From Burkholderia sp. HI2500 (lineage in GTDB: Bacteria; Pseudomonadota; Gammaproteobacteria; Burkholderiales; Burkholderiaceae), in the NCBI RefSeq assembly GCF_002223055.1, contig NZ_NKFL01000007.1, positions 124,001 to 188,000 of the forward strand: DNA of 64,000 bases, in the 5' to 3' direction. Positions 1-64,000 of the stretch are shown here, piece by piece. Positions within the stretch are counted from its first letter, which is position 1. Each line of letters begins with the position of its first letter. The translations under genes were made by a program, and so were the position numbers. The notes below the pieces were generated by a model that made no database searches, was not told where the DNA came from, and saw only the letters and a program-made list of their open reading frames with translations.

Positions 1-377
1 ATGAGCGTCTTGAGCGCGGCCAGGTCGTAAGCGGAGCCGGTGCCCGCACCGGTCGTGTCGTTCAGCACCGGCGCGGTGCCGTGCATCATCAGGCCGGCTT
101 TCTCGGCCAGCGTGAGGCGGCCGACCAGATCGCGTGCCCGCACTTCTGCGCTCAGCCGCCAGTCTTCGTAGGGTTCGAGCTGGCCGCTCTTGTCCATGTC
201 CTTGAACTTGAGGCCGTCCTTGGTGATCAGGTTCAGCGTCGTGTAGCCGAAGTCCTGCTGCGTGACCGGCGGGGAAGAGGAGTCGACGCCGCCGCAGGCA
301 AACAGCCCCAGGGTGAGCGCGGTGCCCGACGCGGCCCATGCCGATCGGTGAATGGCTGATCTCGTGATGCGTTGCAT
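1..377 (-). CDS. Glycoside hydrolase family 3 lipoprotein (N-terminal part)
   Basis: The gene runs off the left edge, so only about 125 N-terminal residues are visible. They begin with a basic stretch, a hydrophobic segment and a lipobox (L-F-A-C, cysteine at residue 28), so the product should be an exported lipoprotein. After a Ser/Pro-rich linker comes a segment reading FKDMDKSGQLEPYEDW and then RLTLAEKAGLMMHGT. That is the usual opening of GH3 beta-glucosidase or exo-glycosidase catalytic domains (E-K-x-G-L-M). The catalytic Asp and the C-terminal domain lie outside the window, so substrate cannot be judged. The start is supported by an AGGAGA ribosome binding site five bases upstream. It is transcribed in the same direction as the LysR gene upstream but separated by 132 bp, so probably independently. 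Confidence 0.8.
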   Translation of the reverse strand, partial: MQRITRSAIHRSAWAASGTALTLGLFACGGVDSSSPPVTQQDFGYTTLNLITKDGLKFKDMDKSGQLEPYEDWRLSAEVRARDLVGRLTLAEKAGLMMHGTAPVLNDTTGAGTGSAYDLAALKTL

Positions 378-509
378 GCTTGTCTCCTGAATCGGATTTT
401 TTTGGCGCGGCCGTGATGCATGACGCATGGCCGCCGGCCACTTTACCGAGCTGTTTCAGGGGACGTTTTGCCGCCGGGTGCAGTTTTTGCCCCGCTGGGG
501 CGCGATGTG

Positions 510-1439
510 TCAGGCGATGTGGGGCGTCGAGGTTTCAGGGCCGGCAGGCGCGCCACCCGACGACGCGCCCTTGCGCTCGTCCGCGATCCAGCCGCCGAAC
601 AGCTGGATCTTCTGCTGCTGTTCGGCACCGTCCGGATACACGAAGTAGTAGCCCATCCCCGTCGGCAACGAGATGTCGAACGGCATCACCAGCCGGTGCG
701 CCGCCACGCTTTCGTCCGCGAGCGTCCGGTCGCCGATCGCGACGCCGTAGCCGTCGATCGCCGCGTGCGTCGCGAGATCCAGCGTTTCGAAGCTCAAGCC
801 GCGCGTCGAGTCGACGTGCGGCGCGCCCGCATGGTCGAGCCACCGCTTCCAGTCCCGATGATCGCGGGTCGGATGCAGCAACGTGTGACCGGCCAGGTCG
901 TCGAGACTCGCGAGCGGCTGCCGTGCCGGCAGGCTCGGGGCGCAGACCGGCGTGAGCCGTTCGTCGAACAACGGGATCGCATGCATGTCCGGGCCGGCGC
1001 CGGCCGCGTAGATCACCGCCGCGTCGAACGGCTCCATGCGGAAGTCGACCTGATGATCCCAGGTGGTCGTGATCTGCACCTGCAGTTCGGGATGCTCGGC
1101 CTGGAACCGCATGATGCGCGGCAGCATCCACTGCATCATGCAGGTCGGCACCTTCAGTGCAAGTTCGGTTCGCCTGCGCGACAGGCGCATCGACACCTCC
1201 TCGATGCGCGCGAAGCTTTCGCGCACGGTCGGCAACAGGAGTTCGCCTTCGGCCGTCAGCGTCAGCCCCTTGGGCGTGCGCTTGAACAGCGCGAACTGAT
1301 AGAAGCTCTCGAGCGCGAGGATTTGCCGGCTCACGGCCCCCTGGGTCAGGCACAGGTGCTCGGCGGCGCGCGTGAAGCTGCCGTGACGGGCAACGATGTC
1401 GAAGACCTGCAGCGCGTTGAGGGAGGGGAGTCGTTTCAT
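510..1439 (-). CDS. LysR-family transcriptional regulator, GcvA-type
   Basis: This is a 309-residue protein of normal LysR length. Residues 1-62 form the winged helix-turn-helix (LNALQVFDIVARHGSFTRAAEHL, then LTQGAVSRQI). The rest is the periplasmic-binding-protein-like effector domain. The wording of the helix and the DxRGLSFETLDLA segment resemble the GcvA branch of LysR proteins. The ATG at 1439 puts the helix-turn-helix at the expected distance from the N-terminus. An upstream in-frame start at 1565 would overlap the transporter ATPase gene and is unlikely. It lies 49 bp downstream of the amino-acid ABC transporter genes in the same direction, so it may be co-transcribed and regulate that transporter. 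The inducer is unknown. Confidence 0.88.
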   Translation of the reverse strand: MKRLPSLNALQVFDIVARHGSFTRAAEHLCLTQGAVSRQILALESFYQFALFKRTPKGLTLTAEGELLLPTVRESFARIEEVSMRLSRRRTELALKVPTCMMQWMLPRIMRFQAEHPELQVQITTTWDHQVDFRMEPFDAAVIYAAGAGPDMHAIPLFDERLTPVCAPSLPARQPLASLDDLAGHTLLHPTRDHRDWKRWLDHAGAPHVDSTRGLSFETLDLATHAAIDGYGVAIGDRTLADESVAAHRLVMPFDISLPTGMGYYFVYPDGAEQQQKIQLFGGWIADERKGASSGGAPAGPETSTPHIA

Positions 1440-1488
1440 CGGGAGAGTCGGGGTGGAACGGGCGCGCGACGGCGCGCCACGGTATCGC

Positions 1489-2214
1489 TCAGTGCAGGAT
1501 CTTCGCGAGGAAGTCCTTCGCGCGCTCCGATTTCGGATTCGAGAAGAAATCGTCCTTGCGGTCATCCTCGACGATCGCGCCCTGGTCCATGAAAATCACG
1601 CGATGGGCGACCTTCTTCGCGAAGCCCATCTCGTGCGTGACGACCATCATCGTCATCCCTTCCTGCGCGAGCTCGACCATCACGTCGAGTACTTCGTTGA
1701 TCATCTCGGGGTCGAGCGCGGACGTCGGCTCGTCGAACAGCATCGCGACCGGGTCCATCGACAGCGCGCGCGCGATCGCGACACGCTGCTGCTGGCCGCC
1801 CGACAGCTGGCCCGGGAACTTGTGCGCATGCGCCTTCAGGCCGACGCGCTCGAGCAGCTTCAGGCCCTTCTCGTTCGCCTCGTCCTTGCCGCGGCCGAGC
1901 ACCTTGATCTGCGCGAGCGTCAGGTTCTCGGTGATCGACAGGTGCGGGAACAGCTCGAAATGCTGGAACACCATCCCGACCTTCGAGCGCAGCTTCGACA
2001 GGTTCGTCTTCCTGTCGCCGACCGACTGGCCGTTCACGAGGATCCCGCCCTGCTGGAACGGCTCGAGGCCGTTCACGGTCTTGATCAGCGTGGATTTGCC
2101 CGAGCCCGACGGGCCGCACACGACGACCACTTCGCCTTTCCTGACCTCGGTCGTGCAGTCGGTGAGAACCTGAAACGGGCCGTACCACTTCGAAACGTTG
2201 CTGATGGAAATCAT
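1489..2214 (-). CDS. Polar amino-acid ABC transporter ATP-binding protein (GltL/GlnQ type)
   Basis: This 241-residue ATPase has every ABC motif: Walker [10 protein letters not shown], signature [10 protein letters not shown], Walker [15 protein letters not shown] and the switch histidine in VVTHEMGFA. From the opening [16 protein letters not shown] to the closing [10 protein letters not shown] it tracks the glutamate/aspartate transporter ATPase GltL of enterobacteria very closely. The same ATPase type also serves arginine, histidine and glutamine systems, so substrate cannot be read from it. It is the fourth gene of a minus-strand set of binding protein, two permeases and ATPase, 40 bp downstream of the second permease. 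It acts at the cytoplasmic face of the inner membrane and powers uptake. Confidence 0.93.
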
Positions 2215-2254
2215 GGAAGTTCCTGGATCGTAATGAAGCGCGCGCGGCGCCGGT

Positions 2255-2911
2255 TCAGCGTGCCTTCGCGACGCGATAGCGACCTTCGAGCACGCGGGCG
2301 TACCACGTCAGCGGGAAGCACATCGCGAAGTAGAGCAGCGCGACCATCGCGTAGATCGGAAACGGCTTGAATACCGCGTTGGTGATGATGTTGCCCGTCT
2401 TGGTCAGTTCGGTCAGCCCGATGATCGACGTCAGCGCGGTGCTCTTGACGGCCTGCACGAGGAAGCCGACGGTCGGCGGCAGCGCGATCTTCCACGCCTG
2501 CGGCCACACCACGTAGCGCAGTTGCTGGGTCCACGTCATGCCGAGGCTGGCCGCCGCGTGCCACTGGCCGCGCGGTACCGCGTCGACGCAGCCGCGCCAG
2601 ATGTCGGTCAGATACGCGCTGGCGTTCAGCGTCAGCACGACCGACGCGGCCACCCACGGCGTCACGTCGATGCCGACGAGCGGCAGCCCGAAGAAGCCGA
2701 GGAACAGCTGCATCAGCAACGGCGTGCCCTGGAAAACCTCGACGTACAGGACCACGAAACGACGCAGCGCGGCCGACGCCGAGACGCGCATCGCCAGCAG
2801 CGCGAACCCGGCGACGCTGCCGCCGACGAACGTGATCAGCGACAGCAGCAGGGTCCAGCGCGCGGCGAGCAGCAGGTTCCACGCGATGTCCTGGAAGGTG
2901 AATTCGATCAT
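2255..2911 (-). CDS. Polar amino-acid ABC transporter permease
   Basis: This 218-residue inner-membrane permease belongs to the His/Glu/Gln/Arg/opine subfamily. Residues 10-40 form a first membrane helix ([19 protein letters not shown]). The characteristic [20 protein letters not shown] segment follows, and the EAA-type cytoplasmic loop can be read in the middle ([19 protein letters not shown], then [16 protein letters not shown]). This loop contacts the ATPase. Its start overlaps the stop of the preceding permease by four bases (ATGA), the usual sign of translational coupling. The two permeases should form the heterodimeric channel of the transporter encoded between 1489 and 4540. Confidence 0.92.
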
Positions 2912-3672
2912 CGTGCACGCTCCGTCGACAGGCGGGTTTCAGGGGAACGGGCCCGCCATGCGAGGCGGGCAAAGCAGCCGCGTCGCGACGCGGCCGTCGC
3001 GCCGCGCTGCATGCGGCCCGAAAACAGGCGCCGGCCGATACGATTGAGCAGCATGCGCAGCGCGATCGACAGCAACAGGTAGATCGCGGTCACGACGATG
3101 TAGATCTCGAACGCACGGAAATTGCGCGACTGGATGAAGTTCGCCGCATAGGTCAGGTCGGGCACCGAGATCTGCGAGACGACCGCGGAGCCGAGCATCA
3201 CGATCAGCACCTGCCCGAGCAGCGCGGGGTACACGTTCGCGAGCGCCTGCGGCAGCACGACGTGACCGAACACTTGCCGGCCGTGCAGCCCGAGCGCGCG
3301 CGCCGCCTGCACCTGCCCGTGCGGCACCGATTCGATGCCGGCGCGCAGGATCTCGACCGCGTACGCGCCCAGGTTGACCGTCATCGCCAGCACGGCCGCC
3401 TGCGCTTCGTCGATGTGCACGCCGATCCCGGGCAGCCCGAAGAAGATGAAGAACAGCTGGACCAGGAACGGCGTATTGCGGATCAGCTCGACGTAGGCCG
3501 CGACGAGCGTGCGTGCCCAGCGCGGGCCGGCGAGCGCGACCCACGCGCCGGTGGTGCCGATCAGGCCGCCCAGCACGGTGGCAGCCGCGGTGAGGCCGAG
3601 CGTCACGCCGATCCCGCGCGCGAGCATGCCGGCGTAGAGGCCGAAGTCGCTGAAGTCGAACACGTAGGTCAT
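2908..3672 (-). CDS. Polar amino-acid ABC transporter permease
   Basis: The 254-residue product is the partner permease of the same transporter. It starts with an aromatic stretch (MTYVFDFSDFGLYAGML) and hydrophobic helices. It carries the family motif VELIRNTPFLVQLFFIFFGLPG and the EAA-type loop (GIESVPHGQVQAARALGLHG, then VLPQALANVYPALLGQ). The C-terminus has an unusual basic extension of about 35 residues after the last helix, past the point where homologues usually stop. The start at 3672 fits the N-terminal helix; the in-frame start at 3765 would lie inside the binding-protein gene. It is 43 bp downstream of the binding-protein gene. Confidence 0.92.
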   Translation of the reverse strand: MTYVFDFSDFGLYAGMLARGIGVTLGLTAAATVLGGLIGTTGAWVALAGPRWARTLVAAYVELIRNTPFLVQLFFIFFGLPGIGVHIDEAQAAVLAMTVNLGAYAVEILRAGIESVPHGQVQAARALGLHGRQVFGHVVLPQALANVYPALLGQVLIVMLGSAVVSQISVPDLTYAANFIQSRNFRAFEIYIVVTAIYLLLSIALRMLLNRIGRRLFSGRMQRGATAASRRGCFARLAWRARSPETRLSTERAR

Positions 3673-3715
3673 CGCGATGCCTTTCGTCGTGAATGCGTGG
3701 CGGGGGCGGCGCGCA

Positions 3716-4540
3716 TCACAGGTCGGCCGGCAGTGCCGCGTGCAGCCACTTCTGCGACAACGCATTCAACGTGCCGCTCTTGCGGGCGCCGGCGATCGCG
3801 TCGTTGACCTTCTGCATCAGGCGCGGCTCGTTCTTGTTCAGGCCGACGTGGTCGGGCGAGCTGAACAGCGAGAACTTCTGCTCCGGATCGATCGACGGAT
3901 GGCGCGCGATGATCGTCGCGCCGACGTCGTTGCCGACCACGAGCAGTTGCGCCTGCCCCGACAGGAACGCCGCGATCGCGCCGTTCGGGTCGTCGAAGCG
4001 CTTGATCGTCGCGCTCGGCGGCGCGACCTTGCTCACGCTGAGATCCTCGAGCGTGCCGCGCGCGACCGCGACCGATTTGCCGGCGAGATCGGCGTTGCCC
4101 TTCACGGCCAGCGATTTCGGGCCGAACACCGCGAGGTAGTACGGGGCATACGCGTTCGAGAAGTCGATCACTTTCGCGCGTTCCGGCGTCTGCCCGACCG
4201 ACAGCAGCATGTCGGTCTTGCGGTCGGCGAGATAGGCCATCCGGTTGTCGCCGGTGACCTGCACGAGTTCGACTTTCGCATTGAGTGCGCGGCCGATCAG
4301 GTTCGCCATGTCGATGTCGTAGCCTTGCGGCTTCATGTCCGGGCCGATCGAGCCGAACGGCGGGTAGTCCTCGAACACGCCGATACGCACGACGCCCGAT
4401 TTCGCGATCGTGTCGAGCGCGTCGGCATGCGCGAGCGGCGCGAACGCGGCAAGGGCCGCGGTGCCGGCGCAGGCGCAGAGGAGGACGGTACGGGCGAGCA
4501 GGCGCTGCACGTGACGGGTGGCTTGGGACGTTGCGTTCAT
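3716..4540 (-). CDS. Amino-acid ABC transporter periplasmic binding protein (SBP family 3)
   Basis: The 274-residue protein opens with a classical Sec signal peptide ending in PLAHA near residue 40. The mature part is a family 3 bacterial binding protein: SGVVRIGVFEDYPPFGSIG, then PQGYDIDMANLIGRAL, then a ligand-loop region DMLLSVGQTPERAKVIDFSNAY. These are hallmark segments of polar amino-acid receptors. The spacing of a GAGG ribosome binding site upstream of 4540 supports that start. It is the first gene of the five-gene set with two permeases, ATPase and LysR regulator. Neighbouring decarboxylase and aldehyde dehydrogenase genes suggest arginine or a related guanidino compound as a ligand, but this is inference. 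Confidence 0.92.
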   Translation of the reverse strand: MNATSQATRHVQRLLARTVLLCACAGTAALAAFAPLAHADALDTIAKSGVVRIGVFEDYPPFGSIGPDMKPQGYDIDMANLIGRALNAKVELVQVTGDNRMAYLADRKTDMLLSVGQTPERAKVIDFSNAYAPYYLAVFGPKSLAVKGNADLAGKSVAVARGTLEDLSVSKVAPPSATIKRFDDPNGAIAAFLSGQAQLLVVGNDVGATIIARHPSIDPEQKFSLFSSPDHVGLNKNEPRLMQKVNDAIAGARKSGTLNALSQKWLHAALPADL

Positions 4541-4589
4541 GGTGAGATCCTCGTGGCTGGGCTGGAGTGCGCGGGAGAAAGACAGGAAA

Positions 4590-5660
4590 TCAGGCGCCGC
4601 GGGCGGCGATGAGCTTGCAGGCATGGGCGGGCAGTTCCGCGAGCACCGGCATGCCGACGTGGAGGTCGGGCGTCTCGCGCGGCGTCGTCGCGGCCGTCAG
4701 CGTGAAGCCGCGGCAGTCGATCGTCGCTTCGATCGACGCGCCGACGTCGCGCACGAACGTGATCGTGCCCGCCAGCGTATTCGGTGCCGCAGCCGGCTGG
4801 CCGGGGCGCACGCAGACGTCCTCGGGACGAATCAGCAGGCGCACGCCATCGGTCGCGCGCGGCGTGTCCGGTGCGCGCCGGATCGCGAGACGCTGCCCGC
4901 CGGGCAGCACGATGGCGTCGTCGCCGTCGCACGCGACCGGCAGGATGTTGCCGAGGCCGATGAAGTCCGCGACGAATTCGTTGACCGGATCGCGATAGAT
5001 GTCGAGCGGCCGGCCGACCTGCTGGATCCGGCCTTTTTCCATCACGACGATCTCGTCGGCCATCGTCATTGCTTCGCGCTGGTCGTGCGTGACCATGATC
5101 GTCGTGATGCCGAGCCGTTGCTGGAGCAGCCGGATCTCGACCTGCATCGCTTCGCGCAGCTTCGCGTCGAGTGCCGACAACGGTTCGTCGAGCAGCAGCA
5201 GGCGCGGCGACGATGCGATCGCGCGTGCAATCGCGACGCGCTGGCGCTGCCCGCCCGACAGCTGCGTGACGAGCCGGTCGGCCATGTGCGGCAGCTGGAT
5301 CAGCTCGAGCAGCTCGGCCACGCGCCGCGCCTGCGCGGCCTTGTCCGTCTTGCGCAGCCGCAGCGGATACGCGATGTTCTGCGCGACCGTCATGTGCGGA
5401 AACAGCGCGAGCGACTGGAACACCATGCCGAAGTCGCGCCGGTTGGCGGGTACGTGCGTGAGGTCGCGGCCGGCGAACGTCAGCGTGCCGGCGGTCGGCG
5501 TCTCGAGGCCGGCGATGATCCGCATCAGCGTGGTCTTGCCGCAGCCGGACGGGCCGAGAAAGCAGACGAGCTTGCCGTCCGGCACCGACAGGTCGACGTG
5601 ATCGACCGCATACGCGTGATGGAAGCGCTTCGTCACGTTCTGGAGGGTGAGCTGGGTCAT
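4590..5660 (-). CDS. ABC transporter ATP-binding protein, PotA/FbpC type
   Basis: This 356-residue ATPase has Walker A GPSGCGKTT, signature QLSGGQRQRVA, Walker B LLLLDEPLSALD and the switch His in VTHDQREA. A C-terminal regulatory OB-type (TOBE) domain follows from about residue 240 (GNILPVACDGDDAIVL, then LLIRPEDVCVRPG). That layout is typical of importers for spermidine/putrescine, ferric iron, phosphonate and related solutes rather than amino acids. It ends 49 bp before the start of the amino-acid binding protein and begins 40 bp downstream of its permease. All genes point the same way, so the two transporters may share a transcript. Closest functional guess: a polyamine or guanidino-compound importer. 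Confidence 0.92.
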   Translation of the reverse strand: MTQLTLQNVTKRFHHAYAVDHVDLSVPDGKLVCFLGPSGCGKTTLMRIIAGLETPTAGTLTFAGRDLTHVPANRRDFGMVFQSLALFPHMTVAQNIAYPLRLRKTDKAAQARRVAELLELIQLPHMADRLVTQLSGGQRQRVAIARAIASSPRLLLLDEPLSALDAKLREAMQVEIRLLQQRLGITTIMVTHDQREAMTMADEIVVMEKGRIQQVGRPLDIYRDPVNEFVADFIGLGNILPVACDGDDAIVLPGGQRLAIRRAPDTPRATDGVRLLIRPEDVCVRPGQPAAAPNTLAGTITFVRDVGASIEATIDCRGFTLTAATTPRETPDLHVGMPVLAELPAHACKLIAARGA

Positions 5661-5700
5661 GAGGGTTCCTTGCACGGGCGAGGGCGGGGCGGCGTGCGCG

Positions 5701-6543
5701 TCAGAGCGCGACACCCTTGTCGCCGACGAGTTTTTCGAGCATCCAGATCAGCGCGAAGTCGATCGCGACGGTGAACACGGCGAAGCAGAACACGGTCGGG
5801 TCGAGCGACGAGACGGTGCGGCTGTAGAGCCAGACCGGCAGCGTCATCGTGTCGATGCTGTACAGGAAGAACGTCACCGTGAATTCGTTGAACGACACGA
5901 TGAACGCGAACAGCATGCCGGCGAGGATGCCGGGCCGCATCAGCGGCAGCACGACGTCGACGAGCGCGCGGCGCGGGCTCGCGCCCATCAGGCACGCGGC
6001 TTCCTCGAAATCGGGGCCGATCGACGCGACCGACGCCGCGCAGTTCTTCACCGTGAACGGCAGCGTCAGGATCACGTGCGCGACGACGAGCCGCACGATG
6101 CCGAGTTCGACCGGCAGCGCGTTGAACACGATCAGCAGCGCGAGGCCGAGCATCACCAGCGGATAGACGATCGGCAATGCGACGAGCTGCTCGACGAGCG
6201 CCCGGCCGCGAAAGCGGTAGCGGGACAGCGCGTAAGCCGCGGGCACCGACACGGCGGTCGCGATCAGCATCGTCGCGACCGCGACGACGAGGCTCGTCGT
6301 CAGCGCGGCGCCCATCGATTGCGCGCTGCCCGCATCGGACGACACGAACGTCTGCCACGCGGCGCGATACCAGTGCAGGCTGAATTCGCGCGGCGGGAAT
6401 TCGAGCGTGCCCGATGCGCCGAACGACATCGTGATCATCGTCAGGATCGGCAGCGCCGCGAGCAGCAGCACGAGCGTCGCGAGCGCGCCGGTCACGCGTC
6501 CGAGGCGGCCGGGCATGGGCGCGCGCAGGAGCAGGGCATTCAT
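5701..6543 (-). CDS. ABC transporter permease (PotC-type)
   Basis: This 280-residue permease has about six membrane helices. The binding-protein-dependent transport loop is visible as EEAACLMGASPRRALVDVVLPLMRPGI (read in two parts, EAA-like AACLMGAS and LPLMRPG). The N-terminal region has the periplasmic loop FPPREFSLHWYRAAW, typical of PotC-like subunits. Its start overlaps the stop of the other permease gene by four bases, so the two are translationally coupled. It should pair with the permease at 6540-7463 and the ATPase at 4590-5660. Confidence 0.92.
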   Translation of the reverse strand: MNALLLRAPMPGRLGRVTGALATLVLLLAALPILTMITMSFGASGTLEFPPREFSLHWYRAAWQTFVSSDAGSAQSMGAALTTSLVVAVATMLIATAVSVPAAYALSRYRFRGRALVEQLVALPIVYPLVMLGLALLIVFNALPVELGIVRLVVAHVILTLPFTVKNCAASVASIGPDFEEAACLMGASPRRALVDVVLPLMRPGILAGMLFAFIVSFNEFTVTFFLYSIDTMTLPVWLYSRTVSSLDPTVFCFAVFTVAIDFALIWMLEKLVGDKGVAL

Positions 6544-7463
6544 CGGTTCACCTCGTCGGCGCGTTGCAGGGTGCGCACGAGGCGCTGCGAAACCGCCATC
6601 ACGACGAGCGTCGCACCCATCAGCACGACACCGGATGCCGACGCGGCGGGCCAGTTGAGCAGCGGTGCGACCTGGTCGTGCACGAGCACGGCGAGCATCG
6701 GCACGCGCCGGCCGCCGAGCAGCAGCGGCACCGCGAACGCGCTGGCGTTGTACGCGAACACGAGCAGCGCGCCGGAGACGAGGCCGGGCATCGCGAGCGG
6801 CAAGGTCACATGCCGCAGCGTCTGCCAGCGGCTCGCGCCGAGCGTCGCGGCGGCTTCGTCGTAGGCGCGGGACACCGCGCGCAGCGCGCTCGACAGCGGC
6901 AGCACGGCGAGCGGGAACGCGGTCTGGATCAGGCCGAGCAGCACGCCGTGCTCGCGGTACAGCAGCTGCAGCGGCCGCCCGATCACGCCGCCGGCCAGCA
7001 GCGCGCGGTTGAGCAACCCGGCCGGGCCGAGCATCACGAGCCAACCATAGCCTTGCAGCAGCAGGTTCACGAGCAGCGGCAACAGCACGCCCGCGAGCAG
7101 CAACCGGCGCGCGAGCCGCGATTCGGTCCGCGCCATCGCGAGCGCCACCGGGATCGCCAGCAGCACCGCGCACACCATGCTCTGGAACGCGAGGCGCAGC
7201 GTGAGCCACAACGACGTCGTGAAGTACGGGTCGGCGAGGTCGAGATAGTTCTGCAGCGTGAAGGTCCGCCATTCGTCACCGGACACGCCGACGCTCATGC
7301 GCAATACCGTGACCGTCGCGGCGGCGAGCACCGCGAGGAACGCGAGGATCGGCGCGAGCAGCAGCCAGGGCGGCACGCCGGGCAGCGCGGGCGCATCGGC
7401 GCCCGCGCCGGCCGTGCCGGCGGCGGCCGGCGCGGCGTCTCGGGGAGAGGACAGGGAGGCCAT
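6540..7463 (-). CDS. ABC transporter permease (PotB-type)
   Basis: The 307-residue product carries an Ala/Gly/Pro-rich cytoplasmic N-terminus of about 50 residues. A first helix (WLLLAPILAFLAVLAAATVTVL), a large periplasmic loop (TFTLQNYLDLADPYF) and further helices follow, with the EAA loop YDEAAATLGASRWQTLRHV near residue 215. That is the PotB/CysT-like partner of the coupled PotC-like permease. The start at 7463 is supported by an AGGGAGG ribosome binding site and lies only five bases from the stop of the binding-protein gene, indicating one operon. Confidence 0.92.
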   Translation of the reverse strand: MASLSSPRDAAPAAAGTAGAGADAPALPGVPPWLLLAPILAFLAVLAAATVTVLRMSVGVSGDEWRTFTLQNYLDLADPYFTTSLWLTLRLAFQSMVCAVLLAIPVALAMARTESRLARRLLLAGVLLPLLVNLLLQGYGWLVMLGPAGLLNRALLAGGVIGRPLQLLYREHGVLLGLIQTAFPLAVLPLSSALRAVSRAYDEAAATLGASRWQTLRHVTLPLAMPGLVSGALLVFAYNASAFAVPLLLGGRRVPMLAVLVHDQVAPLLNWPAASASGVVLMGATLVVMAVSQRLVRTLQRADEVNR

Positions 7464-7467
7464 GTCG

Positions 7468-8565
7468 TTACGCCGAGAAGAGGCCTGTGTAGCGCTTGAT
7501 CCACGCCGGCTGCACGGCCGCGAGCGCCTTGTCGTCATGAAGCACGGCTTTCTCCGCGATCTGCTGCGGCGACGGCACGAACGCGCGGCTTTCCGCGGGA
7601 ATCACGGCCTTGCCGTTCACGGGGCCGTTCAGCACGTCGGCCGCCATCCGGCCCTGCACGCCGGCGTCGAGCGAATGATTGATGAACGCGTGGATCAGGT
7701 CGAGGTCGCCCGGGTGCGCCTTCGGGATCACGGTGAACATCAGCTGCGTCGCGAAGCCTTCCTTCATCCCGTACGTCACGCCCATCTTGTAGTCGGGCTT
7801 GCGGATCTGGTCCGGGAAGAACGCGGGCGAATAGATGCCGCCGAGGTCGAGCGAGCCCGTGCGGAACAGGTCGGCGACCTGGTTCGGGTTTTCGCCGAGG
7901 GTCATCACGCGGTCCTTCAGTTGCGCGAGCTTCCGGAATCCCGGATCGATGTTCTGCTGCGAACCGCCGGCCAGCTTCGCCGCGATGATCGCGAGGTCGA
8001 CCGCTTCCGCCCACTCGGGCGGCGGCAGGAACAGGCGGCCCGCATATTTCGGATCCCACAGCGCCTCGTAGCTCGACGGTGCGCTCTTCACGGTCGCCGT
8101 GTTGTAGATCAGCCCGTCCGACCACAGCAGGTAGCCGATGCCGAAGCCGTTCGCGCCGGTGCGGTACTGCGGTGCGACGTCCTTCAGGTTCGGCAGCCGG
8201 TTCAGGTCGGGCTTCGCGAGCAGGCCCGCTTCCGCGAGGCCGGCCGCGCCGACGCCGGCCAGCGTGATGACGTCGTAGGTCGGCCGCTCGCCCGCGGCCT
8301 TGACCTTCGCGACCATCCCCGACGTGCCGTCCGCGCGATCGGCGATCACGCGTGCGCCGGTCTGCTTGCTGAAGCTCTCCGCGATGTTGCGCAGCGCGGC
8401 CGCGCCGGTATCGTCGGACCACGTGAGCAGGCGCAGCGTCTTGCCTGAGAAACTGCTCGTCTGTGCCTTCGCAGTACTGATGAATGGCATCGGAAGGGCG
8501 GATGCAGCGAGCGCCGTGCCGAGGGTTTTGATCACCTGCCTTCTGCCCGCCTTGAAGTGTTGCAT
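7468..8565 (-). CDS. ABC transporter periplasmic binding protein, spermidine/putrescine (PotD) type
   Basis: The 365-residue protein starts with a signal peptide containing twin arginines (GRRQVIKTLGTALAASALP), so export may be by Tat or Sec. Cleavage is probable after the KAQ near residue 36. The mature domain opens with LRLLTWSDDTGAAAL and continues with a PotD/FbpA-like fold (YDVITLAGVGAAGLAEAG, SAPSSYEALWDPKYAGRL). This family binds polyamines, iron or organic acids. A GGAG ribosome binding site precedes 8565. It is the first gene of the second transporter and has its own 148-bp upstream gap with a candidate operator, so it probably has its own promoter. Ligand is unknown; a guanidino or amine compound would fit its neighbours. 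Confidence 0.9.
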   Translation of the reverse strand: MQHFKAGRRQVIKTLGTALAASALPMPFISTAKAQTSSFSGKTLRLLTWSDDTGAAALRNIAESFSKQTGARVIADRADGTSGMVAKVKAAGERPTYDVITLAGVGAAGLAEAGLLAKPDLNRLPNLKDVAPQYRTGANGFGIGYLLWSDGLIYNTATVKSAPSSYEALWDPKYAGRLFLPPPEWAEAVDLAIIAAKLAGGSQQNIDPGFRKLAQLKDRVMTLGENPNQVADLFRTGSLDLGGIYSPAFFPDQIRKPDYKMGVTYGMKEGFATQLMFTVIPKAHPGDLDLIHAFINHSLDAGVQGRMAADVLNGPVNGKAVIPAESRAFVPSPQQIAEKAVLHDDKALAAVQPAWIKRYTGLFSA

Positions 8566-8676
8566 GGCCGTCTCCTGATGAACGATGCCGGGTGGTTCGA
8601 TGCCGGGCGCCGACTGCGGCGCGGGGTGTGGAGGAACTGTAGGGAGGTCAAATTTCCGCAACAAACGAAATATCCG

Positions 8677-8704
8677 CATGCGCGGCATGACATAAACGCA
8701 TGGC
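8677..8704 (-). promoter_or_regulatory. Candidate operator, copy 1 of a duplicated 28-bp motif
   Basis: The + strand reads CATGCGCGGCATGA, seven bases, then GCATGGC. The first 13 bases form the inverted repeat CATGC-GCG-GCATG. The identical arrangement, with the same seven-base gap, occurs at 11985-12012. This copy is 112 bp upstream of the start of the PotD-type binding protein and the other is 108 bp upstream of the decarboxylase. The matching position upstream of two functionally linked genes suggests a shared regulator, whose identity is unknown. Confidence 0.55.
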
Positions 8705-8713
8705 CCGGCGACC

Positions 8714-10186
8714 TCAGCCGGCCGGCATCATGACCTGCTTGATCTCCTGGAATGCGGCGAGACCGAACGGGCCGAGTTCGCGTCCGATGCTGCTGCGCTT
8801 GTAGCCGCCCCATGAGGTTTGCGGATAGATCAGCTGGGGCGTGTTGATCCACACGACGCCCGCCTCGAGCGCGTCGGCCACCCGCCTGGCGCGTGCCGTG
8901 TCACGGGTGACGACGGTGGCGACGAGCCCGTATTCGGTGTCGTTGGCGGCCGCGACCGCATCGTCCTCGGTGTCGAATGGGCGGACACACAGCACCGGCC
9001 CGAAGATTTCTTCACACCATAGCGGGCTGTCGGCCGGCACGTCGGCGAACAGTGCCGGTCGGATGAAATAGCCGGGGCCGTCGGGCGCGTGGCCGCCCGT
9101 CACGAGCCGCGCGCCGTCGGCCAGGCCCTGCGCGATGTGGCGTTTCACGCGCTCGTATTGCGCGCGATTCGTCAGCGGGCCCATCTGCACGCCGGGGGCG
9201 AACGGCGGCCCGACGACGGTCGCGTCGATGCGCCGTGCGAGGCGGGCGATCAGTTCATCGGCGAGCGGCGCGGCGACGAGCACGCGCGAGGTTGCCGAAC
9301 ACATCTGCCCGGCGTTGAACAGGCCGCCGCCCGTGACGAGCTCGACCGCGTGATCGAGATCGGCGTCGTCGAACACGACGATCGACGACTTGCCGCCGAG
9401 TTCGAGGCCGACGCCCTTGATCGTGTCGGCGGCCGTTTTCATGACCTGCGCACCGACGGCGGTGCTGCCGGTGAACGACACCTTCGCGACGCGCGGATGC
9501 GCGCACAGTCGGGCGCCGACGTCGTGGCCCGTGCCCGTCACGACGTTCAGTACGCCGGGCGGCAGCCCCGCGTCGGCGGCGATCGCGGCGAGCTCGAGCT
9601 CGGGCAGCGGCGTGATCTCGGACGGCTTCAGCACGACGGTGCAGCCGGCCGCGAGCGCGGGCGCGAGCTTCCACGCGGTCGTCACCATCGGGAAATTCCA
9701 CGGCACGATCAGCGCGGCGACGCCGGCCGGCTCGCGCCGGATCCACGCGCGATGGTCGGCATCGGGCAGCGCGATCTCGGTTTCGCCGTCGGTGTCGAGG
9801 CGCTCCGCGAGGCTCGCGTAGTAGTCGAAGGTGGCGATCACGTCCGCGACGTCGATTTCGGCTTCGGCGAACGGCTTGCCATTGTTGAGCGACTGCAGGG
9901 TGGCGAGCCGCGTGCGGCGTGCGTCGACGCCGCGCGCGATCGCGCGCAGCAACGCCGCACGCGTGGCGCCCGTCGTGCGTTTCCAGCCGGCAAACGCGCG
10001 TGACGCGACCTGCACGGCGTGCTCGACGTCCGCCTCGCCGCCTGCGCTGACGTCGGCGAGCACGGCTTCCGTCGACGGATCGACGACGGGCAACGTCGCG
10101 CCGTCGACGCTCGCCCGCCAGGACCCGTCGATGAAGTGGCGCGTGTGCAGCGGCGGATCGAACGCGAGAGCGGGTGTCGTGCTCAT
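8714..10186 (-). CDS. Aldehyde dehydrogenase, probably for 4-guanidinobutyraldehyde or another amino-aldehyde
   Basis: This is a 490-residue NAD(P)-dependent aldehyde dehydrogenase of standard length. The Rossmann and active-site signatures are all present: VPWNFPM, KPSE, FTGSTAVG, LELGGKSS with the general base Glu262, and the catalytic Cys296 in NAGQMCSATS. The sequence is of the betaine-aldehyde/gamma-aminobutyraldehyde dehydrogenase branch. The start overlaps the stop of the ThDP decarboxylase gene by four bases, so it should use that enzyme's aldehyde product. If the decarboxylase acts on 2-ketoarginine, this enzyme would make 4-guanidinobutyrate, like KauB in Pseudomonas. The substrate assignment is inference; the family assignment is firm. 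Confidence 0.88.
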   Translation of the reverse strand: MSTTPALAFDPPLHTRHFIDGSWRASVDGATLPVVDPSTEAVLADVSAGGEADVEHAVQVASRAFAGWKRTTGATRAALLRAIARGVDARRTRLATLQSLNNGKPFAEAEIDVADVIATFDYYASLAERLDTDGETEIALPDADHRAWIRREPAGVAALIVPWNFPMVTTAWKLAPALAAGCTVVLKPSEITPLPELELAAIAADAGLPPGVLNVVTGTGHDVGARLCAHPRVAKVSFTGSTAVGAQVMKTAADTIKGVGLELGGKSSIVVFDDADLDHAVELVTGGGLFNAGQMCSATSRVLVAAPLADELIARLARRIDATVVGPPFAPGVQMGPLTNRAQYERVKRHIAQGLADGARLVTGGHAPDGPGYFIRPALFADVPADSPLWCEEIFGPVLCVRPFDTEDDAVAAANDTEYGLVATVVTRDTARARRVADALEAGVVWINTPQLIYPQTSWGGYKRSSIGRELGPFGLAAFQEIKQVMMPAG

Positions 10187-11877
10187 CGTTGCACCTGCGC
10201 GAACCAGGTTGCCTCGTCGATTTCGATCACGGTCGGGATCGCGCGCGCCGTGGCGTCGCGCAGCGCGGCGGCCAGTGCGCCGGGTGTCGCGGCCGTGTGC
10301 GCCGCGCAGCCGAAGCCGCGTGCGAGCGTCTGGAAATCGGGCGTATACGGATCGACGCCGACCGGCGTGATGTCGCGCGCCACCATGTATTTGCGGATCT
10401 CGCCGTAGCCGCGGTTGTTCCAGACGATCACGATCACCGGCAGCCGCGCCTCGACCGCGCTCGCGAGTTCCGGCAGCGTGAACTGCAGGCCGCCGTCGCC
10501 GATCAGGCACACGACCGGGCGCGCGGGCGCGGCGAGCTTGGCGCCGATCGCGGCGGGCAGCCCGTAGCCGAGCGTGCCGTAGCCGGTCGACGAATTGAAC
10601 CAGCTGCGCGGCGCCGGTGCATCGTGGGTGAAGTTGCCGACGTAGACGGGGCTCGTCGAATCGCCGGCGATGATCGCGCCGGGCAGCGTGGCGACGATCG
10701 TGTCGATCAGCCGCGCCTGCGACCGCGCGGCGCCGTCGTGCATCGACGCGATCACGGCGCGCACGGCGGCCACGCGCGGCGCGCCCCAGTCGGCGTCGGG
10801 GGTGGGGGCCGGCGTTTCGTGCAGGCGGGTCGACAGCGCGCCGAGCGCCAGCTGTGCATCGCCGGCGATGGCGATCTCGGCGCGGGCGTTGCGCATCAGC
10901 TGTTGCGCGTCGATGTCGATGCGGATCAGCCGGCCGTCGATCGCGAAGCCGCCGTCGAACGTGACGTCGTAATCGGTTTCGCCCAGCTCGGTGCCGACGG
11001 CGAGCACCACGTCGGCATCGCGGATCGCCGCACGGGTGGCCGGCAGCGACTGGGTCGAGCCGATCAGCAGCGGGTGGCCGGCCGGCAGCAGCCCCTTCGC
11101 GTTGATCGTCAGCGCGACCGGTGCGTGCAGGCGTTCGGCGAGTTCGCGCAATTCCGCCGCCGCGTGGATCGCGCCGCCGCCGGCGAGGATCAGCGGCCGG
11201 CGCGCGTGCGCGAGCAGGCCGGCGGCCGCCGCGAGCGCGTTCGCATCCGGCGCGGGCCGCGCCGGCAGCGCGGGCGGGGCGTCGGACAGCGCGGGCGCCG
11301 GCATCACGATCACGTCGAGCGGAATCTCGATATGCACGGGCCGCGGCCGCGCGCTGGCGAAGACCGCGAAGGCGCGCGCGAGGACCTGCGGCAGGTCGGC
11401 CGCGTCGAGCAGCGTGTGCGAGAACGCGGTAAGTCCCGCGAACACGTCACGCTGGGACGGCAGCTCGTGCAGGCGGCCGTCGCCGCGGCCGAGTTCGCGT
11501 CGCGCGTTGACGCTCGAGATCACCAGCATCGGGATCGAATCCGCATAGGCCTGTGCCATCGCGGTCGCGATATTGGTCATCCCCGGCCCGGTGATGATGA
11601 AGCAGACGCCCGGCCGGCCCGTGACGCGCGCATAGCCGTCGGCCATGAAGCCGGCCCCCTGTTCGTGGCGCGGCGTCACGTGGCGGATCGACGACGCGGC
11701 GAGGCCGCGATAGAGCTCGACGGTATGCACGCCGGGAATGCCGAACACGCATTCGACGCCGTGGCGTTCGATGAGGTCGACGAGCGCTTCGCCGCAGGTG
11801 CGGGGGCGGGCATGGCAGGGCGCCGCCGTGGCCTTGCGGGCCCCGGCGATCGAGGAAACGGTGGCGGGATGGTTCAT
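10183..11877 (-). CDS. ThDP-dependent 2-oxo acid decarboxylase, probably 5-guanidino-2-oxopentanoate decarboxylase (AruI-like)
   Basis: The 564-residue protein has the three-domain layout of the acetolactate synthase/benzoylformate decarboxylase family. The N-terminal pyrimidine-binding domain contains FGIPGVHTVELYRGL and the catalytic glutamate in RHEQGAGFMADGYAR (Glu72). The cofactor-binding domain carries the GDG...NN motif starting at about residue 460 (IGDGGLQFTLPE to WNNRGYGE). The FGIPGVHTVELYRGL opening and its pairing with an aldehyde dehydrogenase resemble AruI, which decarboxylates 2-ketoarginine in the arginine transaminase pathway. A benzoylformate-type or other 2-oxo acid decarboxylase remains possible. 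No AruH-like transaminase is in the window. The ATG at 11877 was preferred over an upstream TTG at 11922. Confidence 0.82.
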   Translation of the reverse strand: MNHPATVSSIAGARKATAAPCHARPRTCGEALVDLIERHGVECVFGIPGVHTVELYRGLAASSIRHVTPRHEQGAGFMADGYARVTGRPGVCFIITGPGMTNIATAMAQAYADSIPMLVISSVNARRELGRGDGRLHELPSQRDVFAGLTAFSHTLLDAADLPQVLARAFAVFASARPRPVHIEIPLDVIVMPAPALSDAPPALPARPAPDANALAAAAGLLAHARRPLILAGGGAIHAAAELRELAERLHAPVALTINAKGLLPAGHPLLIGSTQSLPATRAAIRDADVVLAVGTELGETDYDVTFDGGFAIDGRLIRIDIDAQQLMRNARAEIAIAGDAQLALGALSTRLHETPAPTPDADWGAPRVAAVRAVIASMHDGAARSQARLIDTIVATLPGAIIAGDSTSPVYVGNFTHDAPAPRSWFNSSTGYGTLGYGLPAAIGAKLAAPARPVVCLIGDGGLQFTLPELASAVEARLPVIVIVWNNRGYGEIRKYMVARDITPVGVDPYTPDFQTLARGFGCAAHTAATPGALAAALRDATARAIPTVIEIDEATWFAQVQR

Positions 11878-12491
11878 GGATCGTGGTGTGCCGATTGGGA
11901 GGGTGAGTGGCCCGTACCGCAAACGAAGGGGGCATGGTGCGGATTGTCGGCGTCGATCCGGGGTGCCAACAATCGATTAGTTTTCATGCGCGGCATGAGG
12001 GCCGTGCATGGCGGCGTCGAATCGCGGGGCGGGCAGTGGAGTGCGAGTTTTCCCGGCAGCGCGGGTTGCAACGCGCGTCATACGGACATCCCGGCGCTGC
12101 ATGTCGGCGTCGGCTAGTCTTGCGCGAAAGGGGCGCGAAGCGAAGCGGTGCCCGCCGCCCGGCGCGGGGTGTCGCCCGCCCGATGCGTCACAAGCGGCGG
12201 GGGCACGGATTGCATGCAGGCGGACGAGCGGGCATACGGCGCAACCGGCGCAACCGGCGTCTTGCGCAGCGATTCTTCCGACGAGGGCAGCCCCGGGCGC
12301 GCCGCACACGCGACGCCAGTCGGCACGCGAATCGTGTAGTCAACCTGAATATCCACGGGGCGTGGCGCGTAATATTTTGATGTCGCCCCTTGGCTGGAAG
12401 CGGGTTTTATGCGCTGCGCCCTATGCGGTTCCGAGGATTCTCCCGGTGCGAGGTTCTGCCGCGAATGCCGGGCCGTGCTGTCCCACGCACG
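11878..12491. other. Intergenic region between the decarboxylase and galM genes
   Basis: This 614-bp stretch should hold the promoter of the minus-strand decarboxylase operon and the 3' end of the galM transcript. It contains copy 2 of the duplicated motif (11985-12012) and a small direct repeat around 12237-12258 (two copies of a nine-base GCAACCGGC unit). Short open frames exist on both strands, but none has a ribosome binding site or recognisable protein, and I call no gene here. Confidence 0.5.
11985..12012 (-). promoter_or_regulatory. Candidate operator, copy 2 of a duplicated 28-bp motif
   Basis: The sequence matches the motif at 8677-8704 at all fixed positions: CATGCGCGGCATGA, a seven-base spacer of different sequence, then GCATGGC. 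It lies 108 bp upstream of the decarboxylase start codon. Conservation of the arms but not of the spacer argues for a protein-binding site rather than a recent duplication. Confidence 0.55.
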
Positions 12492-13580
12492 CTATGCATG
12501 AACGCCCACCCGATACCGCGTGGTCTGTCGATAGACGGCGTCCGGATAGAGAATCACGGCGCCGCTGAGGCCGGCCATGTTGACCTGATCCGGAAAGCCG
12601 CCCGCCTCCAGGCACAGCGCCCCGTGTGGCGTGCAACGTGTGCAGCCGCTCACGCGCAGGCCATCGAGATAGTTGCCTGTATAGAGTTGCAGGCCCCGCT
12701 GATCGGTCGACACGATCAGCTCACGCCCGCTTTCCGGATCGTAGACGCGTGCGACGGGCCGGGCCTCGCGCGCGCCGTCGCCCAGGACGAAGCAATGATC
12801 GAAGCCGCGCGCGCGGGCCAGTTGCGCGTTCGGCCAGTCGAGGCGCGCGCCGATCGGCGCGCTGTGCCGGAAATCAAACGCGGTGCCCGTCACGTCGGCC
12901 GTGCCGGTCGGGATCAGCGCCTCGTCCACTTCGAGGAACGCGTCGGCATCGATCTGCAGCAGATGGCCGCGCACGTCGCTGCCCGGGCGCCCGTTCAGGT
13001 TGAAGTAGCTGTGATTCGTCAGGTTCAACGGCGTCGGCGCATCGGTCCGCCCCGTATAGTCGATCGTCAGCGTGCCGTCGTCGTCGAGCGTGTAGCGAAC
13101 CTGCACGGTCACGTTGCCCGGAAAACCCGCGTCGCCTTCCGGCGAATCGAGCCGAAGCGTCAGCCCGCCGCAGTCGTCGATCACGTCCCAGCGCGCGCGA
13201 TGAAAGCCGTTCGCGCCGCCGTGCAGCAGGTTGCCGTTCTCGTTGCGGTCGAGCGGGTAGCCGATGCCGTCGAGTTCGAAGCGCGCACCGGCGATCCGGT
13301 TCGCCCAGCGGCCGATCGTCGCGCCGAGGTAGGCACCGGATTCGAGGTACTCGGCCGGCGTGTCGTGCGCGAGCACGATATCGGCGAAGCGCCCCGTGCG
13401 GTCGGGGGCGAGCCACGACACGACGGTCGCGCCGAGGTCGCTGACGACGACGCGCATCCCGTGCGCGTTGCGCAGCGTGTAGCGCCGAACGGGCTCGCCG
13501 TCGGGCAGCGTGCCCCACGGCTCGGAAGGCACGCGCGCCGCGCCGTGCGTCAGGGAGGAGGAATCGGTATCGATGTGCAT
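12492..13580 (-). CDS. galM: Aldose 1-epimerase (mutarotase)
   Basis: This 362-residue enzyme interconverts alpha and beta anomers of aldoses. The family landmarks are present: GATVVSWLAPDRTGRFADIVL near the N-terminus, YLGATIGRWANRIA, the substrate-binding His in NLLHGGANGFH, and NLTNHSYFNL with the catalytic histidine. A catalytic-glutamate region, LCLEAGGFPDQVN, is near the C-terminus. Length and order match GalM. It follows xylR in the same direction with 27 bp between them, so it probably serves D-xylose mutarotation before isomerisation in the adjacent xyl regulon rather than galactose metabolism. Confidence 0.93.
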   Translation of the reverse strand: MHIDTDSSSLTHGAARVPSEPWGTLPDGEPVRRYTLRNAHGMRVVVSDLGATVVSWLAPDRTGRFADIVLAHDTPAEYLESGAYLGATIGRWANRIAGARFELDGIGYPLDRNENGNLLHGGANGFHRARWDVIDDCGGLTLRLDSPEGDAGFPGNVTVQVRYTLDDDGTLTIDYTGRTDAPTPLNLTNHSYFNLNGRPGSDVRGHLLQIDADAFLEVDEALIPTGTADVTGTAFDFRHSAPIGARLDWPNAQLARARGFDHCFVLGDGAREARPVARVYDPESGRELIVSTDQRGLQLYTGNYLDGLRVSGCTRCTPHGALCLEAGGFPDQVNMAGLSGAVILYPDAVYRQTTRYRVGVHA

Positions 13581-13607
13581 GGGAAGAGGTCAGATGGTCG
13601 GCGGCCG

Positions 13608-14807
13608 TCAGCAGGAGGCTGAGGCGGCCGCGCGTTCCTGGTATTCGCGCGGCGTGCAGCCCAGCTCGCGCCTGAACACTGCGTACATGTACTGGAGCGA
13701 CGTGAACCCGCAGCGGATCGCGACCTCGGCGCTCGACGCCTGCCGGCCGGCGAGCAGCGCCTGCGCGGCTTCGAGCTTGTGGCGCAGGATTTCCTGGTGC
13801 ACGGTGCGCTGCAGTTCGCGCCGGAAGTGCTCCTCGAGCAGCGAACGCGATACGCCGACGTAGTCGGCGACCTGTTCGGTCTTGATCCCCTGGCACGCGT
13901 ACTGGCGAATGAAATGCCGCGCGCGCATCACGTGCGGGCTCGCGAGCGGCTGGTGGCGCGTCGATTCGAGCACGTTGATGCCGACCGGCGGCACGAGAAT
14001 GCGCTGCCCGGGAAAGCGCGCGCCGCGCAGCATCCGGTGCAGCAGGTGCGCGGCGGTACGGCCCATTTCCTCGGTGCCCTGGATCACCGACGACAGCGGA
14101 ATGCGCGTCAGCGTGCGCGTGAGTGGATCGTTGTCGATGCCGATGATCGCCACCTGTTCCGGCACCGCGATGCCGGCGATCAGGCAGGCCTGCAGCAGGT
14201 GCCGCGCACGCGCATCGGTCACGGCGATCACGCCGACGGGCTTCGGCAGCGCATGCAGCCAGCCGATCAGCTGCTCGATCGCGTGGTTCCACCCCGACGC
14301 GCTCGTCGACAGCCCGCGGTAGATCGGCGCATCGAGCCCGTCCGCGCGTGCGAGCCGGTCGAATGCGAGTTCGCGCTGCTGCGCCCAGCGGTTTTCCTGC
14401 GCGATCGGCAGGCTGTACATCGCGAAATGCGCGAGTCCCGCACCGATCAGGTGCGTGTACGCGAGCGACACGAGCTTCGGGTTGTCCGTCGCGATATAGG
14501 GGACATCGTCCGGATACTGGGCCGGATCCTCGTACGACGAGCCGACCGCGACGACCGGCAGCGGCGAGCCGGCGAGCGCGCTGGCGACCGCGGGATCGTC
14601 GAAGTCCGCGATGATGCCGTCGCCGTCGAAGCGCTCGATGCCGGTGAGCCGGCAGCGGAAGTCGTCTTCGAGGAACAGGTCCCACACGACGCGCGTCGTG
14701 TGCAGGTACTGGCCGATGCCGCTGATGATTTCGCGGTCGTAGACCTTGTTCGCGTTGAACAGCAGCGCGATGCGATGCGGTGTCTGGGCGGAAGGGACGC
14801 GTGTCAT
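13608..14807 (-). CDS. xylR: D-xylose operon activator XylR
   Basis: The 399-residue protein combines an N-terminal LacI/periplasmic-binding-like sugar domain (HRIALLFNANKVYDREIISGIGQYL, and later AIIGIDNDPLTRT) with a C-terminal AraC-type double helix-turn-helix (about residues 295-399: VADYVGVSRSLLEEHFRREL, then IRCGFTSLQYMYAVFRRELGCTPREY). This architecture is that of XylR, which binds D-xylose and activates xylose genes. It is divergent from xylA across a 267-bp gap and leads galM. The start at 14807 gives the normal N-terminus; the longer frame back to 14939 has no family similarity in its first 44 residues. Confidence 0.92.
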   Translation of the reverse strand: MTRVPSAQTPHRIALLFNANKVYDREIISGIGQYLHTTRVVWDLFLEDDFRCRLTGIERFDGDGIIADFDDPAVASALAGSPLPVVAVGSSYEDPAQYPDDVPYIATDNPKLVSLAYTHLIGAGLAHFAMYSLPIAQENRWAQQRELAFDRLARADGLDAPIYRGLSTSASGWNHAIEQLIGWLHALPKPVGVIAVTDARARHLLQACLIAGIAVPEQVAIIGIDNDPLTRTLTRIPLSSVIQGTEEMGRTAAHLLHRMLRGARFPGQRILVPPVGINVLESTRHQPLASPHVMRARHFIRQYACQGIKTEQVADYVGVSRSLLEEHFRRELQRTVHQEILRHKLEAAQALLAGRQASSAEVAIRCGFTSLQYMYAVFRRELGCTPREYQERAAASASC

Positions 14808-14956
14808 CTCGCTCTCGGGGCACGTGCGTCGAGGGGCGCGGTGCCGTTGTCTCCGGGGCGCGCCCGGGTCGGCGGCGCGCGGTGGTCTGGTGTTTGGCGA
14901 TTGTAGGGCGGAACGTGTGCCGCGCGCAGCGGCTGGCAAGAAACATTAAGCGTGCT

Positions 14957-14974
14957 GCGCAATTTCGCAATTGC
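14957..14974. promoter_or_regulatory. Candidate XylR site in the xylR-xylA divergent promoter region
   Basis: Within the 267 bp between xylR and xylA lies GCGCAATTTCGCAATTGC, which holds two CGCAATT direct repeats eight bases apart (centre to centre under one helical turn). AraC-family activators such as XylR usually bind direct repeats. The flanking AT-rich bases contrast with the GC-rich surroundings. The assignment to XylR is inference from position. Confidence 0.35.
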
Positions 14975-15074
14975 CGCCCGGCAGGGGCGCGGGCACGATC
15001 CAGCCTACCGAATTCGGCCGCGTGCGCCACCCCGACGCACGTTGCGCTGCAACAAGACCCAGCACGGAGACGCC

Positions 15075-16397
15075 ATGTCGTATTTCGAACACATTCCCGC
15101 GATTCGCTACGAAGGCCCGCAGTCGGACAATCCGCTCGCGTACCACCATTACGACCCCGAGCGGCGCGTGCTGGGCAAGACGCTCGCCGAGCATCTGCGG
15201 ATCGCGGTGTGCTACTGGCACACTTTCGTGTGGCCGGGGCACGACATCTTCGGGCAGGCCGCATTCCAGCGGCCGTGGCAGCAGCCGGGCGACGCGCTCG
15301 AACGGGCGCGGATGAAGGCCGATGCCGCATTCGAATTCTTCACCAAGCTCGGCACGCCTTTCTATACGTTCCATGACACCGACGTCGCCCCGGAAGGCGA
15401 CAGCCTGCGGGAATATGCGGCGAATTTCGCGCGGATGGTCGACTATCTCGGCGAGCGTCAGCAGGCGAGCGGCGTGCGGCTCCTGTGGGGCACCGCGAAC
15501 CTGTTCTCGCACCCGCGCTTCGCGGCCGGCGCCGCGACGAACCCGAACCCCGACGTATTCGCGTGGGCCGCGACCCAGGTGTGCCATGCACTCGATGCGA
15601 CGCACCGGCTCGGCGGCGAGAACTATGTGCTGTGGGGCGGGCGGGAAGGGTACGAGACGCTGCTCAATACGGACCTGAAGCGTGAACGCGACCAGTTTGC
15701 CCGCTTCCTGTCGATGGTCGTCGAGCACAAGCACCGGATCGGCTTCAAGGGCGCGCTGCTGATCGAGCCGAAACCGCAGGAGCCGACCAAGCACCAGTAC
15801 GACTACGACGTCGCGACGGTGCACGGCTTTCTCGTGCAGTACGGATTGCAGAACGAGATTCGCGTGAACATCGAGGCGAACCACGCGACGCTCGCCGGCC
15901 ACTCGTTCCATCACGAGATCGCGAATGCGTTCGCGCTCGGCGTGTTCGGCAGCGTCGACGCGAACCGCGGCGATCCGCAGAACGGCTGGGACACCGACCA
16001 GTTCCCGAACAGCGTCGAAGAGCTGACGCTCGCGTTCTACGAAATCCTGCGTCACGGCGGCTTCACGACCGGCGGGATGAACTTCGACGCGAAGGTGCGC
16101 CGCCAGAGCATCGATCCGGAAGATCTGTTCTACGGCCACGTCGGCGCGATCGACGTGCTCGCGCTCGCGCTCGAACGCGCGGCGGTGCTGGTCGAGAACG
16201 ACCGGCTCGACGCGCTGCGCCGGCAACGCTATGCGCAGTGGGACGACGCATTCGGCCGCAAGATCCTGTCGGGCGACTATACGCTGGCGTCGCTCGCGGC
16301 CGAGGCGCTCGCGCGCGGGGTGAACCCGCAGCACGCGAGTGGCGCGCAGGAGCGGTGCGAGAACATCGTGAACCAGGCGATCTACGGGCTGCGCTGA
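15075..16397 (+). CDS. xylA: D-xylose isomerase
   Basis: The 440-residue enzyme converts D-xylose to D-xylulose in the cytoplasm. It matches the E. coli-type (class II) isomerase in length and along its whole sequence: ACYWHTF equivalent [11 protein letters not shown], the catalytic His in [41 protein letters not shown] with metal-binding Glu, [12 protein letters not shown], and GSVDANRGD with metal-binding Asp. The ATG at 15075 follows CGGAGACGCC. It is the first gene of xylABFGH, divergent from xylR, and ends four bases before xylB. Confidence 0.97.
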
Positions 16398-16401
16398 CGC
16401 C

Positions 16402-17880
16402 ATGTACATCGGACTCGATCTCGGCACGTCGGGCTTAAAGGCGGTGCTGCTCGACCGCGACGGTGCGGTGCGCGCGAGCGCGAGCCGCCCGCTCACGGTG
16501 AGCCGGCCGCAGCCGCGCTGGTCCGAGCAGGCCCCGCGCGACTGGTGGGATGCCGCCTGTGGCGTGCTGGCCGCACTCGTCTCGGATGCGCGCACGGCGG
16601 GTATCGATCCGCGCGACATCGACGCACTCGGACTGACCGGCCAGATGCATGGCGCGACGCTGCTCGATGCGCACGGTGACGTGTTGCGCCCCGCGATCCT
16701 GTGGAACGACGGTCGGGCGGATGCGGAGTGCGCGGAACTGGAACGACTCGCGCCCACGCTGCGCGCCGTGGCCGGCAACATCGCGATGCCGGGTTTCACC
16801 GCGCCGAAGCTGCTGTGGGTACGTCGTCACGAACCCGACGTATTCGCGCGCATCGCCCACGTGCTGCTGCCGAAGGACTACCTGCGCTACCGGCTGACCG
16901 GCGCATTCGCGACCGATCCGTCGGATGCCGCCGGCACGCTGTGGCTCGACGTCGCGAAGCGCGACTACGACGACACGCTGCTGGCCGCCTGCGGGCTGTC
17001 GCGCGCGCAGATGCCGGCCGTGTTAGAAGGCAACCGCATCACCGGCACCCTGTTGCCGGCCGTCGCGCGCGCGCTCGGGCTGCGCGAGATCCCGGTGGTG
17101 GCGGGCGGCGGCGACAACGCGGCCGGCGCGGTGGGCGTCGGCATCGTGCGGCCCGGCGATGCGCTGCTGTCGCTCGGCACGTCGGGCGTCTATTTCGCGG
17201 TGTCGGACGGGTTCCGCGCGAATCCCGAATCGGCCGTGCACAGCTTCTGTCACGCGCTGCCGGACACGTGGCACCTGATGTCCGTGATGCTGAACGCGGC
17301 CGGCTGTCTCGACTTCACCGCGCAACTGGCCGGTTACGACGGCGTCGCGGCGCTGCTCGACGACGCCGAGACGCATGCGCGCGCGAGCCGCCCGTGGTTT
17401 TTGCCTTACCTGAGCGGCGAGCGTACGCCGCACAACGACGTGAATGCGAAGGGCGTCTTCTACGGGCTCACGCCCGACACGCAGCGTGCGGATCTCGCGA
17501 ACGCGACGCTCGAAGGCGTCGGCTTCGCGCTGCTCGACGGCATCGACGCGCTGCATGCCGCCAGGCTCGCGCCCGACAGCATCACGGTGATCGGCGGCGG
17601 CTCGCGCAGCGCGTACTGGACGCAGATGCTCGCCGATTTGAGCGGCCGTGCGCTGACCTTGCGCGCGGGCGGCGAGGTGGGGCCGGCATTGGGCGCCGCG
17701 CGCCTCGCGCATCTCGCGCTCGAACCGGATGCGCCGCTCGACGACGTGTGCCCGCAGCCGCCGATCATCGCGGTACGCGAGCCGGACATGGCGCGCCACG
17801 CGTGGTATCGCGACGCGCGGCGGCCGACGTTTCGCGCGCTTTACCGTGCGCTCGCACCGGTGTTTGCCACGGGCGTTTGA
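16402..17880 (+). CDS. xylB: D-xylulose kinase
   Basis: The 492-residue FGGY-family kinase phosphorylates D-xylulose to xylulose 5-phosphate for the pentose phosphate pathway. Visible motifs are the N-terminal phosphate-binding IGLDLGTSGLKAVLLD, the XylB-type GQMHGATLLD, the catalytic Asp in GGGDNAAGAVGVG (about residue 235) and the C-terminal GGGSRSAYWTQMLAD adenosine-binding segment. Length is normal for XylB. Only four bases separate it from xylA, so the two are co-translated from one message. Confidence 0.96.
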   Translation: MYIGLDLGTSGLKAVLLDRDGAVRASASRPLTVSRPQPRWSEQAPRDWWDAACGVLAALVSDARTAGIDPRDIDALGLTGQMHGATLLDAHGDVLRPAILWNDGRADAECAELERLAPTLRAVAGNIAMPGFTAPKLLWVRRHEPDVFARIAHVLLPKDYLRYRLTGAFATDPSDAAGTLWLDVAKRDYDDTLLAACGLSRAQMPAVLEGNRITGTLLPAVARALGLREIPVVAGGGDNAAGAVGVGIVRPGDALLSLGTSGVYFAVSDGFRANPESAVHSFCHALPDTWHLMSVMLNAAGCLDFTAQLAGYDGVAALLDDAETHARASRPWFLPYLSGERTPHNDVNAKGVFYGLTPDTQRADLANATLEGVGFALLDGIDALHAARLAPDSITVIGGGSRSAYWTQMLADLSGRALTLRAGGEVGPALGAARLAHLALEPDAPLDDVCPQPPIIAVREPDMARHAWYRDARRPTFRALYRALAPVFATGV

Positions 17881-18003
17881 CGTGCGGATCGCTGACGCGT
17901 TGCGCGTCGCACGATGCCGTGCTTTGCAGTGACTCGATGCGGGCGGCGCATTTCGGCGTTCGCCCGGCGTTCGTGAAGTTGTCCAAAAACAAGGAGTGGA
18001 GAC

Positions 18004-19032
18004 ATGCAATCCGTGACGCGTCGTACCGTATTGAGTTCGCTTGCCGGCGCCGCTGCGCTGGCGATCCTCGCGCTGGGCGCACCGCTCGCGCATGCGAGCA
18101 AGGACAAACCTGAAATCGGCTTCTGCATCGACGACCTGCGCGTCGAGCGCTGGTCGCGCGATCGCGACTATTTCGTCGCGGCCGCGACGAAGCTCGGCGC
18201 GAAGGTGTCGGTGCAGTCGGCCGACGCGAGCGAGGCGCGGCAGATTTCTCAGATCGAGAACCTGATCTCGCGCGGCGTCGACGTGATCGTGATCGTGCCG
18301 TTCAACTCGAAGACGCTCGGCAACGTCGTCGCCGAAGCGAGGAAGGCCGGCATCAAGGTCGTGTCGTACGACCGGCTGATCCTCGACGCCGATGTCGACG
18401 CGTATATCTCGTTCGACAACGAGAAGGTCGGCGAGCTGCAGGCGCAGGGCGTCTACGATGCGAAGCCGAAGGGCAACTACTTCCTGCTCGGCGGCGCACC
18501 GACGGACAACAACGCGAAGATGCTGCGCGAAGGACAACTGAAGGTGCTGAAGCCGGCGATCGATCGCGGCGACATCAAGGTCGTCGGCCAGCAGTGGGTG
18601 CCCGAATGGAGCGCGTCGACCGCGCTGCGGATCACCGAGGATGCGCTGACCGCGAACAACAACCGGATCGATGCGATCGTCGCGTCGAACGACGGCACGG
18701 CCGGCGGCGCGATCCAGGCGCTCGCCGCGCAGCATCTGGCCGGCAAGGTGCCGGTGTCCGGGCAGGACGCGGACCTCGCGGCGGTCAAGCGCGTGATCGC
18801 CGGCACGCAGACGATGACCGTCTACAAGCCGCTCAAGCTGATCGCGAGCGAAGCCGCCAAGCTTGCCGTGGATCTCGCGAAGGGCGCGAAGCCCGCGTTC
18901 AACGCGCAATACGACAACGGCAGGAAGAAGGTCGACACGGTGCTGCTGCAGCCGACGCTGCTGACCAAGCGCAACGTCGACGTCGTCGTGAAGGACGGCT
19001 TCTATACCCAGGCGCAGCTGGCGAGCCAGTAA
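18004..19032 (+). CDS. xylF: D-xylose ABC transporter periplasmic binding protein
   Basis: This 342-residue protein has a signal peptide ([23 protein letters not shown], cleavage near residue 31). A ribose/xylose-binding fold follows: [23 protein letters not shown], then [35 protein letters not shown], and [18 protein letters not shown]. These are the XylF ligand-site segments. It delivers D-xylose to XylGH in the inner membrane. It is 123 bp downstream of xylB and followed by a strong hairpin before xylG, an arrangement common for binding proteins that must be made in excess. Confidence 0.95.
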
Positions 19033-19051
19033 GCGTACGACGGACGCGATG

Positions 19052-19076
19052 CGCGGCCGCCGCGACGGCGGCCGCG
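19052..19076 (+). terminator. Hairpin between xylF and xylG
   Basis: A ten-base perfect stem (CGCGGCCGCC pairing with GGCGGCCGCG) with a five-base loop starts 20 bp after the xylF stop. There is no T-run, so it is more likely an mRNA-stabilising or partial-termination hairpin than a full terminator. It would raise xylF message relative to xylGH. Confidence 0.6.
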
Positions 19077-19097
19077 TTGACTGCGAGGCAAGAACGA

Positions 19098-20657
19098 ATG
19101 ACGGAACCCTTGCTGACGATGCGCGGCATCGTCAAGACATTCGACGGCGTGAAAGCGCTCGACGGCATCGACCTCACCGTGCGGCCCGGCGAATGCGTCG
19201 GGCTGTGCGGCGAGAACGGCGCGGGCAAGTCGACGCTGATGAAAGTGCTGTCGGGTGTCTATCCGCACGGCACGTGGGACGGTGACATCCGCTGGGAAGG
19301 CGCGCCGCTCGCGGCATCCGGCGTGCGCGACACGGAGCGGGCGGGCATCGTGATCATCCACCAGGAGCTGATGCTCGTGCCCGAGCTGTCGGTGGCCGAG
19401 AACATCTTCCTCGGCAACGAGATCACGCTGCCGGGCGGGCGCATGCACTTCGCCGCGATGGTCCGGCGCGCCGAGGAACTGCTGCGCGAATTGCGGATCG
19501 ACTCGATCAACGTCGCGCAGCCGGTCATGAACTACGGCGGCGGCCACCAGCAGTTGATCGAGATCGCGAAGGCGTTGAACAAGGACGCGAAGCTGCTGAT
19601 CCTCGACGAACCGTCGTCGTCGCTGAGCGCCGCCGAAACGCGCATCCTGCTCGACATCGTGCGCGACCTGAAGCGGCGCGGCGTCGCGTGCGTGTACATC
19701 TCGCACAAGCTCGACGAAGTCGCGGCCGTCTGCGATACGGTCACCGTGATCCGCGACGGCCGTCATGTCGCGACCGAGCCGATGCGCGCGCTGACCACCG
19801 ACCGGATCATCGCGATGATGGTCGGCCGCGAGATTCGCGACCTGTATCCGCGCGAGCCGCACGAGATCGGCGAGGTCGTGCTGGAAGCGCGCAACGTGAC
19901 CTGTCGCGACGTGACGAACGCGCGCCGCAAGCGGGTCGACGACGTGTCGTTCAGCGTGCGGCGCGGCGAGATCCTCGGCGTGGCCGGGCTCGTGGGCGCG
20001 GGCCGCACCGAGCTGATGCAGGCGATCTTCGGCGCGTATCCGGGCGCGTGCACGGCGACCGTGCTGATGAACGGCCGGGTGCTGTCGATCCGCTCGCCGG
20101 CCGACGCGATCCGCGCCGGGATCGCGATGGTGCCCGAGGACCGCAAGCGCCACGGCATCGTGCCGCAGCTCGGCGTGGGCCACAACATCACGCTGGCGGT
20201 GCTGCGGCGTTTCGCGGCGCGCGGGCGGATCGACGCGGCCGCGGAACTCGATGCGATCCGCACCGAGATGCAGCGGCTGTCGGTGCGCGCCGCGCATCCG
20301 TTCCTGCCGATCGCGAGCCTGTCCGGCGGCAACCAGCAGAAGGCGGTGCTCGCCAAGATGCTGCTGGCCGAGCCGCAGGTGCTGATCCTCGACGAGCCGA
20401 CGCGCGGCGTCGACGTGGGCGCGAAGGTGGAGATCTACCGGCTGATCTTCGCGCTGGCGCAGCGCGGCGTCGCGCTGGTCGTCGTGTCGTCGGAGCTGCC
20501 CGAGGTGCTCGGGCTGGCCGATCGCGTGCTGGTGATCGGCGAAGGCGAGCTGCGCGGCGATTTCGTCAACGACGGCCTCACGCAGGAACAGATACTCGGC
20601 GCCGCGCTGAAGCCCGCGCGGCTGTCCACCGAACCCACCGCAATGAGCGCGACATGA
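19098..20657 (+). CDS. xylG: D-xylose ABC transporter ATP-binding protein
   Basis: The 519-residue protein has two ABC modules in tandem, as in all sugar ATPases of the RbsA/XylG class. The first has Walker [10 protein letters not shown], the unusual sugar-ATPase signature [14 protein letters not shown] and Walker [12 protein letters not shown]. The second has a degenerate Walker [11 protein letters not shown], signature [11 protein letters not shown] and [13 protein letters not shown]. Order and length fit XylG. The stop overlaps the xylH start by four bases. The start at 19098 follows an AAGAACG purine stretch. Confidence 0.95.
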
Positions 20658-21865
20658 ATTCCGAACTTTCTTCCTCGACCCCGGCGACGCCGGATGCCGA
20701 CGCGCAGCGTTCCGCCGGCCGCACGGCGCGGCTGCCGCTTCGCCAGATCTTCGCGCGCTACAAGCTGCTCGCGCTGCTGCTGGCGGTCGTCGTGATCTGG
20801 ACGTTCTTCTCGGTGCTGACGGACGGCGCGTTCGTCACACCGCGCAACGTATCGAACCTGCTGCGGCAGATGTCGATCACCGGCATGCTCGCGTGCGGGA
20901 TGGTGTTCGTCATCATCGCGGGCGAGATCGACCTGTCGGTCGGCTCGCTGCTCGGGCTGCTCGGCGGTGTTGCCGCGATCCTCGACGTCAACCGCCACTG
21001 GCCGGTCGCGGCGACGATCCCGGCCGTGCTCGCGCTCGGTGTGGTGATCGGGCTCTTCAACGGCTGGTGGTCGACCTATCGGCGCGTGCCGTCGTTCATC
21101 GTCGGGCTGGGCGGGATGCTCGCGTTTCGCGGGATCCTGCTCGGCGTGACGGGCGGCTCGACGATCGCGCCGGTGTCGGACGGCTTCGTGTTCATCGGGC
21201 AGGGCTATCTGCCGCGCCTGGTGGGGGACGGCCTCGCGATCCTGCTGTTCGGGCTCGTGTTGCTGCTGGTGGTGCGGCAGCGCGCGACGCGGCGGCGCTA
21301 CCGGCTCGCGGTCGCACCGCGCTGGCAGGACGTCGCGAAGATCGTCGGCGCCGGCGCCGTGCTGTTCGCGTTCGTCGCGACGCTCGACCGCTACGGCGGT
21401 ATTCCGGTGCCGGTGCTGCTGCTGCTCGTGCTGCTTGGCGTGTTCTCGTGGATCGCGACGCAGACCGTGTTCGGCCGGCGCATCTACGCCGTCGGCTCGA
21501 ACCTGGAGGCGACGCGGCTGTCGGGCGTCGATACCGACCGCGTGAAGCTCGCGATCTTCGCGCTGATGGGGCTGATGTGTGCGTTTGCCGGCCTGGTGAA
21601 CACGGCGCGGCTGGCGGCGGGGTCGCCGTCCGCCGGCACGATGGGCGAACTCGATGCGATCGCCGCGTGCTTCATCGGCGGCACGTCGATGCGCGGCGGG
21701 TCGGGCACCGTCTACGGCGCGCTGATCGGCGCGCTCGTGATGGCGAGCCTCGACAACGGCATGTCGATGCTGGACGTCGACGCGTACTGGCAGATGATCG
21801 TCAAGGGCGCCGTGCTGGTGCTGGCGGTGTGGATCGACGTGGTGTCGCGGTCGAACCGGCGGTGA
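20654..21865 (+). CDS. xylH: D-xylose ABC transporter permease
   Basis: The 403-residue permease has a hydrophilic N-terminus of about 30 residues, then ten or so membrane helices. Family segments include [30 protein letters not shown] (read across residues 72-101), [17 protein letters not shown] and [20 protein letters not shown]. Long XylH-type permeases differ from RbsC by an extra central region around residues 205-245, present here ([19 protein letters not shown]). It starts within the xylG stop codon region, so the two are coupled. Confidence 0.95.
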
Positions 21866-21902
21866 GACGCCGGTCGGTCGCGAGTCGACAAAGAGGAAGA
21901 TC

Positions 21903-22220
21903 ATGGAACGAAACACGATGCGCGTGCCGGATGTTGCCGTGCTGGCGGCTGGGCCGTTCGTGATGCCGGATGACGGTTCCGTGCTGGGCCTGGATGATCC
22001 GCGCGACCGGCAGGTGATCGCGGATGCATTGCGCGCGCTGCTGCGCGAGCGTGCCGAAGCGCTCGCGTTCGCGATGCGCATGGCCGACCAGTGCGGCAGG
22101 CCGCGGCCCGATGCGGCCGATTTCGCGCTGACCGACATCATTCGGCTCGCTCGTATCGTCGAGCGGATCGAGCGGGACGGTGTGGCGAAGCGCGCTGCCG
22201 TGCCCATGGACGCGCGCTGA
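21903..22220 (+). CDS. Small protein of unknown function, last gene of the xyl operon
   Basis: A 105-residue soluble protein without a recognised domain. It has a good ribosome binding site (AAGAGGAAG, seven bases before the ATG) and follows xylH by 37 bp, so it is likely co-transcribed. Residues 38-85 form a probable helical segment (ALRALLRERAEALAFAMRMAD, then GRPRPDAADFALTDIIRLARI). A second copy of this segment occurs in the damaged gene at 32081-32493 (ALRLLAETRARALELRAEV, then GGATPDVRDFNLPTIIELQRR). The window thus holds two members of a small uncharacterised family. No link to xylose is evident from the sequence. Confidence 0.7.
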   Translation: MERNTMRVPDVAVLAAGPFVMPDDGSVLGLDDPRDRQVIADALRALLRERAEALAFAMRMADQCGRPRPDAADFALTDIIRLARIVERIERDGVAKRAAVPMDAR

Positions 22221-22710
22221 CGGGAGAGGAGGCCGACGCGGCCAACGCGCCAGCCGAAAACCGATTGCGCCGCGCACGCCGCGCGGTCGACGTTCAACGC
22301 GGCGAATCGAATCGCACGCCGATTGGGGGCGAGGATTCCCCGCGTCGCGGGCTGACGCGGCCGTTGCCTGATAACGCGTCATTGACCCGCCCGCTCCCGA
22401 CGCGCACCCTGCGCGGTCGCCGCCGCTTCCCGCCGCTGTCATCGTCTGCGTTCGGGATGGCATGACTTGCGGCGGCCGGAGCGGGTGCAGCAAGGTGCTA
22501 ACGGAAACGATGCGCATGGGGGTTCGACGGGAAGCGTCGGGCTGGACGCTAGACCAAAGGCCGTCCAGCGCCCGAGGCTTTCGCCCGGCTTTCCGGGGCG
22601 AGCCGGTGCCGCCGGCCCGGCAGGACGCCCGTGCGCTGCATGGCGAGCGTGGCGGCTTCGCATGACAGGCGATACGCTATGCTGTCGTCCTCACCCGCCA
22701 GCCCGATCCG
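22221..22710. other. Intergenic region before the sensor kinase gene
   Basis: A 490-bp GC-rich stretch between two plus-strand genes. It must hold the end of the xyl transcript and the promoter of the two-component genes, but I see no convincing sigma-70 or sigma-54 promoter, terminator or short gene in it. Confidence 0.4.
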
Positions 22711-24201
22711 ATGAAGCGTCCGTCGTTTTCCACCCAACTCGTCATGCTCTGGGCACTCGTCGCGGCGCTGTGCGCGACGCTGGTCGCGGTCGTCTGGATC
22801 ACGGCGAGTTCCGCCGAGAGTCAGCAGGTCGCGAGCGCAAAGGCCGCCGGCGCGTCGGCCTGCGAAGCGGTCGCGTCGCGTTACAGCGCGTCTTCCGCGT
22901 CGCCGGGCGCCGGGCCCGCCCCGGAGCTGATGCATGCGATCCTCGACATCGTGCTCTCCCGTGCCCCCGACATGGAAGGCGGGTTCTGGATGCCCGGCGC
23001 CGCCCCCGCGGCAAGCGGCTTTCTCGCGTATTCCTTTCCCACCTACCAGGGCAGCGGCGTCAAACACGACGTACCGGAAGCGGAAACGCCGCTGATCCTT
23101 CGCACGCTGCGCGCCGCGGCCGCGACGCGTGCCGCGACCGCGAACGTCGTCGAAGGCGCGCAGGATGCCGTGGTCGCGGCGGCCTGCCCGGTACGCGGCG
23201 GATCGGGGCTGTACGTGTGGATGCTGACGCGTGCGCGCCCGCCGCTGGGCCGGCACGGCGAGTTGCTGGCCACGGGCCTCGCGGCCGTCCTCGCCGTGAT
23301 CCTGGCGATCGCGGCGGCGCTGGCCGTGGCGCTGCGCCGATGGAAGCGCAACCTCGCGCGGATCGAGAGCGGGCTGGGGCCCGACGGTCGCGAGCATCAT
23401 CTGCCGTACGTCGGCGAGCCCGATCTCGACCGCGTCATCGATGCGTTCAACGAGCGGGCGCGGCGCGCGGATCGGCTGCAGCAGCAGGCCGACGAACTGC
23501 GCACGCGCCTCGCGCAGGCCGAACGCTTCGGCATGCTGGGCAAGCTGGCCGCGCAGGTCGCGCACGAGATTCGCAATCCGATGGGCGCGATGCGGCTGAA
23601 GGCGGAAAACGCGCTGGCCGGCGATGGCCGGCGGCAGCAGGACGCGCTGCGCGTGATCCTCGCGCAGATCGAGCGCATCGATGCGCAATTGTCGAGCCTG
23701 CTCGCGCTGACGCAGCCGGTGCGCCCCCAAGCGACCCGGGTCGACGTCGACGCGTGGCTCGCGCAGGTCGTCGACGCGCACCGCGAGCTGGCGCAGCGGC
23801 AAGCGATCGACCTGACGCTGTCGCCCGCGGGGCAGGGCGAACGGCTGGCATGGCCGTCGGATCGTCCTGCTTTCGATCCCGACCAGATGCGGCGGGCGCT
23901 CGACAACCTGCTGCTCAACGCGCTGCACCACGCGGGCGACGGCGGTGCGGTCACGCTCGCCGCCGAGCGGCGCACCTTCGCCGGGCGCGACTGGCTGTGC
24001 CTCACCGTGTCGGACAGCGGCCCCGGCGTGCCGGCCGCGCAGCGCGAGCGGATTTTCGAGCCGTTCGTGACGGGCCGCGCGGAGGGCACGGGCCTTGGTC
24101 TGGCCGTCGTCCGCGAAGTGGCGGCGGCGCACGGCGGGCACGCGCGCCTCGACGGGGGCGCCGCATTCGTGATTGAAATTCCATGGCAAACATCCTCATA
24201 G
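22711..24201 (+). CDS. Membrane sensor histidine kinase, partner of an NtrC-type regulator
   Basis: The 496-residue kinase has an N-terminal membrane helix (about residues 8-31) and an extracytoplasmic sensor domain of roughly 150 residues with no recognised fold. A second helix follows (184-208), then a linker, a dimerisation/phosphoacceptor domain with His285 in AHEIRNPMGAMR, and a HATPase domain with the N box NLLLNALHH and glycine boxes DSGPGVP and GTGLGLAVVREVA. It should respond to a periplasmic signal and phosphorylate the regulator encoded immediately downstream. The coding regions overlap by 19 bases, so the pair is co-translated. The signal is unknown; the downstream operon suggests an exported or transported ion or metabolite. 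Confidence 0.92.
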   Translation: MKRPSFSTQLVMLWALVAALCATLVAVVWITASSAESQQVASAKAAGASACEAVASRYSASSASPGAGPAPELMHAILDIVLSRAPDMEGGFWMPGAAPAASGFLAYSFPTYQGSGVKHDVPEAETPLILRTLRAAAATRAATANVVEGAQDAVVAAACPVRGGSGLYVWMLTRARPPLGRHGELLATGLAAVLAVILAIAAALAVALRRWKRNLARIESGLGPDGREHHLPYVGEPDLDRVIDAFNERARRADRLQQQADELRTRLAQAERFGMLGKLAAQVAHEIRNPMGAMRLKAENALAGDGRRQQDALRVILAQIERIDAQLSSLLALTQPVRPQATRVDVDAWLAQVVDAHRELAQRQAIDLTLSPAGQGERLAWPSDRPAFDPDQMRRALDNLLLNALHHAGDGGAVTLAAERRTFAGRDWLCLTVSDSGPGVPAAQRERIFEPFVTGRAEGTGLGLAVVREVAAAHGGHARLDGGAAFVIEIPWQTSS

Positions 24202-25559
24202 TCGACGACGACGCGGCCTTTCGCGACAGCCTCGCGGAAACGCTCGCCGATCTCGGTCATCGGGCCGTCGAGGCGGCCTCCGGCCGCGCCGCGCTCAGCG
24301 CGCTGCGCGATGGCGATGGCGTCGAATGCATCTTTCTGGATTTCCGCCTGCCGGATCTGGACGGGCTGGCCGTGCTCGCGCAACTGCGCGACGCTCCCGC
24401 GCTGGCCGCGATTCCGGTCGTCATGCTGACGGCCCATGCGACCAGCGACAACACGATCGAAGCGATGCGGCTCGGCGCGTTCGATCACCTGACGAAGCCG
24501 ATCGGGCGTCGCGACATCGCGCAACTGCTCGAACGCATCGTGTCGGCGAATCAGCCGCCCGTGCGCGCGCCGGGCGACAGCGATTTCGCGGGCGAGCCGT
24601 CGGCGGACCGACCGCGGCTGCTGGGCGTGAGCGCCGCGATGCGCGACGTGCAGAAGCAGGTCGGCCGCGCCGCGATGAGCGACGCGACCGTGCTCCTGAC
24701 CGGCGAGACGGGCACGGGCAAGGAGGTGGCCGCCCGCGTGCTGCATGCGGCATCGGCCCGGCATGCGGGGCCGTTCGTCGCCGTCAACTGCGCGGCTATC
24801 CCGGCCGACCTGCTCGAAAGCGAGTTGTTCGGGCATCGTCGCGGTGCGTTCACGGGCGCGCATGCCGATCGCGCGGGGCGGCTCGTCGAGGCCGACGGCG
24901 GCACGCTCTTTCTCGACGAGATCGGCGACATGCCCGCCGCGATGCAGGCGAAGCTGCTGCGCGCGCTGCAGGAGCGCCAGGTGATGCCGCTCGGCGCGGA
25001 TCGCGCCACGGCGATCGACATTCGCGTCGTGGCCGCGACGCACCGCGACCTCGTCGCGGCCGTCGCGGACGGCACGTTCCGCGAAGACCTCTTCTATCGG
25101 CTGAACGTCATTCCGCTGCACCTGCCGCCGCTCGCGGAGCGTGTGGCCGACATCCTTCCGCTCGCCGCGCATTTCCTGTGCAACGCGGCAGGCATGCGCG
25201 CGCTGCATCTGACGAACGACGCCCAGCGCGCGCTGCTCGATCACCGCTGGCCGGGCAACGTGCGCGAACTGCGTAACGTGATGGAGCGGGCGGCCGCGCT
25301 CGCCCCCGGGCCGGCCATTGGCGCGGCCGATCTCGGCCTGGCCGCCGTGCCGGCGCGCGAGCCGCACGCCGATGCGGTGCCGGCGCACCTGCTCGACATG
25401 CCGCTGCCCGATGCACTGGCGACGGTCGAGCGCGCGGCGATTCTGCGCGCGCTCGAACGCGCGAACGGCAACCGCGCGGAAGCCGCGAGGCTGCTCGGGA
25501 TCGGCCGCCAGTCGCTCTATGCGCGCATGGCGAATCTCGGGATCGAGCGCGACGACTAG
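24183..25559 (+). CDS. NtrC-family sigma-54-dependent response regulator
   Basis: The 458-residue protein has three domains. The receiver (residues 1-120) has the acidic pocket DDD at 8-10, phosphoacceptor Asp53 in FLDFRLPD, Thr83 and Lys105. The AAA+ domain has Walker A GETGTGKE at 174-181, the sigma-54-contacting loop GAFTGA at 221-226 and Walker B GTLFLDEIGD. The Fis-type helix-turn-helix at the C-terminus reads NRAEAARLLGIGRQSLYARM. All residues needed for sigma-54 activation are intact. The intergenic region just downstream contains two identical palindromes and a consensus sigma-54 promoter, so the downstream operon is its likely target. Confidence 0.95.
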   Translation: MANILIVDDDAAFRDSLAETLADLGHRAVEAASGRAALSALRDGDGVECIFLDFRLPDLDGLAVLAQLRDAPALAAIPVVMLTAHATSDNTIEAMRLGAFDHLTKPIGRRDIAQLLERIVSANQPPVRAPGDSDFAGEPSADRPRLLGVSAAMRDVQKQVGRAAMSDATVLLTGETGTGKEVAARVLHAASARHAGPFVAVNCAAIPADLLESELFGHRRGAFTGAHADRAGRLVEADGGTLFLDEIGDMPAAMQAKLLRALQERQVMPLGADRATAIDIRVVAATHRDLVAAVADGTFREDLFYRLNVIPLHLPPLAERVADILPLAAHFLCNAAGMRALHLTNDAQRALLDHRWPGNVRELRNVMERAAALAPGPAIGAADLGLAAVPAREPHADAVPAHLLDMPLPDALATVERAAILRALERANGNRAEAARLLGIGRQSLYARMANLGIERDD

Positions 25560-25637
25560 GGCCTGTTCACGCTAATAACGGGCTTGCGAACGCGCGTTGC
25601 CGGTCGTAGTGCAAGGAGTGAGGCGCGCCGTTTCGAC

Positions 25638-25686
25638 TGTCGGGAATGCCGACATCCGGCGACGCGACGTGTCGGGAAATCCGACA
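25638..25686 (+). promoter_or_regulatory. Twin palindromic activator sites (likely UAS of the NtrC-type regulator)
   Basis: Two copies of TGTCGG-N5-CCGACA lie at 25638-25654 (spacer GAATG) and 25670-25686 (spacer GAAAT). Their centres are 32 bp apart, three helical turns, so both face the same side of the DNA. They sit about 85-120 bp upstream of the expected transcription start of the sigma-54 promoter at 25737-25752, the classical place for enhancer sites. The regulator gene ends 78 bp upstream. Confidence 0.8.
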
Positions 25687-25736
25687 GTTTTCGCGCGCGT
25701 CGTCGTTCGGCGCACGGCCACGCGGGGCGTCGCGGG

Positions 25737-25752
25737 TTGGCACGGGTATTGC
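25737..25752 (+). promoter_or_regulatory. Sigma-54 promoter (-24/-12)
   Basis: TTGGCACGGGTATTGC matches the consensus TTGGCACG-N4-TTGC at every position, with GG at 25739-25740 and GC at 25751-25752, exactly ten bases between. Transcription would begin near 25764. That excludes the in-frame ATG at 25761 as start of the next gene and supports the one at 25791. Confidence 0.85.
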
Positions 25753-25790
25753 GGATATCGATGCATCGCAACCCGTCGCCGGAGCCCGTC

Positions 25791-26567
25791 ATGAAGTCGT
25801 ACCTGCCTGTCGTTCGATCGCGGCCGCGGCGCCGTGCCGCCGTGCGCCGCTCGTCTCGCATGCTCTGCGCGGCCGCGCTCGTTGCCGTCGCAACGGTCAG
25901 CGTGGCGCAGGTGCCGCCCGCACCGCGCGCGGAAGATCCGGCCGGCGCCATGCCGCCGCCTGCTCCTCCTCGGCCTCGCGCACTGGTGCCTGCCGTGCCC
26001 GGAAACGACACCGCACGGCATGCGCTGGTGTCCGGCACGCTGTCGCGCCTGACGATCAACCCGGAAGGCGCCGTCGACGGCTTCGTGCTCTCCGACGGCA
26101 CGCTCGTCCGCCTGCCGCCGCATCTCGGTTCGCAACTGACTGCGCTCGTGAAGACGGGCGACCGTGTGACGGTCGCCGGCGATCGACGCGTCGACGATGA
26201 GATCCGTGCCCGTGTCGTCCGCAACGACGGCACCGGCGCGTCGCTGTCCGATCAGCCGCCCGCGCCCGTCGCACCCGTGCCGCCCATGCTGCGCGGCGTC
26301 AACCTCGCCCGCCTGAGCGTGTCCGGCGTCGTGCGCCGCGTGACGCGCGCGCCGCGCGGCGAGCCGGACGGTGTGATGCTCGACAGCGGCGCGATCGTCA
26401 AGCTGACCGTTCCGGCCGCCCAGCAATTCGGCGCGCTGCTCGTCCCCGGCGAGCGCGTGGCCGCGGTCGGCTACGGCACGCGCAACGCCTACGGCGAAGC
26501 GCTGCAGGCGACGGCGTTCGGCGCGCCGGGCCATGTCGTCAATCTCTATGACGATGTCGCGCGCTGA
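25791..26567 (+). CDS. Exported protein with two PPHL-type repeats, function unknown
   Basis: The 258-residue product begins with a very basic N-terminus and a hydrophobic segment (MLCAAALVAVATVSVAQ, residues 24-40), probably a signal peptide. A Pro/Ala-rich linker follows to about residue 75. Then come two related beta-rich units at roughly 80-145 and 177-245. The first reads VSGTLSRLTINPEGAVDGFV, then LSDGTLVRLPPHLG, then GDRVTVAG. The second is SGVVRRVTRAPRGEPDGVML, then SGAIVKLTVP and GERVAAVG. The same unit occurs twice in the next gene. It may be an OB-like fold, but I cannot name a family. The start is chosen from the sigma-54 promoter position and a GGAG ribosome binding site. Confidence 0.8.
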   Translation: MKSYLPVVRSRPRRRAAVRRSSRMLCAAALVAVATVSVAQVPPAPRAEDPAGAMPPPAPPRPRALVPAVPGNDTARHALVSGTLSRLTINPEGAVDGFVLSDGTLVRLPPHLGSQLTALVKTGDRVTVAGDRRVDDEIRARVVRNDGTGASLSDQPPAPVAPVPPMLRGVNLARLSVSGVVRRVTRAPRGEPDGVMLDSGAIVKLTVPAAQQFGALLVPGERVAAVGYGTRNAYGEALQATAFGAPGHVVNLYDDVAR

Positions 26568-26607
26568 GCGCGACGCCATTCCGAAACCCATCGAAAGGAG
26601 TCCTGCC

Positions 26608-27156
26608 ATGCATTGGATCGATCCCGCCTGCCTGCCCGAAACGCGCGGCCTCGTCACGCAGTTCCTGCTCAATCCGCACGGAGACATCGACGGCCTGATC
26701 CTGAACGGCGACCTGCAGGTGCACGTGCCGCCGCATCTGGGCCGCGAACTGGTGCGGCGTGTCGCGGTCGGCGACCGCATCCGCGTGCGGGGCGTCAAGC
26801 CACGTCGCGCGGCGATGATCGCGGCCGTGCAACTGACCGGCCGCGACGGCGTCGACATCGTCGACGACGGGCCCGCGCACGCTGCGCCGGCGAAGCCGAC
26901 GCACCCCACTCGCACCCCGCTGGAATCGAGCGGCGAAGTCGCGTTTGCGCTGCACGGCCCGAAAGGCGAGTTGAACGGCGCGTTGCTGACGAGCGGCGTC
27001 GCGTTGCGGGTGCCGCCGCATGCGGCTGAAGCGCTGCACGAGTATCTGCGTCCCGGTGTCCATGTGCAGGCGTGGGGGCACGGCGTCGTCACGCCGCACG
27101 GCACGACGCTCGACGTGAGCGAGATCGCCGAGCTCGTCGATGCGGATGCCGAATGA
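26608..27156 (+). CDS. Cytoplasmic protein with two PPHL-type repeats, function unknown
   Basis: The 182-residue protein lacks a signal peptide. It contains the unit seen in the preceding gene twice: about residues 12-78 (TRGLVTQFLLNPHGDIDGLI, then VHVPPHLG, then GDRIRVRG) and 107-176 (SGEVAFALHGPKGELNGALL, then LRVPPHAA, then GVHVQAWG). The order is always a beta strand, N/G-P-x-G-(D/E)-(I/L)-(D/N)-G, a hydrophobic strand, PPH, an amphipathic helix and a final G-x-x-(V/I)-x-x-x-G. An AAAGGAG ribosome binding site precedes the ATG, and the gap from the previous stop is 40 bp. The exported and cytoplasmic versions in one operon suggest a common ligand or partner on both sides of the membrane, but this is only inference. 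Confidence 0.82.
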   Translation: MHWIDPACLPETRGLVTQFLLNPHGDIDGLILNGDLQVHVPPHLGRELVRRVAVGDRIRVRGVKPRRAAMIAAVQLTGRDGVDIVDDGPAHAAPAKPTHPTRTPLESSGEVAFALHGPKGELNGALLTSGVALRVPPHAAEALHEYLRPGVHVQAWGHGVVTPHGTTLDVSEIAELVDADAE

Positions 27157-27177
27157 TCGTGCGACGCTGAGACGGCC

Positions 27178-28461
27178 ATGAGAGCGGCGCGCGCGCTCGA
27201 AGCGCTCAACTTCTTCCTCGCCGACGTGCAGGCCGGCATCGGCCCGTTCATCGGCGTCATCCTGCTGTCGCGCGGCTGGGGCGCCGATGCGATCGGCTCG
27301 GTCATGACGCTGGCCGGACTCGCCGCGATGGCCGCAACGCCGTTGGCCGGCGCGCTCGTCGATACGGTGCGCGCGAAGCGGGCGCTGATCGTCGTGGCGA
27401 CCGCGGTGACGGCGCTGGCGTCGCTGGCGATGAGGTTCGTCCACGGCTATCCGGCGGTGGCGGCGTCGCAGGTCGTGGCGGCGGTCAGCGGCGCGGTGCT
27501 GGCGCCGGCCGCCGCGGGCGTGACGCTCGGCATCGTGCGCCGGCAAGGTTTCGACCGGCAGTTCGGGCGCAACCAGATGGCGAACCACGCCGGCAACGTC
27601 GCCGGTGCGGCGCTCGCCGGGTGGCTCGGCTGGCATGTCGGATTCGACGCGGTGTTCGCGCTGGTCGGCGTGTTCACGGTCCTCGCCATTGTGAGCGCGC
27701 TGGCGATTCCCGGGCACTCGATTGATCACGCGTCCGCACGCGGTCTCGATCCCGCCGGTGCCGCACCGGGAATGGATGCTGCGCATCCGCATGCGTCGGA
27801 TGCGGCGTCGGCATCGGCATCGACATCGCCATCGCGCGTCGGCGGCCTGCGCACGCTCGCCGACAACCGGCCGCTGGTGCTGCTCGGCGCGTCGCTCGCG
27901 CTGTTTCATCTCGGCAACGCGGCGATGCTGCCGCTCTACGGGATGGGCGTCGTCGTCACGCATCGCAGCAACGCGAGCGCGTTCACCGCCCAGACGATCG
28001 TCATCGCGCAGTGCGTGATGATCGCGGCGGCGTGGCTCGCGCCCCGGCTGATTCGCGCGCACGGTTACTGGCGGGTGCTGCTGTTCTCGTACCTCGTGCT
28101 GCCGGTGCGCGGGCTGGTCGCCGCGGCGTGGCTGAGCGAAGCGGGCGTGTGGCCGGTGCAGGTGCTCGACGGCATCGGCGCCGGCCTGCAAAGCGTGGTC
28201 GTGCCCGCGCTCGTCGTTCACCTGCTGCATGGCTCCGGCCGCGTGAATGCCGGGCAGGGCGCCGTCGCGACCGCGCAGGGCATCGGCGCGGCGCTCAGTC
28301 CCGTGCTGGGCGGCGTGCTCGCGCAGCACTTCGGCTATCCGGCCGCGTTCGTCGTACTGGGCGCCGTGTCGACGGGCTCGCTCGCGCTGTGGCTCGGTCA
28401 TGCGCGCTCGCTGGGCCGCGTGTGCGGCAAGCCCGCCGATCTATCGGCGACATCGTCGTGA
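27178..28461 (+). CDS. Major facilitator superfamily transporter
   Basis: The 427-residue protein has about twelve hydrophobic helices in two halves. They are separated by a His/Asp/Ser-rich cytoplasmic loop near residues 180-222. The N-terminal half carries the MFS loop 2-3 motif in reduced form (GALVDTVRAKRALI). It starts 21 bp after the PPHL-repeat gene, so it belongs to the sigma-54 operon. The general layout is of drug/metabolite exporters, but the substrate cannot be inferred. The run of histidines and acidic residues in the central loop could bind metal, which is speculation. Confidence 0.88.
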   Translation: MRAARALEALNFFLADVQAGIGPFIGVILLSRGWGADAIGSVMTLAGLAAMAATPLAGALVDTVRAKRALIVVATAVTALASLAMRFVHGYPAVAASQVVAAVSGAVLAPAAAGVTLGIVRRQGFDRQFGRNQMANHAGNVAGAALAGWLGWHVGFDAVFALVGVFTVLAIVSALAIPGHSIDHASARGLDPAGAAPGMDAAHPHASDAASASASTSPSRVGGLRTLADNRPLVLLGASLALFHLGNAAMLPLYGMGVVVTHRSNASAFTAQTIVIAQCVMIAAAWLAPRLIRAHGYWRVLLFSYLVLPVRGLVAAAWLSEAGVWPVQVLDGIGAGLQSVVVPALVVHLLHGSGRVNAGQGAVATAQGIGAALSPVLGGVLAQHFGYPAAFVVLGAVSTGSLALWLGHARSLGRVCGKPADLSATSS

Positions 28462-28498
28462 AGGCGATGTCGATTTCCATGCCTCGATCCACTTGCCT

Positions 28499-29752
28499 AT
28501 GAATCCTGTTTCGCTTGCCTGGCTGATTTCCGCGCTCGCCACCGCGGGCGTCATCACGCGTCCGTTCGGCTGGCCCGAGGCCATCTGGGCCGTGAGCGGC
28601 GCGCTGCTGCTGGTCGTGTTGAACCTGTTGCCCGCGGCGCAGGCACTGGACGCCGTCGCGAAAGGCGGCGACGTGTACCTCTTCCTGACGGGCATGATGC
28701 TGCTGTCCGAGGCGGCTCGTCGCGAGGGGCTGTTCGACTGGGTCGCGACGCACGTCGTCAATCTCGCGCAGGGCTCGCCGCGGCGGTTGTTCGCGTTGAT
28801 CTACGGGGTCGGCGTCGTCACCACGGTGTTCCTGTCGAACGATGCGACCGCCGTCGTGCTGACGCCCGCGGTGCTTGCCGCCGCGCGCCGCGCGAAGGCC
28901 GACCCGATGCCGCAGCTGTACAGCTGCGCGCTCGTCGCCAATGCCGCGAGTTTCGTGCTGCCGATTTCGAATCCGGCGAACCTGGTGCTGTACGGTGCAC
29001 ACATGCCGGCGCTCGGCGTCTGGCTCGCGCACTTCGCGGCGCCGTCCGTCGCGTCGATCGTCTGCACGTTCGTGATGCTGCGGATCGTGCAGCGGCGTGC
29101 GCTGTCCGGCCGTTGCGAGTCCGGGCTGCCGGTGCAGCCGCTGACCAGCGGCGGCCGCATCGCGCTGGCGGGCATCGCCGCAACGGCCGTCGCGCTGATG
29201 GCGGTGTCGGTCGCCGATCGCCCGCTCGGGTTGCCCACCGCGCTGGCGGCCGTCGTCACGGTCGCGTGCGTGGCGATGCGGGATCGCGCGGCGTGCGTGC
29301 CGATCGTGCGCGCGATTTCATGGAGCGTGTTGCCGCTCGTCGCGGGGCTGTTCGTCGTCGTCGAGACGCTCGACCGGACCGGCGCGGTGCGCGCGCTGGC
29401 GGGCCTGCTGCACCTGCTGATGCAAAGCGGCGAGCACGTCGCGGCGGCCGTGGCCGGCGTCGCGGTCGCGCTGGTGTCGAACGCGGTCAACAACCTGCCC
29501 GCCGGGCTGATCGCGAGTTCGACGATCCACGCCGCGCACAGCCCGCAGACGGTGGTCGACGCGATTCTGATCGGCGTGGATCTTGGCCCGAACCTGTCGA
29601 TCACCGGTTCGCTCGCGACGATTCTGTGGCTGGCGGCGATCCGGCGCGAAGGGCTGCAGGTCGGTTTCCGCGCATTCCTCGCGGTCGGCGCGTGCGTGAT
29701 GCCGCCTGCGTTGCTGCTCGCGCTGGGCGCGCGGTTCGTGGTCGGCGGCTGA
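28499..29752 (+). CDS. ArsB/NhaD/SLC13-type anion or cation permease
   Basis: The 417-residue protein has ten to twelve membrane helices. Ion-transporter superfamily segments are present: GGDVYLFLTGMMLLSEAARREGLFDW, VVTTVFLSNDATAVVLTPAVL with the conserved SND-T motif, SNPANLVLYG, and in the second half SNAVNNLPAGLIASS and DLGPNLSITGSLATILW. The last motif is typical of arsenite pump ArsB-like proteins. No ars genes are nearby, so arsenite is not implied. It follows the MFS gene by 37 bp and is the last gene of the sigma-54 operon; its stop lies in a terminator hairpin. Confidence 0.88.
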   Translation: MNPVSLAWLISALATAGVITRPFGWPEAIWAVSGALLLVVLNLLPAAQALDAVAKGGDVYLFLTGMMLLSEAARREGLFDWVATHVVNLAQGSPRRLFALIYGVGVVTTVFLSNDATAVVLTPAVLAAARRAKADPMPQLYSCALVANAASFVLPISNPANLVLYGAHMPALGVWLAHFAAPSVASIVCTFVMLRIVQRRALSGRCESGLPVQPLTSGGRIALAGIAATAVALMAVSVADRPLGLPTALAAVVTVACVAMRDRAACVPIVRAISWSVLPLVAGLFVVVETLDRTGAVRALAGLLHLLMQSGEHVAAAVAGVAVALVSNAVNNLPAGLIASSTIHAAHSPQTVVDAILIGVDLGPNLSITGSLATILWLAAIRREGLQVGFRAFLAVGACVMPPALLLALGARFVVGG

Positions 29753-29776
29753 CGCGCGATGCGCGTCGCGTCAGCC
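29747..29776. terminator. Bidirectional terminator hairpin
   Basis: The 3' end of the permease gene and the following bases form a perfect ten-base inverted repeat, GGCTGACGCG and CGCGTCAGCC, with a ten-base loop (an alternative seven-base stem with a three-base loop is also possible). It lies between two convergent genes and can serve both. Confidence 0.65.
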
Positions 29777-29788
29777 GTCCCGGCCGCG

Positions 29789-31894
29789 CTAGAACGAGTA
29801 CGCGAGCGACGCGAACAGGCTGCGCGGCGCGCCCGGCGTGACCCACAGGCTGTTGTACGAGCTGACGTAGGTGGTGCGATTGAACAGGTTGTTCAGGACG
29901 ACCGACGCACGCAGGTGCTTGTTGACCTGCACGTAGCCGTTGAGCTGGACGGTCGCGTAGGCCGGCAGCTCGAAGCCGTCCTGCGTGTTGGCCGTGTTGC
30001 CGGCGCGGCGCCCGACATAGATCACGCCGGCGCCGGCGCCGGCCTTGTCCGCGAACGGCAGGGTCGTCTCGTACATCAGCAGCGCGCTGCCGCTCAGGCG
30101 CGGTATGTCGACGAGCCGCGCGCCGGGCGTCAGCACCGTATCGCGCGTGATTTCGGCATCGACGTACGCGAGGTTGACGAGGCCGCGCAGGCCGTGCCCG
30201 AGGTCGCCGCTCCATTCGAATTCGACACCGCGGCTGCGTACTTCGCCGGCCGCGCGCGAGAAGCCGGCATTCGCCGGATCGGCGGTCAGCACGTTGCGCT
30301 TGGTGACGTAGAACGCCGAAACGGTCGTGAGCGAGCGCGTGCTCGCCCATTTCGCGCCGGCTTCGTAGCCGTGGCCTTTCTCGGGATCGAACGCGTTGCC
30401 GCCGACGTCCGCGCCGTTGTTCGGCCGGAACGAATACGCGGTGTTCGCATAGAACGACCACGCCGGGCTCATTTCATACACGACGCCGAGACGCGGGCTC
30501 ACCGCGGTCTGCAGCTGGCTCGTCGTCACGCCCTTCAGGCGGTTGTCGATCGACTGGTGGAAGCGATCCCAGCGCAGCCCGGCCAGGATCTTCCAGTGCG
30601 GCCCGAACGCGAGCGTGTCCTGCGCGTAGACGCCTTGTCCGTTATCGCGTTCGAGCAGGTTGGTCGCGGTGCGCGGCGCGGGCGCGGGCTGGCCGTAGAC
30701 CGGATCGAAGATGTCGATCGCATACGGCGCCGCGGCGCTCGGCGTGGAGCGCGTGACGAACTGGTCGTAGTTGAAGCGATACGCGTCGACGCCCATCACG
30801 AGCGTATGGCCGATGCCGCCCGTGCGGAACGTGCCGGTGGTTTCGACGCGGCCTTGGAGGTCGTTCGAGTGAAACGCGACTTGCCGGTAGCGGCGCCACA
30901 GCGTGCGGCCGTCCGGCTGCAATGCGAATGCCTCGGACGAGCGCCCCGACAGGTCGGTGTTGCGTTGCGCGACGCCGGCATTGATCGACCAGCTGGAATC
31001 GATGCGGTGCTCGAGGGTGAACTGATGGCCCGTGTTGCGCACGTCGTAGTCGCCGTCGCGCGGCTCGCCGAGAAAGCGCGACGCGGGGATCACGCCTAGC
31101 TGGCCGTTGACCGCCAGCACGCCGCGATCGAGCGGCGCACGCTGCCGCGCGCTCTCGAATTCGTAGTGGAGCGTCGTGTCCGCGCCGATGTCCCACGTGA
31201 ACGACGGCGAGAACAGGTAGCGCTTGCTCGACACCGTGTCGCGAAAGCTGCCGTTGTTCTCGTTCATCGCGACGAAGCGGTACGCGAGCGTTTTCGTGAC
31301 GGGGCCGGTCGAATCGAGCGTCTGACGCAACGCGCCGTAGCTGCCGGCCGACACGCCGACGGTGTTCGCGCGGGCGAACTGCGGCTGCTTCGTCGTATAG
31401 CTGATGATCCCGCCCGGATCGCCGCGGCCATACAGCGCGGACGCCGGCCCCTTGAGCACTTCCATGCGCTCCAGGTTGACGGTGTCGCGCGGCACGCTCA
31501 TCCCGCGATTCCACGAAAAGCCGTTGACCAGGTAGTCGGTGCCGGACGTGTTGCCGTCGCCGGCGAAGCCGCGCACCGCGTAGTTGTCCCACAGGCCGCC
31601 GAAGTTGTTCTGGCGCGAGACGCCCGCGACCCAGTCGTAGAGATCGTCGCCGCGCGTGGCGGCCACCGTCTGGATCAGCTTCGTATCGACGCTGCTGACC
31701 GCGAACGGAATCTCCATCACGTCCGCCTCGCTGCGCGTCGCGCTCGTCGATTCGCGCGTGCGGAACGGCGCCGTCGCGCGTTGCGCGGACACCTCGATGG
31801 CGGGCAGCGCCGTTTCCTGCGCGTCGGCGGCGCCCATGCCGGCCGTGCCGACGACGATGGCCATCGGTGCGGCCGCCCAGTTCCTCCTGCTCAT
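29789..31894 (-). CDS. TonB-dependent siderophore receptor
   Basis: The 701-residue outer-membrane protein has a short signal peptide ending in ADAQ. A TonB-box-like ETALPAIEVSAQ follows, then a plug domain (SVDTKLIQTVAATRGDDLYDW, VRGFAGDG, LERMEVLKGPASALYGRGDPGG) and a long beta-barrel ending in the phenylalanine ASLAYSF. The RGF and LKGPASALYGRGDPGGIISY segments are typical of ferric-hydroxamate or ferric-mixed-siderophore receptors. There is no N-terminal signalling (STN) domain, so it does not act through a surface-signalling sigma factor. A Fur-box-like palindrome lies about 100 bp upstream, so iron limitation should induce it. No siderophore biosynthesis genes are in the window. Confidence 0.94.
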   Translation of the reverse strand: MSRRNWAAAPMAIVVGTAGMGAADAQETALPAIEVSAQRATAPFRTRESTSATRSEADVMEIPFAVSSVDTKLIQTVAATRGDDLYDWVAGVSRQNNFGGLWDNYAVRGFAGDGNTSGTDYLVNGFSWNRGMSVPRDTVNLERMEVLKGPASALYGRGDPGGIISYTTKQPQFARANTVGVSAGSYGALRQTLDSTGPVTKTLAYRFVAMNENNGSFRDTVSSKRYLFSPSFTWDIGADTTLHYEFESARQRAPLDRGVLAVNGQLGVIPASRFLGEPRDGDYDVRNTGHQFTLEHRIDSSWSINAGVAQRNTDLSGRSSEAFALQPDGRTLWRRYRQVAFHSNDLQGRVETTGTFRTGGIGHTLVMGVDAYRFNYDQFVTRSTPSAAAPYAIDIFDPVYGQPAPAPRTATNLLERDNGQGVYAQDTLAFGPHWKILAGLRWDRFHQSIDNRLKGVTTSQLQTAVSPRLGVVYEMSPAWSFYANTAYSFRPNNGADVGGNAFDPEKGHGYEAGAKWASTRSLTTVSAFYVTKRNVLTADPANAGFSRAAGEVRSRGVEFEWSGDLGHGLRGLVNLAYVDAEITRDTVLTPGARLVDIPRLSGSALLMYETTLPFADKAGAGAGVIYVGRRAGNTANTQDGFELPAYATVQLNGYVQVNKHLRASVVLNNLFNRTTYVSSYNSLWVTPGAPRSLFASLAYSF

Positions 31895-31992
31895 ACCCGT
31901 CCTTTTCCTTTTTTGTGTCGTTCGCGTTCGGGCACGGCGGGCGGCCTGGCGCCGGCATCTGTGTTCCAAACAGTACATTTGCGCGGCAATTT

Positions 31993-32013
31993 AATGCAAA
32001 TGAGAGGCATTTG
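31993..32013 (-). promoter_or_regulatory. Fur-box-like palindrome
   Basis: TGCAAATG and CATTTGCA flank a five-base spacer in a perfect 21-bp inverted repeat. It resembles Fur boxes built of AAATGA/TCATTT half sites, lies 99 bp upstream of the siderophore receptor start, and is AT-rich against the background. On the other side it also precedes the damaged small gene at 32081. Confidence 0.7.
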
Positions 32014-32080
32014 CAATCGTAATTTTGAGATGGGCCCGACGGCACGGCGGTCGTCCGGTTCGGCGCGGTCGCCATTTGAG

Positions 32081-32493
32081 ATGGCGAGTCGTACGGGCAG
32101 ACGATCTGAGGCTTCGAATGGCGCTCGATGGACGAGCCGCGGCGATCAACTGCCGGAACGGGAGAAGGGCTTGCTCGGCGAGGCGCTGCGGTTGCTCGCC
32201 GAGACGCGGGCGCGTGCGCTGGAACTCCGTGCTGAGGTGAACCGGCGGCAGGGCGGCGCCACGCCGGATGTCCGCGACTTCAACCTGCCGACGATCATCG
32301 AGCTGCAGCGACGCCCGCCCGCTTCGCGTGAGCCCAGGCCCAAGCTCAGGCCCAAGCTCAGGCCCAGGCCCCGGCACAGGCACAGGCACAGGCCCAATCC
32401 CAAGCCCACGCCCACGCCCAAGCCGAAGCCGCCCTCGTGCGGCCTCGCTACCAGGATCGATGCCCGCTGCGTGCTACGCCGCCGACAGCGTGA
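32081..32493 (+). pseudogene. Damaged small gene, paralogue of the 105-residue protein at 21903-22220
   Basis: From the ATG at 32081 the frame encodes a segment clearly related to the small protein after xylH: ALRLLAETRARALELRAEV, then GGATPDVRDFNLPTIIELQRR. After about residue 86 the frame enters a repeat tract (32332-32430) and has no stop codon before it runs antisense through the whole neighbouring phosphatase gene. In another frame the tract reads as an Ala-Gln-rich tail with a stop at 32491-32493. An insertion or deletion in the repeat therefore probably broke the gene, or the tract switches frame. The start is uncertain; an in-frame ATG at 32028 is the alternative. Confidence 0.45.
32332..32430 (+). 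repeat. Imperfect hexamer repeat tract
   Basis: About 100 bases consist of variants of CCCAGG, CTCAGG, CACAGG and CCCACG units in tandem, including a repeated 12-mer of the form CCCAAGCTCAGG. Such tracts are prone to slippage. The tract spans the place where the reading frame of the damaged small gene is lost. Confidence 0.7.
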
Positions 32494-34432
32494 CCGACAC
32501 GCCCGTCGCGGTATAAACCGGCGTGGCCTTGAACCCGTCGACCGTCACCGTCGAGAACTTCGCGGCCGCCGCCGCGCCGTCGATCAGCGCGATGGTGTCG
32601 CCGGCCTTCGGCGCGTAGCCGTTCACGAATTTCACGCGCAGCGTGCCGCCCGTGACGGTGAGCGGGCCGCCCACGCGCAGGCGGCCGCCGCCGTTGCCGT
32701 CGATGTCGAGTTCGAGCGTCGTGTTGTCGAGCTGCGTATAGCGGGTCGCGATCGTCACCGGTGCATTGGCTGCGATCTTCACGCCGCCGCCCGAGCCGAC
32801 GTACACGTCGCCGTTGCCGAACGCCGTCGTCGACGCGGCCGCGAGCGTGCCGCCGCTCACCTGCGTGCCGCCCGTGTAGCGGTTGTTGCCCGCCAGCGTC
32901 AGCGTGCCGCTGCCTTGCAGCGTCAGCTTGCCGGCGCCCGCGACGTCGTTGCGCCACAGGTCGGCTGCATTGAGCCCGCCCTGCGACGCATCCATCGACA
33001 CGATCACGTTGCCGTTGAACGCGCCGTAGCCGTCGGCGGCCGCGAACAGGTTCAGGCGGCCCCAGCCTTCCGCATCGTCCATGACCGGATAACCGGACGG
33101 CAGTTCGGTGGTCTTCAGCACGACGCGCCGCTGGTCGGCGCTCAGGTACGGGAAGCGCGTCTGCAGCAGGATCTCCGCGCCCTTGGGCACGACCGGCGGC
33201 GCGTCCGTCGATTCGATCGCGGCGAAGCCGAACGTCATGCGGCGCAGGAACGCGGCCTTGTTCGTCGCGTAGTCGGCGAACCGGTCGGTGGCCGTCGTAC
33301 TGGAGTGGGCGAAGGCGGAGAACGTCGTCGCGCTCGTCCCCGTCAGTTGCTGCAGCGCCTGGTGGGCTTGCGTATAGGCGGTCTGTGCGTCATCGGCATA
33401 CGCGGTCAGGTTCGCCGCGCTGACGGCCAGCGCGAGCATGCGTCCGCCGATCACGTCGAGCGGCGAGTGCATGCCGGCGAGAATCCGGTTCTCGCCCAGT
33501 TCGAGGCCGCGGCTGACCATTTCCTGGAAGCGTTCCGGCACGAGCCACGCCATCGTCGTCGCATCGCGCACCGCCTCGGCCGTGTGGCCGCTGATGAAGC
33601 CGCCGTCGGTCGCGGGCGTCGTGCTTTCCGCCGGCACGAGCGTCGGCGCGACCACCACGCTGGTGCTCCAGCGGTACGGGCGCGCATATTTGAAGAAGCG
33701 CTTCGACGGTTCGGTCGATGCGTTGTTGCCCATTTCGTTGAGCAGGTCGACCACTTTCCCGAAGCTGGCGTTGCCGCTGCTGCCGACGCCGACGTTGTTG
33801 CCCGAGTCGTTGTACAGCACCGTCGTCGCATCGGCGGGCACGCTGGTGATGCTGGTCGTCTGCTGGGCCGCGGTGCGCCACGCGGCGGTGAGCGGGCCCA
33901 TGCCGTCGGTCACGCTGTATCCCTTGCCGCGCCGGTCGTCGTAGTACGCGGCATCGGCCTGCTGCGGCGTGCGAGCGGTCGTCGCGTTGATCACGTACTG
34001 CACGTTGGCCGACAGCACCGCATCGTTCAGGATCGTGCCGCACGACACGCCGCTGTTCGGCAGCCCGGAGCAGGTCGACGGCGAGATGGCCGGGAATGTG
34101 CCGAACGCCGGCGCGCTCACGCCCGCGTCGACCAGCATCGTCGCCGGCTGCCAGAGATCGAGGAAGCGGCTCACCACGCGCACCGCGGCGTTGGTCGACA
34201 GCGTCGCATAGCGCGCATCGCCGCGCTGGTTGGTCGCGACGTTGTCGACGAACGCGGGCACGCTCGGAAGTGGTGCGCTGTCGACGAAGCCGGGGTCGGC
34301 GGGCGGCGCGGGAACGGCCGCCGCCAGGGTGCTGGTCGACGCGACATCATCGCCGCCGCCGCACGCAGCCAGCACGATCGCACTCGACAAGGCTGCGACG
34401 TGCAGCGGGAAACGGCTTCGTGACGCAAACAT
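32474..34432 (-). CDS. PAP2-family acid phosphatase lipoprotein with C-terminal autotransporter-type repeat
   Basis: The 652-residue protein has a lipoprotein signal peptide (lipobox VLAAC, Cys24). The central region carries the PAP2 phosphatase signature: K-x-x-x-RP in FFKYARPYRW, then FISGHTAEAVRD, then SRGLELGENRILAGMHSPLDVIGG with the catalytic histidines. From about residue 480 the sequence changes to autotransporter-associated beta-strand repeats (LTLQGSGTLTLAGNNRYTGGTQVSGGTLAAAS) and a beta-helical tail, without a C-terminal barrel. It should release phosphate from small phosphomonoesters at the cell envelope. The start was chosen by a GGAG seven bases upstream, not the ATG at 34444. 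Confidence 0.87.
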   Translation of the reverse strand: MFASRSRFPLHVAALSSAIVLAACGGGDDVASTSTLAAAVPAPPADPGFVDSAPLPSVPAFVDNVATNQRGDARYATLSTNAAVRVVSRFLDLWQPATMLVDAGVSAPAFGTFPAISPSTCSGLPNSGVSCGTILNDAVLSANVQYVINATTARTPQQADAAYYDDRRGKGYSVTDGMGPLTAAWRTAAQQTTSITSVPADATTVLYNDSGNNVGVGSSGNASFGKVVDLLNEMGNNASTEPSKRFFKYARPYRWSTSVVVAPTLVPAESTTPATDGGFISGHTAEAVRDATTMAWLVPERFQEMVSRGLELGENRILAGMHSPLDVIGGRMLALAVSAANLTAYADDAQTAYTQAHQALQQLTGTSATTFSAFAHSSTTATDRFADYATNKAAFLRRMTFGFAAIESTDAPPVVPKGAEILLQTRFPYLSADQRRVVLKTTELPSGYPVMDDAEGWGRLNLFAAADGYGAFNGNVIVSMDASQGGLNAADLWRNDVAGAGKLTLQGSGTLTLAGNNRYTGGTQVSGGTLAAASTTAFGNGDVYVGSGGGVKIAANAPVTIATRYTQLDNTTLELDIDGNGGGRLRVGGPLTVTGGTLRVKFVNGYAPKAGDTIALIDGAAAAAKFSTVTVDGFKATPVYTATGVSVTLSAA

Positions 34433-34615
34433 GCAAGACTCCATCCTGATGGTCGAAGATGGCGAATTGTGGTGATGGATCGTTACGCGGCCGTTACGGA
34501 TTTGTTTCGCGTCGAATGCAAGGCGCGCGAATTCCCACTATCTGGTTAATTTCGGGTGCTGAGCATGTCGGGCGACGGATTCGACGCGTCGATCGAGGGC
34601 GCGCGCGGCGGGAGG

Positions 34616-36202
34616 CTAGGCGCCGGCCGCCCGCGTGTCGAGCCGGAACAGCGATACCGCCTCGGCAAGCCGGCCTCCCTGTTCCTCGAGCGACTTCGAG
34701 GCGGCGGCGGCCTGTTCGACGAGCGCCGCGTTCTGCTGCGTGACTTCATCCATTTGCGTAATGGCCAGATTGACCTGCTCGATGCCGCGGCTCTGCTCGT
34801 TCGACGCGGCCGCGATCTCGCCCATGATGTCGGTCACGCGCGCGATCGCATGCGTGACCTGGGTCATCGTCTCGCCGGCGTTGTTCGCGATCTGCGAGCC
34901 GTCCTGGATTTTCCGGACCGATTCCGAGATCAGCTCGCGAATTTCCTTCGCGGCGCCCGACGAACGCTGCGCGAGACTTCGGACTTCGCTGGCCACCACG
35001 GCAAAGCCGCGGCCCTGTTCGCCCGCGCGGGCGGCCTCCACGGCCGCGTTGAGCGCGAGGATGTTGGTCTGGAAGGCGATCCCTTCGATGATCGCGGTGA
35101 TCTCGGCGATTTTGGTGGAGCTGGCGCGGATGTCCGTCATTGTGTCGACCATCAGGCCGACTGCCGTGCTGCCGCGCTGGGCGACTTCCGACGCGTTGTT
35201 GGCCAGCCCGCTCGCCTGCTGCGCATTGTCGGCGTTCAGGCGCACGGTGGAGGTCAGCTGCTCCATGCTCGAGGCGGTCTCCTGCAGCGAGGCGGCTTGC
35301 TGTTCCGTGCGGGAGGAGAGGTCCTGGTTGCCGGACGCGATTTCGCCGGCGCCTGTCGCGACATTGCCGGATGCAGTGCGGACTTCCGCGATCAGGCGGG
35401 TCAGGTTCGCCTGCATGTCGCGCATCGAAGCCAGGACGCTGCCGGCCGGCGCGGCACCGGTCGACGATCCGGTACCGAGATCGCCGGCCGCGATACGGCG
35501 CGCGATGTCGCTGAGCGCGGCAGGCTCCGTGCCGAGCGCGCGCAGCAGGCCGCGGGTGATGAAGACGCCCAGGATCGCGGCGGCGGCTGCCGCCGCGATA
35601 CACATGACGATCAGCATCAGCCGCTGTGATGCATAGCGGTCGGCCGATTCCGTTACCAGTTGCGCGCCTTGCGTGCGGGCGAACGTCGCATAGGCGTCGG
35701 TGGCGGTGACAAGCCTGGCCAGCAGCGGCCGACACTGTTCGTTGATCATCGTGATGGCCTGGTCGCGCCGGTTGTTTGCCGCCGCGTCGACGATGGCGCG
35801 CGCCACGGGGCCGTACTGCGCTTCGACCGCGCCGATCTGCCGGACCAGTTCGCGGGCCTTGTCGGTCGCGCCGCTCCCCTCGCGGACCGCATTCGTCAGT
35901 TCGCCGAGCAGCGCGCCGACCTCGCGGTCGGCTTGCAGCGCCGCGTCCTTCTCGATGTCCGCGTCGCGCGGTGCGGTCGCGAGCACCTGGTTGCGGGCGG
36001 CGATCGCACGCCGGTCGACCGCGACGCGAACCTTGTCCGCCAGGATTGCACGGGCGTTGGTGCCGTTGACGTAATTTTCGAATGCCGCGTTCGCATTGCC
36101 GAGCGATACGATGCCGAGAATGGAGACGAGCAGAACCATGCACGTCAGGAGGCTGAAAGCCAGGGTCAGCTTCGTGCGAACCGTTAATCGTTGATCATTC
36201 AT
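34616..36202 (-). CDS. Methyl-accepting chemotaxis protein, Tsr/Tar-like topology
   Basis: The 528-residue chemoreceptor has a first membrane helix (about 11-33) and a four-helix-bundle periplasmic sensor of about 160 residues. A second helix (about 193-215), a HAMP segment and the long cytoplasmic coiled coil follow. The hairpin tip reads [32 protein letters not shown], split over residues about 375-405, and contacts CheA and CheW. Methylation-type Gln/Glu stretches flank it ([21 protein letters not shown]). The C-terminus lacks a CheR-tethering pentapeptide. Ligand unknown. The in-frame extension upstream of 36202 is antisense to the next gene and is not credible. Confidence 0.94.
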
Positions 36203-36341
36203 GTGAGAGTTCCAGTTTCGTTGACATCGAGTAGTTTTCCTTATTATCTGATTGGTGCATGAACAATTCGGGACCGTTTTCCGAGGCAATCGTTTGCGTG
36301 TGCTCCGCTGCCGAAAAAATGCAGACCCGATCCGTGGCCGG

Positions 36342-37862
36342 TCAGGCCACGCGAGCGTGTTGCTCGGTTTCTGCGCAACACACGCGGTTCCGGCCTTCGC
36401 GCTTCGCACGATAAAGCGCCATGTCCGCCTGATGCGACAGCGCATGCACGGACGGGGGACGCGCGCGATGACCGGTCGCGCAGCCGATGCTGACGGTGAA
36501 GGCCGGCACGGTTTCCGCGAACCCGTCGAGCCGGTTGCGTTCGACTTCGCGGCGAATCGCCTCCGCGACCTGCGCGGCCCCGCTTTCGTCGGTGTCCGGC
36601 AGCACCGCGACGAACTCCTCGCCGCCGTAGCGCGCGGCGAGATCGCCGCGCCGCCGCGTGTGGGTGCGGATGCATTCGGCGAGAAAGCGCAGTGCCGTGT
36701 CGCCTTCCGCATGCCCGTGCCGGTCGTTGTACTGCTTGAAGTGGTCGGCATCGATGAACAGGATCGACAGGCTGCCGTTGCTGCCGCGCTGTAGCCGTTC
36801 CCATTCGTCGGCGAGCGCGATATCGAGCGCGCGGCGGTTGCATAAGCCCGTCAGCGGATCGGTCCGCGTGAGATCCGTGAGCAGCGTCTGCTTGCGCAGG
36901 TTGTCCCGCAGCGCAAACGCCAGCAGCCAGACCACCGCGCAGAAGAATGCGCTGATCACGGTGGCGGACACGCCTACCGTCCACGACAGGCGCGTGATGC
37001 TCGCCAGCACGTCGCGCTCGGCCGGCGCGACGACGGCGATCAGTGGCGTGCCCGGCACCCGCTGGTACGTATACAGCCGCATGGTGCCGTCGATGACCGA
37101 ACGCGCGGGGTAGAAGCCCGATTCGCTGTGCACCATCCGGTCGAAGGCTTTCGAGCGACGCAGGTGGTTCATCTGGTTGTCGTTCAACGACGGATTTCTC
37201 GCGAGGATCGCACCGTCCGCGCGCAGGATCGCGCTGACCCCGTTCGGCCCGACATCGAGGCCGGACAGGAGCTGCTCGAAATAGGCGATGTCGATGGCGA
37301 CCACCGCGATGCCGTTGAACGTATGGTCCGGCCGTTCGATGCGCCGCGACAGCGCGATCGATTCCTTGTCGCCGCGCGAGCGTGCGCGATAGGCCTCGGA
37401 CACGTAGAGGCCGACGTTGTCGGCATCGCGATGGACCTTGAAGTAGTCCCGATCGCTGAAATCCCAACGATGGGTCGTGCCGCAGCAGCCGTCGATCAAC
37501 TGGCCGTGGCGGTCGGTCACGCCCATGCCGGTCACGTATTGCGCGGCGGTGCGCTCGAACAGCAGGTCATGCCGCAGCCCGGCATCCATGCGCCGCACCG
37601 CGGGCTTGCCGAGATCGGACGCGAGCGCGACCAGTGCGTTGTTCGACGTTTCGACGGTGCGCGCGATCTGGCTCACCAGCACGGCGGCGACGTTGCGCGA
37701 CGTCTCGTGAGCATGCTCGATCACTTCGCTGCGCCCGATCCACAGTGTCGCCGCGCTGATTCCGAGCGCCGCCAGCGACATCAACGTGCCCAATGCTCCG
37801 ACGACAAGATGGTTGCGTCCGGCCCAGTCGGCGATTTTCTCGATCGAGGTGGTTGCGGGCAT
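36342..37862 (-). CDS. Diguanylate cyclase with periplasmic dCache-type sensor
   Basis: The 506-residue protein has a membrane helix at about residues 18-41 and a periplasmic sensor of roughly 255 residues with dCache features ([54 protein letters not shown]). A second helix and a GGDEF domain follow. The active site is RYGGEEF and the product-inhibition I-site RRGD lies five residues before it, so the enzyme should make cyclic di-GMP and be feedback-controlled. Other motifs, [12 protein letters not shown] and [12 protein letters not shown], are intact. The chemoreceptor gene lies 139 bp downstream in the same direction. Start at the ATG 37862 rather than a TTG ten codons earlier. Confidence 0.93.
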
Positions 37863-38221
37863 GCTCGTGCTCGTATGGGCAGCCGGTTGCAACGGCTCCG
37901 GCGCGGGTCAAATCCGGGTTAACGGCACGGTTAACAGAAAATCGAGGCCGGCGGGGCCGCCAGTGGGCGCGGGCAATCGCGCTCGGGAGCGCAAACGTGT
38001 GCGAGCCCGCGTGGCCCATCCGGCAAAGCGTTGCATCGGGCGTTCACCGCGCCCGGAACGATGCGCGGCGACACGCGCCGCCGGCACGTCGATTGATAAC
38101 CCATCGACATCAATCCTTCCAAAAATTGCACTTATCGTTTGCGCGGCGACGAGCGAACATGCCGGAAAACGACAATCGATCCACCCCTCCCGCGTATTTC
38201 CGGATTTTCAGGAGACACCCG
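37863..38221. other. Divergent intergenic region between the diguanylate cyclase and symporter genes
   Basis: This 359-bp gap should contain the promoters of both flanking genes. The only clear structure is an inverted repeat at 38091-38115. No gene is supported. Confidence 0.45.
38091..38115 (+). promoter_or_regulatory. Candidate LysR-type operator upstream of the symporter
   Basis: GATTGAT and ATCAATC arms are separated by 11 bases. The inner T-N11-A arrangement is the pattern bound by LysR regulators. It lies 107 bp upstream of the symporter start. The only LysR gene in this neighbourhood is at 41761-42684, about 3.6 kb away. Confidence 0.4.
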
Positions 38222-39517
38222 ATGCACCCCTCGTCCAGCCTTCCGAACGCACGTTCGAAGGCCGCTGCGGTTTTCCGCGTCACCGCCGGGAATTTTCTCG
38301 AGCAGTTCGACTTCTTCCTGTTCGGCTTCTACGCCACGCAGATCGCCAACGTTTTCTTTCCCGCACAAAGCGAGTTCGCGTCGCTGATGATGACCTTCGC
38401 CGTGTTCGGCGCCGGCTTCCTGATGCGGCCGCTGGGCGCCATCGTGCTGGGCGCGTACATCGACGACGTCGGCCGCCGCAAGGGCCTGATCGTCACGCTG
38501 TCCATCATGGCGAGCGGCACCGTCCTGATCGCGTTCGTGCCGGGCTACGCGACGATCGGCCTGCTGGCGCCCGCGCTCGTGCTGCTCGGGCGGCTGCTGC
38601 AGGGCTTCTCCGCCGGCGCGGAACTGGGCGGCGTCTCGGTCTATCTCGCCGAACTGGCGACGCCCGGCCGCAAGGGCTTCTTCACGAGCTGGCAATCCGC
38701 CAGCCAGCAGGTCGCGATCGTCGTCGCGGCGGGCCTCGGCTTTGCGCTCAATCAATGGCTGAGCGCGTCGGCCATCGCCGCATGGGGATGGCGCGCGCCG
38801 TTCTTCGTCGGCTGCATGATCGTGCCGTTCATCTTCATGCTGCGCCGTAACCTGGAGGAAACCCAGGAGTTCAAGGCGCGCAAGCATCGCCCGGGCATGA
38901 AGGAAGTGTTCGGTACGCTGGTGCAGAACTGGGGCGTCGTGGTGGCCGGCATGATGCTGGTCGCGATGACCACCACGAGCTTCTATCTGATCACGGTCTA
39001 CGCGCCGACCTTCGGCAAGACGGTGCTGCACCTGAGCACCGCCGACAGCCTGCTCGTGACGCTCTGCGTCGGCGTGTCGAACTTCGTGTGGCTGCCGATC
39101 GGCGGGGCGCTGTCCGACCGGATCGGCCGCCGGCCGCTGCTGGTCGGCATGACGGTGCTCACCGTCGTGACCGCCTACCCGGCGCTGTCGTTGCTCGCGC
39201 ACGCGCCGTCGTTCGTCAACATGCTGCTCGTCCTCCTGTGGCTCTCGTTCATGTACGGGATCTATAACGGGGCGATGGTCGTCGCGCTCACGGAGGTGAT
39301 GCCGGTGCAGGTGCGCGTCGCAGGCTTCTCGCTCGCGTACAGCCTCGCGACGGCCGTGTTCGGCGGCTTCACGCCGGCCATTTCGACCGCGCTCATTCAC
39401 GCGACGGGCGACAAGGCCGCACCGGGCTACTGGATGAGCTTCGCCGCGGTGTGCGCGCTGCTTGCGACGTTCGCGCTCTATCGTCGCCACACGGCGACGC
39501 TGACGCCGGCGCATTGA
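38222..39517 (+). CDS. Tricarballylate/citrate-type proton symporter (MFS)
   Basis: The 431-residue protein has twelve membrane helices and belongs to the metabolite:proton symporter branch of MFS. Diagnostic segments are [21 protein letters not shown] at the N-terminus, [23 protein letters not shown] (motif A), [20 protein letters not shown], and in the second half [12 protein letters not shown]. This wording is that of CitA and TcuC, which take up citrate and tricarballylate. Start at 38222, with AGGAGA just upstream. It precedes an orphan binding protein gene (62 bp gap) that may be co-expressed. Confidence 0.88.
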
Positions 39518-39578
39518 TGCCCGATCCATCCGGAATGCTTGCCAACACCTACGAATCCGCACGACCACGACCACGATC

Positions 39579-40361
39579 ATGAGAAACCTGCTCCCGAAAT
39601 TTTGCACGGCCGCGCTCGTCCTGGCCACGGCAGTGGCTGCCAACGTGCAGGCCGCCGAACTGCACGTGATGAGCTCGGGCGGCTTCACCGCCGCCTACAA
39701 GCTGCTCGGCCCCCGGTTCGCTGCCACCACGGGCAACACGCTCGATACCGCGCTCGGCCCGTCGATGGGCAAGTCGCCCGAGGCGATTCCGAACCGGCTC
39801 GCGCGCGGCGAGCCCGCCGACGCCGTCATCATGGTCGGCTATGCGCTGGACGACCTGATCAAGCAGGGCAAGGTCATCCCCGGATCGCGCGTCGAGCTGG
39901 CCGACTCGCGTATCGGCGTGGTCGTGCGCGACGGCTCGGCAAAACCCGACGTCGGTTCCCCCGAAGGCCTCAAGCAGGCGCTGCTGCACGCGAAGTCGAT
40001 CGCCTACTCGGACAGCGCGAGCGGCGTGTATATCGAACGCGAGCTGTTCAGGAAGCTCGGCATCGAGGACCAGGTGAAGTCGAAGGCGAAGATGATTCCG
40101 CGGATTCCGGTGGCATCGGTCGTCGCGAACGGCGACTACGAGATCGGCTTCCAGCAGGTGAGCGAGCTGCTGCCGGTCAAGGGGGCGACCTTCGTCGGCA
40201 AGATCCCCGAATCGCTGCAGTCGGTCACGCGCTTCGCGGCCGGCATCCCCGTCGGCGCGCAGCATCCGGCGGAAGCGAAGGCGCTGCTCGACTATCTCGC
40301 GTCGCCCGACGTGCAGGCCGACGTGAAATCGACCGGGCTGGATTCCGTCCCCGCTCATTGA
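39579..40361 (+). CDS. Orphan ModA-like periplasmic binding protein
   Basis: The 260-residue protein has a signal peptide (LPKFCTAALVLATAVAANVQA, cleavage near residue 25). A type-II binding-protein fold of the molybdate-binding (ModA/AlgQ-like) superfamily follows: AELHVMSSGGFTAAYKLLGP, ARGEPADAVIMVGYALDDL, YSDSASGVYIERELFRKLG, GDYEIGFQQVSELLPV. No ABC permease or ATPase is nearby, and it sits directly behind an MFS citrate-type symporter. It may be a carboxylate receptor, a chemosensory binding protein or a scavenger; molybdate is not supported by context. Related stand-alone copies occur in other Burkholderia and Bordetella genomes, as far as I know of the family. Confidence 0.82.
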   Translation: MRNLLPKFCTAALVLATAVAANVQAAELHVMSSGGFTAAYKLLGPRFAATTGNTLDTALGPSMGKSPEAIPNRLARGEPADAVIMVGYALDDLIKQGKVIPGSRVELADSRIGVVVRDGSAKPDVGSPEGLKQALLHAKSIAYSDSASGVYIERELFRKLGIEDQVKSKAKMIPRIPVASVVANGDYEIGFQQVSELLPVKGATFVGKIPESLQSVTRFAAGIPVGAQHPAEAKALLDYLASPDVQADVKSTGLDSVPAH

Positions 40362-40369
40362 GCCTGATC

Positions 40370-40403
40370 GACGGGAAGGTTGGCGTCAGACCGCCTTCCC
40401 GTC
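40370..40403. terminator. Bidirectional terminator hairpin
   Basis: GACGGGAAGG and CCTTCCCGTC form a ten-base perfect stem around a 14-base loop. It lies between the convergent binding-protein and dctA-like genes, overlapping the last codons of the latter. Confidence 0.65.
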
Positions 40404-41726
40404 ACCGTCACCGTTGCCGCCGGCATCCGCGGCGGCACGGTCCGCATCGACCCCGTTCGGGGCGACCGGCCCGCCGGCAGCGAGCCGCTGCACAAGACGC
40501 GCACGATCGCACGCACCTTCCCACATCGACACGAAGATCACCGCGCACGCGTTGCTGATCACGCTCGTCAGCGCACGCGCCTCGGACATGAAGCGATCGA
40601 TGCCGACCAGCAGTGCCACGCCGGCGACGGGCAGGTCGGGCATGACGGCGAGCGTGGCGACCAGCGCGACCAGCCCGCTACCGGAAACACCGGCCGCGCC
40701 CTTGGACGTGACCAGCATCACGGCGAGCATCAAGGCGATCTGCGACGCGGAAAGGGGCACGTCGCATGCCTGCGCGATGAACAAGGCCGCGAGCGTCAGA
40801 TAGATCGCGGTGCCGTCCAGGTTGAACGAATAACCCGCCGGCAGCACGAGCCCCACGACGCCCTTGTCGCACCCGAGCGATTCCAGCTTGACGATCAGGC
40901 GCGGCAGCACGGGCTCCGACGACGACGTCGCGAGGACGATGAGCAACTCTTCGCGCAGGTAGCGCAACAGCCGCCACAGCGCGAAGCCGTGCAGCCGCGC
41001 GAGCGGCGCGAGCACCAGCGCGACGAACAGCGCGCAGGCCGCATAGAAGGACACCACCAGCTTCGCGAGCGAGCCGACCGAACCGATCCCGAAGCGGCCC
41101 ACCGTGAAGGCCATCGCGCCGAATGCGCCGAGCGGGGCGAGCCGCATGATCATCGCGAGCACGCGAAAGATCACCTGGGCGACCCCGTCGATCAGCGCGA
41201 GAACGGGCTGGCCGGCCCGCCGGTGCGCATTCAGCGAGAAGCCGAACAGCAGCGACAGCAGCAGCACCGGCAACACCTCGCCTTGCTCGAACGCGCCGAG
41301 CATCGTATCGGGGATCACGCTCAGCCCGAATGCCACGAGCCCGCGCGGCTGCGCCTCCTTCGCGTACTGTGCGAGGATGCTCGCATCGAGATGATGCACG
41401 TCGATGTGCAGGCCGGCGCCGGGGCGCAGCACGAACGCGATGACGAGCCCGATCGCGAGCGCGACGGCGGTCAGCAGATAGAAGAGCGCCAGCGCCCGGA
41501 CGATCGTGCGGCCGATGGCCTTCCCGTTCGCCAGTGACGTGATGCCCGAGACGATCGTGCAAAAGACGATCGGCGCGATGGTCATCCGCACGAGGCCGAC
41601 GAACGCGTCGCTGAGGGGTTTGAGCATCGCGCCTGCGGCCGGCCATGCGTGACCGACGGTCACGCCGAGCAGCATCGCGAGCAGGACCTGCACGTAGAGC
41701 GATTTGAGCAGCCTGGCCAACCTCAC
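40386..41726 (-). CDS. dctA: C4-dicarboxylate (dicarboxylate/cation) symporter, DctA family
   Basis: The 446-residue carrier has the DAACS fold: N-terminal LKSLYVQVLLAMLLGVTVGH, MTIAPIVFCTIVSGITSLA, the serine-rich re-entrant loop LATSSSEPVLPRL, and the NLDGTAIYLTLAALFIAQ and ALTSVISNACAVIF segments that form the substrate and cation sites. These match DctA, which imports succinate, fumarate and malate. The start is the GTG at 41726, which has an AAGGAAG site upstream and aligns with the usual DctA N-terminus; an ATG at 41774 would overlap the lysR stop. It is the last gene of the xylD-xylX-lysR operon, perhaps supplying or scavenging acids linked to 2-oxoglutarate. The C-terminus has a low-complexity Ala/Asp/Gly tail. 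Confidence 0.86.
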   Translation of the reverse strand: MRLARLLKSLYVQVLLAMLLGVTVGHAWPAAGAMLKPLSDAFVGLVRMTIAPIVFCTIVSGITSLANGKAIGRTIVRALALFYLLTAVALAIGLVIAFVLRPGAGLHIDVHHLDASILAQYAKEAQPRGLVAFGLSVIPDTMLGAFEQGEVLPVLLLSLLFGFSLNAHRRAGQPVLALIDGVAQVIFRVLAMIMRLAPLGAFGAMAFTVGRFGIGSVGSLAKLVVSFYAACALFVALVLAPLARLHGFALWRLLRYLREELLIVLATSSSEPVLPRLIVKLESLGCDKGVVGLVLPAGYSFNLDGTAIYLTLAALFIAQACDVPLSASQIALMLAVMLVTSKGAAGVSGSGLVALVATLAVMPDLPVAGVALLVGIDRFMSEARALTSVISNACAVIFVSMWEGACDRARLVQRLAAGGPVAPNGVDADRAAADAGGNGDGDGKAV

Positions 41727-41760
41727 GGAACGGTCTTCCTTCGTGTCTCTTGTGTCGTTG

Positions 41761-42684
41761 TCACACCGATGCATCGCTGCTTGCGATGCCGTCACGCTTC
41801 GCGTCGACGATCATCCGGTGAAATGCTTCGGCGGCCGGCGTGAGCGGCCGTCCGCGCCGCTTGACGATGCCTACGCGCCGTTTGACGACCGGCTCGACGA
41901 GCGGCACGCTCGTGAGAATGGGGTGGTCGTGCCCGGGCATCGCCATCGAGGGCACCGCGGCGACGCCGAGCCCCGCCTCGATCAAGCCGAGCAGGGTCGT
42001 CACGTGGCGCGCTTCGCACACGCTCGGCCCACGCGGCGCCACGGCGGCGAGCGCCTGGTCGAGCAACAGGCGGTTCCCGGAAGTCTTGTCCACCGACACG
42101 TAATCGTGCTCGTACAGTTCGTTCCAGGTCACGCGCTTCTTGCGCGCGAGCGGATGGTCGCGGCGGCAGGCGGCGACGAACCGCTCCTGGAGCAGCATCT
42201 TGAACTCGATCTCGGCTTCCTGGCTGCCCATGAAGCTCACGCCGAAATCGGCTTCGCCGCTGATGACGGCACCCAGCACCTCGTTCGCGCTCGCGTCCAG
42301 CAGCTTGACCCGGATGCGCGGAAAGCGCTGATGATAGCGCGCGATGATGGCCGGCAGAAAGTAGTAGGCCACCGACGGCACGCACGCAATGGTCACGTGG
42401 CCCAGGCGGCTTGACGACACGTCGCGAATGCCGAGCAGGGCCGCGTCGAGATCGTCGAGCAGCTGTTCGGCGCTCTGCGCGAACACGCGGCCGACCGTGG
42501 TGAGCGCGACGCGACGCGTGGTGCGCTCGAAGAGGCGCACGCCGAGCGCTTCCTCGAGCTTGTCGATCCGGCGACTCAACGCGGGCTGGGAAATGCTGAC
42601 CGATTCCGCGGCCTTTCGGAAGCTGCCCGTTTCCACGACCGCGCGAAACGCCTGCAAGTCGTTCAAGTCGAAGTTGATCCCCAC
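41761..42684 (-). CDS. LysR-family regulator of the xylD-xylX-dctA cluster
   Basis: The protein has about 307 residues. Its N-terminal helix-turn-helix reads NDLQAFRAVVETGSFRKAAESV, then SISQPALSRRIDKLEEALG. The effector domain follows (VTIACVPSVAYYFLPAIIARYHQ, EADFGVSFMGSQEAEIEF). I chose the GTG at 42684, which has GGAG seven bases upstream and gives the typical LysR N-terminus (GINFDLNDLQAF). The ATG at 42723 adds 13 residues and lacks a ribosome binding site. It lies 172 bp after xylX and 34 bp before dctA, all minus strand, so it probably controls its own operon. Confidence 0.88.
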   Translation of the reverse strand: MGINFDLNDLQAFRAVVETGSFRKAAESVSISQPALSRRIDKLEEALGVRLFERTTRRVALTTVGRVFAQSAEQLLDDLDAALLGIRDVSSSRLGHVTIACVPSVAYYFLPAIIARYHQRFPRIRVKLLDASANEVLGAVISGEADFGVSFMGSQEAEIEFKMLLQERFVAACRRDHPLARKKRVTWNELYEHDYVSVDKTSGNRLLLDQALAAVAPRGPSVCEARHVTTLLGLIEAGLGVAAVPSMAMPGHDHPILTSVPLVEPVVKRRVGIVKRRGRPLTPAAEAFHRMIVDAKRDGIASSDASV

Positions 42685-42856
42685 GGGCGCGTCTCCGCAT
42701 CTCAGATGGGGCGTATTTTGCATGATTTCGCCGGGCGGCCGCATCGGCGCGGCACGCATCCGCGCAACGCGTGACCGCAACCGCGTGCGTGAGGGGGTGG
42801 TCTTGCCGTCGATCCGCTGCTCGTCGATGTCGATGGGGGCATCGAGGCCCCGGGCC

Positions 42857-44038
42857 TTACGGCGCAAGCAGGCCGCGGGCGGCCAGATTGGCATACAGCG
42901 CGCGCACGCCGAAGGTCCACGGCGCGATCTCGGTGCACAGCCGCACGGTGTTGACGAGCGCGCCGAGTGCGGGCGTGGAGATCGTGACGCGGTCGCCCAG
43001 GTGATGCGTGAATCCGCCGCCGGGCGCGTCGCGGTCCTGGATCGGCGAGAACATCGTGCCGAGGAACAGCATGAAGCCGTCCGGATACTGGTGATGCGCG
43101 CCGCAGGTCTGCGCGACGAGGTCGGCCGGGTCGCGGCTGATCTCGCGCATGTGGCTGATGCCGTCGAGGACGAAGCCGTCGTCCGCGCCTTCGACGCGCA
43201 GCGACACGCTGGCCTCGCGCACGCTGTCCAGCGTGAAGCCGTCATCGAACAGCCGCACGAACGGGCCGATCGCGCACGAGCCGTTGTTATCCTTGCATTT
43301 GCCGAGCAGCAGCGCCGAGCGGCCTTCGATGTCGCGCAGGTTCACGTCGTTGCCGAGCGTCGCGCCCACCGGCCTGCCGTCGCTGGAAACCGCGAGCACG
43401 ATCTCCGGCTCGGGGTTGTTCCATACCGATACCGGCAGCAGCCCCACGTCCGCGCCGAAGCCCACCGCCGACATCGGCTGCGCCTTCGAGAACACCTCGG
43501 CATCAGGGCCGATGCCGACTTCCATGTATTGCGACCACGCGCCGCGGCGCTCGAGTTCCGCCTTCAGCCGCATCGCGGCGTCCGAGCCCGGCACGATTTT
43601 CGACAGATCGGTGCCGATGGTGGCCGCGATGGTCGCGCGCACGTCCGCTGCTTTCACGGGGTCGCCGCCGGCCTGTTCCTCGATCACGCGCTCGATCAGG
43701 CTGACGGCGAAGGTCACGCCGCAGGCCTTGATGGCCTGCACGTCGCACGGCGCGAGCAGGTGGGTCGCGCCGCGCGTGCCGTCGAGCGCCGCCTGCAGCA
43801 GCGGCTCGACGCGGCCGAGCGATTCGCCGGGCGCCGTGCGGGCGAGGGCGGCGGCGTCGGGGCGGTCGAACAGGTCCGCGGTGGTCGGTACGGTGCGCGT
43901 GATGTCGATCACTTCGCCGTCGCGCACGGCAACGACGCTCGGGCCCGCATGGGCGCCGTCGTGCCGCCACACACGGCCGATCAGCAGCGCTTGCGCCAGG
44001 TCGTGCGGCAGGCAGTCGGAAACGGAAAGAGTACGCAT
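42857..44038 (-). CDS. xylX: 2-keto-3-deoxy-D-xylonate dehydratase (XylX-type, FAH family)
   Basis: The 393-residue enzyme is of the fumarylacetoacetate hydrolase superfamily but with the long N-terminal domain and wording of Caulobacter XylX: ACGVTFAVSLIERVIEEQA, WSQYMEVGIGPDAEVF, WNNPEPEIVLAV with metal-binding Glu, GNDVNLRDIEGRSALLLGKCKDN, and the C-terminal HHQYPDGFMLFLGTMFSPIQDRD. XylX removes water from 2-keto-3-deoxyxylonate to give 2-oxoglutarate semialdehyde in the Weimberg pathway; an L-arabinonate-derived substrate is also possible. It follows the dehydratase gene by 33 bp in the same operon, matching consecutive reactions. Confidence 0.87.
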   Translation of the reverse strand: MRTLSVSDCLPHDLAQALLIGRVWRHDGAHAGPSVVAVRDGEVIDITRTVPTTADLFDRPDAAALARTAPGESLGRVEPLLQAALDGTRGATHLLAPCDVQAIKACGVTFAVSLIERVIEEQAGGDPVKAADVRATIAATIGTDLSKIVPGSDAAMRLKAELERRGAWSQYMEVGIGPDAEVFSKAQPMSAVGFGADVGLLPVSVWNNPEPEIVLAVSSDGRPVGATLGNDVNLRDIEGRSALLLGKCKDNNGSCAIGPFVRLFDDGFTLDSVREASVSLRVEGADDGFVLDGISHMREISRDPADLVAQTCGAHHQYPDGFMLFLGTMFSPIQDRDAPGGGFTHHLGDRVTISTPALGALVNTVRLCTEIAPWTFGVRALYANLAARGLLAP

Positions 44039-44071
44039 GGTCGGCTCGGCAAGGGTCGTGGGCAGGGAGGG

Positions 44072-45853
44072 TCAGTGCGAATGGCGCGGGTTGCCGCGCT
44101 GCTCGATCACCTTCAGGTACAGCGTGGCCGGTTCGAGGCAGCCGCCGGTGGACAACTGGCCGACGAACTGGCGATAGAGTGCCTGCCACGGCGTTTGCGC
44201 CTGCGGCACCGTAAAGCTCGCCGTCTCGCGACGGCGCGCGAGTTCATCCTCGTCCACGAGCACGTCGACGCTGCGGTGATTCAGGTCCACGCGAATGCGG
44301 TCGTTCGTGCGCAGCAGCGCGAGGCCGCCGCCGACCGCCGCCTCGGGCGACACGTTCAGGATCGACGGGCTGGCCGACGTACCGCTCTGGCGCCCGTCGC
44401 CCAGGCACGGCAGCGAGCTCACGCCGCGCTTCACGAGTTCGGCCGGCGGCGCCATGTTGACGACTTCCGCGCTGCCCGGGTAGCCGACCGTGCCGCAGCC
44501 GCGAATCACGAGGATGCAGCGCTCGTCGATGTTCAGCGCGGGATCGTTGATGCGCGCGTGGTAGTCCTCGGGGCCTTCGAACACGATCGCGCGGGCCTCG
44601 AACGTGTTCTCCGCGCCCGGCTCGGCCAGATAGGTCCGGCGGAACGCTTCACCGACCACCGACATCTTCATGATCGCGCTGTCGAAGAAGTTGCCCGACA
44701 GCACCATGAAGCCGGCGCCATGCTTGAGTGGCGCGTCGGGCGTGCGGATCACATCGTGGTCGGCGTCCTGCGCCGTGTCGGCGATCTCGCCGATCGCGCG
44801 GCCGGACACGGTCACGCAGTCGCGCCGCAGCAGGCCGGCCGCATCGAGCTGGCGCAGCACCGCGGGCACACCGCCGGCGCGGTGGAAGCTCTCCCCGAGG
44901 TATTCGCCGGCCGGCATGCAGTTGACCAGCAGCGGCACGGACTCGCCGAGGCGCTGCCAGTCGTCCAGGCTCAGTTCGACGCCCATGTGGCGCGCGATCG
45001 CGATCAGGTGCGGCGGGCAGTTGGTCGAGGCGCCGAGCGCGGACGCGACGACGATCGCATTCTCGAACGCCGCGCGCGTCATGATCGCCGACGGGCGCAC
45101 GTCTTCGCGCACGAGCTCGACCGCGCGCTTGCCGGTGGCGTACGCCATCTGGCCGCGCTCGCGGTACGCGGCGGGGATGCTTGCGCAGCCCGGCAACGAC
45201 ATGCCGAGCGCCTCGGCCAGGCTGTTCATCGACAGCGCGGTGCCCATGGTGTTGCAATGGCCGATCGACGGCGACGAAGCCGTGGTCAGCCGCATGAAGC
45301 CTTCGTAGTCGATCTCGCCGGCGGCGAGCAGGTTGCGCGCGTGCCAGATCACCGTGCCCGAGCCGACGCGCTTGCCGTCGTGCCAGCCGTCGAGCATCGG
45401 CCCGCCCGACAGCACGATCGCCGGCAGGTCGACGGTCGCGGCCGCCATCAGGCAGGCGGGGGTGGTCTTGTCGCAACCGGTCGTCAGCACCGCGCCGTCC
45501 AGCGGAAAGCCGTGCAGCACTTCCACCAGCCCGAGGTAGGCCAGGTTGCGGTCGAGCGCGGCGGTCGGGCGGCGGCTTTGCTCGGCCAGCGGATGCAGGG
45601 GGAATTCCATCGGAATGCCGCCCGCGTCGCGGATGCCCGCCTTCGTGCGCTCGGCCAGTTCGATGTGGTGGCGGTTGCACGGCGCGAGGTCGCTGCCGGT
45701 CTGCGCGATGCCGATCACGGGGCGGCCCGACTGCAACTCCTCGCGCGTCAACCCGTAGTTCATGAAGCGCTCGACATAGAGCGCGGTCATGTCGGCATGC
45801 GCGGGATCGTCGAACCATTCCTGGCTGCGCAGGCGGCGAGGGGGCTGTGACAT
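44072..45853 (-). CDS. xylD: D-xylonate dehydratase (IlvD/Edd family)
   Basis: The 593-residue enzyme belongs to the IlvD/Edd dehydratases. It closely follows Caulobacter XylD from RSQEWFDDPAHADMTALYVER through to the terminal PRHSH. Iron-sulphur cluster cysteines are in TTGCDKTTPACL and IGHCNTMGTAL, and other landmarks are IGIAQTGSDLAPCNRHH, VLSGGPMLDGWHDGK and GDGRQSGTSASPSILN. It would convert D-xylonate (or L-arabinonate) to the 2-keto-3-deoxy acid used by the next gene. It heads the minus-strand operon, and a LacI-type operator lies 45 bp upstream. Xylose dehydrogenase and xylonolactonase genes are not in the window. Confidence 0.87.
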   Translation of the reverse strand: MSQPPRRLRSQEWFDDPAHADMTALYVERFMNYGLTREELQSGRPVIGIAQTGSDLAPCNRHHIELAERTKAGIRDAGGIPMEFPLHPLAEQSRRPTAALDRNLAYLGLVEVLHGFPLDGAVLTTGCDKTTPACLMAAATVDLPAIVLSGGPMLDGWHDGKRVGSGTVIWHARNLLAAGEIDYEGFMRLTTASSPSIGHCNTMGTALSMNSLAEALGMSLPGCASIPAAYRERGQMAYATGKRAVELVREDVRPSAIMTRAAFENAIVVASALGASTNCPPHLIAIARHMGVELSLDDWQRLGESVPLLVNCMPAGEYLGESFHRAGGVPAVLRQLDAAGLLRRDCVTVSGRAIGEIADTAQDADHDVIRTPDAPLKHGAGFMVLSGNFFDSAIMKMSVVGEAFRRTYLAEPGAENTFEARAIVFEGPEDYHARINDPALNIDERCILVIRGCGTVGYPGSAEVVNMAPPAELVKRGVSSLPCLGDGRQSGTSASPSILNVSPEAAVGGGLALLRTNDRIRVDLNHRSVDVLVDEDELARRRETASFTVPQAQTPWQALYRQFVGQLSTGGCLEPATLYLKVIEQRGNPRHSH

Positions 45854-46236
45854 GGCGGGCTGTCTCCGAAGGGGCCTCGTTCATTGTTGCGCACCGGATT
45901 GGTACCGGTAACATCGAGCGGATGTTAGCACGGGGTTTTTGCAGCCTAAATGCCAATATGGTTGCAGAGTGGCGGAAATGCTTGCTGGAGCATTTCATGT
46001 TCTTTCCCTGCGGCGTTCGCCATAAAATTAGCCATCAATGATCTGGCTGGGGCGATGTTCAATATTTCACAAAAGATCTAATTGGGTTTTATCCGGTAAT
46101 TGTGTTTTTTATGCTTTATGTGCAGCGTTTGTCCTCTGGGTATATCGAAAATTGTGCGGTTTTGTGTGCGGAGGGATTGTCCGGGGGTGAGTGATGCGAC
46201 AATAGCCAATTCGGAAAACTGAAGAGGGTGATCGAT
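45854..46236. other. AT-rich divergent region between xylD and grpB
   Basis: This 383-bp gap is markedly AT-richer than the surroundings from about 45920 on. It carries the operator at 45898-45914 near xylD. No coding sequence is supported; a short open frame at 45847-46041 has no family resemblance. The compositional shift marks the left edge of a patch of accessory genes. Confidence 0.5.
45898..45914 (-). promoter_or_regulatory. Candidate LacI-family operator upstream of xylD
   Basis: ATTGGTACCGGTAACAT (minus strand ATGTTACCGGTACCAAT) is a near-perfect palindrome centred on TACCGGTA. It resembles the ATGTTACC-type operators of LacI-family sugar-acid repressors such as E. coli GntR. It ends 45 bp upstream of the xylD start, where a repressor would block transcription. 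No LacI-type gene with such specificity is in the window. Confidence 0.5.
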
Positions 46237-46863
46237 ATGGTAGGCAGCAATAGTTCGCGGCTGTTATCGGATGAGATAACTGTATTTGAGACCGGCGACC
46301 CGAATGAGAATCCGTGGGTTTGGGGCGTACCAAAGATCGAGTCGATCGAGGTAGTACCATATGATTCGAAGTGGCCGGAATTATTTCTTGCGCTGAAAGC
46401 TGACATTGAAACCGCTCTGGCGGGAAATTTTTTGAACATCGAGCATGTTGGTTCCACTGCCGTACCTGGGCTCGCCGCGAAACCAGTCATCGACATCGAT
46501 TTGATAGTCGAGAATCCGCACGCGGAAGCGTTGTATGTGCCCGTGCTGGAGGCGATGGGTTATACGCTCACGGTTCGTGAACTGTCGTGGTATCAGCATC
46601 GGATGCTTCGTCTGGATTCGCCGCGCGTGAATCTGCATGTGTTTGGCCCGAATTGCCCGGAGCATGTTCGTCACATTCTCTTTCGGGACTGGCTTTGCTC
46701 ACACCCTGAAGATCGACAGCACTACGCACTGACGAAAGCGCTGGCGAAAAATCGCGTTGATAATGTTCAATCTTACAACGAAAAAAAGCGTGATACCGTT
46801 GAGGAAATTTACCGAAGAATATTCGAGTTTCACGGGTTGCCGAAGTCTGATTCGACTGATTGA
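46237..46863 (+). CDS. GrpB family protein (UPF0157)
   Basis: A 208-residue protein with the GrpB/UPF0157 signature: IEVVPYDSKWPELFLALK, then NIEHVGSTAVPGLAAKPVIDIDLIV, resembling nucleotidyltransferases. Related domains are fused to dephospho-CoA kinases in some bacteria. Its biochemical role is not established. The first 30 residues before the domain (NENPWVWGVPKIES) are an extra N-terminal segment. The ATG at 46237 is preferred because an AAGAGG site lies eight bases upstream; a GTG at 46228 is possible. Base composition is clearly less GC-rich than in the flanking operons, suggesting recent acquisition. Confidence 0.83.
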   Translation: MVGSNSSRLLSDEITVFETGDPNENPWVWGVPKIESIEVVPYDSKWPELFLALKADIETALAGNFLNIEHVGSTAVPGLAAKPVIDIDLIVENPHAEALYVPVLEAMGYTLTVRELSWYQHRMLRLDSPRVNLHVFGPNCPEHVRHILFRDWLCSHPEDRQHYALTKALAKNRVDNVQSYNEKKRDTVEEIYRRIFEFHGLPKSDSTD

Positions 46864-47208
46864 AATGGTATGGAGGTGAAGTTAATTGGAGGGGCTCTGA
46901 TATTTGCCGGCCTCGCAACAACCTGGCAGTACCCGCGCTACAGTTTTTCTTTTCTTTTTCATCGGCCGATCAATCGCATGCCTCGCCAACGAAGTCGCCG
47001 AGCGTCCCTCGGGGCAGCTCCCCGGTCGATTCGCGCGACATCGATCGGGCGACGATGCGGCAACTTGTTTGTGCTTGTGATACAGTCAGCAGCGGCGTAT
47101 CACCGCGCCTCCATTCCGCGGAAAGGGTTCACACCCAGGTCGACCGTCTCACCGCATATTCATGCGACTCCCAGCCGACAAGCGGATACGGCTGCCTTTG
47201 GAGATCGT
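46864..47208. other. Intergenic region between grpB and the DUF1835 gene
   Basis: A 345-bp stretch with mixed composition. Open frames reading into the next gene exist, but the ribosome binding site and family homology begin only at 47209. I see no other feature. Confidence 0.4.
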
Positions 47209-48459
47209 ATGCCTCAAGATCCTCGCGCCACGGCGCAAAACGGTCACATCGACCTCGTTCGGCAGCGCAAGCGTGCCAAGCAACTTCTCAAGCAGCTCCA
47301 GGCGGGAATTCCGGTTGGCGGACCAGGCGAAAATTTGCGTCGTGCGGCTTCCCCCGTGCTTGCTGACGCTCAATGGCTGATCGCTCGCGAACTGGGATTT
47401 GCCAGCTGGCCGAAACTCAAGTCTCATGCGGATGCCATCGAGTTCGCCGCACGGCATCCGGAATTTGCCGCCAATGACACGGCTGATACCCAGCACTGGC
47501 GTTGTGGCAACGACATCGCGCATGGTCTGGGCGTGGCCGGGTTTCGGGGGGAATTCCACGTGTTCGCCGATCCGTACTGCATGGGACCCGTTCCCAGGTT
47601 GGAGCCGGAAGCATTCATCGACACGCGTTGCGAATTCATCAGCCAGTGTTTCGGCATCCCGCTGGCGACGGTTCGACGGCGCGCGCTAACCGAGTATGGC
47701 GCGTTGTCGCAGCTGTCCCGGGCCAGGCACGCCGTACTGTGGTGCGAAGCGGATGCTTACGATCAGCTTTTCCTGATAGCTGTGCTTGCCAACATGACGG
47801 GACGGCCGCAATCGCTGGAGTTGGTCGAGGTCGACAGCGTGCCGGGCGTCGATCGATTCGTCGGCATGGGGCAATTGGCGCCGCAGGTGCTTGCGTGGCT
47901 TTGGCCACGCCGTCGTGAGCTGACTGACGACGTGTTCTCGCTCGCTCGCGAGGCTTGGGACGCCTATCGCGATGCGACTCCACTTGCCTGGGCCGCGCTT
48001 TGCAAAGAGGCGAGTCCCAGCCTTCCGCTGTTGGCCCCGGCACTGAAACGCCAGTTGCAGGAATTGCCATCGGTACGTGATGGCCTCGGTCTGACGGAAA
48101 GACTCGCCTTGGAGATCATTCGCGACGGTGACGGGCTTGCGTTGTCGCAGGTGTTCGCCGAGTTGAACCTGTGTCGCGATCCGCTGCCGTTCCTCGGTGA
48201 CGCAATGTTCCATGCGATGATGCGCCCGCTGGCAGAAGGCGACCGTCCGCTGATCAAGATCCATGACGACCATCCCGAGCGCGAAAGGTGCATCGTTGGC
48301 CTGACGCCGCTTGGCGAGCAGGTGCTGCAAGCAAACGCGAATTGGCAGGATCATTGCGACGTACCGCGATGGGTAGGCGGCACACAGATACTGCCGCGCA
48401 CCACCCACTGGGCCCTGGATGACGATTGCACACCGGTGCAACGCCGTCGATTCAGCTAA
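47209..48459 (+). CDS. DUF1835 domain-containing protein
   Basis: The 416-residue protein has an N-terminal helical segment seen in many uncharacterised and ankyrin-linked proteins (RQRKRAKQLLKQLQAG, then LADAQWLIARELGFASWPKLKSH). From about residue 95 there is a DUF1835-like region (RCGNDIAHGLGVAGFRGEFHVFADPYCMGPVP) and a later part (LVEVDSVPGVDRFVGMGQLAP), then a helical C-terminal domain. Function is unknown in the family. GGAG lies six bases before the ATG at 47209. It stands alone between gaps of about 300 bp on both sides. Confidence 0.78.
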   Translation: MPQDPRATAQNGHIDLVRQRKRAKQLLKQLQAGIPVGGPGENLRRAASPVLADAQWLIARELGFASWPKLKSHADAIEFAARHPEFAANDTADTQHWRCGNDIAHGLGVAGFRGEFHVFADPYCMGPVPRLEPEAFIDTRCEFISQCFGIPLATVRRRALTEYGALSQLSRARHAVLWCEADAYDQLFLIAVLANMTGRPQSLELVEVDSVPGVDRFVGMGQLAPQVLAWLWPRRRELTDDVFSLAREAWDAYRDATPLAWAALCKEASPSLPLLAPALKRQLQELPSVRDGLGLTERLALEIIRDGDGLALSQVFAELNLCRDPLPFLGDAMFHAMMRPLAEGDRPLIKIHDDHPERERCIVGLTPLGEQVLQANANWQDHCDVPRWVGGTQILPRTTHWALDDDCTPVQRRRFS

Positions 48460-48765
48460 CGACGGTCGGTCCGGCCGCCTGCAATCAATCGAATGATCGG
48501 TGAACTTGGCGTCAGTGGATGTCTATACGCTTTGAGTGCGATCGCTGGGCTTCCGTGCATCACAACGAGTGCATCGCACCGACCGCAACGGCGCGTTCAG
48601 CGCCGTTCGCGTCGCCCCGGAACGGCCATTCACTGTCGCATGCCGATCCCGGCATCGGGATCAACGCTCGAGAACATTGCCACTACGCCCCGATTGCCCG
48701 CTCAAACATCGGGCGGCAGGGTTGAAAATCTATAACTCTACGGTTATCATTGAGATTCATAACTT
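48460..48765. other. Intergenic region before the ArsR-type regulator
   Basis: This 306-bp gap contains the promoter region of the ArsR/AHSA1 operon, including the inverted repeat at 48732-48747. No gene was seen. Confidence 0.4.
48732..48747 (+). promoter_or_regulatory. Candidate ArsR-family operator
   Basis: ATAAC and GTTAT flank six bases, giving a 16-bp inverted repeat 18 bp upstream of the ArsR-type start codon, with another ATAAC at 48758-48762. ArsR proteins typically bind such AT-rich repeats in their own promoters, so autorepression is likely. Confidence 0.45.
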
Positions 48766-49101
48766 TTGAGCTATGCATTGGACCCTACTGCCAACGACCT
48801 GTTCGCCGCGTTGGGCGAACCGACCCGCCGGGCAATCTTTCAACGGCTTTCGCATGAAGGCGAGCAGACCGTCGGACGATTGACCGCGCATGCGGGCGTA
48901 TCGCAGCCCGCCGTGTCCAAGCATCTGGCCGTCTTGCGACAGGCCGGGCTGGTGGAAGGGCGCCCGGAAGGACGAGAAACCTATTACCGTGCCCGACCGG
49001 AGGGACTCGCGCCCTTGGTCGACTGGATCGGTGTCTACGGCGTCTTCTGGCGGGATCGAATCGACGCGTTGTCGGACTTGCTGGACCGGATAGACACATG
49101 A
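48766..49101 (+). CDS. ArsR/SmtB-family regulator (SdpR-like)
   Basis: The 111-residue protein is a winged helix-turn-helix regulator: NDLFAALGEPTRRAIFQRLSHEGEQTVGRL, then AGVSQPAVSKHLAVLRQAGLVEGRPEGRETYYRA. It has no metal-binding cysteine box, so it belongs to the non-metal SdpR-like group that is often paired with an AHSA1 protein. The start is apparently TTG at 48766 (or 48778), since no in-frame ATG lies before the domain. Its stop overlaps the start of the AHSA1 gene by four bases. Confidence 0.85.
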   Translation: MSYALDPTANDLFAALGEPTRRAIFQRLSHEGEQTVGRLTAHAGVSQPAVSKHLAVLRQAGLVEGRPEGRETYYRARPEGLAPLVDWIGVYGVFWRDRIDALSDLLDRIDT

Positions 49102-49526
49102 CGGCATCGCGAGAATCGCACAGCCTGGTCGTGGAGCGGAATCTTCGGCATCCGCCCGACAAGGTGTGGCGCGCGCTCACGCAATCGTGGTTGATCGAGG
49201 AGTGGCTGATGGCCAACGACTTTGTGCCTGAGGTCGGTCACCGCTTTACGCTGCGCGCGCAGCCGTTGCCCGGATGGTCGGGTATCACGAATTGCCAGGT
49301 CATCGCGGTGGAGCCGGAACGGCTGCTCAGCTATCGCTGGGGCGATGGCACGGAATCCGCGAGCGGTCTGAAGACGATCGTCACCTGGACCTTGACGCCA
49401 CATGAGGGCGGCACCTTGCTGCACATGGAGCAGTCGGGTTTTCCGTCTCCGACGGCACTCAGCTACGTGCGCCTCGGCGCGGCCTGGCCGCGCTTTCTGG
49501 ACAAACTGGATCAGCTCATCGGCTAG
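49098..49526 (+). CDS. AHSA1/SRPBCC-family protein
   Basis: A 142-residue START-like (SRPBCC) domain protein: LVVERNLRHPPDKVWRALTQSWLIEEWLM, then TWTLTPHEGGTLLHMEQSGF. Such proteins have a hydrophobic cavity for a small ligand. They are commonly encoded behind an ArsR-type regulator, probably as its ligand-sensing or detoxifying partner. The ATGA overlap with the regulator gene shows co-translation. The specific ligand is unknown. Confidence 0.85.
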   Translation: MTASRESHSLVVERNLRHPPDKVWRALTQSWLIEEWLMANDFVPEVGHRFTLRAQPLPGWSGITNCQVIAVEPERLLSYRWGDGTESASGLKTIVTWTLTPHEGGTLLHMEQSGFPSPTALSYVRLGAAWPRFLDKLDQLIG

Positions 49527-49566
49527 TTCCGGCGACTGAACATCAACGCTCTGTTTTCTTCCCGAT

Positions 49567-49590
49567 GGGGCCTGCCTGCTGGCCGGCCCC
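49567..49590 (+). terminator. Terminator-like hairpin after the ArsR/AHSA1 operon
   Basis: GGGGCC and GGCCCC form a stem that continues as GCC/GGC around a four-base loop after a one-base mismatch, 40 bp after the AHSA1 stop. Confidence 0.5.
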
Positions 49591-49653
49591 AGGGGTAATG
49601 CTTGCCCGTCGCGAGCCATCGGCTTCGGCCGTACGTCCAAAGGAATAGCAGGT

Positions 49654-50238
49654 ATGTCGACTGTCCGAATCGCAATCATCTATCACAGCATGTATGGCCA
49701 CACTGCCAGGCAGGCTGATGCGGTGCGCGCCGGTGTAGAACGCATTCACGGCGCGGAAGCGCTTCTCTTGACCACCGAGGAGGCGTCTTCTCGCTGGGAC
49801 GATCTGGCATTGGCTGACGGCATCATCTTCGGCTCGCCCACCTATATGGCCAGCGTGTCTGCAGCATTCAAGACTTTTCAGGAGGCGACCTCGAATGCGG
49901 TCCTGGCCAAAGGCGCATGGAAAGACAAGGTCGCCGCAGGGTTTACAAACTCGGGCGCTCACGCCGGCGACAAGCTTGCCACCCTGATCCAGATTGCGCT
50001 GTTTGCCGCCCAGCACGGCATGCACTGGGTCAACCTTGCACTGCCGCCCGCGAACAATTCGACGACCGGCTCGGATCAGGACTTGAACCGTCTCGGATTC
50101 TGGCTCGGTGCAGGGGCGCAATCCAACGTCGATCAGGCGGCCGATATCGCGCCACCGGAAGCGGATCTGGCGACGGCAAGCCATCTGGGGCAACGCGTGG
50201 CAGAGGTCGCCATGCAGCTGATGCGTGGGCGGGCTTGA
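49654..50238 (+). CDS. WrbA-like flavodoxin-fold NAD(P)H:quinone oxidoreductase
   Basis: The 194-residue protein has a flavodoxin-like fold with the FMN phosphate loop YHSMYGHTARQA near the N-terminus. Further FMN-contacting segments are FGSPTYMASVSAAFKTF and FTNSGAHAGDKLATL. It resembles WrbA, which uses NAD(P)H to reduce quinones by two electrons and limit oxidative stress. Length is typical for WrbA (about 195-200). It lies 127 bp downstream of the ArsR/AHSA1 pair, probably as a separate unit. Confidence 0.85.
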   Translation: MSTVRIAIIYHSMYGHTARQADAVRAGVERIHGAEALLLTTEEASSRWDDLALADGIIFGSPTYMASVSAAFKTFQEATSNAVLAKGAWKDKVAAGFTNSGAHAGDKLATLIQIALFAAQHGMHWVNLALPPANNSTTGSDQDLNRLGFWLGAGAQSNVDQAADIAPPEADLATASHLGQRVAEVAMQLMRGRA

Positions 50239-50500
50239 AGGTTGTCACGTAACGGCAAGTGGTCGCGAGGACGGTCGCGGGCTACGCGATGGCGGGATCG
50301 TCGCGTTGAGCGCTGCCGTCTCCCGAACCGGCCGGTTTCGCCCCATCGTTGCGGTTGGCGTGTACGGGCGGGTTTCAGCCAATGAGTCATCCGAAATATT
50401 CATCGGGGCCTGCCACGGGCGGCCGGTCAAGGTGGCCGTGGGTTGATCGAGAGTGGAAACCTGCGTCGTACGGGTTTTGAATTATTCAACGACTGCGAAT

Positions 50501-50944
50501 ATGAAAATGAGTGAGATCAGGGTCTCTCGGCCCGAAGACGGTGCGCGCGCAGTGGAAATCTGGCGGCGTGCAGTTGATGCGACACATGATTTTTTGTCAC
50601 CGGAGGATCGCCGCGCGATTGACGAGATGGTATGCGGCTTTTTGCCTCAAGTGCCGCTTTGGCTCGCCGTCGATGCCAATGATTATCCGTTGGCCTTTAT
50701 GTTCATCGAACACGGGCACATGCAGGCGTTATTCGTTGATCCGGCGTGTCGAGGGACTGGCATTGGCGCGGCGCTGGTTCGCCACGGCTTGACGCTTCAC
50801 CCGAACATGACGACTGACGTTAATGAACAGAACGGTCAGGCAATCGGGTTTTATGAAAACCTGGGCTTCCGGCGCATTGGCCGTTCCCCCGTCGACGATC
50901 AAGGCAGGCCGTACCCGCTGATTCATCTTGAATACCAAGGTTGA
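50501..50944 (+). CDS. GNAT-family acetyltransferase, YjaB-like
   Basis: The 147-residue N-acetyltransferase closely resembles E. coli YjaB along its length: AVEIWRRAVDATHDFLSPEDR, then VPLWLAVDANDYPLAFM, the acetyl-CoA loop VDPACRGTGIGAALVRHGL and TTDVNEQNGQAIGFYENLGFRRIGRS. The physiological substrate is uncertain. Two possible starts (50501 and 50507) differ by two codons. It is followed 40 bp later by an asd-type gene in the same direction. Confidence 0.87.
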   Translation: MKMSEIRVSRPEDGARAVEIWRRAVDATHDFLSPEDRRAIDEMVCGFLPQVPLWLAVDANDYPLAFMFIEHGHMQALFVDPACRGTGIGAALVRHGLTLHPNMTTDVNEQNGQAIGFYENLGFRRIGRSPVDDQGRPYPLIHLEYQG

Positions 50945-50984
50945 ACAGGATCGACATGATTTCAATGAAGCAGGAGAAGCAATG

Positions 50985-52097
50985 ATGAAGGTCGGATTGG
51001 TGGGATGGCGCGGCATGGTCGGTTCGATGCTGCTGAAGCGGATGCGCGACGAGGGCGATTTTTCCAGAATATCGCCGACGTATTTCAGCACGTCCGCTGC
51101 AGGGCGCACGTATCGTGACCCGCTTGGCGTCGAGCACGCTCTGCTCGACGCGAACTCGGTCGAAAGACTGGGCGAGATGGATATCGTCATCACCTGTCAG
51201 GGAGGCGACTATACGAAGGCGGTTTATCCGTTACTGCGCGCGTCGGGCTGGAGCGGCTTCTGGATCGATGCGGCGTCCGCGAAGCGGATGGATGACGACT
51301 CGATCATCGTGCTGGACCCGGTCAACCGTGAGCAGATCGAGGCCGGCATCGCCGCGGGCGTGCGCAACTATATCGGCGGCAACTGCTCGATCACGCTCTC
51401 GCTCATCGGCCTGACCGGACTGTTTCGCGCCGGACTCGTCGAATGGATGAGCATGATGACGTACCAGGCGGCGTCGGGCGCCGGCGCACAGCATGTGAAG
51501 GAACTGCTCGGCCAGATGTCGGCCGTCGCCAGACGGGTCGACGACCATCTTGCCGCACCCGCCACGCCCGTGCTCGATGTGCTGGCGAAAGCACAGGCAG
51601 CATCGCGCGCCAGCGATTACCCGATCGAAGCGTTCGGCGCGCCGCTCGCGGGCAGCATCATTCCGTGGATCGACAGCGACCTCGGCAATGGCATGAGCCG
51701 CGAGGAATGGAAGGGCGAAGTCGAGACGAACAAGATTCTCGGGCTGCCGCCGGGCACGATTAGAGTTGACGGACTCTGCGTTCGCGTCGCTGCGCTGCAG
51801 AGCCACTCGGCCGCGATCACGCTGAAGCTGAAGGAGAACGTCGAACTCGATCGTCTCGAAAGGTTGATTCGCGGGGCACACGAGTGGGTCGATTTTGTGC
51901 CGAACACCCGGGAGGAAACGATCCATCGATTATCGCCCGCCGCCGTCAGCGGATCGCTGAAGATCGGTGTGGGCAGACTGCGTCGCCTCAACGTCGAGCC
52001 GCGGATGTACAGCGTGTTGACCACGGGCGATCAATTGCTCTGGGGGGCGGCTGAACCGCTGCGACGCGTGCTGAACATGATTCTGAACGCGCAGTAG
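50985..52097 (+). CDS. asd: Aspartate-semialdehyde dehydrogenase (additional copy)
   Basis: The 370-residue enzyme reduces beta-aspartyl phosphate to aspartate semialdehyde for lysine, threonine and methionine synthesis. It matches the Gram-negative Asd type: MKVGLVGWRGMVGSMLLKRM, then the active-site Cys in YIGGNCSITLSL, and FGAPLAGSIIPWIDSDLGNGMSREEWKGEVETNKILG read across residues about 226-262. The catalytic His lies in ALQSHSAAITLKL. The housekeeping asd of these bacteria normally sits near leucine biosynthesis genes; no such neighbours are here, so this is probably a paralogue. Starts at 50982 and 50985 are both possible. Confidence 0.9.
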   Translation: MKVGLVGWRGMVGSMLLKRMRDEGDFSRISPTYFSTSAAGRTYRDPLGVEHALLDANSVERLGEMDIVITCQGGDYTKAVYPLLRASGWSGFWIDAASAKRMDDDSIIVLDPVNREQIEAGIAAGVRNYIGGNCSITLSLIGLTGLFRAGLVEWMSMMTYQAASGAGAQHVKELLGQMSAVARRVDDHLAAPATPVLDVLAKAQAASRASDYPIEAFGAPLAGSIIPWIDSDLGNGMSREEWKGEVETNKILGLPPGTIRVDGLCVRVAALQSHSAAITLKLKENVELDRLERLIRGAHEWVDFVPNTREETIHRLSPAAVSGSLKIGVGRLRRLNVEPRMYSVLTTGDQLLWGAAEPLRRVLNMILNAQ

Positions 52098-52251
52098 GCG
52101 TCGAGCGAGCAGGGCGTTTCAGCGATGGCGGAGCGACGTGAACTGCCATCGTTCGATCCTTCGATGATGGCTTCGTCCTGATACGTGGAACGCCTCACCC
52201 GATGCAGGTGGCGTCGACACGCCTCGTGTCTAGAATCCTGAGAGAAAAAAC

Positions 52252-52746
52252 ATGAGTGACATCATCATCGCAGGCGTCTTTATCGGTCTGATTGCCACGG
52301 CGCTGTCGGATTTGTGGGCCATATTCCTCGAAAAGGCGTTCAAGCTGCCGAACTACGGCTTTGATGTCGTGGGCCGCTGGATTGGGCACATGGCACGCGG
52401 ACAATTCTTCCACAAGCCGATTTTCGCGTCGCCTCCGATTCCGGGCGAAAAAGCGATCGGCTGGATCGCACATTACGCATTGGGCGCTGCGTTTGGCTTC
52501 TTGCCGATCCTGCTTGGTGGCGGCACGGACTGGATTGCCAATCCGACGTGGGCAGTTGCAATCGCTGCAGGTCTTCTGACGCTCGCGGTGCCGTTCTTCA
52601 TCGTCGTTCCTGCGTTCGGCATGGGTGTCCTGTGCTCGCGGACGCCGGATCCCTGGGCGGCACGTCGCCAGGGCGTGATCTCGCACCTGTACTACGGCAT
52701 TGCGCTCTACATCGGCGCAATCTTCTTTTCGGCGGTGATGCGCTAA
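52252..52746 (+). CDS. DUF2938 family membrane protein
   Basis: A 164-residue protein with four to five predicted membrane helices. It has the DUF2938 wording: a first helix reading IIIAGVFIGLIATALSDLWAIF, then GFDVVGRWIGHMARG, GEKAIGWIAHYALGAAFGFL and the PAFGMGVLCSRTP segment. Function of the family is unknown. It has a strong purine-rich leader (GAGAGAAAAAAC) before the ATG and stands 154 bp downstream of asd. Confidence 0.84.
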   Translation: MSDIIIAGVFIGLIATALSDLWAIFLEKAFKLPNYGFDVVGRWIGHMARGQFFHKPIFASPPIPGEKAIGWIAHYALGAAFGFLPILLGGGTDWIANPTWAVAIAAGLLTLAVPFFIVVPAFGMGVLCSRTPDPWAARRQGVISHLYYGIALYIGAIFFSAVMR

Positions 52747-52885
52747 GGAAGGTCGAGGGTGAAGGCAGCAATCATGCCGGCATGTACTTTTCGGCCGCTT
52801 CCACGAATCGATCACGAGTCTTGAGATGAGTGTTGCTCAATAGACCCGCCAGCTTCTTTGGGGTGTTTATCCGGTAACAATTGCA

Positions 52886-53215
52886 ATGATGCAGAACGTT
52901 GTGAAAGTCGAAGTCGCCAACGAAGTGTTCCGTATCGGCCGGACAAAAAACGACGAAGGAATGCTGGTCAAGAAATTCTTCGTGGTTGCCGAGTTGGGAA
53001 GCGGGGAGTTGTACGTCCACTTACCCGGTTTCCAAGGCTGGGAGATTCAGGTTCGTCCTGAAGCAGACGATGTCATTCTGTTCGATACTGGCGAGCTCGC
53101 ACAGGAACGTGCTGAACGCGTGTGTCAGTACGTGAAAGACGATTTGGCAACCGGAAAGCCGCTGAATATGGATGTGTGGCAATTTCTCCGGATGGTGCAC
53201 GACAGGAAACCCTAG
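52886..53215 (+). CDS. Small uncharacterised protein
   Basis: A 109-residue soluble protein I do not recognise. It has a beta-rich first half (VVKVEVANEVFRIGRTKNDEG, then FFVVAELGSGELYVHLPGF), followed by a helical C-terminus (LAQERAERVCQYVKDDLATG, then MDVWQFLRMVHDRKP). The ordered hydrophobic pattern and composition look like a real protein rather than a chance frame. No clear ribosome binding site was seen, and the start could be 52889. A minus-strand frame overlaps its beginning but is less convincing. Confidence 0.55.
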   Translation: MMQNVVKVEVANEVFRIGRTKNDEGMLVKKFFVVAELGSGELYVHLPGFQGWEIQVRPEADDVILFDTGELAQERAERVCQYVKDDLATGKPLNMDVWQFLRMVHDRKP

Positions 53216-53300
53216 GCGCCGCTGCATGACGTGCTTTACGTGAAAACAAGGCAGGGCCAGCGTTGCTCGCTGACATGCTTGGGGTTTTCGGCGTGCGGAC

Positions 53301-54224
53301 TCAGTCGAGTGGGCAACCGGACTGCTCGACGAGCCAGTCAATTAACGCTCGAACTTTCGGCGGAAGGAGCCGATTCGGCGGATACAGGAGCCAGACTGGC
53401 CCGCTGTAGGCGCGCGGCTCGAATAGCCATTCGGGCAGGATGTGTACCAGCGTGCCGGCGCGGAGATCGTCCCCTATCGCAAACTCCGGCAGGCTTGCCA
53501 CGCCCCAATCGTCCAGTGCAGCCTCACGCCGTGCACTCACATCATTCGCGATATAGCGTCCTTTGACATCGACGGTCTCTACTTGGTTACCTTGCCGGAA
53601 CGTCCACCGATTGTCGTCCGGTGCATCGCCGAGAAATAGACAATCATGCTGCGCAAGATCGTCTGGAACGACGGGCATACCTCGTGCACGCAGATAGCCG
53701 GGAGAGGCGCACGGCATCCACCGTACCGTGCCGAGTTGTCTTGCGACAAGGCCTTGTGGCGGTTTCGGGGTTGGCCGCACGACGAGATCGACATGATCAC
53801 GAATCGGATCCAGATCGCGGTCGTCAAATATGACCTTGACCTCTACTTCCGGGTAGGCGCGCAAGAATCCTGGAATCTTCGGGTGAATCAGGCTCTTCGC
53901 TAGCGAAATCGGCGCGCCGATGCTGACTCGGCCGCGTGGCTGCGCTGTCAGCTGGCTTGCCGCGTCGACGGCTCCGGACGCTGCCTCCATCATGTCCCTG
54001 CAGTAACGATAGATTTGCATGCCGGACTCCGTCAGCCGGATGCGTCGGGTCGAGCGTTCGAACAATCTCACGCCCAGCGCTCGTTCAAGCCGCTGCACTT
54101 GACGGCTGACTGTCGAAGGTGTCGTGCCAAGCGGCCGCGCGGCTGCCGAGAAGTTACCGGCCTCGACCACCTGGGCGAAGGCAGCGAGATCCGGCAACAA
54201 CGGGAGAAGTTCGGTCGGTGTCAT
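53301..54224 (-). CDS. LysR-family regulator, divergent from a DMT exporter gene
   Basis: The 307-residue regulator has its helix-turn-helix at about residues 12-70 (LPDLAAFAQVVEAGNFSAAARPL, then TTPSTVSRQVQRLERALG). The effector domain has the typical CrgA/PA3398-like wording (GRVSIGAPISLAKSLIHPKIPGFL, DLVVRPTPKPPQGLVARQLG). It is transcribed away from the EamA-type transporter gene across a 131-bp gap. That is a classical arrangement for a regulator of the transporter. Confidence 0.9.
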   Translation of the reverse strand: MTPTELLPLLPDLAAFAQVVEAGNFSAAARPLGTTPSTVSRQVQRLERALGVRLFERSTRRIRLTESGMQIYRYCRDMMEAASGAVDAASQLTAQPRGRVSIGAPISLAKSLIHPKIPGFLRAYPEVEVKVIFDDRDLDPIRDHVDLVVRPTPKPPQGLVARQLGTVRWMPCASPGYLRARGMPVVPDDLAQHDCLFLGDAPDDNRWTFRQGNQVETVDVKGRYIANDVSARREAALDDWGVASLPEFAIGDDLRAGTLVHILPEWLFEPRAYSGPVWLLYPPNRLLPPKVRALIDWLVEQSGCPLD

Positions 54225-54355
54225 GGGGGTAGCAAAGGTAGGCGGGATGTCCGTTCAATTTATGCGCGAGACGCACAAAACTTGTTCGCTTCGACCGGAT
54301 TATCACTGTCGGTGCACTGCCGGACAATGCGGATCTTTCGTGTGGGAGATTCGTC

Positions 54356-55321
54356 ATGCGCTTCCGGTTCAATATATCTGCCGATCTGTTGTTGCTTGTC
54401 GTGGCTTTTATCTGGGGCACCAGCTATGCCGTGGTGAAAAGCGCATTGGTCGTCTACCCGGTGTTAGCTCTTTTGGCGTTGCGCTTCGGCATCACGTTCG
54501 TGCTGCTGTCGCCATCCCTGTGGTCGATACGCGGGTTGTCGCTTTCTCAGTGGGGCAGGATCGTCGGTGCCGGGTGCGTATTGCTCGGGATTTTCTTGGC
54601 CGAGACGTTCGGTGTGGGGATGACGACCGCCTCGAACGCTGCGTTTCTGATCAGCCTGTGCGTGGTGATGACGCCGCTGGTTGAATGGGCATGGCTCAGA
54701 CGCATGCCGCGCGGTATCGAGTGGGCGGCAACCGGACTTTCCGTTCTGGGCGCCTTTCTGCTCGGAGGAGGGCGATTCCATTTCACACCGGGTGATGCGC
54801 TGGTGGTACTTGCCGCGCTGTTACGCGCGATCAACGTGTGCGCAACGAAACGCGTCATGCAGAATCAGGCCGTGTCTCCACTGGCAATGACGGCCGTGCA
54901 ATCCGGCGTCGTGTCGCTTGGCTGCGCCATGCTCGCCGTGAGCGTCGCGAGGTCGCAATGGCAGCCCTTGCCTGCATTCGCCGGAAATGAAACTTTTTGG
55001 ATGATCGTCGTTTACCTGGTCGTCGGCTGCACGTTGTTTGCGTTCTTTGTGCAGAACTACGCGGTCAGTCGCAGCACCCCGACACGCGTCGCGCTATTGA
55101 TGGGCAGCGAGCCGGTTTTTGGTGCCGTGTTCGCATGTGCATGGCTTGGAGAACGTGTATCCGTGCTCGCATCGATCGGCGGCGGGCTGATCGTCCTCGC
55201 ATCGTTGCTGGCATCGATTCACGGAAAGGATCGGCGCAACCGGGATGCCATTTCGGAAGTTGAGGAGTCGAAAACGGCTGGCCACCTGACGTACGAACGT
55301 CGAGAACGCCAAGCGCTGTGA
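54356..55321 (+). CDS. EamA-family (drug/metabolite transporter) exporter
   Basis: The 321-residue inner-membrane protein has ten helices in two EamA repeats. The first begins LLLVVAFIWGTSYAVVKSALV; the second includes GDALVVLAALLRAINVCATKRVM and ends ALLMGSEPVFGAVFACAWLGE. Such proteins export amino acids, sugars or drugs; the substrate is not evident. A hydrophilic tail of about 30 residues follows the last helix. It is divergent from the LysR gene, which probably controls it. Confidence 0.9.
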   Translation: MRFRFNISADLLLLVVAFIWGTSYAVVKSALVVYPVLALLALRFGITFVLLSPSLWSIRGLSLSQWGRIVGAGCVLLGIFLAETFGVGMTTASNAAFLISLCVVMTPLVEWAWLRRMPRGIEWAATGLSVLGAFLLGGGRFHFTPGDALVVLAALLRAINVCATKRVMQNQAVSPLAMTAVQSGVVSLGCAMLAVSVARSQWQPLPAFAGNETFWMIVVYLVVGCTLFAFFVQNYAVSRSTPTRVALLMGSEPVFGAVFACAWLGERVSVLASIGGGLIVLASLLASIHGKDRRNRDAISEVEESKTAGHLTYERRERQAL

Positions 55322-55525
55322 AGCGTCAAGCGGTTGTTTCTCGACGCAGGGCGTCTCCCCATCCGCGTAGTGAGCCCGATATCAGTCAGTGGGCAGCCGA
55401 TCCGCAGCGCTCGCCCGGATCGGTTTCGCAAACGATGCGGTGTTCAGGAATGGAACGCATGATATGGACCGATCGGTTCCTGTTTCAACGTGCGCTTTCC
55501 GGCCGGGCAGCGCAATGCCGTCGTC

Positions 55526-55544
55526 GCGGACGGCGCGCGTCCGC
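55526..55544 (-). terminator. Terminator-like hairpin after the gabD-like gene
   Basis: GCGGACG and CGTCCGC form a seven-base stem with a five-base loop, four bases beyond the stop of the semialdehyde dehydrogenase gene. It lies in the convergent gap between that gene and the EamA gene. Confidence 0.5.
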
Positions 55545-55548
55545 CGGC

Positions 55549-57021
55549 TCAGTCCAGCCCGCCCTGGCACAGATACTTGATCGACAGGTAATCGTCGAGC
55601 CCATAGCGTGAACCTTCGCGGCCATAGCCCGATTCCTTCACGCCGCCGAACGGCGCGGCCTCGCTTGCGAGCGCGCCTTCGTTGATCCCGACGATGCCCG
55701 TTTCGAGCCGTGCCGACACGCGCGCGATGCGCCGCACGTCCTGCGTGTAGAAATACGCGGCGAGCCCGAACGGCGTGTCGTTCGCGGCGTCGACGGCTTC
55801 GTCCTCGGTATCGAAGCGAAACAGTGCGGCGATCGGGCCGAAGGTTTCCTCGCAGGTCAGCTGCATGTCGGCGGTGGCGTCGGCGAGCACCGTCGGCGCG
55901 TAATAGTTTGCGCCGAGCTCGGTCAGGCGCTTGCCGCCCGCCAGCACGCGCGCGCCGCGTTCAACGGCATCGCCGACGTGACGCGCGATCTTGTCCACCG
56001 CGCGCGCGTTGATCATCGGGCCGATCTGCGCGGCCGGGTCGGTCGCCGGCGCGACCTTCAACGCGGCGACGCGCGCGGCGAGCTTCTGCGCGAACGCATC
56101 GTAAACGCCGGCCTGCACGTACACGCGATTCGGCGAGACGCACGTCTGCCCGCCGTTGCGGAACTTCGCCGCCATCAGCCCGTCGACCGCGGCATCGAGC
56201 TCGGCGTCGTCGAACACGATGAACGGCGCATTGCCGCCCAACTCGAGCGAAAGCTTCTTCAGCGTCGCGGCCGAATCGCGCGCGAGCAGCTTGCCGACGG
56301 CCGTCGAGCCGGTGAACGTGATCTTGCGCACGCGGCTGTCGGCGAGCCAGTCGGCGGCCGCGTCGATGCCGCGCTCGCGCGACGCCGTGATCAGGTTCAG
56401 CACGCCCGCCGGCACGCCCGCTTCCTGCGCGAGGAACGCGAGCGCGAGCGCGGTGAGCGGCGTGTCCTCCGCCGGCTTCGCGACGACCGTGCAGCCGGCC
56501 GCGAGCGCCGGTGCGATCTTGCGCGCGATCATCGCGAGCGGGAAGTTCCACGGCGTGATCGCCGCGACGACACCGATCGGCTCCTTCACCGCACTCAGCC
56601 GCTTGCCGCGCTGCTGCTGCGGAATGATGTCGCCGTACGTGCGCGTCGCTTCCTCGGCGAACCACAGCACGTACGACGCGCCGTACGCGACCTCGCCGCG
56701 CGCTTCCGCGAGCGGCTTGCCCTGTTCGCGCGACATCAGCTTCGCGAGATCGTCGGTATGCGCGACGATCGCCGCGTGCCATGCTCGCAGGATCGCCGCG
56801 CGGTCGCGAGCGGGCGTCGCGCGCCAGGCGGGCAGTGCGCGTACCGCCGCGTCGGTCGCTGCGCGTGCGTCTGCGGCGCCGCTGTCGGGTGCGTGGGCAA
56901 CGGTGTCGAGCGTGGCCGGATCGGTGACGGTGAAGCGGCGGCCGTCGAGCGCATCGCGCCAGGCGCCGTCGATCAGGTTGGCGGTGCGAACGAGTTCGGT
57001 TCGGGACAGCGTAAGCGGCAT
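55549..57021 (-). CDS. NAD(P)-dependent succinate-semialdehyde dehydrogenase (GabD-like)
   Basis: The 490-residue aldehyde dehydrogenase has ITPWNFPLAMIARKIAPAL, FTGSTAVGK, the general base Glu260 in LELGGNAPFIVFDD and the catalytic Cys294 in NGGQTCVSPNRVYV. The C-terminal VGINEGALASEAAPFGGVKESGYGREGS (split over residues about 445-472) is typical of GabD-type succinate or glutarate semialdehyde dehydrogenases. It would oxidise the semialdehyde formed by the aminotransferase encoded upstream. An Lrp-type regulator gene lies 109 bp upstream, all on the minus strand. Confidence 0.9.
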   Translation of the reverse strand: MPLTLSRTELVRTANLIDGAWRDALDGRRFTVTDPATLDTVAHAPDSGAADARAATDAAVRALPAWRATPARDRAAILRAWHAAIVAHTDDLAKLMSREQGKPLAEARGEVAYGASYVLWFAEEATRTYGDIIPQQQRGKRLSAVKEPIGVVAAITPWNFPLAMIARKIAPALAAGCTVVAKPAEDTPLTALALAFLAQEAGVPAGVLNLITASRERGIDAAADWLADSRVRKITFTGSTAVGKLLARDSAATLKKLSLELGGNAPFIVFDDAELDAAVDGLMAAKFRNGGQTCVSPNRVYVQAGVYDAFAQKLAARVAALKVAPATDPAAQIGPMINARAVDKIARHVGDAVERGARVLAGGKRLTELGANYYAPTVLADATADMQLTCEETFGPIAALFRFDTEDEAVDAANDTPFGLAAYFYTQDVRRIARVSARLETGIVGINEGALASEAAPFGGVKESGYGREGSRYGLDDYLSIKYLCQGGLD

Positions 57022-57130
57022 GACAGGTCCTTGGATGAAGCGGTTCGGCGGCGACGGCGGCGCGGCAGGCGCGCGACTGTCCCGTACGGACAGCGAAGCT
57101 GCCGTATTCGCGGGTGCCGCGCGCGGTGCG

Positions 57131-57628
57131 TCAGTGACGTTCGCCGAACAGCGATTCGAGCGGGTAGTGCCGTTTGACGAACGGCGACTTGATGATCACG
57201 TAACTGAAATACTTCTCGATGCCGATGTTCTGCTCGAGCAGCCCTTCGACGATCGTCTGGTAATGGCTCACGCTGCGCGTGATGAACTTCAGCAGATAGT
57301 CGTAGCCGCCGCTCGCGAGGTGGCATTCGACGATCTCGTCGACGTTGCGGATCGCCGCGACGAAGCGGTCGAAATCCTCGCGTCGATGGTCGGCCAGCGT
57401 GACTTCGGTGAACACGACCTGCACGTCGCCGAGTTTCTCGAGCTGGATGTGCGCGCCGTAGCCGCCGATGTAGCCGGCCTTCTCGAGCCGCTTCACGCGG
57501 ATCAGGCAGGGACTGGGCGACAGCCCGACCGCATCGGCCAGCTCGACGTTGGTCATGCGGCCGCGCTTCTGCAACTGGGAGAGGATGCGCAGGTCGATGC
57601 GATCCAGCTTGCTGTCCGTCATGTTCAC
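57131..57628 (-). CDS. Lrp/AsnC-family transcriptional regulator
   Basis: The 165-residue protein has the Lrp helix-turn-helix (LDRIDLRILSQLQKRGRMTNVELADAVGLSPSPCLIRVKRLEKAGYI, about residues 8-55) and a RAM effector domain (VVFTEVTLADHRREDFDRF, then VEECHL-like EIVECHLASGGYDYLLKF). It sits between the aminotransferase and the semialdehyde dehydrogenase genes in the same orientation and probably senses an amino acid to control them. Confidence 0.93.
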   Translation of the reverse strand: MNMTDSKLDRIDLRILSQLQKRGRMTNVELADAVGLSPSPCLIRVKRLEKAGYIGGYGAHIQLEKLGDVQVVFTEVTLADHRREDFDRFVAAIRNVDEIVECHLASGGYDYLLKFITRSVSHYQTIVEGLLEQNIGIEKYFSYVIIKSPFVKRHYPLESLFGERH

Positions 57629-57713
57629 GTGCGTCGGGAGTCGGAAAAATGGAATGTCCGGTTACTTTAGAGTCGAAAGATATCCGCCACAAGCCCGGCT
57701 TTCCCTCGGCCCG

Positions 57714-59114
57714 TCAGGCCGGCTGTGCGTGCGCGGCATCGAGCGCGCGTTGTACGCCCGAATCGGCCAGCACGTCGTCGAGCGTGTTGCGCACGCGTTC
57801 GAACAGCAGGTCGAACTCGCCCGCGGTGAAGCTCAGCGCCGGCGCGAAGCCGAGCACGCCGTCGCCGAACGCGCGGAACACCACGCCATTCGCGTACGCG
57901 GCGGCCGCGATCTTGTCCGGCACGTTCAGCACCGGGTCGAAGCGCGTCTTGTGCGCCTTGTCGGCGACCAGTTCGAGCGCGCCGAGCAGGCCGACCGAAC
58001 GCGCGTCGCCGACGAGCGGATGCGCGCGCAGCGCGTCGAGGCCCGCGGCAAAGCGGGGCGCCATCGCCTGGCCGTTCGCGAGCAGCCCGCCTTCGTGATA
58101 GAGCTTCAGCACCTCGAGGCCGATCGCCGCGCTGACCGGATGCGCGGAATACGTATGGCCGTGGCCGACCACCGGCGAATCGGCGCGGTCGCCCGCGATC
58201 CCTTCGTAGATTTCGTCGGACATCAGCACCGCGCCCATCGGCGCATAGCCGGCCGTCAGGCCCTTCGCGACGGTCATCAGGTCCGGATCGACCTGTTCGG
58301 CCTCGCAGGCGAACAGCGGGCCCGTGCGGCCGAAGCCGGTGATCACCTCGTCGGCGACGAACAGGATGCCGAGGCGCCGGCACGCATCGCGCATCGCCTT
58401 CAGCCAGCCGGCCGGCGGCACGATCACGCCGCCGGAGCCTTGCACCGGCTCGCAGAAGAACGCGGCGACGTTGTCCGCGCCGAGTTCGGCGACCTTCGCT
58501 TCGAGCGCGGCGACCGACGCGGCGATCAGCGCCTGCGGATCGTCGCCGAGCGGATGGCGGTACGGGTAGGGCGACGGAATGTGGTGCTGATCGGCCCGCG
58601 GCAGGTCGAAATGGCGATGGAACGCCGGCAGCGCGGTGAGGCCGGCGCCGATCGACGACGAGCCGTGATAGCCGCGCTCCAGCGCGATCATGTGCTTTTT
58701 CGACGGGCGGCCGGTCGCGTTGAAATAGTGCGTGATGAAACGGATCGCGGAATCGACCGCGTCCGAGCCGCCGAGCGTGAAGTACACGCGGTTCAGCGAC
58801 GGCGGCGCGAGCGCGGCGAGCCGTTCGGCGAGTTCGATTGCCGGCTGCGAGCCGAAATGGAAATAACCGGTCGCATAAGGCAGCTTCGCCAACTGGTCGG
58901 CGGCGGCCTTCACGATGCTGTCGCGGCCGTAGCCGACGTTCACGCACCACAGGCCCGAGAACGCGTCGAGCAGCGTGTGGCCCGCGGCGTCGCGCAGGAA
59001 CACGCCGTCCGCGGATTCGAGCACGGTGACGCCGCGCGCCTCGTGCGCACGGTAATTGACGACGGGGTGGATCAGGTGTTGACGATCGGCTTCGATCAGC
59101 GCGGCTTGTTTCAT
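57714..59114 (-). CDS. Class III (omega) aminotransferase, probably putrescine/GABA/beta-alanine type
   Basis: The 466-residue PLP enzyme has a fold type I signature with PLP Lys284 in LMTVAKGLTAGYAPMG, Asp255 in FVADEVITGFGRTG and the SDAVDSAIRF phosphate-binding segment near residue 117. The active-site entry YFHFGSQPAIELAERLA and LERGYHGSSSIGAGLTAL resemble omega-amino acid:pyruvate aminotransferases and the putrescine aminotransferase SpuC. With the GabD-like dehydrogenase and Lrp regulator downstream, it likely converts GABA or a related omega-amino compound to a semialdehyde. The exact amine cannot be determined. Confidence 0.91.
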   Translation of the reverse strand: MKQAALIEADRQHLIHPVVNYRAHEARGVTVLESADGVFLRDAAGHTLLDAFSGLWCVNVGYGRDSIVKAAADQLAKLPYATGYFHFGSQPAIELAERLAALAPPSLNRVYFTLGGSDAVDSAIRFITHYFNATGRPSKKHMIALERGYHGSSSIGAGLTALPAFHRHFDLPRADQHHIPSPYPYRHPLGDDPQALIAASVAALEAKVAELGADNVAAFFCEPVQGSGGVIVPPAGWLKAMRDACRRLGILFVADEVITGFGRTGPLFACEAEQVDPDLMTVAKGLTAGYAPMGAVLMSDEIYEGIAGDRADSPVVGHGHTYSAHPVSAAIGLEVLKLYHEGGLLANGQAMAPRFAAGLDALRAHPLVGDARSVGLLGALELVADKAHKTRFDPVLNVPDKIAAAAYANGVVFRAFGDGVLGFAPALSFTAGEFDLLFERVRNTLDDVLADSGVQRALDAAHAQPA

Positions 59115-59275
59115 GGGAAGGCGGGACTCTCGTCAGGTGTCAGCGGTGAGTTCATGCTAACGGGCGAGAAATCCGGATGCGTCTTCAATTTGCGGCCCGA
59201 AACGTATGCGCGCGGCGTTTGTGCGGGGCGCTTCGGCATTTTCTGCTGCGCGCCCCGTGCGGCCGGACATGGACG

Positions 59276-60202
59276 TCAGTAGCCGCGCGCGCGATCGACG
59301 ACGCCGATCATCGGCTGGCCCGCGCGATGGCGCGCGAGGTTCGCGAGCACCGCGTCGACCGCGGTGTCGGGCCGCGTCGCGCTGGCGATGTGCGGCGTGA
59401 TGCGGATGCGCGGATGGTTCCAGAACGGATGGCCGGCCGGCAGCGGTTCGGGATCCGTCACGTCGAGGATCGCGCTGTCGAGGCGGCCGCTCGCGAGCGC
59501 CGCGAGCAGCGCGGCTTCATCGAGCTGCGGGCCGCGCCCGACTTGCACGAGCGACGCGCCGGCCGGCAGCGCATCGAACACGCGTGCGCCGAGCAGTCCG
59601 CGCGTGCTGTCGGTCAGCGGCAGCAGGCAGATCAGGATGTCGGTGCGCGCCAGGAACGCGTCGAGCGCCGCGTCGCCCGCGTAGCAGTCGATGCCGTCGA
59701 GCGTGCGCGGCGTGCGGCTCCAGCCGGCGCACGGGAAACCGAAGCGCCGCAGCGTGTCGAGCACGGTCTGGCCGAGCGTGCCGAGCCCGAGCACGCCGAC
59801 GCGCCGCGACGCGGCCGCGCGCACCGGTTTCTCGTGCCACACCTGCTCGCGCTGCTGCGCGGCATAGTCGAACAGGTCGCGATGGATCGTCAGCACGGCC
59901 TGCGTCACATACTCGACCATCCCTTCGACGATACCGGGCTCGATCATCCGCACGACCGGAATGTGTGCGGGCACGCGCGACAGGTCGAACTGGTCGATGC
60001 CGGCGCCGACCGAGAACACGACTTCGAGATTCGGCAACAGCGCGACCGGATCGTCCGGCGGCTGCCAGGCGGCGAGATAGCGGACGGCCGCGGCGTCGCC
60101 GAGGTCCGGCCAGATCCGGAACGGCAGATCGGGCGCCTGTTGCGCGAAGCGTGCCGCCCACTGCGCGCCGCGCACCGGGTCGGCCTTGTAGAGAAAGCTC
60201 AT
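59276..60202 (-). CDS. Glyoxylate/hydroxypyruvate reductase A-like (D-2-hydroxyacid dehydrogenase)
   Basis: The 308-residue protein is of the D-isomer 2-hydroxyacid dehydrogenase family, GhrA branch. It has the NAD(P) Rossmann motif VGVLGLGTLGQTVLDTLRRFG, substrate-binding SVGAGIDQFD, the catalytic Arg region VQVGRGPQLDEAAL, Glu in DVTDPEPLP and His in RITPHIAS. It reduces glyoxylate or hydroxypyruvate in the cytoplasm. It lies 12 bp behind a GNAT gene in the same direction, so both are probably one operon. Confidence 0.9.
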   Translation of the reverse strand: MSFLYKADPVRGAQWAARFAQQAPDLPFRIWPDLGDAAAVRYLAAWQPPDDPVALLPNLEVVFSVGAGIDQFDLSRVPAHIPVVRMIEPGIVEGMVEYVTQAVLTIHRDLFDYAAQQREQVWHEKPVRAAASRRVGVLGLGTLGQTVLDTLRRFGFPCAGWSRTPRTLDGIDCYAGDAALDAFLARTDILICLLPLTDSTRGLLGARVFDALPAGASLVQVGRGPQLDEAALLAALASGRLDSAILDVTDPEPLPAGHPFWNHPRIRITPHIASATRPDTAVDAVLANLARHRAGQPMIGVVDRARGY

Positions 60203-60214
60203 CGTGTGTCCCGT

Positions 60215-61075
60215 TCAGCCGAGCGCCTGGCTCACGATCGCGAACGCGCGCAGCGCCGGGTCGCGCGCGGGCGTCGTGCCGCGCGCCATCGCGACGACGG
60301 TATCGACGCGCGGCAGCCCGAGCCCGTCCAGCCAGTCGGACAGCCCGCTGTCGCTCGGCAGGTCGACCCGCACGAACATCCCTTCGTTCAGCGCGAGCCA
60401 GTGACTGATCAGCGCCTGCGCGCGCAGCGCATCCGGCGCGATCACCGGGCCGATCACGTGGCCCGGGCCGAAGCGGCGGAACAGCGCGAAGCCGAGCAGT
60501 TCGCCGTCGCGATCGAGCGCGATGCCGTTCGCGACGTCGAGCAGCGCGTCGGTGACCGCGCCGCGTTCGTAGCCGGCCGCGCGCGACGCGAGCGCGGCGA
60601 GGCGCGGCCCGTCGTTGGTGCCGAGCGGGCGCAGGCGCTCGCCGGGCGGCAGCGAGATCAGCGGCGGCCGGAACGCCGCGCCCTGATGCTGGTTGATCGT
60701 ATCGATCGGCGCGAAGCCGAACGCCGCGTACAGCGGCTCGCGTCCCGGCATCGCATGCAGAAACACGGTGCGGGTGCCGAAGCCGTCGAGCGCGCGGGCA
60801 AGGAGCTCGCGCTCGATCCCGCCGCCCGCGCGCTCGGGCGACACGATCACCATGCCGAGCGCCGCGTGCGATTCGCCGAGGCGCCAGCCCAGCGCGGTCC
60901 CCACGACGCCGGTCTCGTCTTCGGCCACGATGCCGCCGCCGAGCTGGAGCACGAAGCGCCAGTCCTCGAGCCGGTGCGGCCATTTGACCGCCTCCGACAG
61001 CCGATGGGCGGCCGGCAGGTCGGTGTCGGCGAACGGGCGATAGGTGAGCGTGCGGGAAGGGTTGAGGTCGGACAC
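60215..61075 (-). CDS. GNAT-family N-acetyltransferase (double-domain, Eis-like length)
   Basis: The 286-residue protein has an N-terminal acetyltransferase half (YRPFADTDLPAAHRLSEAVKWP, GWRLGESHAALGMVIVSPERAGGGIERELLARAL) with the acetyl-CoA loop near residue 80. A C-terminal second half follows (LGFALFRRFGPGHVIGPVIAPDALRAQAL). Two-domain GNATs of this length modify amino acids or amines, but substrate is unknown. The start is GTG at 61075 with GGAG seven bases upstream. It leads the ghrA-like gene. Confidence 0.85.
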   Translation of the reverse strand: MSDLNPSRTLTYRPFADTDLPAAHRLSEAVKWPHRLEDWRFVLQLGGGIVAEDETGVVGTALGWRLGESHAALGMVIVSPERAGGGIERELLARALDGFGTRTVFLHAMPGREPLYAAFGFAPIDTINQHQGAAFRPPLISLPPGERLRPLGTNDGPRLAALASRAAGYERGAVTDALLDVANGIALDRDGELLGFALFRRFGPGHVIGPVIAPDALRAQALISHWLALNEGMFVRVDLPSDSGLSDWLDGLGLPRVDTVVAMARGTTPARDPALRAFAIVSQALG

Positions 61076-61546
61076 GCCGGACTCCGGATGGGTGGAAATG
61101 ACGCATTCACTCTGCCAGCGCGGGTGCGGCGCGGATAGGACGATTCGCCTGTTTTCCGCCGCTGACGGGCGCGCCCGCGAGATCGATGCAAACCCGTTCG
61201 ATCGACGCGGACGAACGCGCGGATCGTGCCGGCGCGGCCGGTCAATCCCGCCACTCGTGCTGTGCGAACGCCACTACGATTCATGCACGGCGGCGCTGCC
61301 GCCTGCCGGCGGGCCGCACGGTAGGCGAGCCCGCTGCGGCAGCACGGCGGCCACCGGCCGGCCCCGCCCAGCCGCGCCGCGCCCGATCGCACCGCAGATC
61401 GTGCTGCATGCGCCGGGCAACTTGCGGCGATTGTGCGTTTTGAGCGGCGCCGAACGATGCGCGCACGACTTTTTGCCCTGATTCAATTTCGTTAAACCCA
61501 GCCCATCCCCGGCCCTGCCGGGGCTTCACACCGACAGGACCTGACC
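61076..61546. other. Divergent intergenic region between GNAT and haloacid dehalogenase genes
   Basis: A 471-bp divergent gap that must contain promoters for both directions. Near the right end CCCCGG-N5-CCGGGG (61507-61523) forms a short hairpin in the presumed leader of the dehalogenase gene. No gene is supported. Confidence 0.45.
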
Positions 61547-62215
61547 ATGATCCAGTTTGAACCGAAGTACATCACCTTCGACTGCTACGGCACGCTGACC
61601 CATTTCCGGATGGCCGAGACGGCGCGCGAAATCTATGCGGACCGCCTGTCGCCGGCCACGATGGAGGCCTTCGTGCGCGCGTTCGCCGCCTATCGGCTCG
61701 ACGAGGTGCTGGGCGCATGGAAGCCGTACCGTGACGTCGTCGTCAACTCGGTCCGTCGCACCTGCGCGCGGCTCGGCGTGACGTTCGACGAAGCCGAGGC
61801 CGAGCTGTTCTATCACGCGGTGCCGACCTGGGGCCCGCACCCGGACGTGCCGGCCGGGCTGTCGCGGCTGGCGTCGAAGTACAAGCTGGTGATCCTGTCG
61901 AATGCGATGGACGACCAGATCATGAGCAACGTCGACAAGCTCGGCGCGCCGTTCCATGCGGTGTTCACCGCGCAGCAGGCGCAGTCGTACAAGCCGCGCA
62001 TGCAGGGCTTCGAGTACATGTTCGACAAGCTCGGCTGCAAGCCGGAGGACGTGCTGCACGTGTCGTCGAGTCTGCGCTACGACCTGATGACGGCCGAGGA
62101 TCTCGGGATCAGGCACAAGGCGTTCGTGAACCGCGGCCACGAGCCGGGCACGCCGTTCTACAACTATTACGAAGTGTCGGATATTGGCCAGCTCGCGACG
62201 CAGCTTGGGCTGTAA
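61547..62215 (+). CDS. Haloacid dehalogenase type II-like hydrolase
   Basis: The 222-residue HAD-superfamily protein starts with the nucleophile Asp12 in KYITFDCYGTLTHF. It continues with LVILSNAMDDQIMSNVDKLG (motif II Ser/Asn), the conserved Lys in YKPRMQGFEYMF and motif III acidic residues in SSSLRYDLMTAEDLG. L-2-haloacid dehalogenases have the same order and length. The natural substrate may be another phospho- or halo-acid. Start supported by an AGGACC leader. It is divergent from the GNAT gene and followed by a strong terminator hairpin. Confidence 0.88.
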   Translation: MIQFEPKYITFDCYGTLTHFRMAETAREIYADRLSPATMEAFVRAFAAYRLDEVLGAWKPYRDVVVNSVRRTCARLGVTFDEAEAELFYHAVPTWGPHPDVPAGLSRLASKYKLVILSNAMDDQIMSNVDKLGAPFHAVFTAQQAQSYKPRMQGFEYMFDKLGCKPEDVLHVSSSLRYDLMTAEDLGIRHKAFVNRGHEPGTPFYNYYEVSDIGQLATQLGL

Positions 62216-62239
62216 GCAGTACGTCGGCTGCGCGGCGTG

Positions 62240-62274
62240 CGTCGCGCGGCCTGCTGCCGGGCGGCCGCGCGACG
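62240..62274 (+). terminator. Terminator hairpin after the dehalogenase gene
   Basis: CGTCGCGCGGCC and GGCCGCGCGACG form a perfect 12-base stem around an 11-base loop, starting 24 bp after the dehalogenase stop. It is followed by GGAAAA rather than T's, so its strength is uncertain. Confidence 0.6.
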
Positions 62275-62450
62275 GGAAAACCCGCCCATGCGGCCGGCGC
62301 CGCAGCGGCGCACACGGGTGCGCGCCTTGCACCGCGCCGTCGGGCTCCACGTTTCGACGCATCGAGGCCGCGACCAATCCTCTGAACTTTCACAGGCACC
62401 TGCCGCGCGCGGTGGGCCGCCGCGCATCGGCACGCAGCCGGTATGGGGCG

Positions 62451-62480
62451 ACATCAGTCGACATCAGCCGACATCGACCC
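62451..62480 (+). repeat. Three tandem decamers ahead of the ABC binding protein gene
   Basis: ACATCAGTCG, ACATCAGCCG and ACATCGACCC follow one another without gap, one per helical turn, 285 bp upstream of the binding protein start. Such helically phased direct repeats can be operator sites. Confidence 0.45.
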
Positions 62481-62764
62481 GCACGCGCCGGCTGCGCCGA
62501 TGCACCGCATGCGTGCGGGATGCGCGTCGGATCGGCGCGGCGAAACCGGCCGGAGTGCACGCAGCAAATCATGCTGCGCAGGCCACCCAAAACGGTCGAT
62601 TCGTATCGTGAGGGCGGCCCGAATCGGGACAACCGGCATTTTGGCGATGCTTAAATGAATTGCATGTGAACGACGCCGCGCCCGCCACCAGCACGCGGGT
62701 GCGGCGGGATTGAACAACCACGCTGGACCCAAGACCCCACTTTCCACAGTCAGGAGCAGTTCGG

Positions 62765-64000
62765 ATGAGCGACGATATCGACAATGGCGGCAAGGGCGGC
62801 TTCACGCGCCGCGACATGATGAAGGTCATGGCGGCGAGCGGCATGATGGCCGCCGGCGCCGGCGGACTGCTGATGACCCCCGGCGCCGCGTTCGCCGCGC
62901 CCGCGCCGAAGCGCGGCGGCAAGATCCGGGTCGCGAACGAAGCCGGCTCGACGGCCGATACGCTCGACCCCGCCAAGGGCTCGACGGGCGCGGACTATAC
63001 CCGCTTCTTCATGTTCTACAGCGGCCTCACGCAGCTCGATGCGAGCCTGACGCCGCAGATGAACCTCGCCGAATCGCTGCAGACGACCGATGCGAAGACC
63101 TGGATCATCAAGCTGCGCAAGGGCGTCACGTTCCACGACGGCAAGCCGGTCGGCCCGGCCGACGTGGTGTTTTCGCTGATGCGCCACAAGAACCCGGCCA
63201 CCGCGTCGAAGGTCAAGACGCTTGCCGAACAGTTCACGGATGCGAAGGCGAGCGGCCCCGACGAAGTCACGTTGACGCTCGCCAGCGCGAACGCCGATCT
63301 GCCGGTGATCCTCGCGACGCCGCAGCTCGTGATCGTCAAGGACGGCACGACCGACTTCTCGACCGGCATCGGCTGCGGCCCGTACAAGCTGAAGTCGTTC
63401 AAGCCGGGCGTGTCGACCGTCGGCGTGCGCAACGACAGCTACTTCAAGCCGGGCAAGCCGTATCTCGACGAGATCGAGCTGATCGGCATCAGCGACAGCG
63501 CCGCGCGCCTGAACGCGCTGCTGTCGGGCGACGTGCACCTGATCAACGCGATCGATCCGCGCTCGACGCAGCGGGTCTCGTCGACGCCGGGCTACGCGCT
63601 GAAGGAGACCAAGTCGGGCCTCTATACCGACCTGATCATGCGCAGCGACAACCCGATCGTCTCGAGTCCCGATTTCGTCGAAGGGATGAAGTACCTGTTC
63701 GATCGCGAGCAGCTCCGCACCGCGGTGTTCCGCGGCTACTCGGTGATCGGCAACGACCAGCCGATTCCGCCGGGGCACCGCTACTTCAACGCGTCGCTGC
63801 CGCAGCGGCCGCACGATCCGGACAAGGCGAAGTTCCTGCTGCAGAAGGCCGGTGCGCTGGGCGCCACGCTGCCGCCGATCTATGCGACGTCCGACGCGAA
63901 CGGGTCGATCGAAATGGCCGTGCTGCTGCAGCAGGCCGGCCAGAAGATCGGGCTGAACCTGCAGGTCAACCGCGCGTCGCCCGACGGCTACTGGTCGAAC
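62765..64000 (+). CDS. Peptide/opine-type ABC transporter periplasmic binding protein (SBP family 5, partial)
   Basis: The visible 412 residues start with a Tat-like signal (FTRRDMMKVMAASGMMAAGAGG, cleavage after AFAAP). A family 5 binding-protein domain (DppA/OppA class) follows: GGKIRVANEAGSTADTLDPAKG, LAESLQTTDAKTWIIKLRKGVTFHDGKPV and ADVVFSLMRH. Later come FSTGIGCGPYKLKSFKPG and VEGMKYLFDREQLRTAVFRGY. It continues past the right edge, where permease and ATPase genes probably follow. Ligands of this class include dipeptides, nickel complexes and opines. The unusual Tat signal suggests folding before export. Confidence 0.9.
   Translation, partial: MSDDIDNGGKGGFTRRDMMKVMAASGMMAAGAGGLLMTPGAAFAAPAPKRGGKIRVANEAGSTADTLDPAKGSTGADYTRFFMFYSGLTQLDASLTPQMNLAESLQTTDAKTWIIKLRKGVTFHDGKPVGPADVVFSLMRHKNPATASKVKTLAEQFTDAKASGPDEVTLTLASANADLPVILATPQLVIVKDGTTDFSTGIGCGPYKLKSFKPGVSTVGVRNDSYFKPGKPYLDEIELIGISDSAARLNALLSGDVHLINAIDPRSTQRVSSTPGYALKETKSGLYTDLIMRSDNPIVSSPDFVEGMKYLFDREQLRTAVFRGYSVIGNDQPIPPGHRYFNASLPQRPHDPDKAKFLLQKAGALGATLPPIYATSDANGSIEMAVLLQQAGQKIGLNLQVNRASPDGYWSN

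What the first reader, a model, noticed from the sequence alone, without database searches (positions are those of the whole stretch)
24183..29752. Self-contained sigma-54 circuit: NtrC-type regulator, twin identical palindromes, perfect -24/-12 promoter and a four-gene operon of unknown purpose
Seen directly: the response regulator has the GAFTGA loop needed for sigma-54. Just after its gene come two copies of TGTCGG-N5-CCGACA with centres 32 bp apart, then TTGGCACGGGTATTGC, a full sigma-54 consensus. Four tightly spaced genes follow (two PPHL-repeat proteins, an MFS transporter and an ArsB/NhaD-like permease) and end in a terminator. Established: NtrC-type activators bind paired palindromes about 80-150 bp upstream of such promoters. 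Inference: the kinase senses an envelope signal and switches on this operon, which looks like an undescribed transport or resistance system.
Basis: partly seen in the sequence, partly recalled or inferred. Interest (0 to 1): 0.82.

Follow-up and report, generated by a model that had tools for sequence, protein, structure and literature searches.

The report
Conserved sigma-54 switch for export genes
A Burkholderia-type bacterium carries a sensor and a regulator that appear to switch on, through a conserved DNA signal, an undescribed set of membrane transporters and one or two paired barrel-like proteins; the same signal and gene set recur in related soil bacteria, so the system looks real and testable, but what it moves is unknown.

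Summary
Two exact TGTCGG-N5-CCGACA dyads (25638-25654, 25670-25686) and TGGCACGGGTATTGC (25738-25752) lie between an NtrC-family regulator and four closely spaced genes; the claimed terminator is a hairpin without a T-run. Of 24 loci found by similarity to one operon protein (P2), 22 keep a -24/-12 site with TGTC-N9-GACA dyads at similar spacing. A DNA-only pattern hit 41 of 299 Burkholderiaceae genomes (reversed control 0); 39 of the 41 encode a P1/P2-family protein (65 of 299 do). Where transporter genes have moved, divergently or elsewhere in the genome, the promoter usually moved too. So this is a regulon wider than one operon, with relatives in Alphaproteobacteria. Relatives add a calcineurin-like phosphoesterase and a YdcZ-type exporter. 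The "ArsB" permease is not a canonical arsenite pump: it keeps the published metalloid contacts, but both members of the Asp148-Lys374 pair are Asn in 32 of 32 sequences counted. Best reading: a two-component sigma-54 switch for an inducible export system with double-barrel-like proteins on both sides of the inner membrane. Regulatory part about 0.9, export function about 0.55. Signal and substrate unknown; no bench data.

The parts
22711..24201 (+). HK: sensor histidine kinase, 496 aa, two hydrophobic membrane segments, about 145-residue periplasmic domain with two invariant Cys (C51, C159)
   Evidence: HisKA + HATPase_c; hydropathy segments 5-36 and 182-212; 17-sequence alignment
24183..25559 (+). 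RR: NtrC-family sigma-54 activator, 458 aa, REC-AAA+-HTH_8, GAFTGA
   Evidence: LGI(S/G)RQSLY of the C-terminal helix-turn-helix kept in 11 of 12 orthologues printed (Bradyrhizobium L026 has LGINRQLLY)
25638..25654 (.). distal enhancer dyad TGTCGG-N5-CCGACA
25670..25686 (.). proximal enhancer dyad TGTCGG-N5-CCGACA, starting 68 bp upstream of the -24 element
25737..25752 (+). sigma-54 -24/-12 promoter TTGGCACGGGTATTGC; start of transcription predicted near 25764
25791..26567 (+). P1: hypothetical protein, 258 aa, Sec-type signal sequence (by eye and hydropathy), proline-rich linker; predicted periplasmic
   Evidence: (no Pfam family)
26608..27156 (+). P2: hypothetical protein, 182 aa, no signal sequence; internal duplication, weak OB-fold match
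   Evidence: (PF01336 17.1 bits, cut-off 27)
27178..28461 (+). MFS transporter, weakly nearest to drug-efflux types
   Evidence: MFS_1 109 bits; TIGR00880 43.8 of 131 bits; NorA E=1.3e-4
28499..29752 (+). ArsB-like ion-transporter-superfamily permease with Asn148/Asn365 in place of the ArsB Asp148-Lys374 pair
29746..29777 (.). inverted repeat (11-base arms) at the end of the operon, no T-run
   Evidence: sequence printed; not called

Best explanation
This is a two-component, sigma-54-dependent regulon for inducible export. A periplasmic change or ligand is sensed by the kinase's conserved extracytoplasmic domain; the kinase phosphorylates the regulator (Asp53); the activated regulator binds the paired TGTC-N9-GACA enhancers at about -86 and -118 and, through its GAFTGA loop, opens sigma-54 RNA polymerase at TGGCAY-N5-TTGC. 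The genes switched on are P1 (secreted, periplasmic) and P2 (cytosolic), related double-barrel-like proteins that I propose bind or buffer the solute on the two sides of the inner membrane, plus an MFS exporter and an ArsB-like proton-coupled permease that remove it; relatives add a cytosolic calcineurin-like phosphoesterase and a YdcZ-type exporter. Shown by sequence: gene content, promoter anatomy, conservation, and co-movement of promoter and genes. Inferred: phosphorylation, binding, direction of transport, and the binding role of P1/P2.
For: Regulation: 22 of 24 loci found through P2 protein similarity carry a -24/-12 site upstream of P1 or P2 with at least one TGTC-N9-GACA dyad (up to 1 mismatch); 19 have the proximal dyad at 68-70 bp, 21 the distal one at 90-101 bp, 18 both. 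DNA-only pattern: 44 matches in 41 of 299 Burkholderiaceae genomes, reversed control 0. Of 42 matches examined (30, 12; the window's own included) 40 lie at genes of this system; the other two (G242, G037) lie 0.2-0.3 kb upstream of P1/P2-family hits. A P1/P2-family protein occurs in 65 of 299 and in 39 of the 41 motif genomes (Fisher p=5e-29, related species not corrected for). Divergent MFS or ArsB genes have their own dyads and -24/-12 in 4 of 5 cases among the 24 loci and in L145; unlinked copies carry the code in 4 genomes that have HK and RR (3) or at least RR (G071) elsewhere: L079, L082, L152, L147. Methylocystis L100 and Acidiphilium L102 show the same 22-bp dyad pair. Two rpoN genes are present. 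Export: ArsB-like permease with the metalloid contacts kept, MFS weakly like drug pumps, YdcZ 'putative inner membrane exporter', and no catabolic gene seen inside the annotated operons. P2 is an internal duplication (hhalign probability 96%, reversed control 0.3%).
Against: No expression, binding or transport data. The best Pfam hit of the permease is CitMHS (139 bits) rather than ArsB (81 bits), which would also allow uptake of an anion. Operon content varies: P1, P2, MFS or ArsB is missing in several loci. L018 has a -24/-12 site before its divergent genes but its only dyad is 149 bp away. In L148 and L072 the nearest dyads are at about 80 and 101-102 bp, not 68 and 90. L147's promoter has one dyad only, with one mismatch. 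Two motif hits (G130, G182) lie at no recognisable member (a 42% identical NtrC-type regulator lies about 4 kb from the G130 site). L014, L015 and nine further orphan P2 copies have no such promoter. Bradyrhizobium L101 has a -24/-12 site but no dyad was found. The OB-fold assignment of P1/P2 is below Pfam's cut-off, and no structure could be predicted.
Confidence: 0.6

Rival explanations
1. Arsenite or antimonite resistance operon: the permease is an ordinary ArsB and the kinase senses As(III).
For: Best solved match is ArsB; metalloid-contacting Asn111, Asn158, Asn337 and Ser380 and proton-coupling Asp112 are kept (roles from passages of PMC13381914); database records name it 'arsenic transporter'. 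It is the only TIGR00935 match in this genome.
Against: Far below the ArsB curated cut-off (131 of 415 bits). Asp148 and Lys374 are both Asn in 32 of 32 counted; in the paper Asp148-to-Asn and Lys374-to-Met impaired resistance. No arsR, arsC, arsH or arsA is among the annotated neighbours in the 16 plasmid regions read. An ArsB-only operon does not explain P1, P2, the phosphoesterase or YdcZ.
Confidence: 0.15
2. Organic-acid or anion uptake circuit like DctBD: the kinase senses an external anion and the permeases import it.
For: CitMHS is the best Pfam hit of the permease; sigma-54 two-component control of transporters is classical (DctBD, recalled); the Methylocystis and Bradyrhizobium records call the corresponding gene 'anion transporter'.
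Against: DASS model score is low (47 of 199 bits). The pocket keeps ArsB's Asp112 and Asp370, which the paper says Na+-dependent DASS transporters lack. No catabolic gene was seen inside the annotated operons. MFS and YdcZ look more like exporters.
Confidence: 0.2
3. Envelope-stress response like ZraSR or QseEF, in which the periplasmic P1 is a stress protein and transport is secondary.
For: P1 or P2 is present in the HK-RR loci read, whereas transporters are more often missing, and P1 is secreted; kinase and regulator score next to AtoS/ZraS and NtrC/AtoC/ZraR/GlrR; the site TGTC-N9-GACA resembles the QseF consensus TGTCN10GACA.
Against: All those equivalog cut-offs are missed by a wide margin; the spacer differs by one base; P1 itself is missing in some loci (for example L011, L144, L148); three kinds of transporter travel with the regulon.
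Confidence: 0.2

Closest known systems
NtrC-family two-component systems (NtrBC, AtoSC, ZraSR, QseEF/GlrKR)
   Same: REC-AAA+-HTH_8 regulator with GAFTGA, partner kinase, upstream dyads, -24/-12 promoter
   Different: Below the cut-off of each of the 25 best NCBIfam models listed for HK and for RR; own enhancer TGTC-N9-GACA, mostly paired 22 or 30-32 bp apart; controls P1/P2 and transporters
QseF/GlrR enhancer sites TGTCN10GACA
   Same: Same half sites TGTC and GACA, NtrC-family regulator, sigma-54 promoter
   Different: Spacer 9 instead of 10; regulator 344 bits against a cut-off of 763 for GlrR; different targets
ArsB arsenite/antimonite efflux pump (LfArsB, PDB 10tp; PMC13381914)
   Same: Nearly full-length alignment, E=4e-36 with the profile; Asn111, Asp112, Asn158, Asn337, Asp370 and Ser380 positions kept in the window protein
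   Different: Asp148 and Lys374 positions are both Asn; TIGR00935 131 of 415 bits; different operon context
MFS - metallophosphoesterase - 'arsenic transporter' cassette of Sphingomonas and Aureimonas
   Same: Same transporter pair and phosphoesterase side by side
   Different: No HK/RR pair of this type, P1 or P2 annotated next to it and no dyad-promoter found; no published function found in the searches made

Membership tests
NtrC-family sigma-54 activator (response-regulator type) | REC + sigma-54 AAA+ + HTH_8 domains over Pfam cut-offs | tested here: met
   89.8, 236.1 and 48.9 bits
NtrC-family sigma-54 activator (response-regulator type) | GAFTGA loop, Walker A, phospho-acceptor Asp | tested here: met
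NtrC-family sigma-54 activator (response-regulator type) | Activation of a sigma-54 promoter in the cell | not testable with these tools
   needs reporter and deletion strains
Sigma-54 promoter with paired enhancers | GG-N10-GC element and dyads upstream, conserved in orthologous loci | tested here: met
   22 of 24 loci, 18 with both dyads;
NtrC proper (TIGR01818) | equivalog cut-off | tested here: not met
   405.5 of 558.6 bits
ZraSR | equivalog cut-offs of ZraR and ZraS | tested here: not met
   353.3 of 760; 133.7 of 479 bits
QseEF/GlrKR | GlrR equivalog cut-off and TGTCN10GACA site | tested here: not met
   344.3 of 763 bits; spacer is 9, consensus from a passage
ArsB arsenite pump | curated model cut-off (TIGR00935) | tested here: not met
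   131.2 of 415 bits; 130.7 in the genome search
ArsB arsenite pump | metalloid-contacting Asn111, Asn158, Asn337, Ser380 and proton-coupling Asp112 | tested here: met
   32 of 32 distinct sequences counted, mapping, roles
ArsB arsenite pump | Asp148-Lys374 salt bridge | tested here: not met
   Asn and Asn in 32 of 32
ArsB arsenite pump | arsR/arsC-type neighbours | tested here: inconclusive
   none among annotated neighbours of 16 plasmid regions read, not all of which hold the regulon; other loci were not annotated for this
DASS sodium-anion symporter | TIGR00785 cut-off | tested here: not met
   47.4 of 198.6 bits
OB-fold proteins (P1, P2) | Pfam OB-fold model over cut-off | tested here: inconclusive

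The most novel reading that the evidence does not exclude
A chemically specific export machine of a new type: twin double-barrel proteins, one on each side of the inner membrane, capture a small neutral (possibly metalloid-like or phosphorylated) solute and hand it to an ArsB variant whose Asp148-Lys374 pair became Asn-Asn, together with an MFS and a YdcZ exporter, all under a dedicated sigma-54 enhancer code (TGTC-N9-GACA pairs two or three helical turns apart) shared by Alpha- and Betaproteobacteria.
Probability: 0.25. Interest if true: 0.72.

Novelty: new variant of a known kind. Interest (0 to 1): 0.52.

Why it matters
It proposes a regulator, a DNA code and a target set for a protein family with hundreds of members (457 hits for P2; 1447 for a P1 homologue) that are called hypothetical or uncharacterized wherever a source names one of the 120 listed in each call, and for an 'arsenic transporter' subfamily that is probably misnamed. 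The promoter code is specific enough (39 of 41 hit genomes hold the protein family) to find regulon members by DNA alone, and it gives a case of enhancer spacing changing by about one helical turn (22 against 32 bp) while the proximal site mostly stays fixed. One reporter fusion and one deletion would make signal and substrate directly testable.

Tried and rejected
Chance palindromes: rejected, because position, spacing and sequence recur in divergent genera and a reversed pattern gives no hit in 299 genomes.

NtrC, ZraSR and QseEF membership, ArsB membership and DASS membership: tested and not met (see the membership table).

Sequence searches of solved structures gave nothing useful for the P2 profile (best E=0.11, a proteasome subunit, judged chance) or the sensor profile (0 hits).

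Literature: seven searches for the operon, its genes or its promoter showed no description in the listings seen; two searches found 98 and 73 papers, of which 25 and 15 were listed. Searches were for the QseF site and the ArsB structure. Passages searched for gene names in four papers: PMC5979394, PMC2830190, PMC5209427, PMC2559838: nothing on this system. PMC8745638: one passage. PMC13381914: abstract, outline and passages.

In-frame stop codons reported for P2 copies of four genomes of one genus: no internal stop appeared in the local alignments; the flagged codon may be the natural stop. Dropped.

Anchored promoter profile: the -24/-12 columns are conserved partly by construction, because rows were anchored on found elements; 27 of 30 rows were kept after removing near-identical ones. 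The less biased figure is 22 of 24 loci chosen by protein similarity. The pattern was itself drawn from the spacing seen in those loci, so it is blind to genes but not independent of the loci.

The loci and the genomes overlap: L005, L006 and L008, for example, have the same coordinates as G032, G155 and G063. Such pairs are counted once within each count above, but the 24-locus and the 299-genome figures are not independent.

Permease count: only distinct sequences aligned over at least 330 residues at E 1e-20 or better were counted, with or without the regulon nearby. More remote homologues (L155, 24% identity; the one between RR and P1 in L075, read by eye) were not counted.
Full report
THE OBSERVATION. 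The window is part of an 8.26 Mb genome (G000:C7:124001-188000) whose closest named relatives by P2 are Burkholderia puraquae and B. contaminans (both cepacia-complex species, recalled). Genes: kinase HK 22711-24201, regulator RR 24183-25559, P1 25791-26567, P2 26608-27156, MFS 27178-28461, ArsB-like 28499-29752. RR has receiver, sigma-54 AAA+ and Fis-type domains, GAFTGA and Asp53. Both dyads and the promoter are exact. The two dyads are the only zero-mismatch copies in the listing for the genome. The hairpin after the last gene lacks a T-run.

CONSERVATION TEST. P2 was used as bait because it has no known family. Twenty-four loci came back, in Burkholderia, Caballeronia, Paraburkholderia, Trinickia and Bradyrhizobium. 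HK and RR lie beside P1 and/or P2 in 20 of 24; L014, L015 and L025 lack both, and L019 shows only a C-terminal RR piece near its contig end. P1 was not found in L011. Upstream of P1 (or of P2 in L011), 22 of 24 have -24/-12 elements with TGTC-N9-GACA dyads, up to one mismatch: proximal dyad 68-70 bp from the -24 in 19, distal at 90-101 bp in 21, both in 18. L014 and L015, with P2 alone, have none at that place. Dyad-to-dyad distance is 31-32 bp in Burkholderia, 30 bp in Bradyrhizobium L026 and 22 bp in Paraburkholderia and Caballeronia, while the proximal site stays put: a shift of about one helical turn. Exceptions outside the 24 are L148 and L072, whose nearest dyads lie at about 80 and 101-102 bp.

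DNA-ONLY TEST. The pattern TGTC-N9-GACA-N50-53-TGGCAY-N5-TTGC, no mismatch, gave 44 matches in 41 of 299 Burkholderiaceae genomes; the reversed pattern gave none. I examined 42 of the 44 by tblastn (30 loci, 12 more): 40 sit at genes of this system, the window's own match included; G130 and G182 do not. The other two (G242, G037) lie 0.2-0.3 kb upstream of P1/P2-family hits. The P2 search found a family member in 65 of the same 299 genomes (in a few, such as G055, G190, G195 and G249, the hit is P1-like only, and G225 is a fragment), and in 39 of the 41 motif genomes (Fisher p=5e-29, relatedness not corrected). The strict pattern thus misses 26 genomes; of those looked at some carry only orphan P2 copies and some a site with mismatches.

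THE PROMOTER FOLLOWS THE GENES. In five of the 24 loci MFS, with or without ArsB, is turned round and lies upstream of HK (L017, L018, L021, L024, L028). Four of them have their own dyad(s) and -24/-12 on the other strand with the proximal dyad at 67-71 bp; L018 has the -24/-12 site but its dyad is at 149 bp. In L145 ArsB alone is divergent and has its own pair of dyads. In four genomes an unlinked locus carries the code: L079 (a short P1-like frame, phosphoesterase, MFS, ArsB), L082 (phosphoesterase, ArsB), L152 (P1, phosphoesterase, MFS, ArsB) and L147 (P1, P2; one dyad with one mismatch); HK and RR lie elsewhere in three of them (L080, L081, L148), and at least RR in G071 (L041). This argues that MFS, ArsB, phosphoesterase, P1 and P2 belong to one regulon and are not accidental neighbours.

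REACH. More distant HK-RR-P1 or -P2 loci were found in another genus of the family (L155, L156), in other families of the order and class (L073-L075, L098, L072), in a second class of the phylum (L096, unnamed) and in named Alphaproteobacteria (Methylocystis L100, Bradyrhizobium L026 and L101, Acidiphilium L102). L100 (two promoters) and L102 have dyads at 91 and 69 bp, each with one mismatch or none, before TGGCAC-N5-GTGC or -ATGC. In L073-L075 the -12 ends in GA instead of GC and a single dyad was found. L101 has a -24/-12 site without a dyad. Frequencies in evenly drawn samples, the window's own genome included where it belongs: 9 of 398 genomes of the phylum, 5 of 337 of the second class (three of the five are P-like proteins without HK/RR beside them in L076-L078), 5 of 300 of the order.

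THE PROTEINS. P2 is built of two related units (57 aligned columns, hhalign 96%, reversed control 0.3%); P1 is about 31% identical to it over 160 residues. P1 has a secretion signal, P2 has none, so the pair would straddle the inner membrane. Invariant residues of 55 sequences, mainly P2, include Asp28 and Pro41-Pro42-His43. The kinase's periplasmic part has invariant Cys51 and Cys159 and the blocks EGG-x-W and PTY-x-G-x-G-x-K-x-D-x-P in 17 sequences. The extra genes in relatives are a calcineurin-like phosphoesterase (PF00149; nearest solved chains are a 'Phosphohydrolase', E=3e-8, and Rv0805/Icc at about 5e-4; that these are phosphodiesterases is recalled) and a YdcZ-type exporter (PF04657 in Paraburkholderia D15 and Methylocystis) that follows the permease there and, as an annotated DMT transporter, in Caballeronia M1242.

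THE 'ARSENIC TRANSPORTER'. Passages of a 2026 structure paper (PMC13381914) give the metalloid contacts Asn111, Asn158, Asn337, Ser380, the coupling Asp112, and a salt bridge Asp148-Lys374 whose loss impairs resistance. Mapped by the profile alignment, all contacts and Asp112 are kept, but Asp148 and Lys374 are both Asn, in 32 of 32 distinct permeases of the fetched loci that aligned over at least 330 residues; Asp370 is kept in 31 of 32. The window protein is below the ArsB cut-off, and the genome has no other TIGR00935 match. So it has an ArsB-like chassis but should not be filed as ArsB.

HOW IT MOST LIKELY WORKS. Shown: anatomy, conservation, regulon membership by promoter co-movement. Established knowledge (recalled): NtrC-type activators bind paired dyads and remodel sigma-54 polymerase through GAFTGA. 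Inferred: a periplasmic signal, phosphotransfer, export as the outcome. The export reading rests on up to three transporter types with no catabolic gene seen inside the annotated operons, and on the ArsB-like pocket. Uptake of an anion, arsenite resistance and a general envelope response remain open rivals.

NOVELTY. The regulatory architecture is a known kind. The enhancer code, the target set and the P1/P2 pair are not described in the listings and passages seen (open-licence PubMed Central only, so other papers could hold it). I rate it a new variant of a known kind, interest 0.52.

Noticed in passing
G000:C5:610678-611145 and G000:C7:524024-524488: Two sigma-54 genes (PF04552 225 and 195 bits) in one genome, one on the same contig as this system; which of them serves this promoter is open.
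   Followed up: no
29792-31978 (-): TonB-dependent siderophore-type receptor convergent with the operon; it lies next door in L005-L009, a piece lies further off in L010, and it was not matched in the other loci.
   Followed up: partly
L099 4920-8556; L105 2943-7828; L104 4581-7117; L108 5028-7462: MFS, metallophosphoesterase and 'arsenic transporter' occur together in Sphingomonas and Aureimonas, and MFS with arsenic transporter in Acetobacter and Novosphingobium, without P1, P2 or the HK/RR pair annotated beside them: perhaps a transporter cassette that this regulon recruited (a guess).
   Followed up: partly
L014, L015, L140-L143, L150, L151, L153, L154, L157: Orphan P2 copies without P1, HK/RR or the promoter code (L150 has an MFS gene beside it); in L015 two small proteins nearby look like a paired chromate-type transporter (my reading, not tested by Pfam).
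   Followed up: no
L076 6441-7205: A secreted two-unit P1-like protein beside what look like ATP synthase F0 genes (my reading, no family search) in a 2 Mb genome; similar P hits in two genomes of the same genus (L077, L078), whose neighbours were not read.
   Followed up: no
L103 12499-13077; L100 3762-4457: A short CHASE3-only protein near the regulon in both Paraburkholderia D15 and Methylocystis, a possible extra sensor part.
   Followed up: no
18004-21865: Sugar ABC transporter-like frames upstream of the kinase (not family-searched here); the same place in Burkholderia stagnalis is annotated as D-xylose transport.
   Followed up: no
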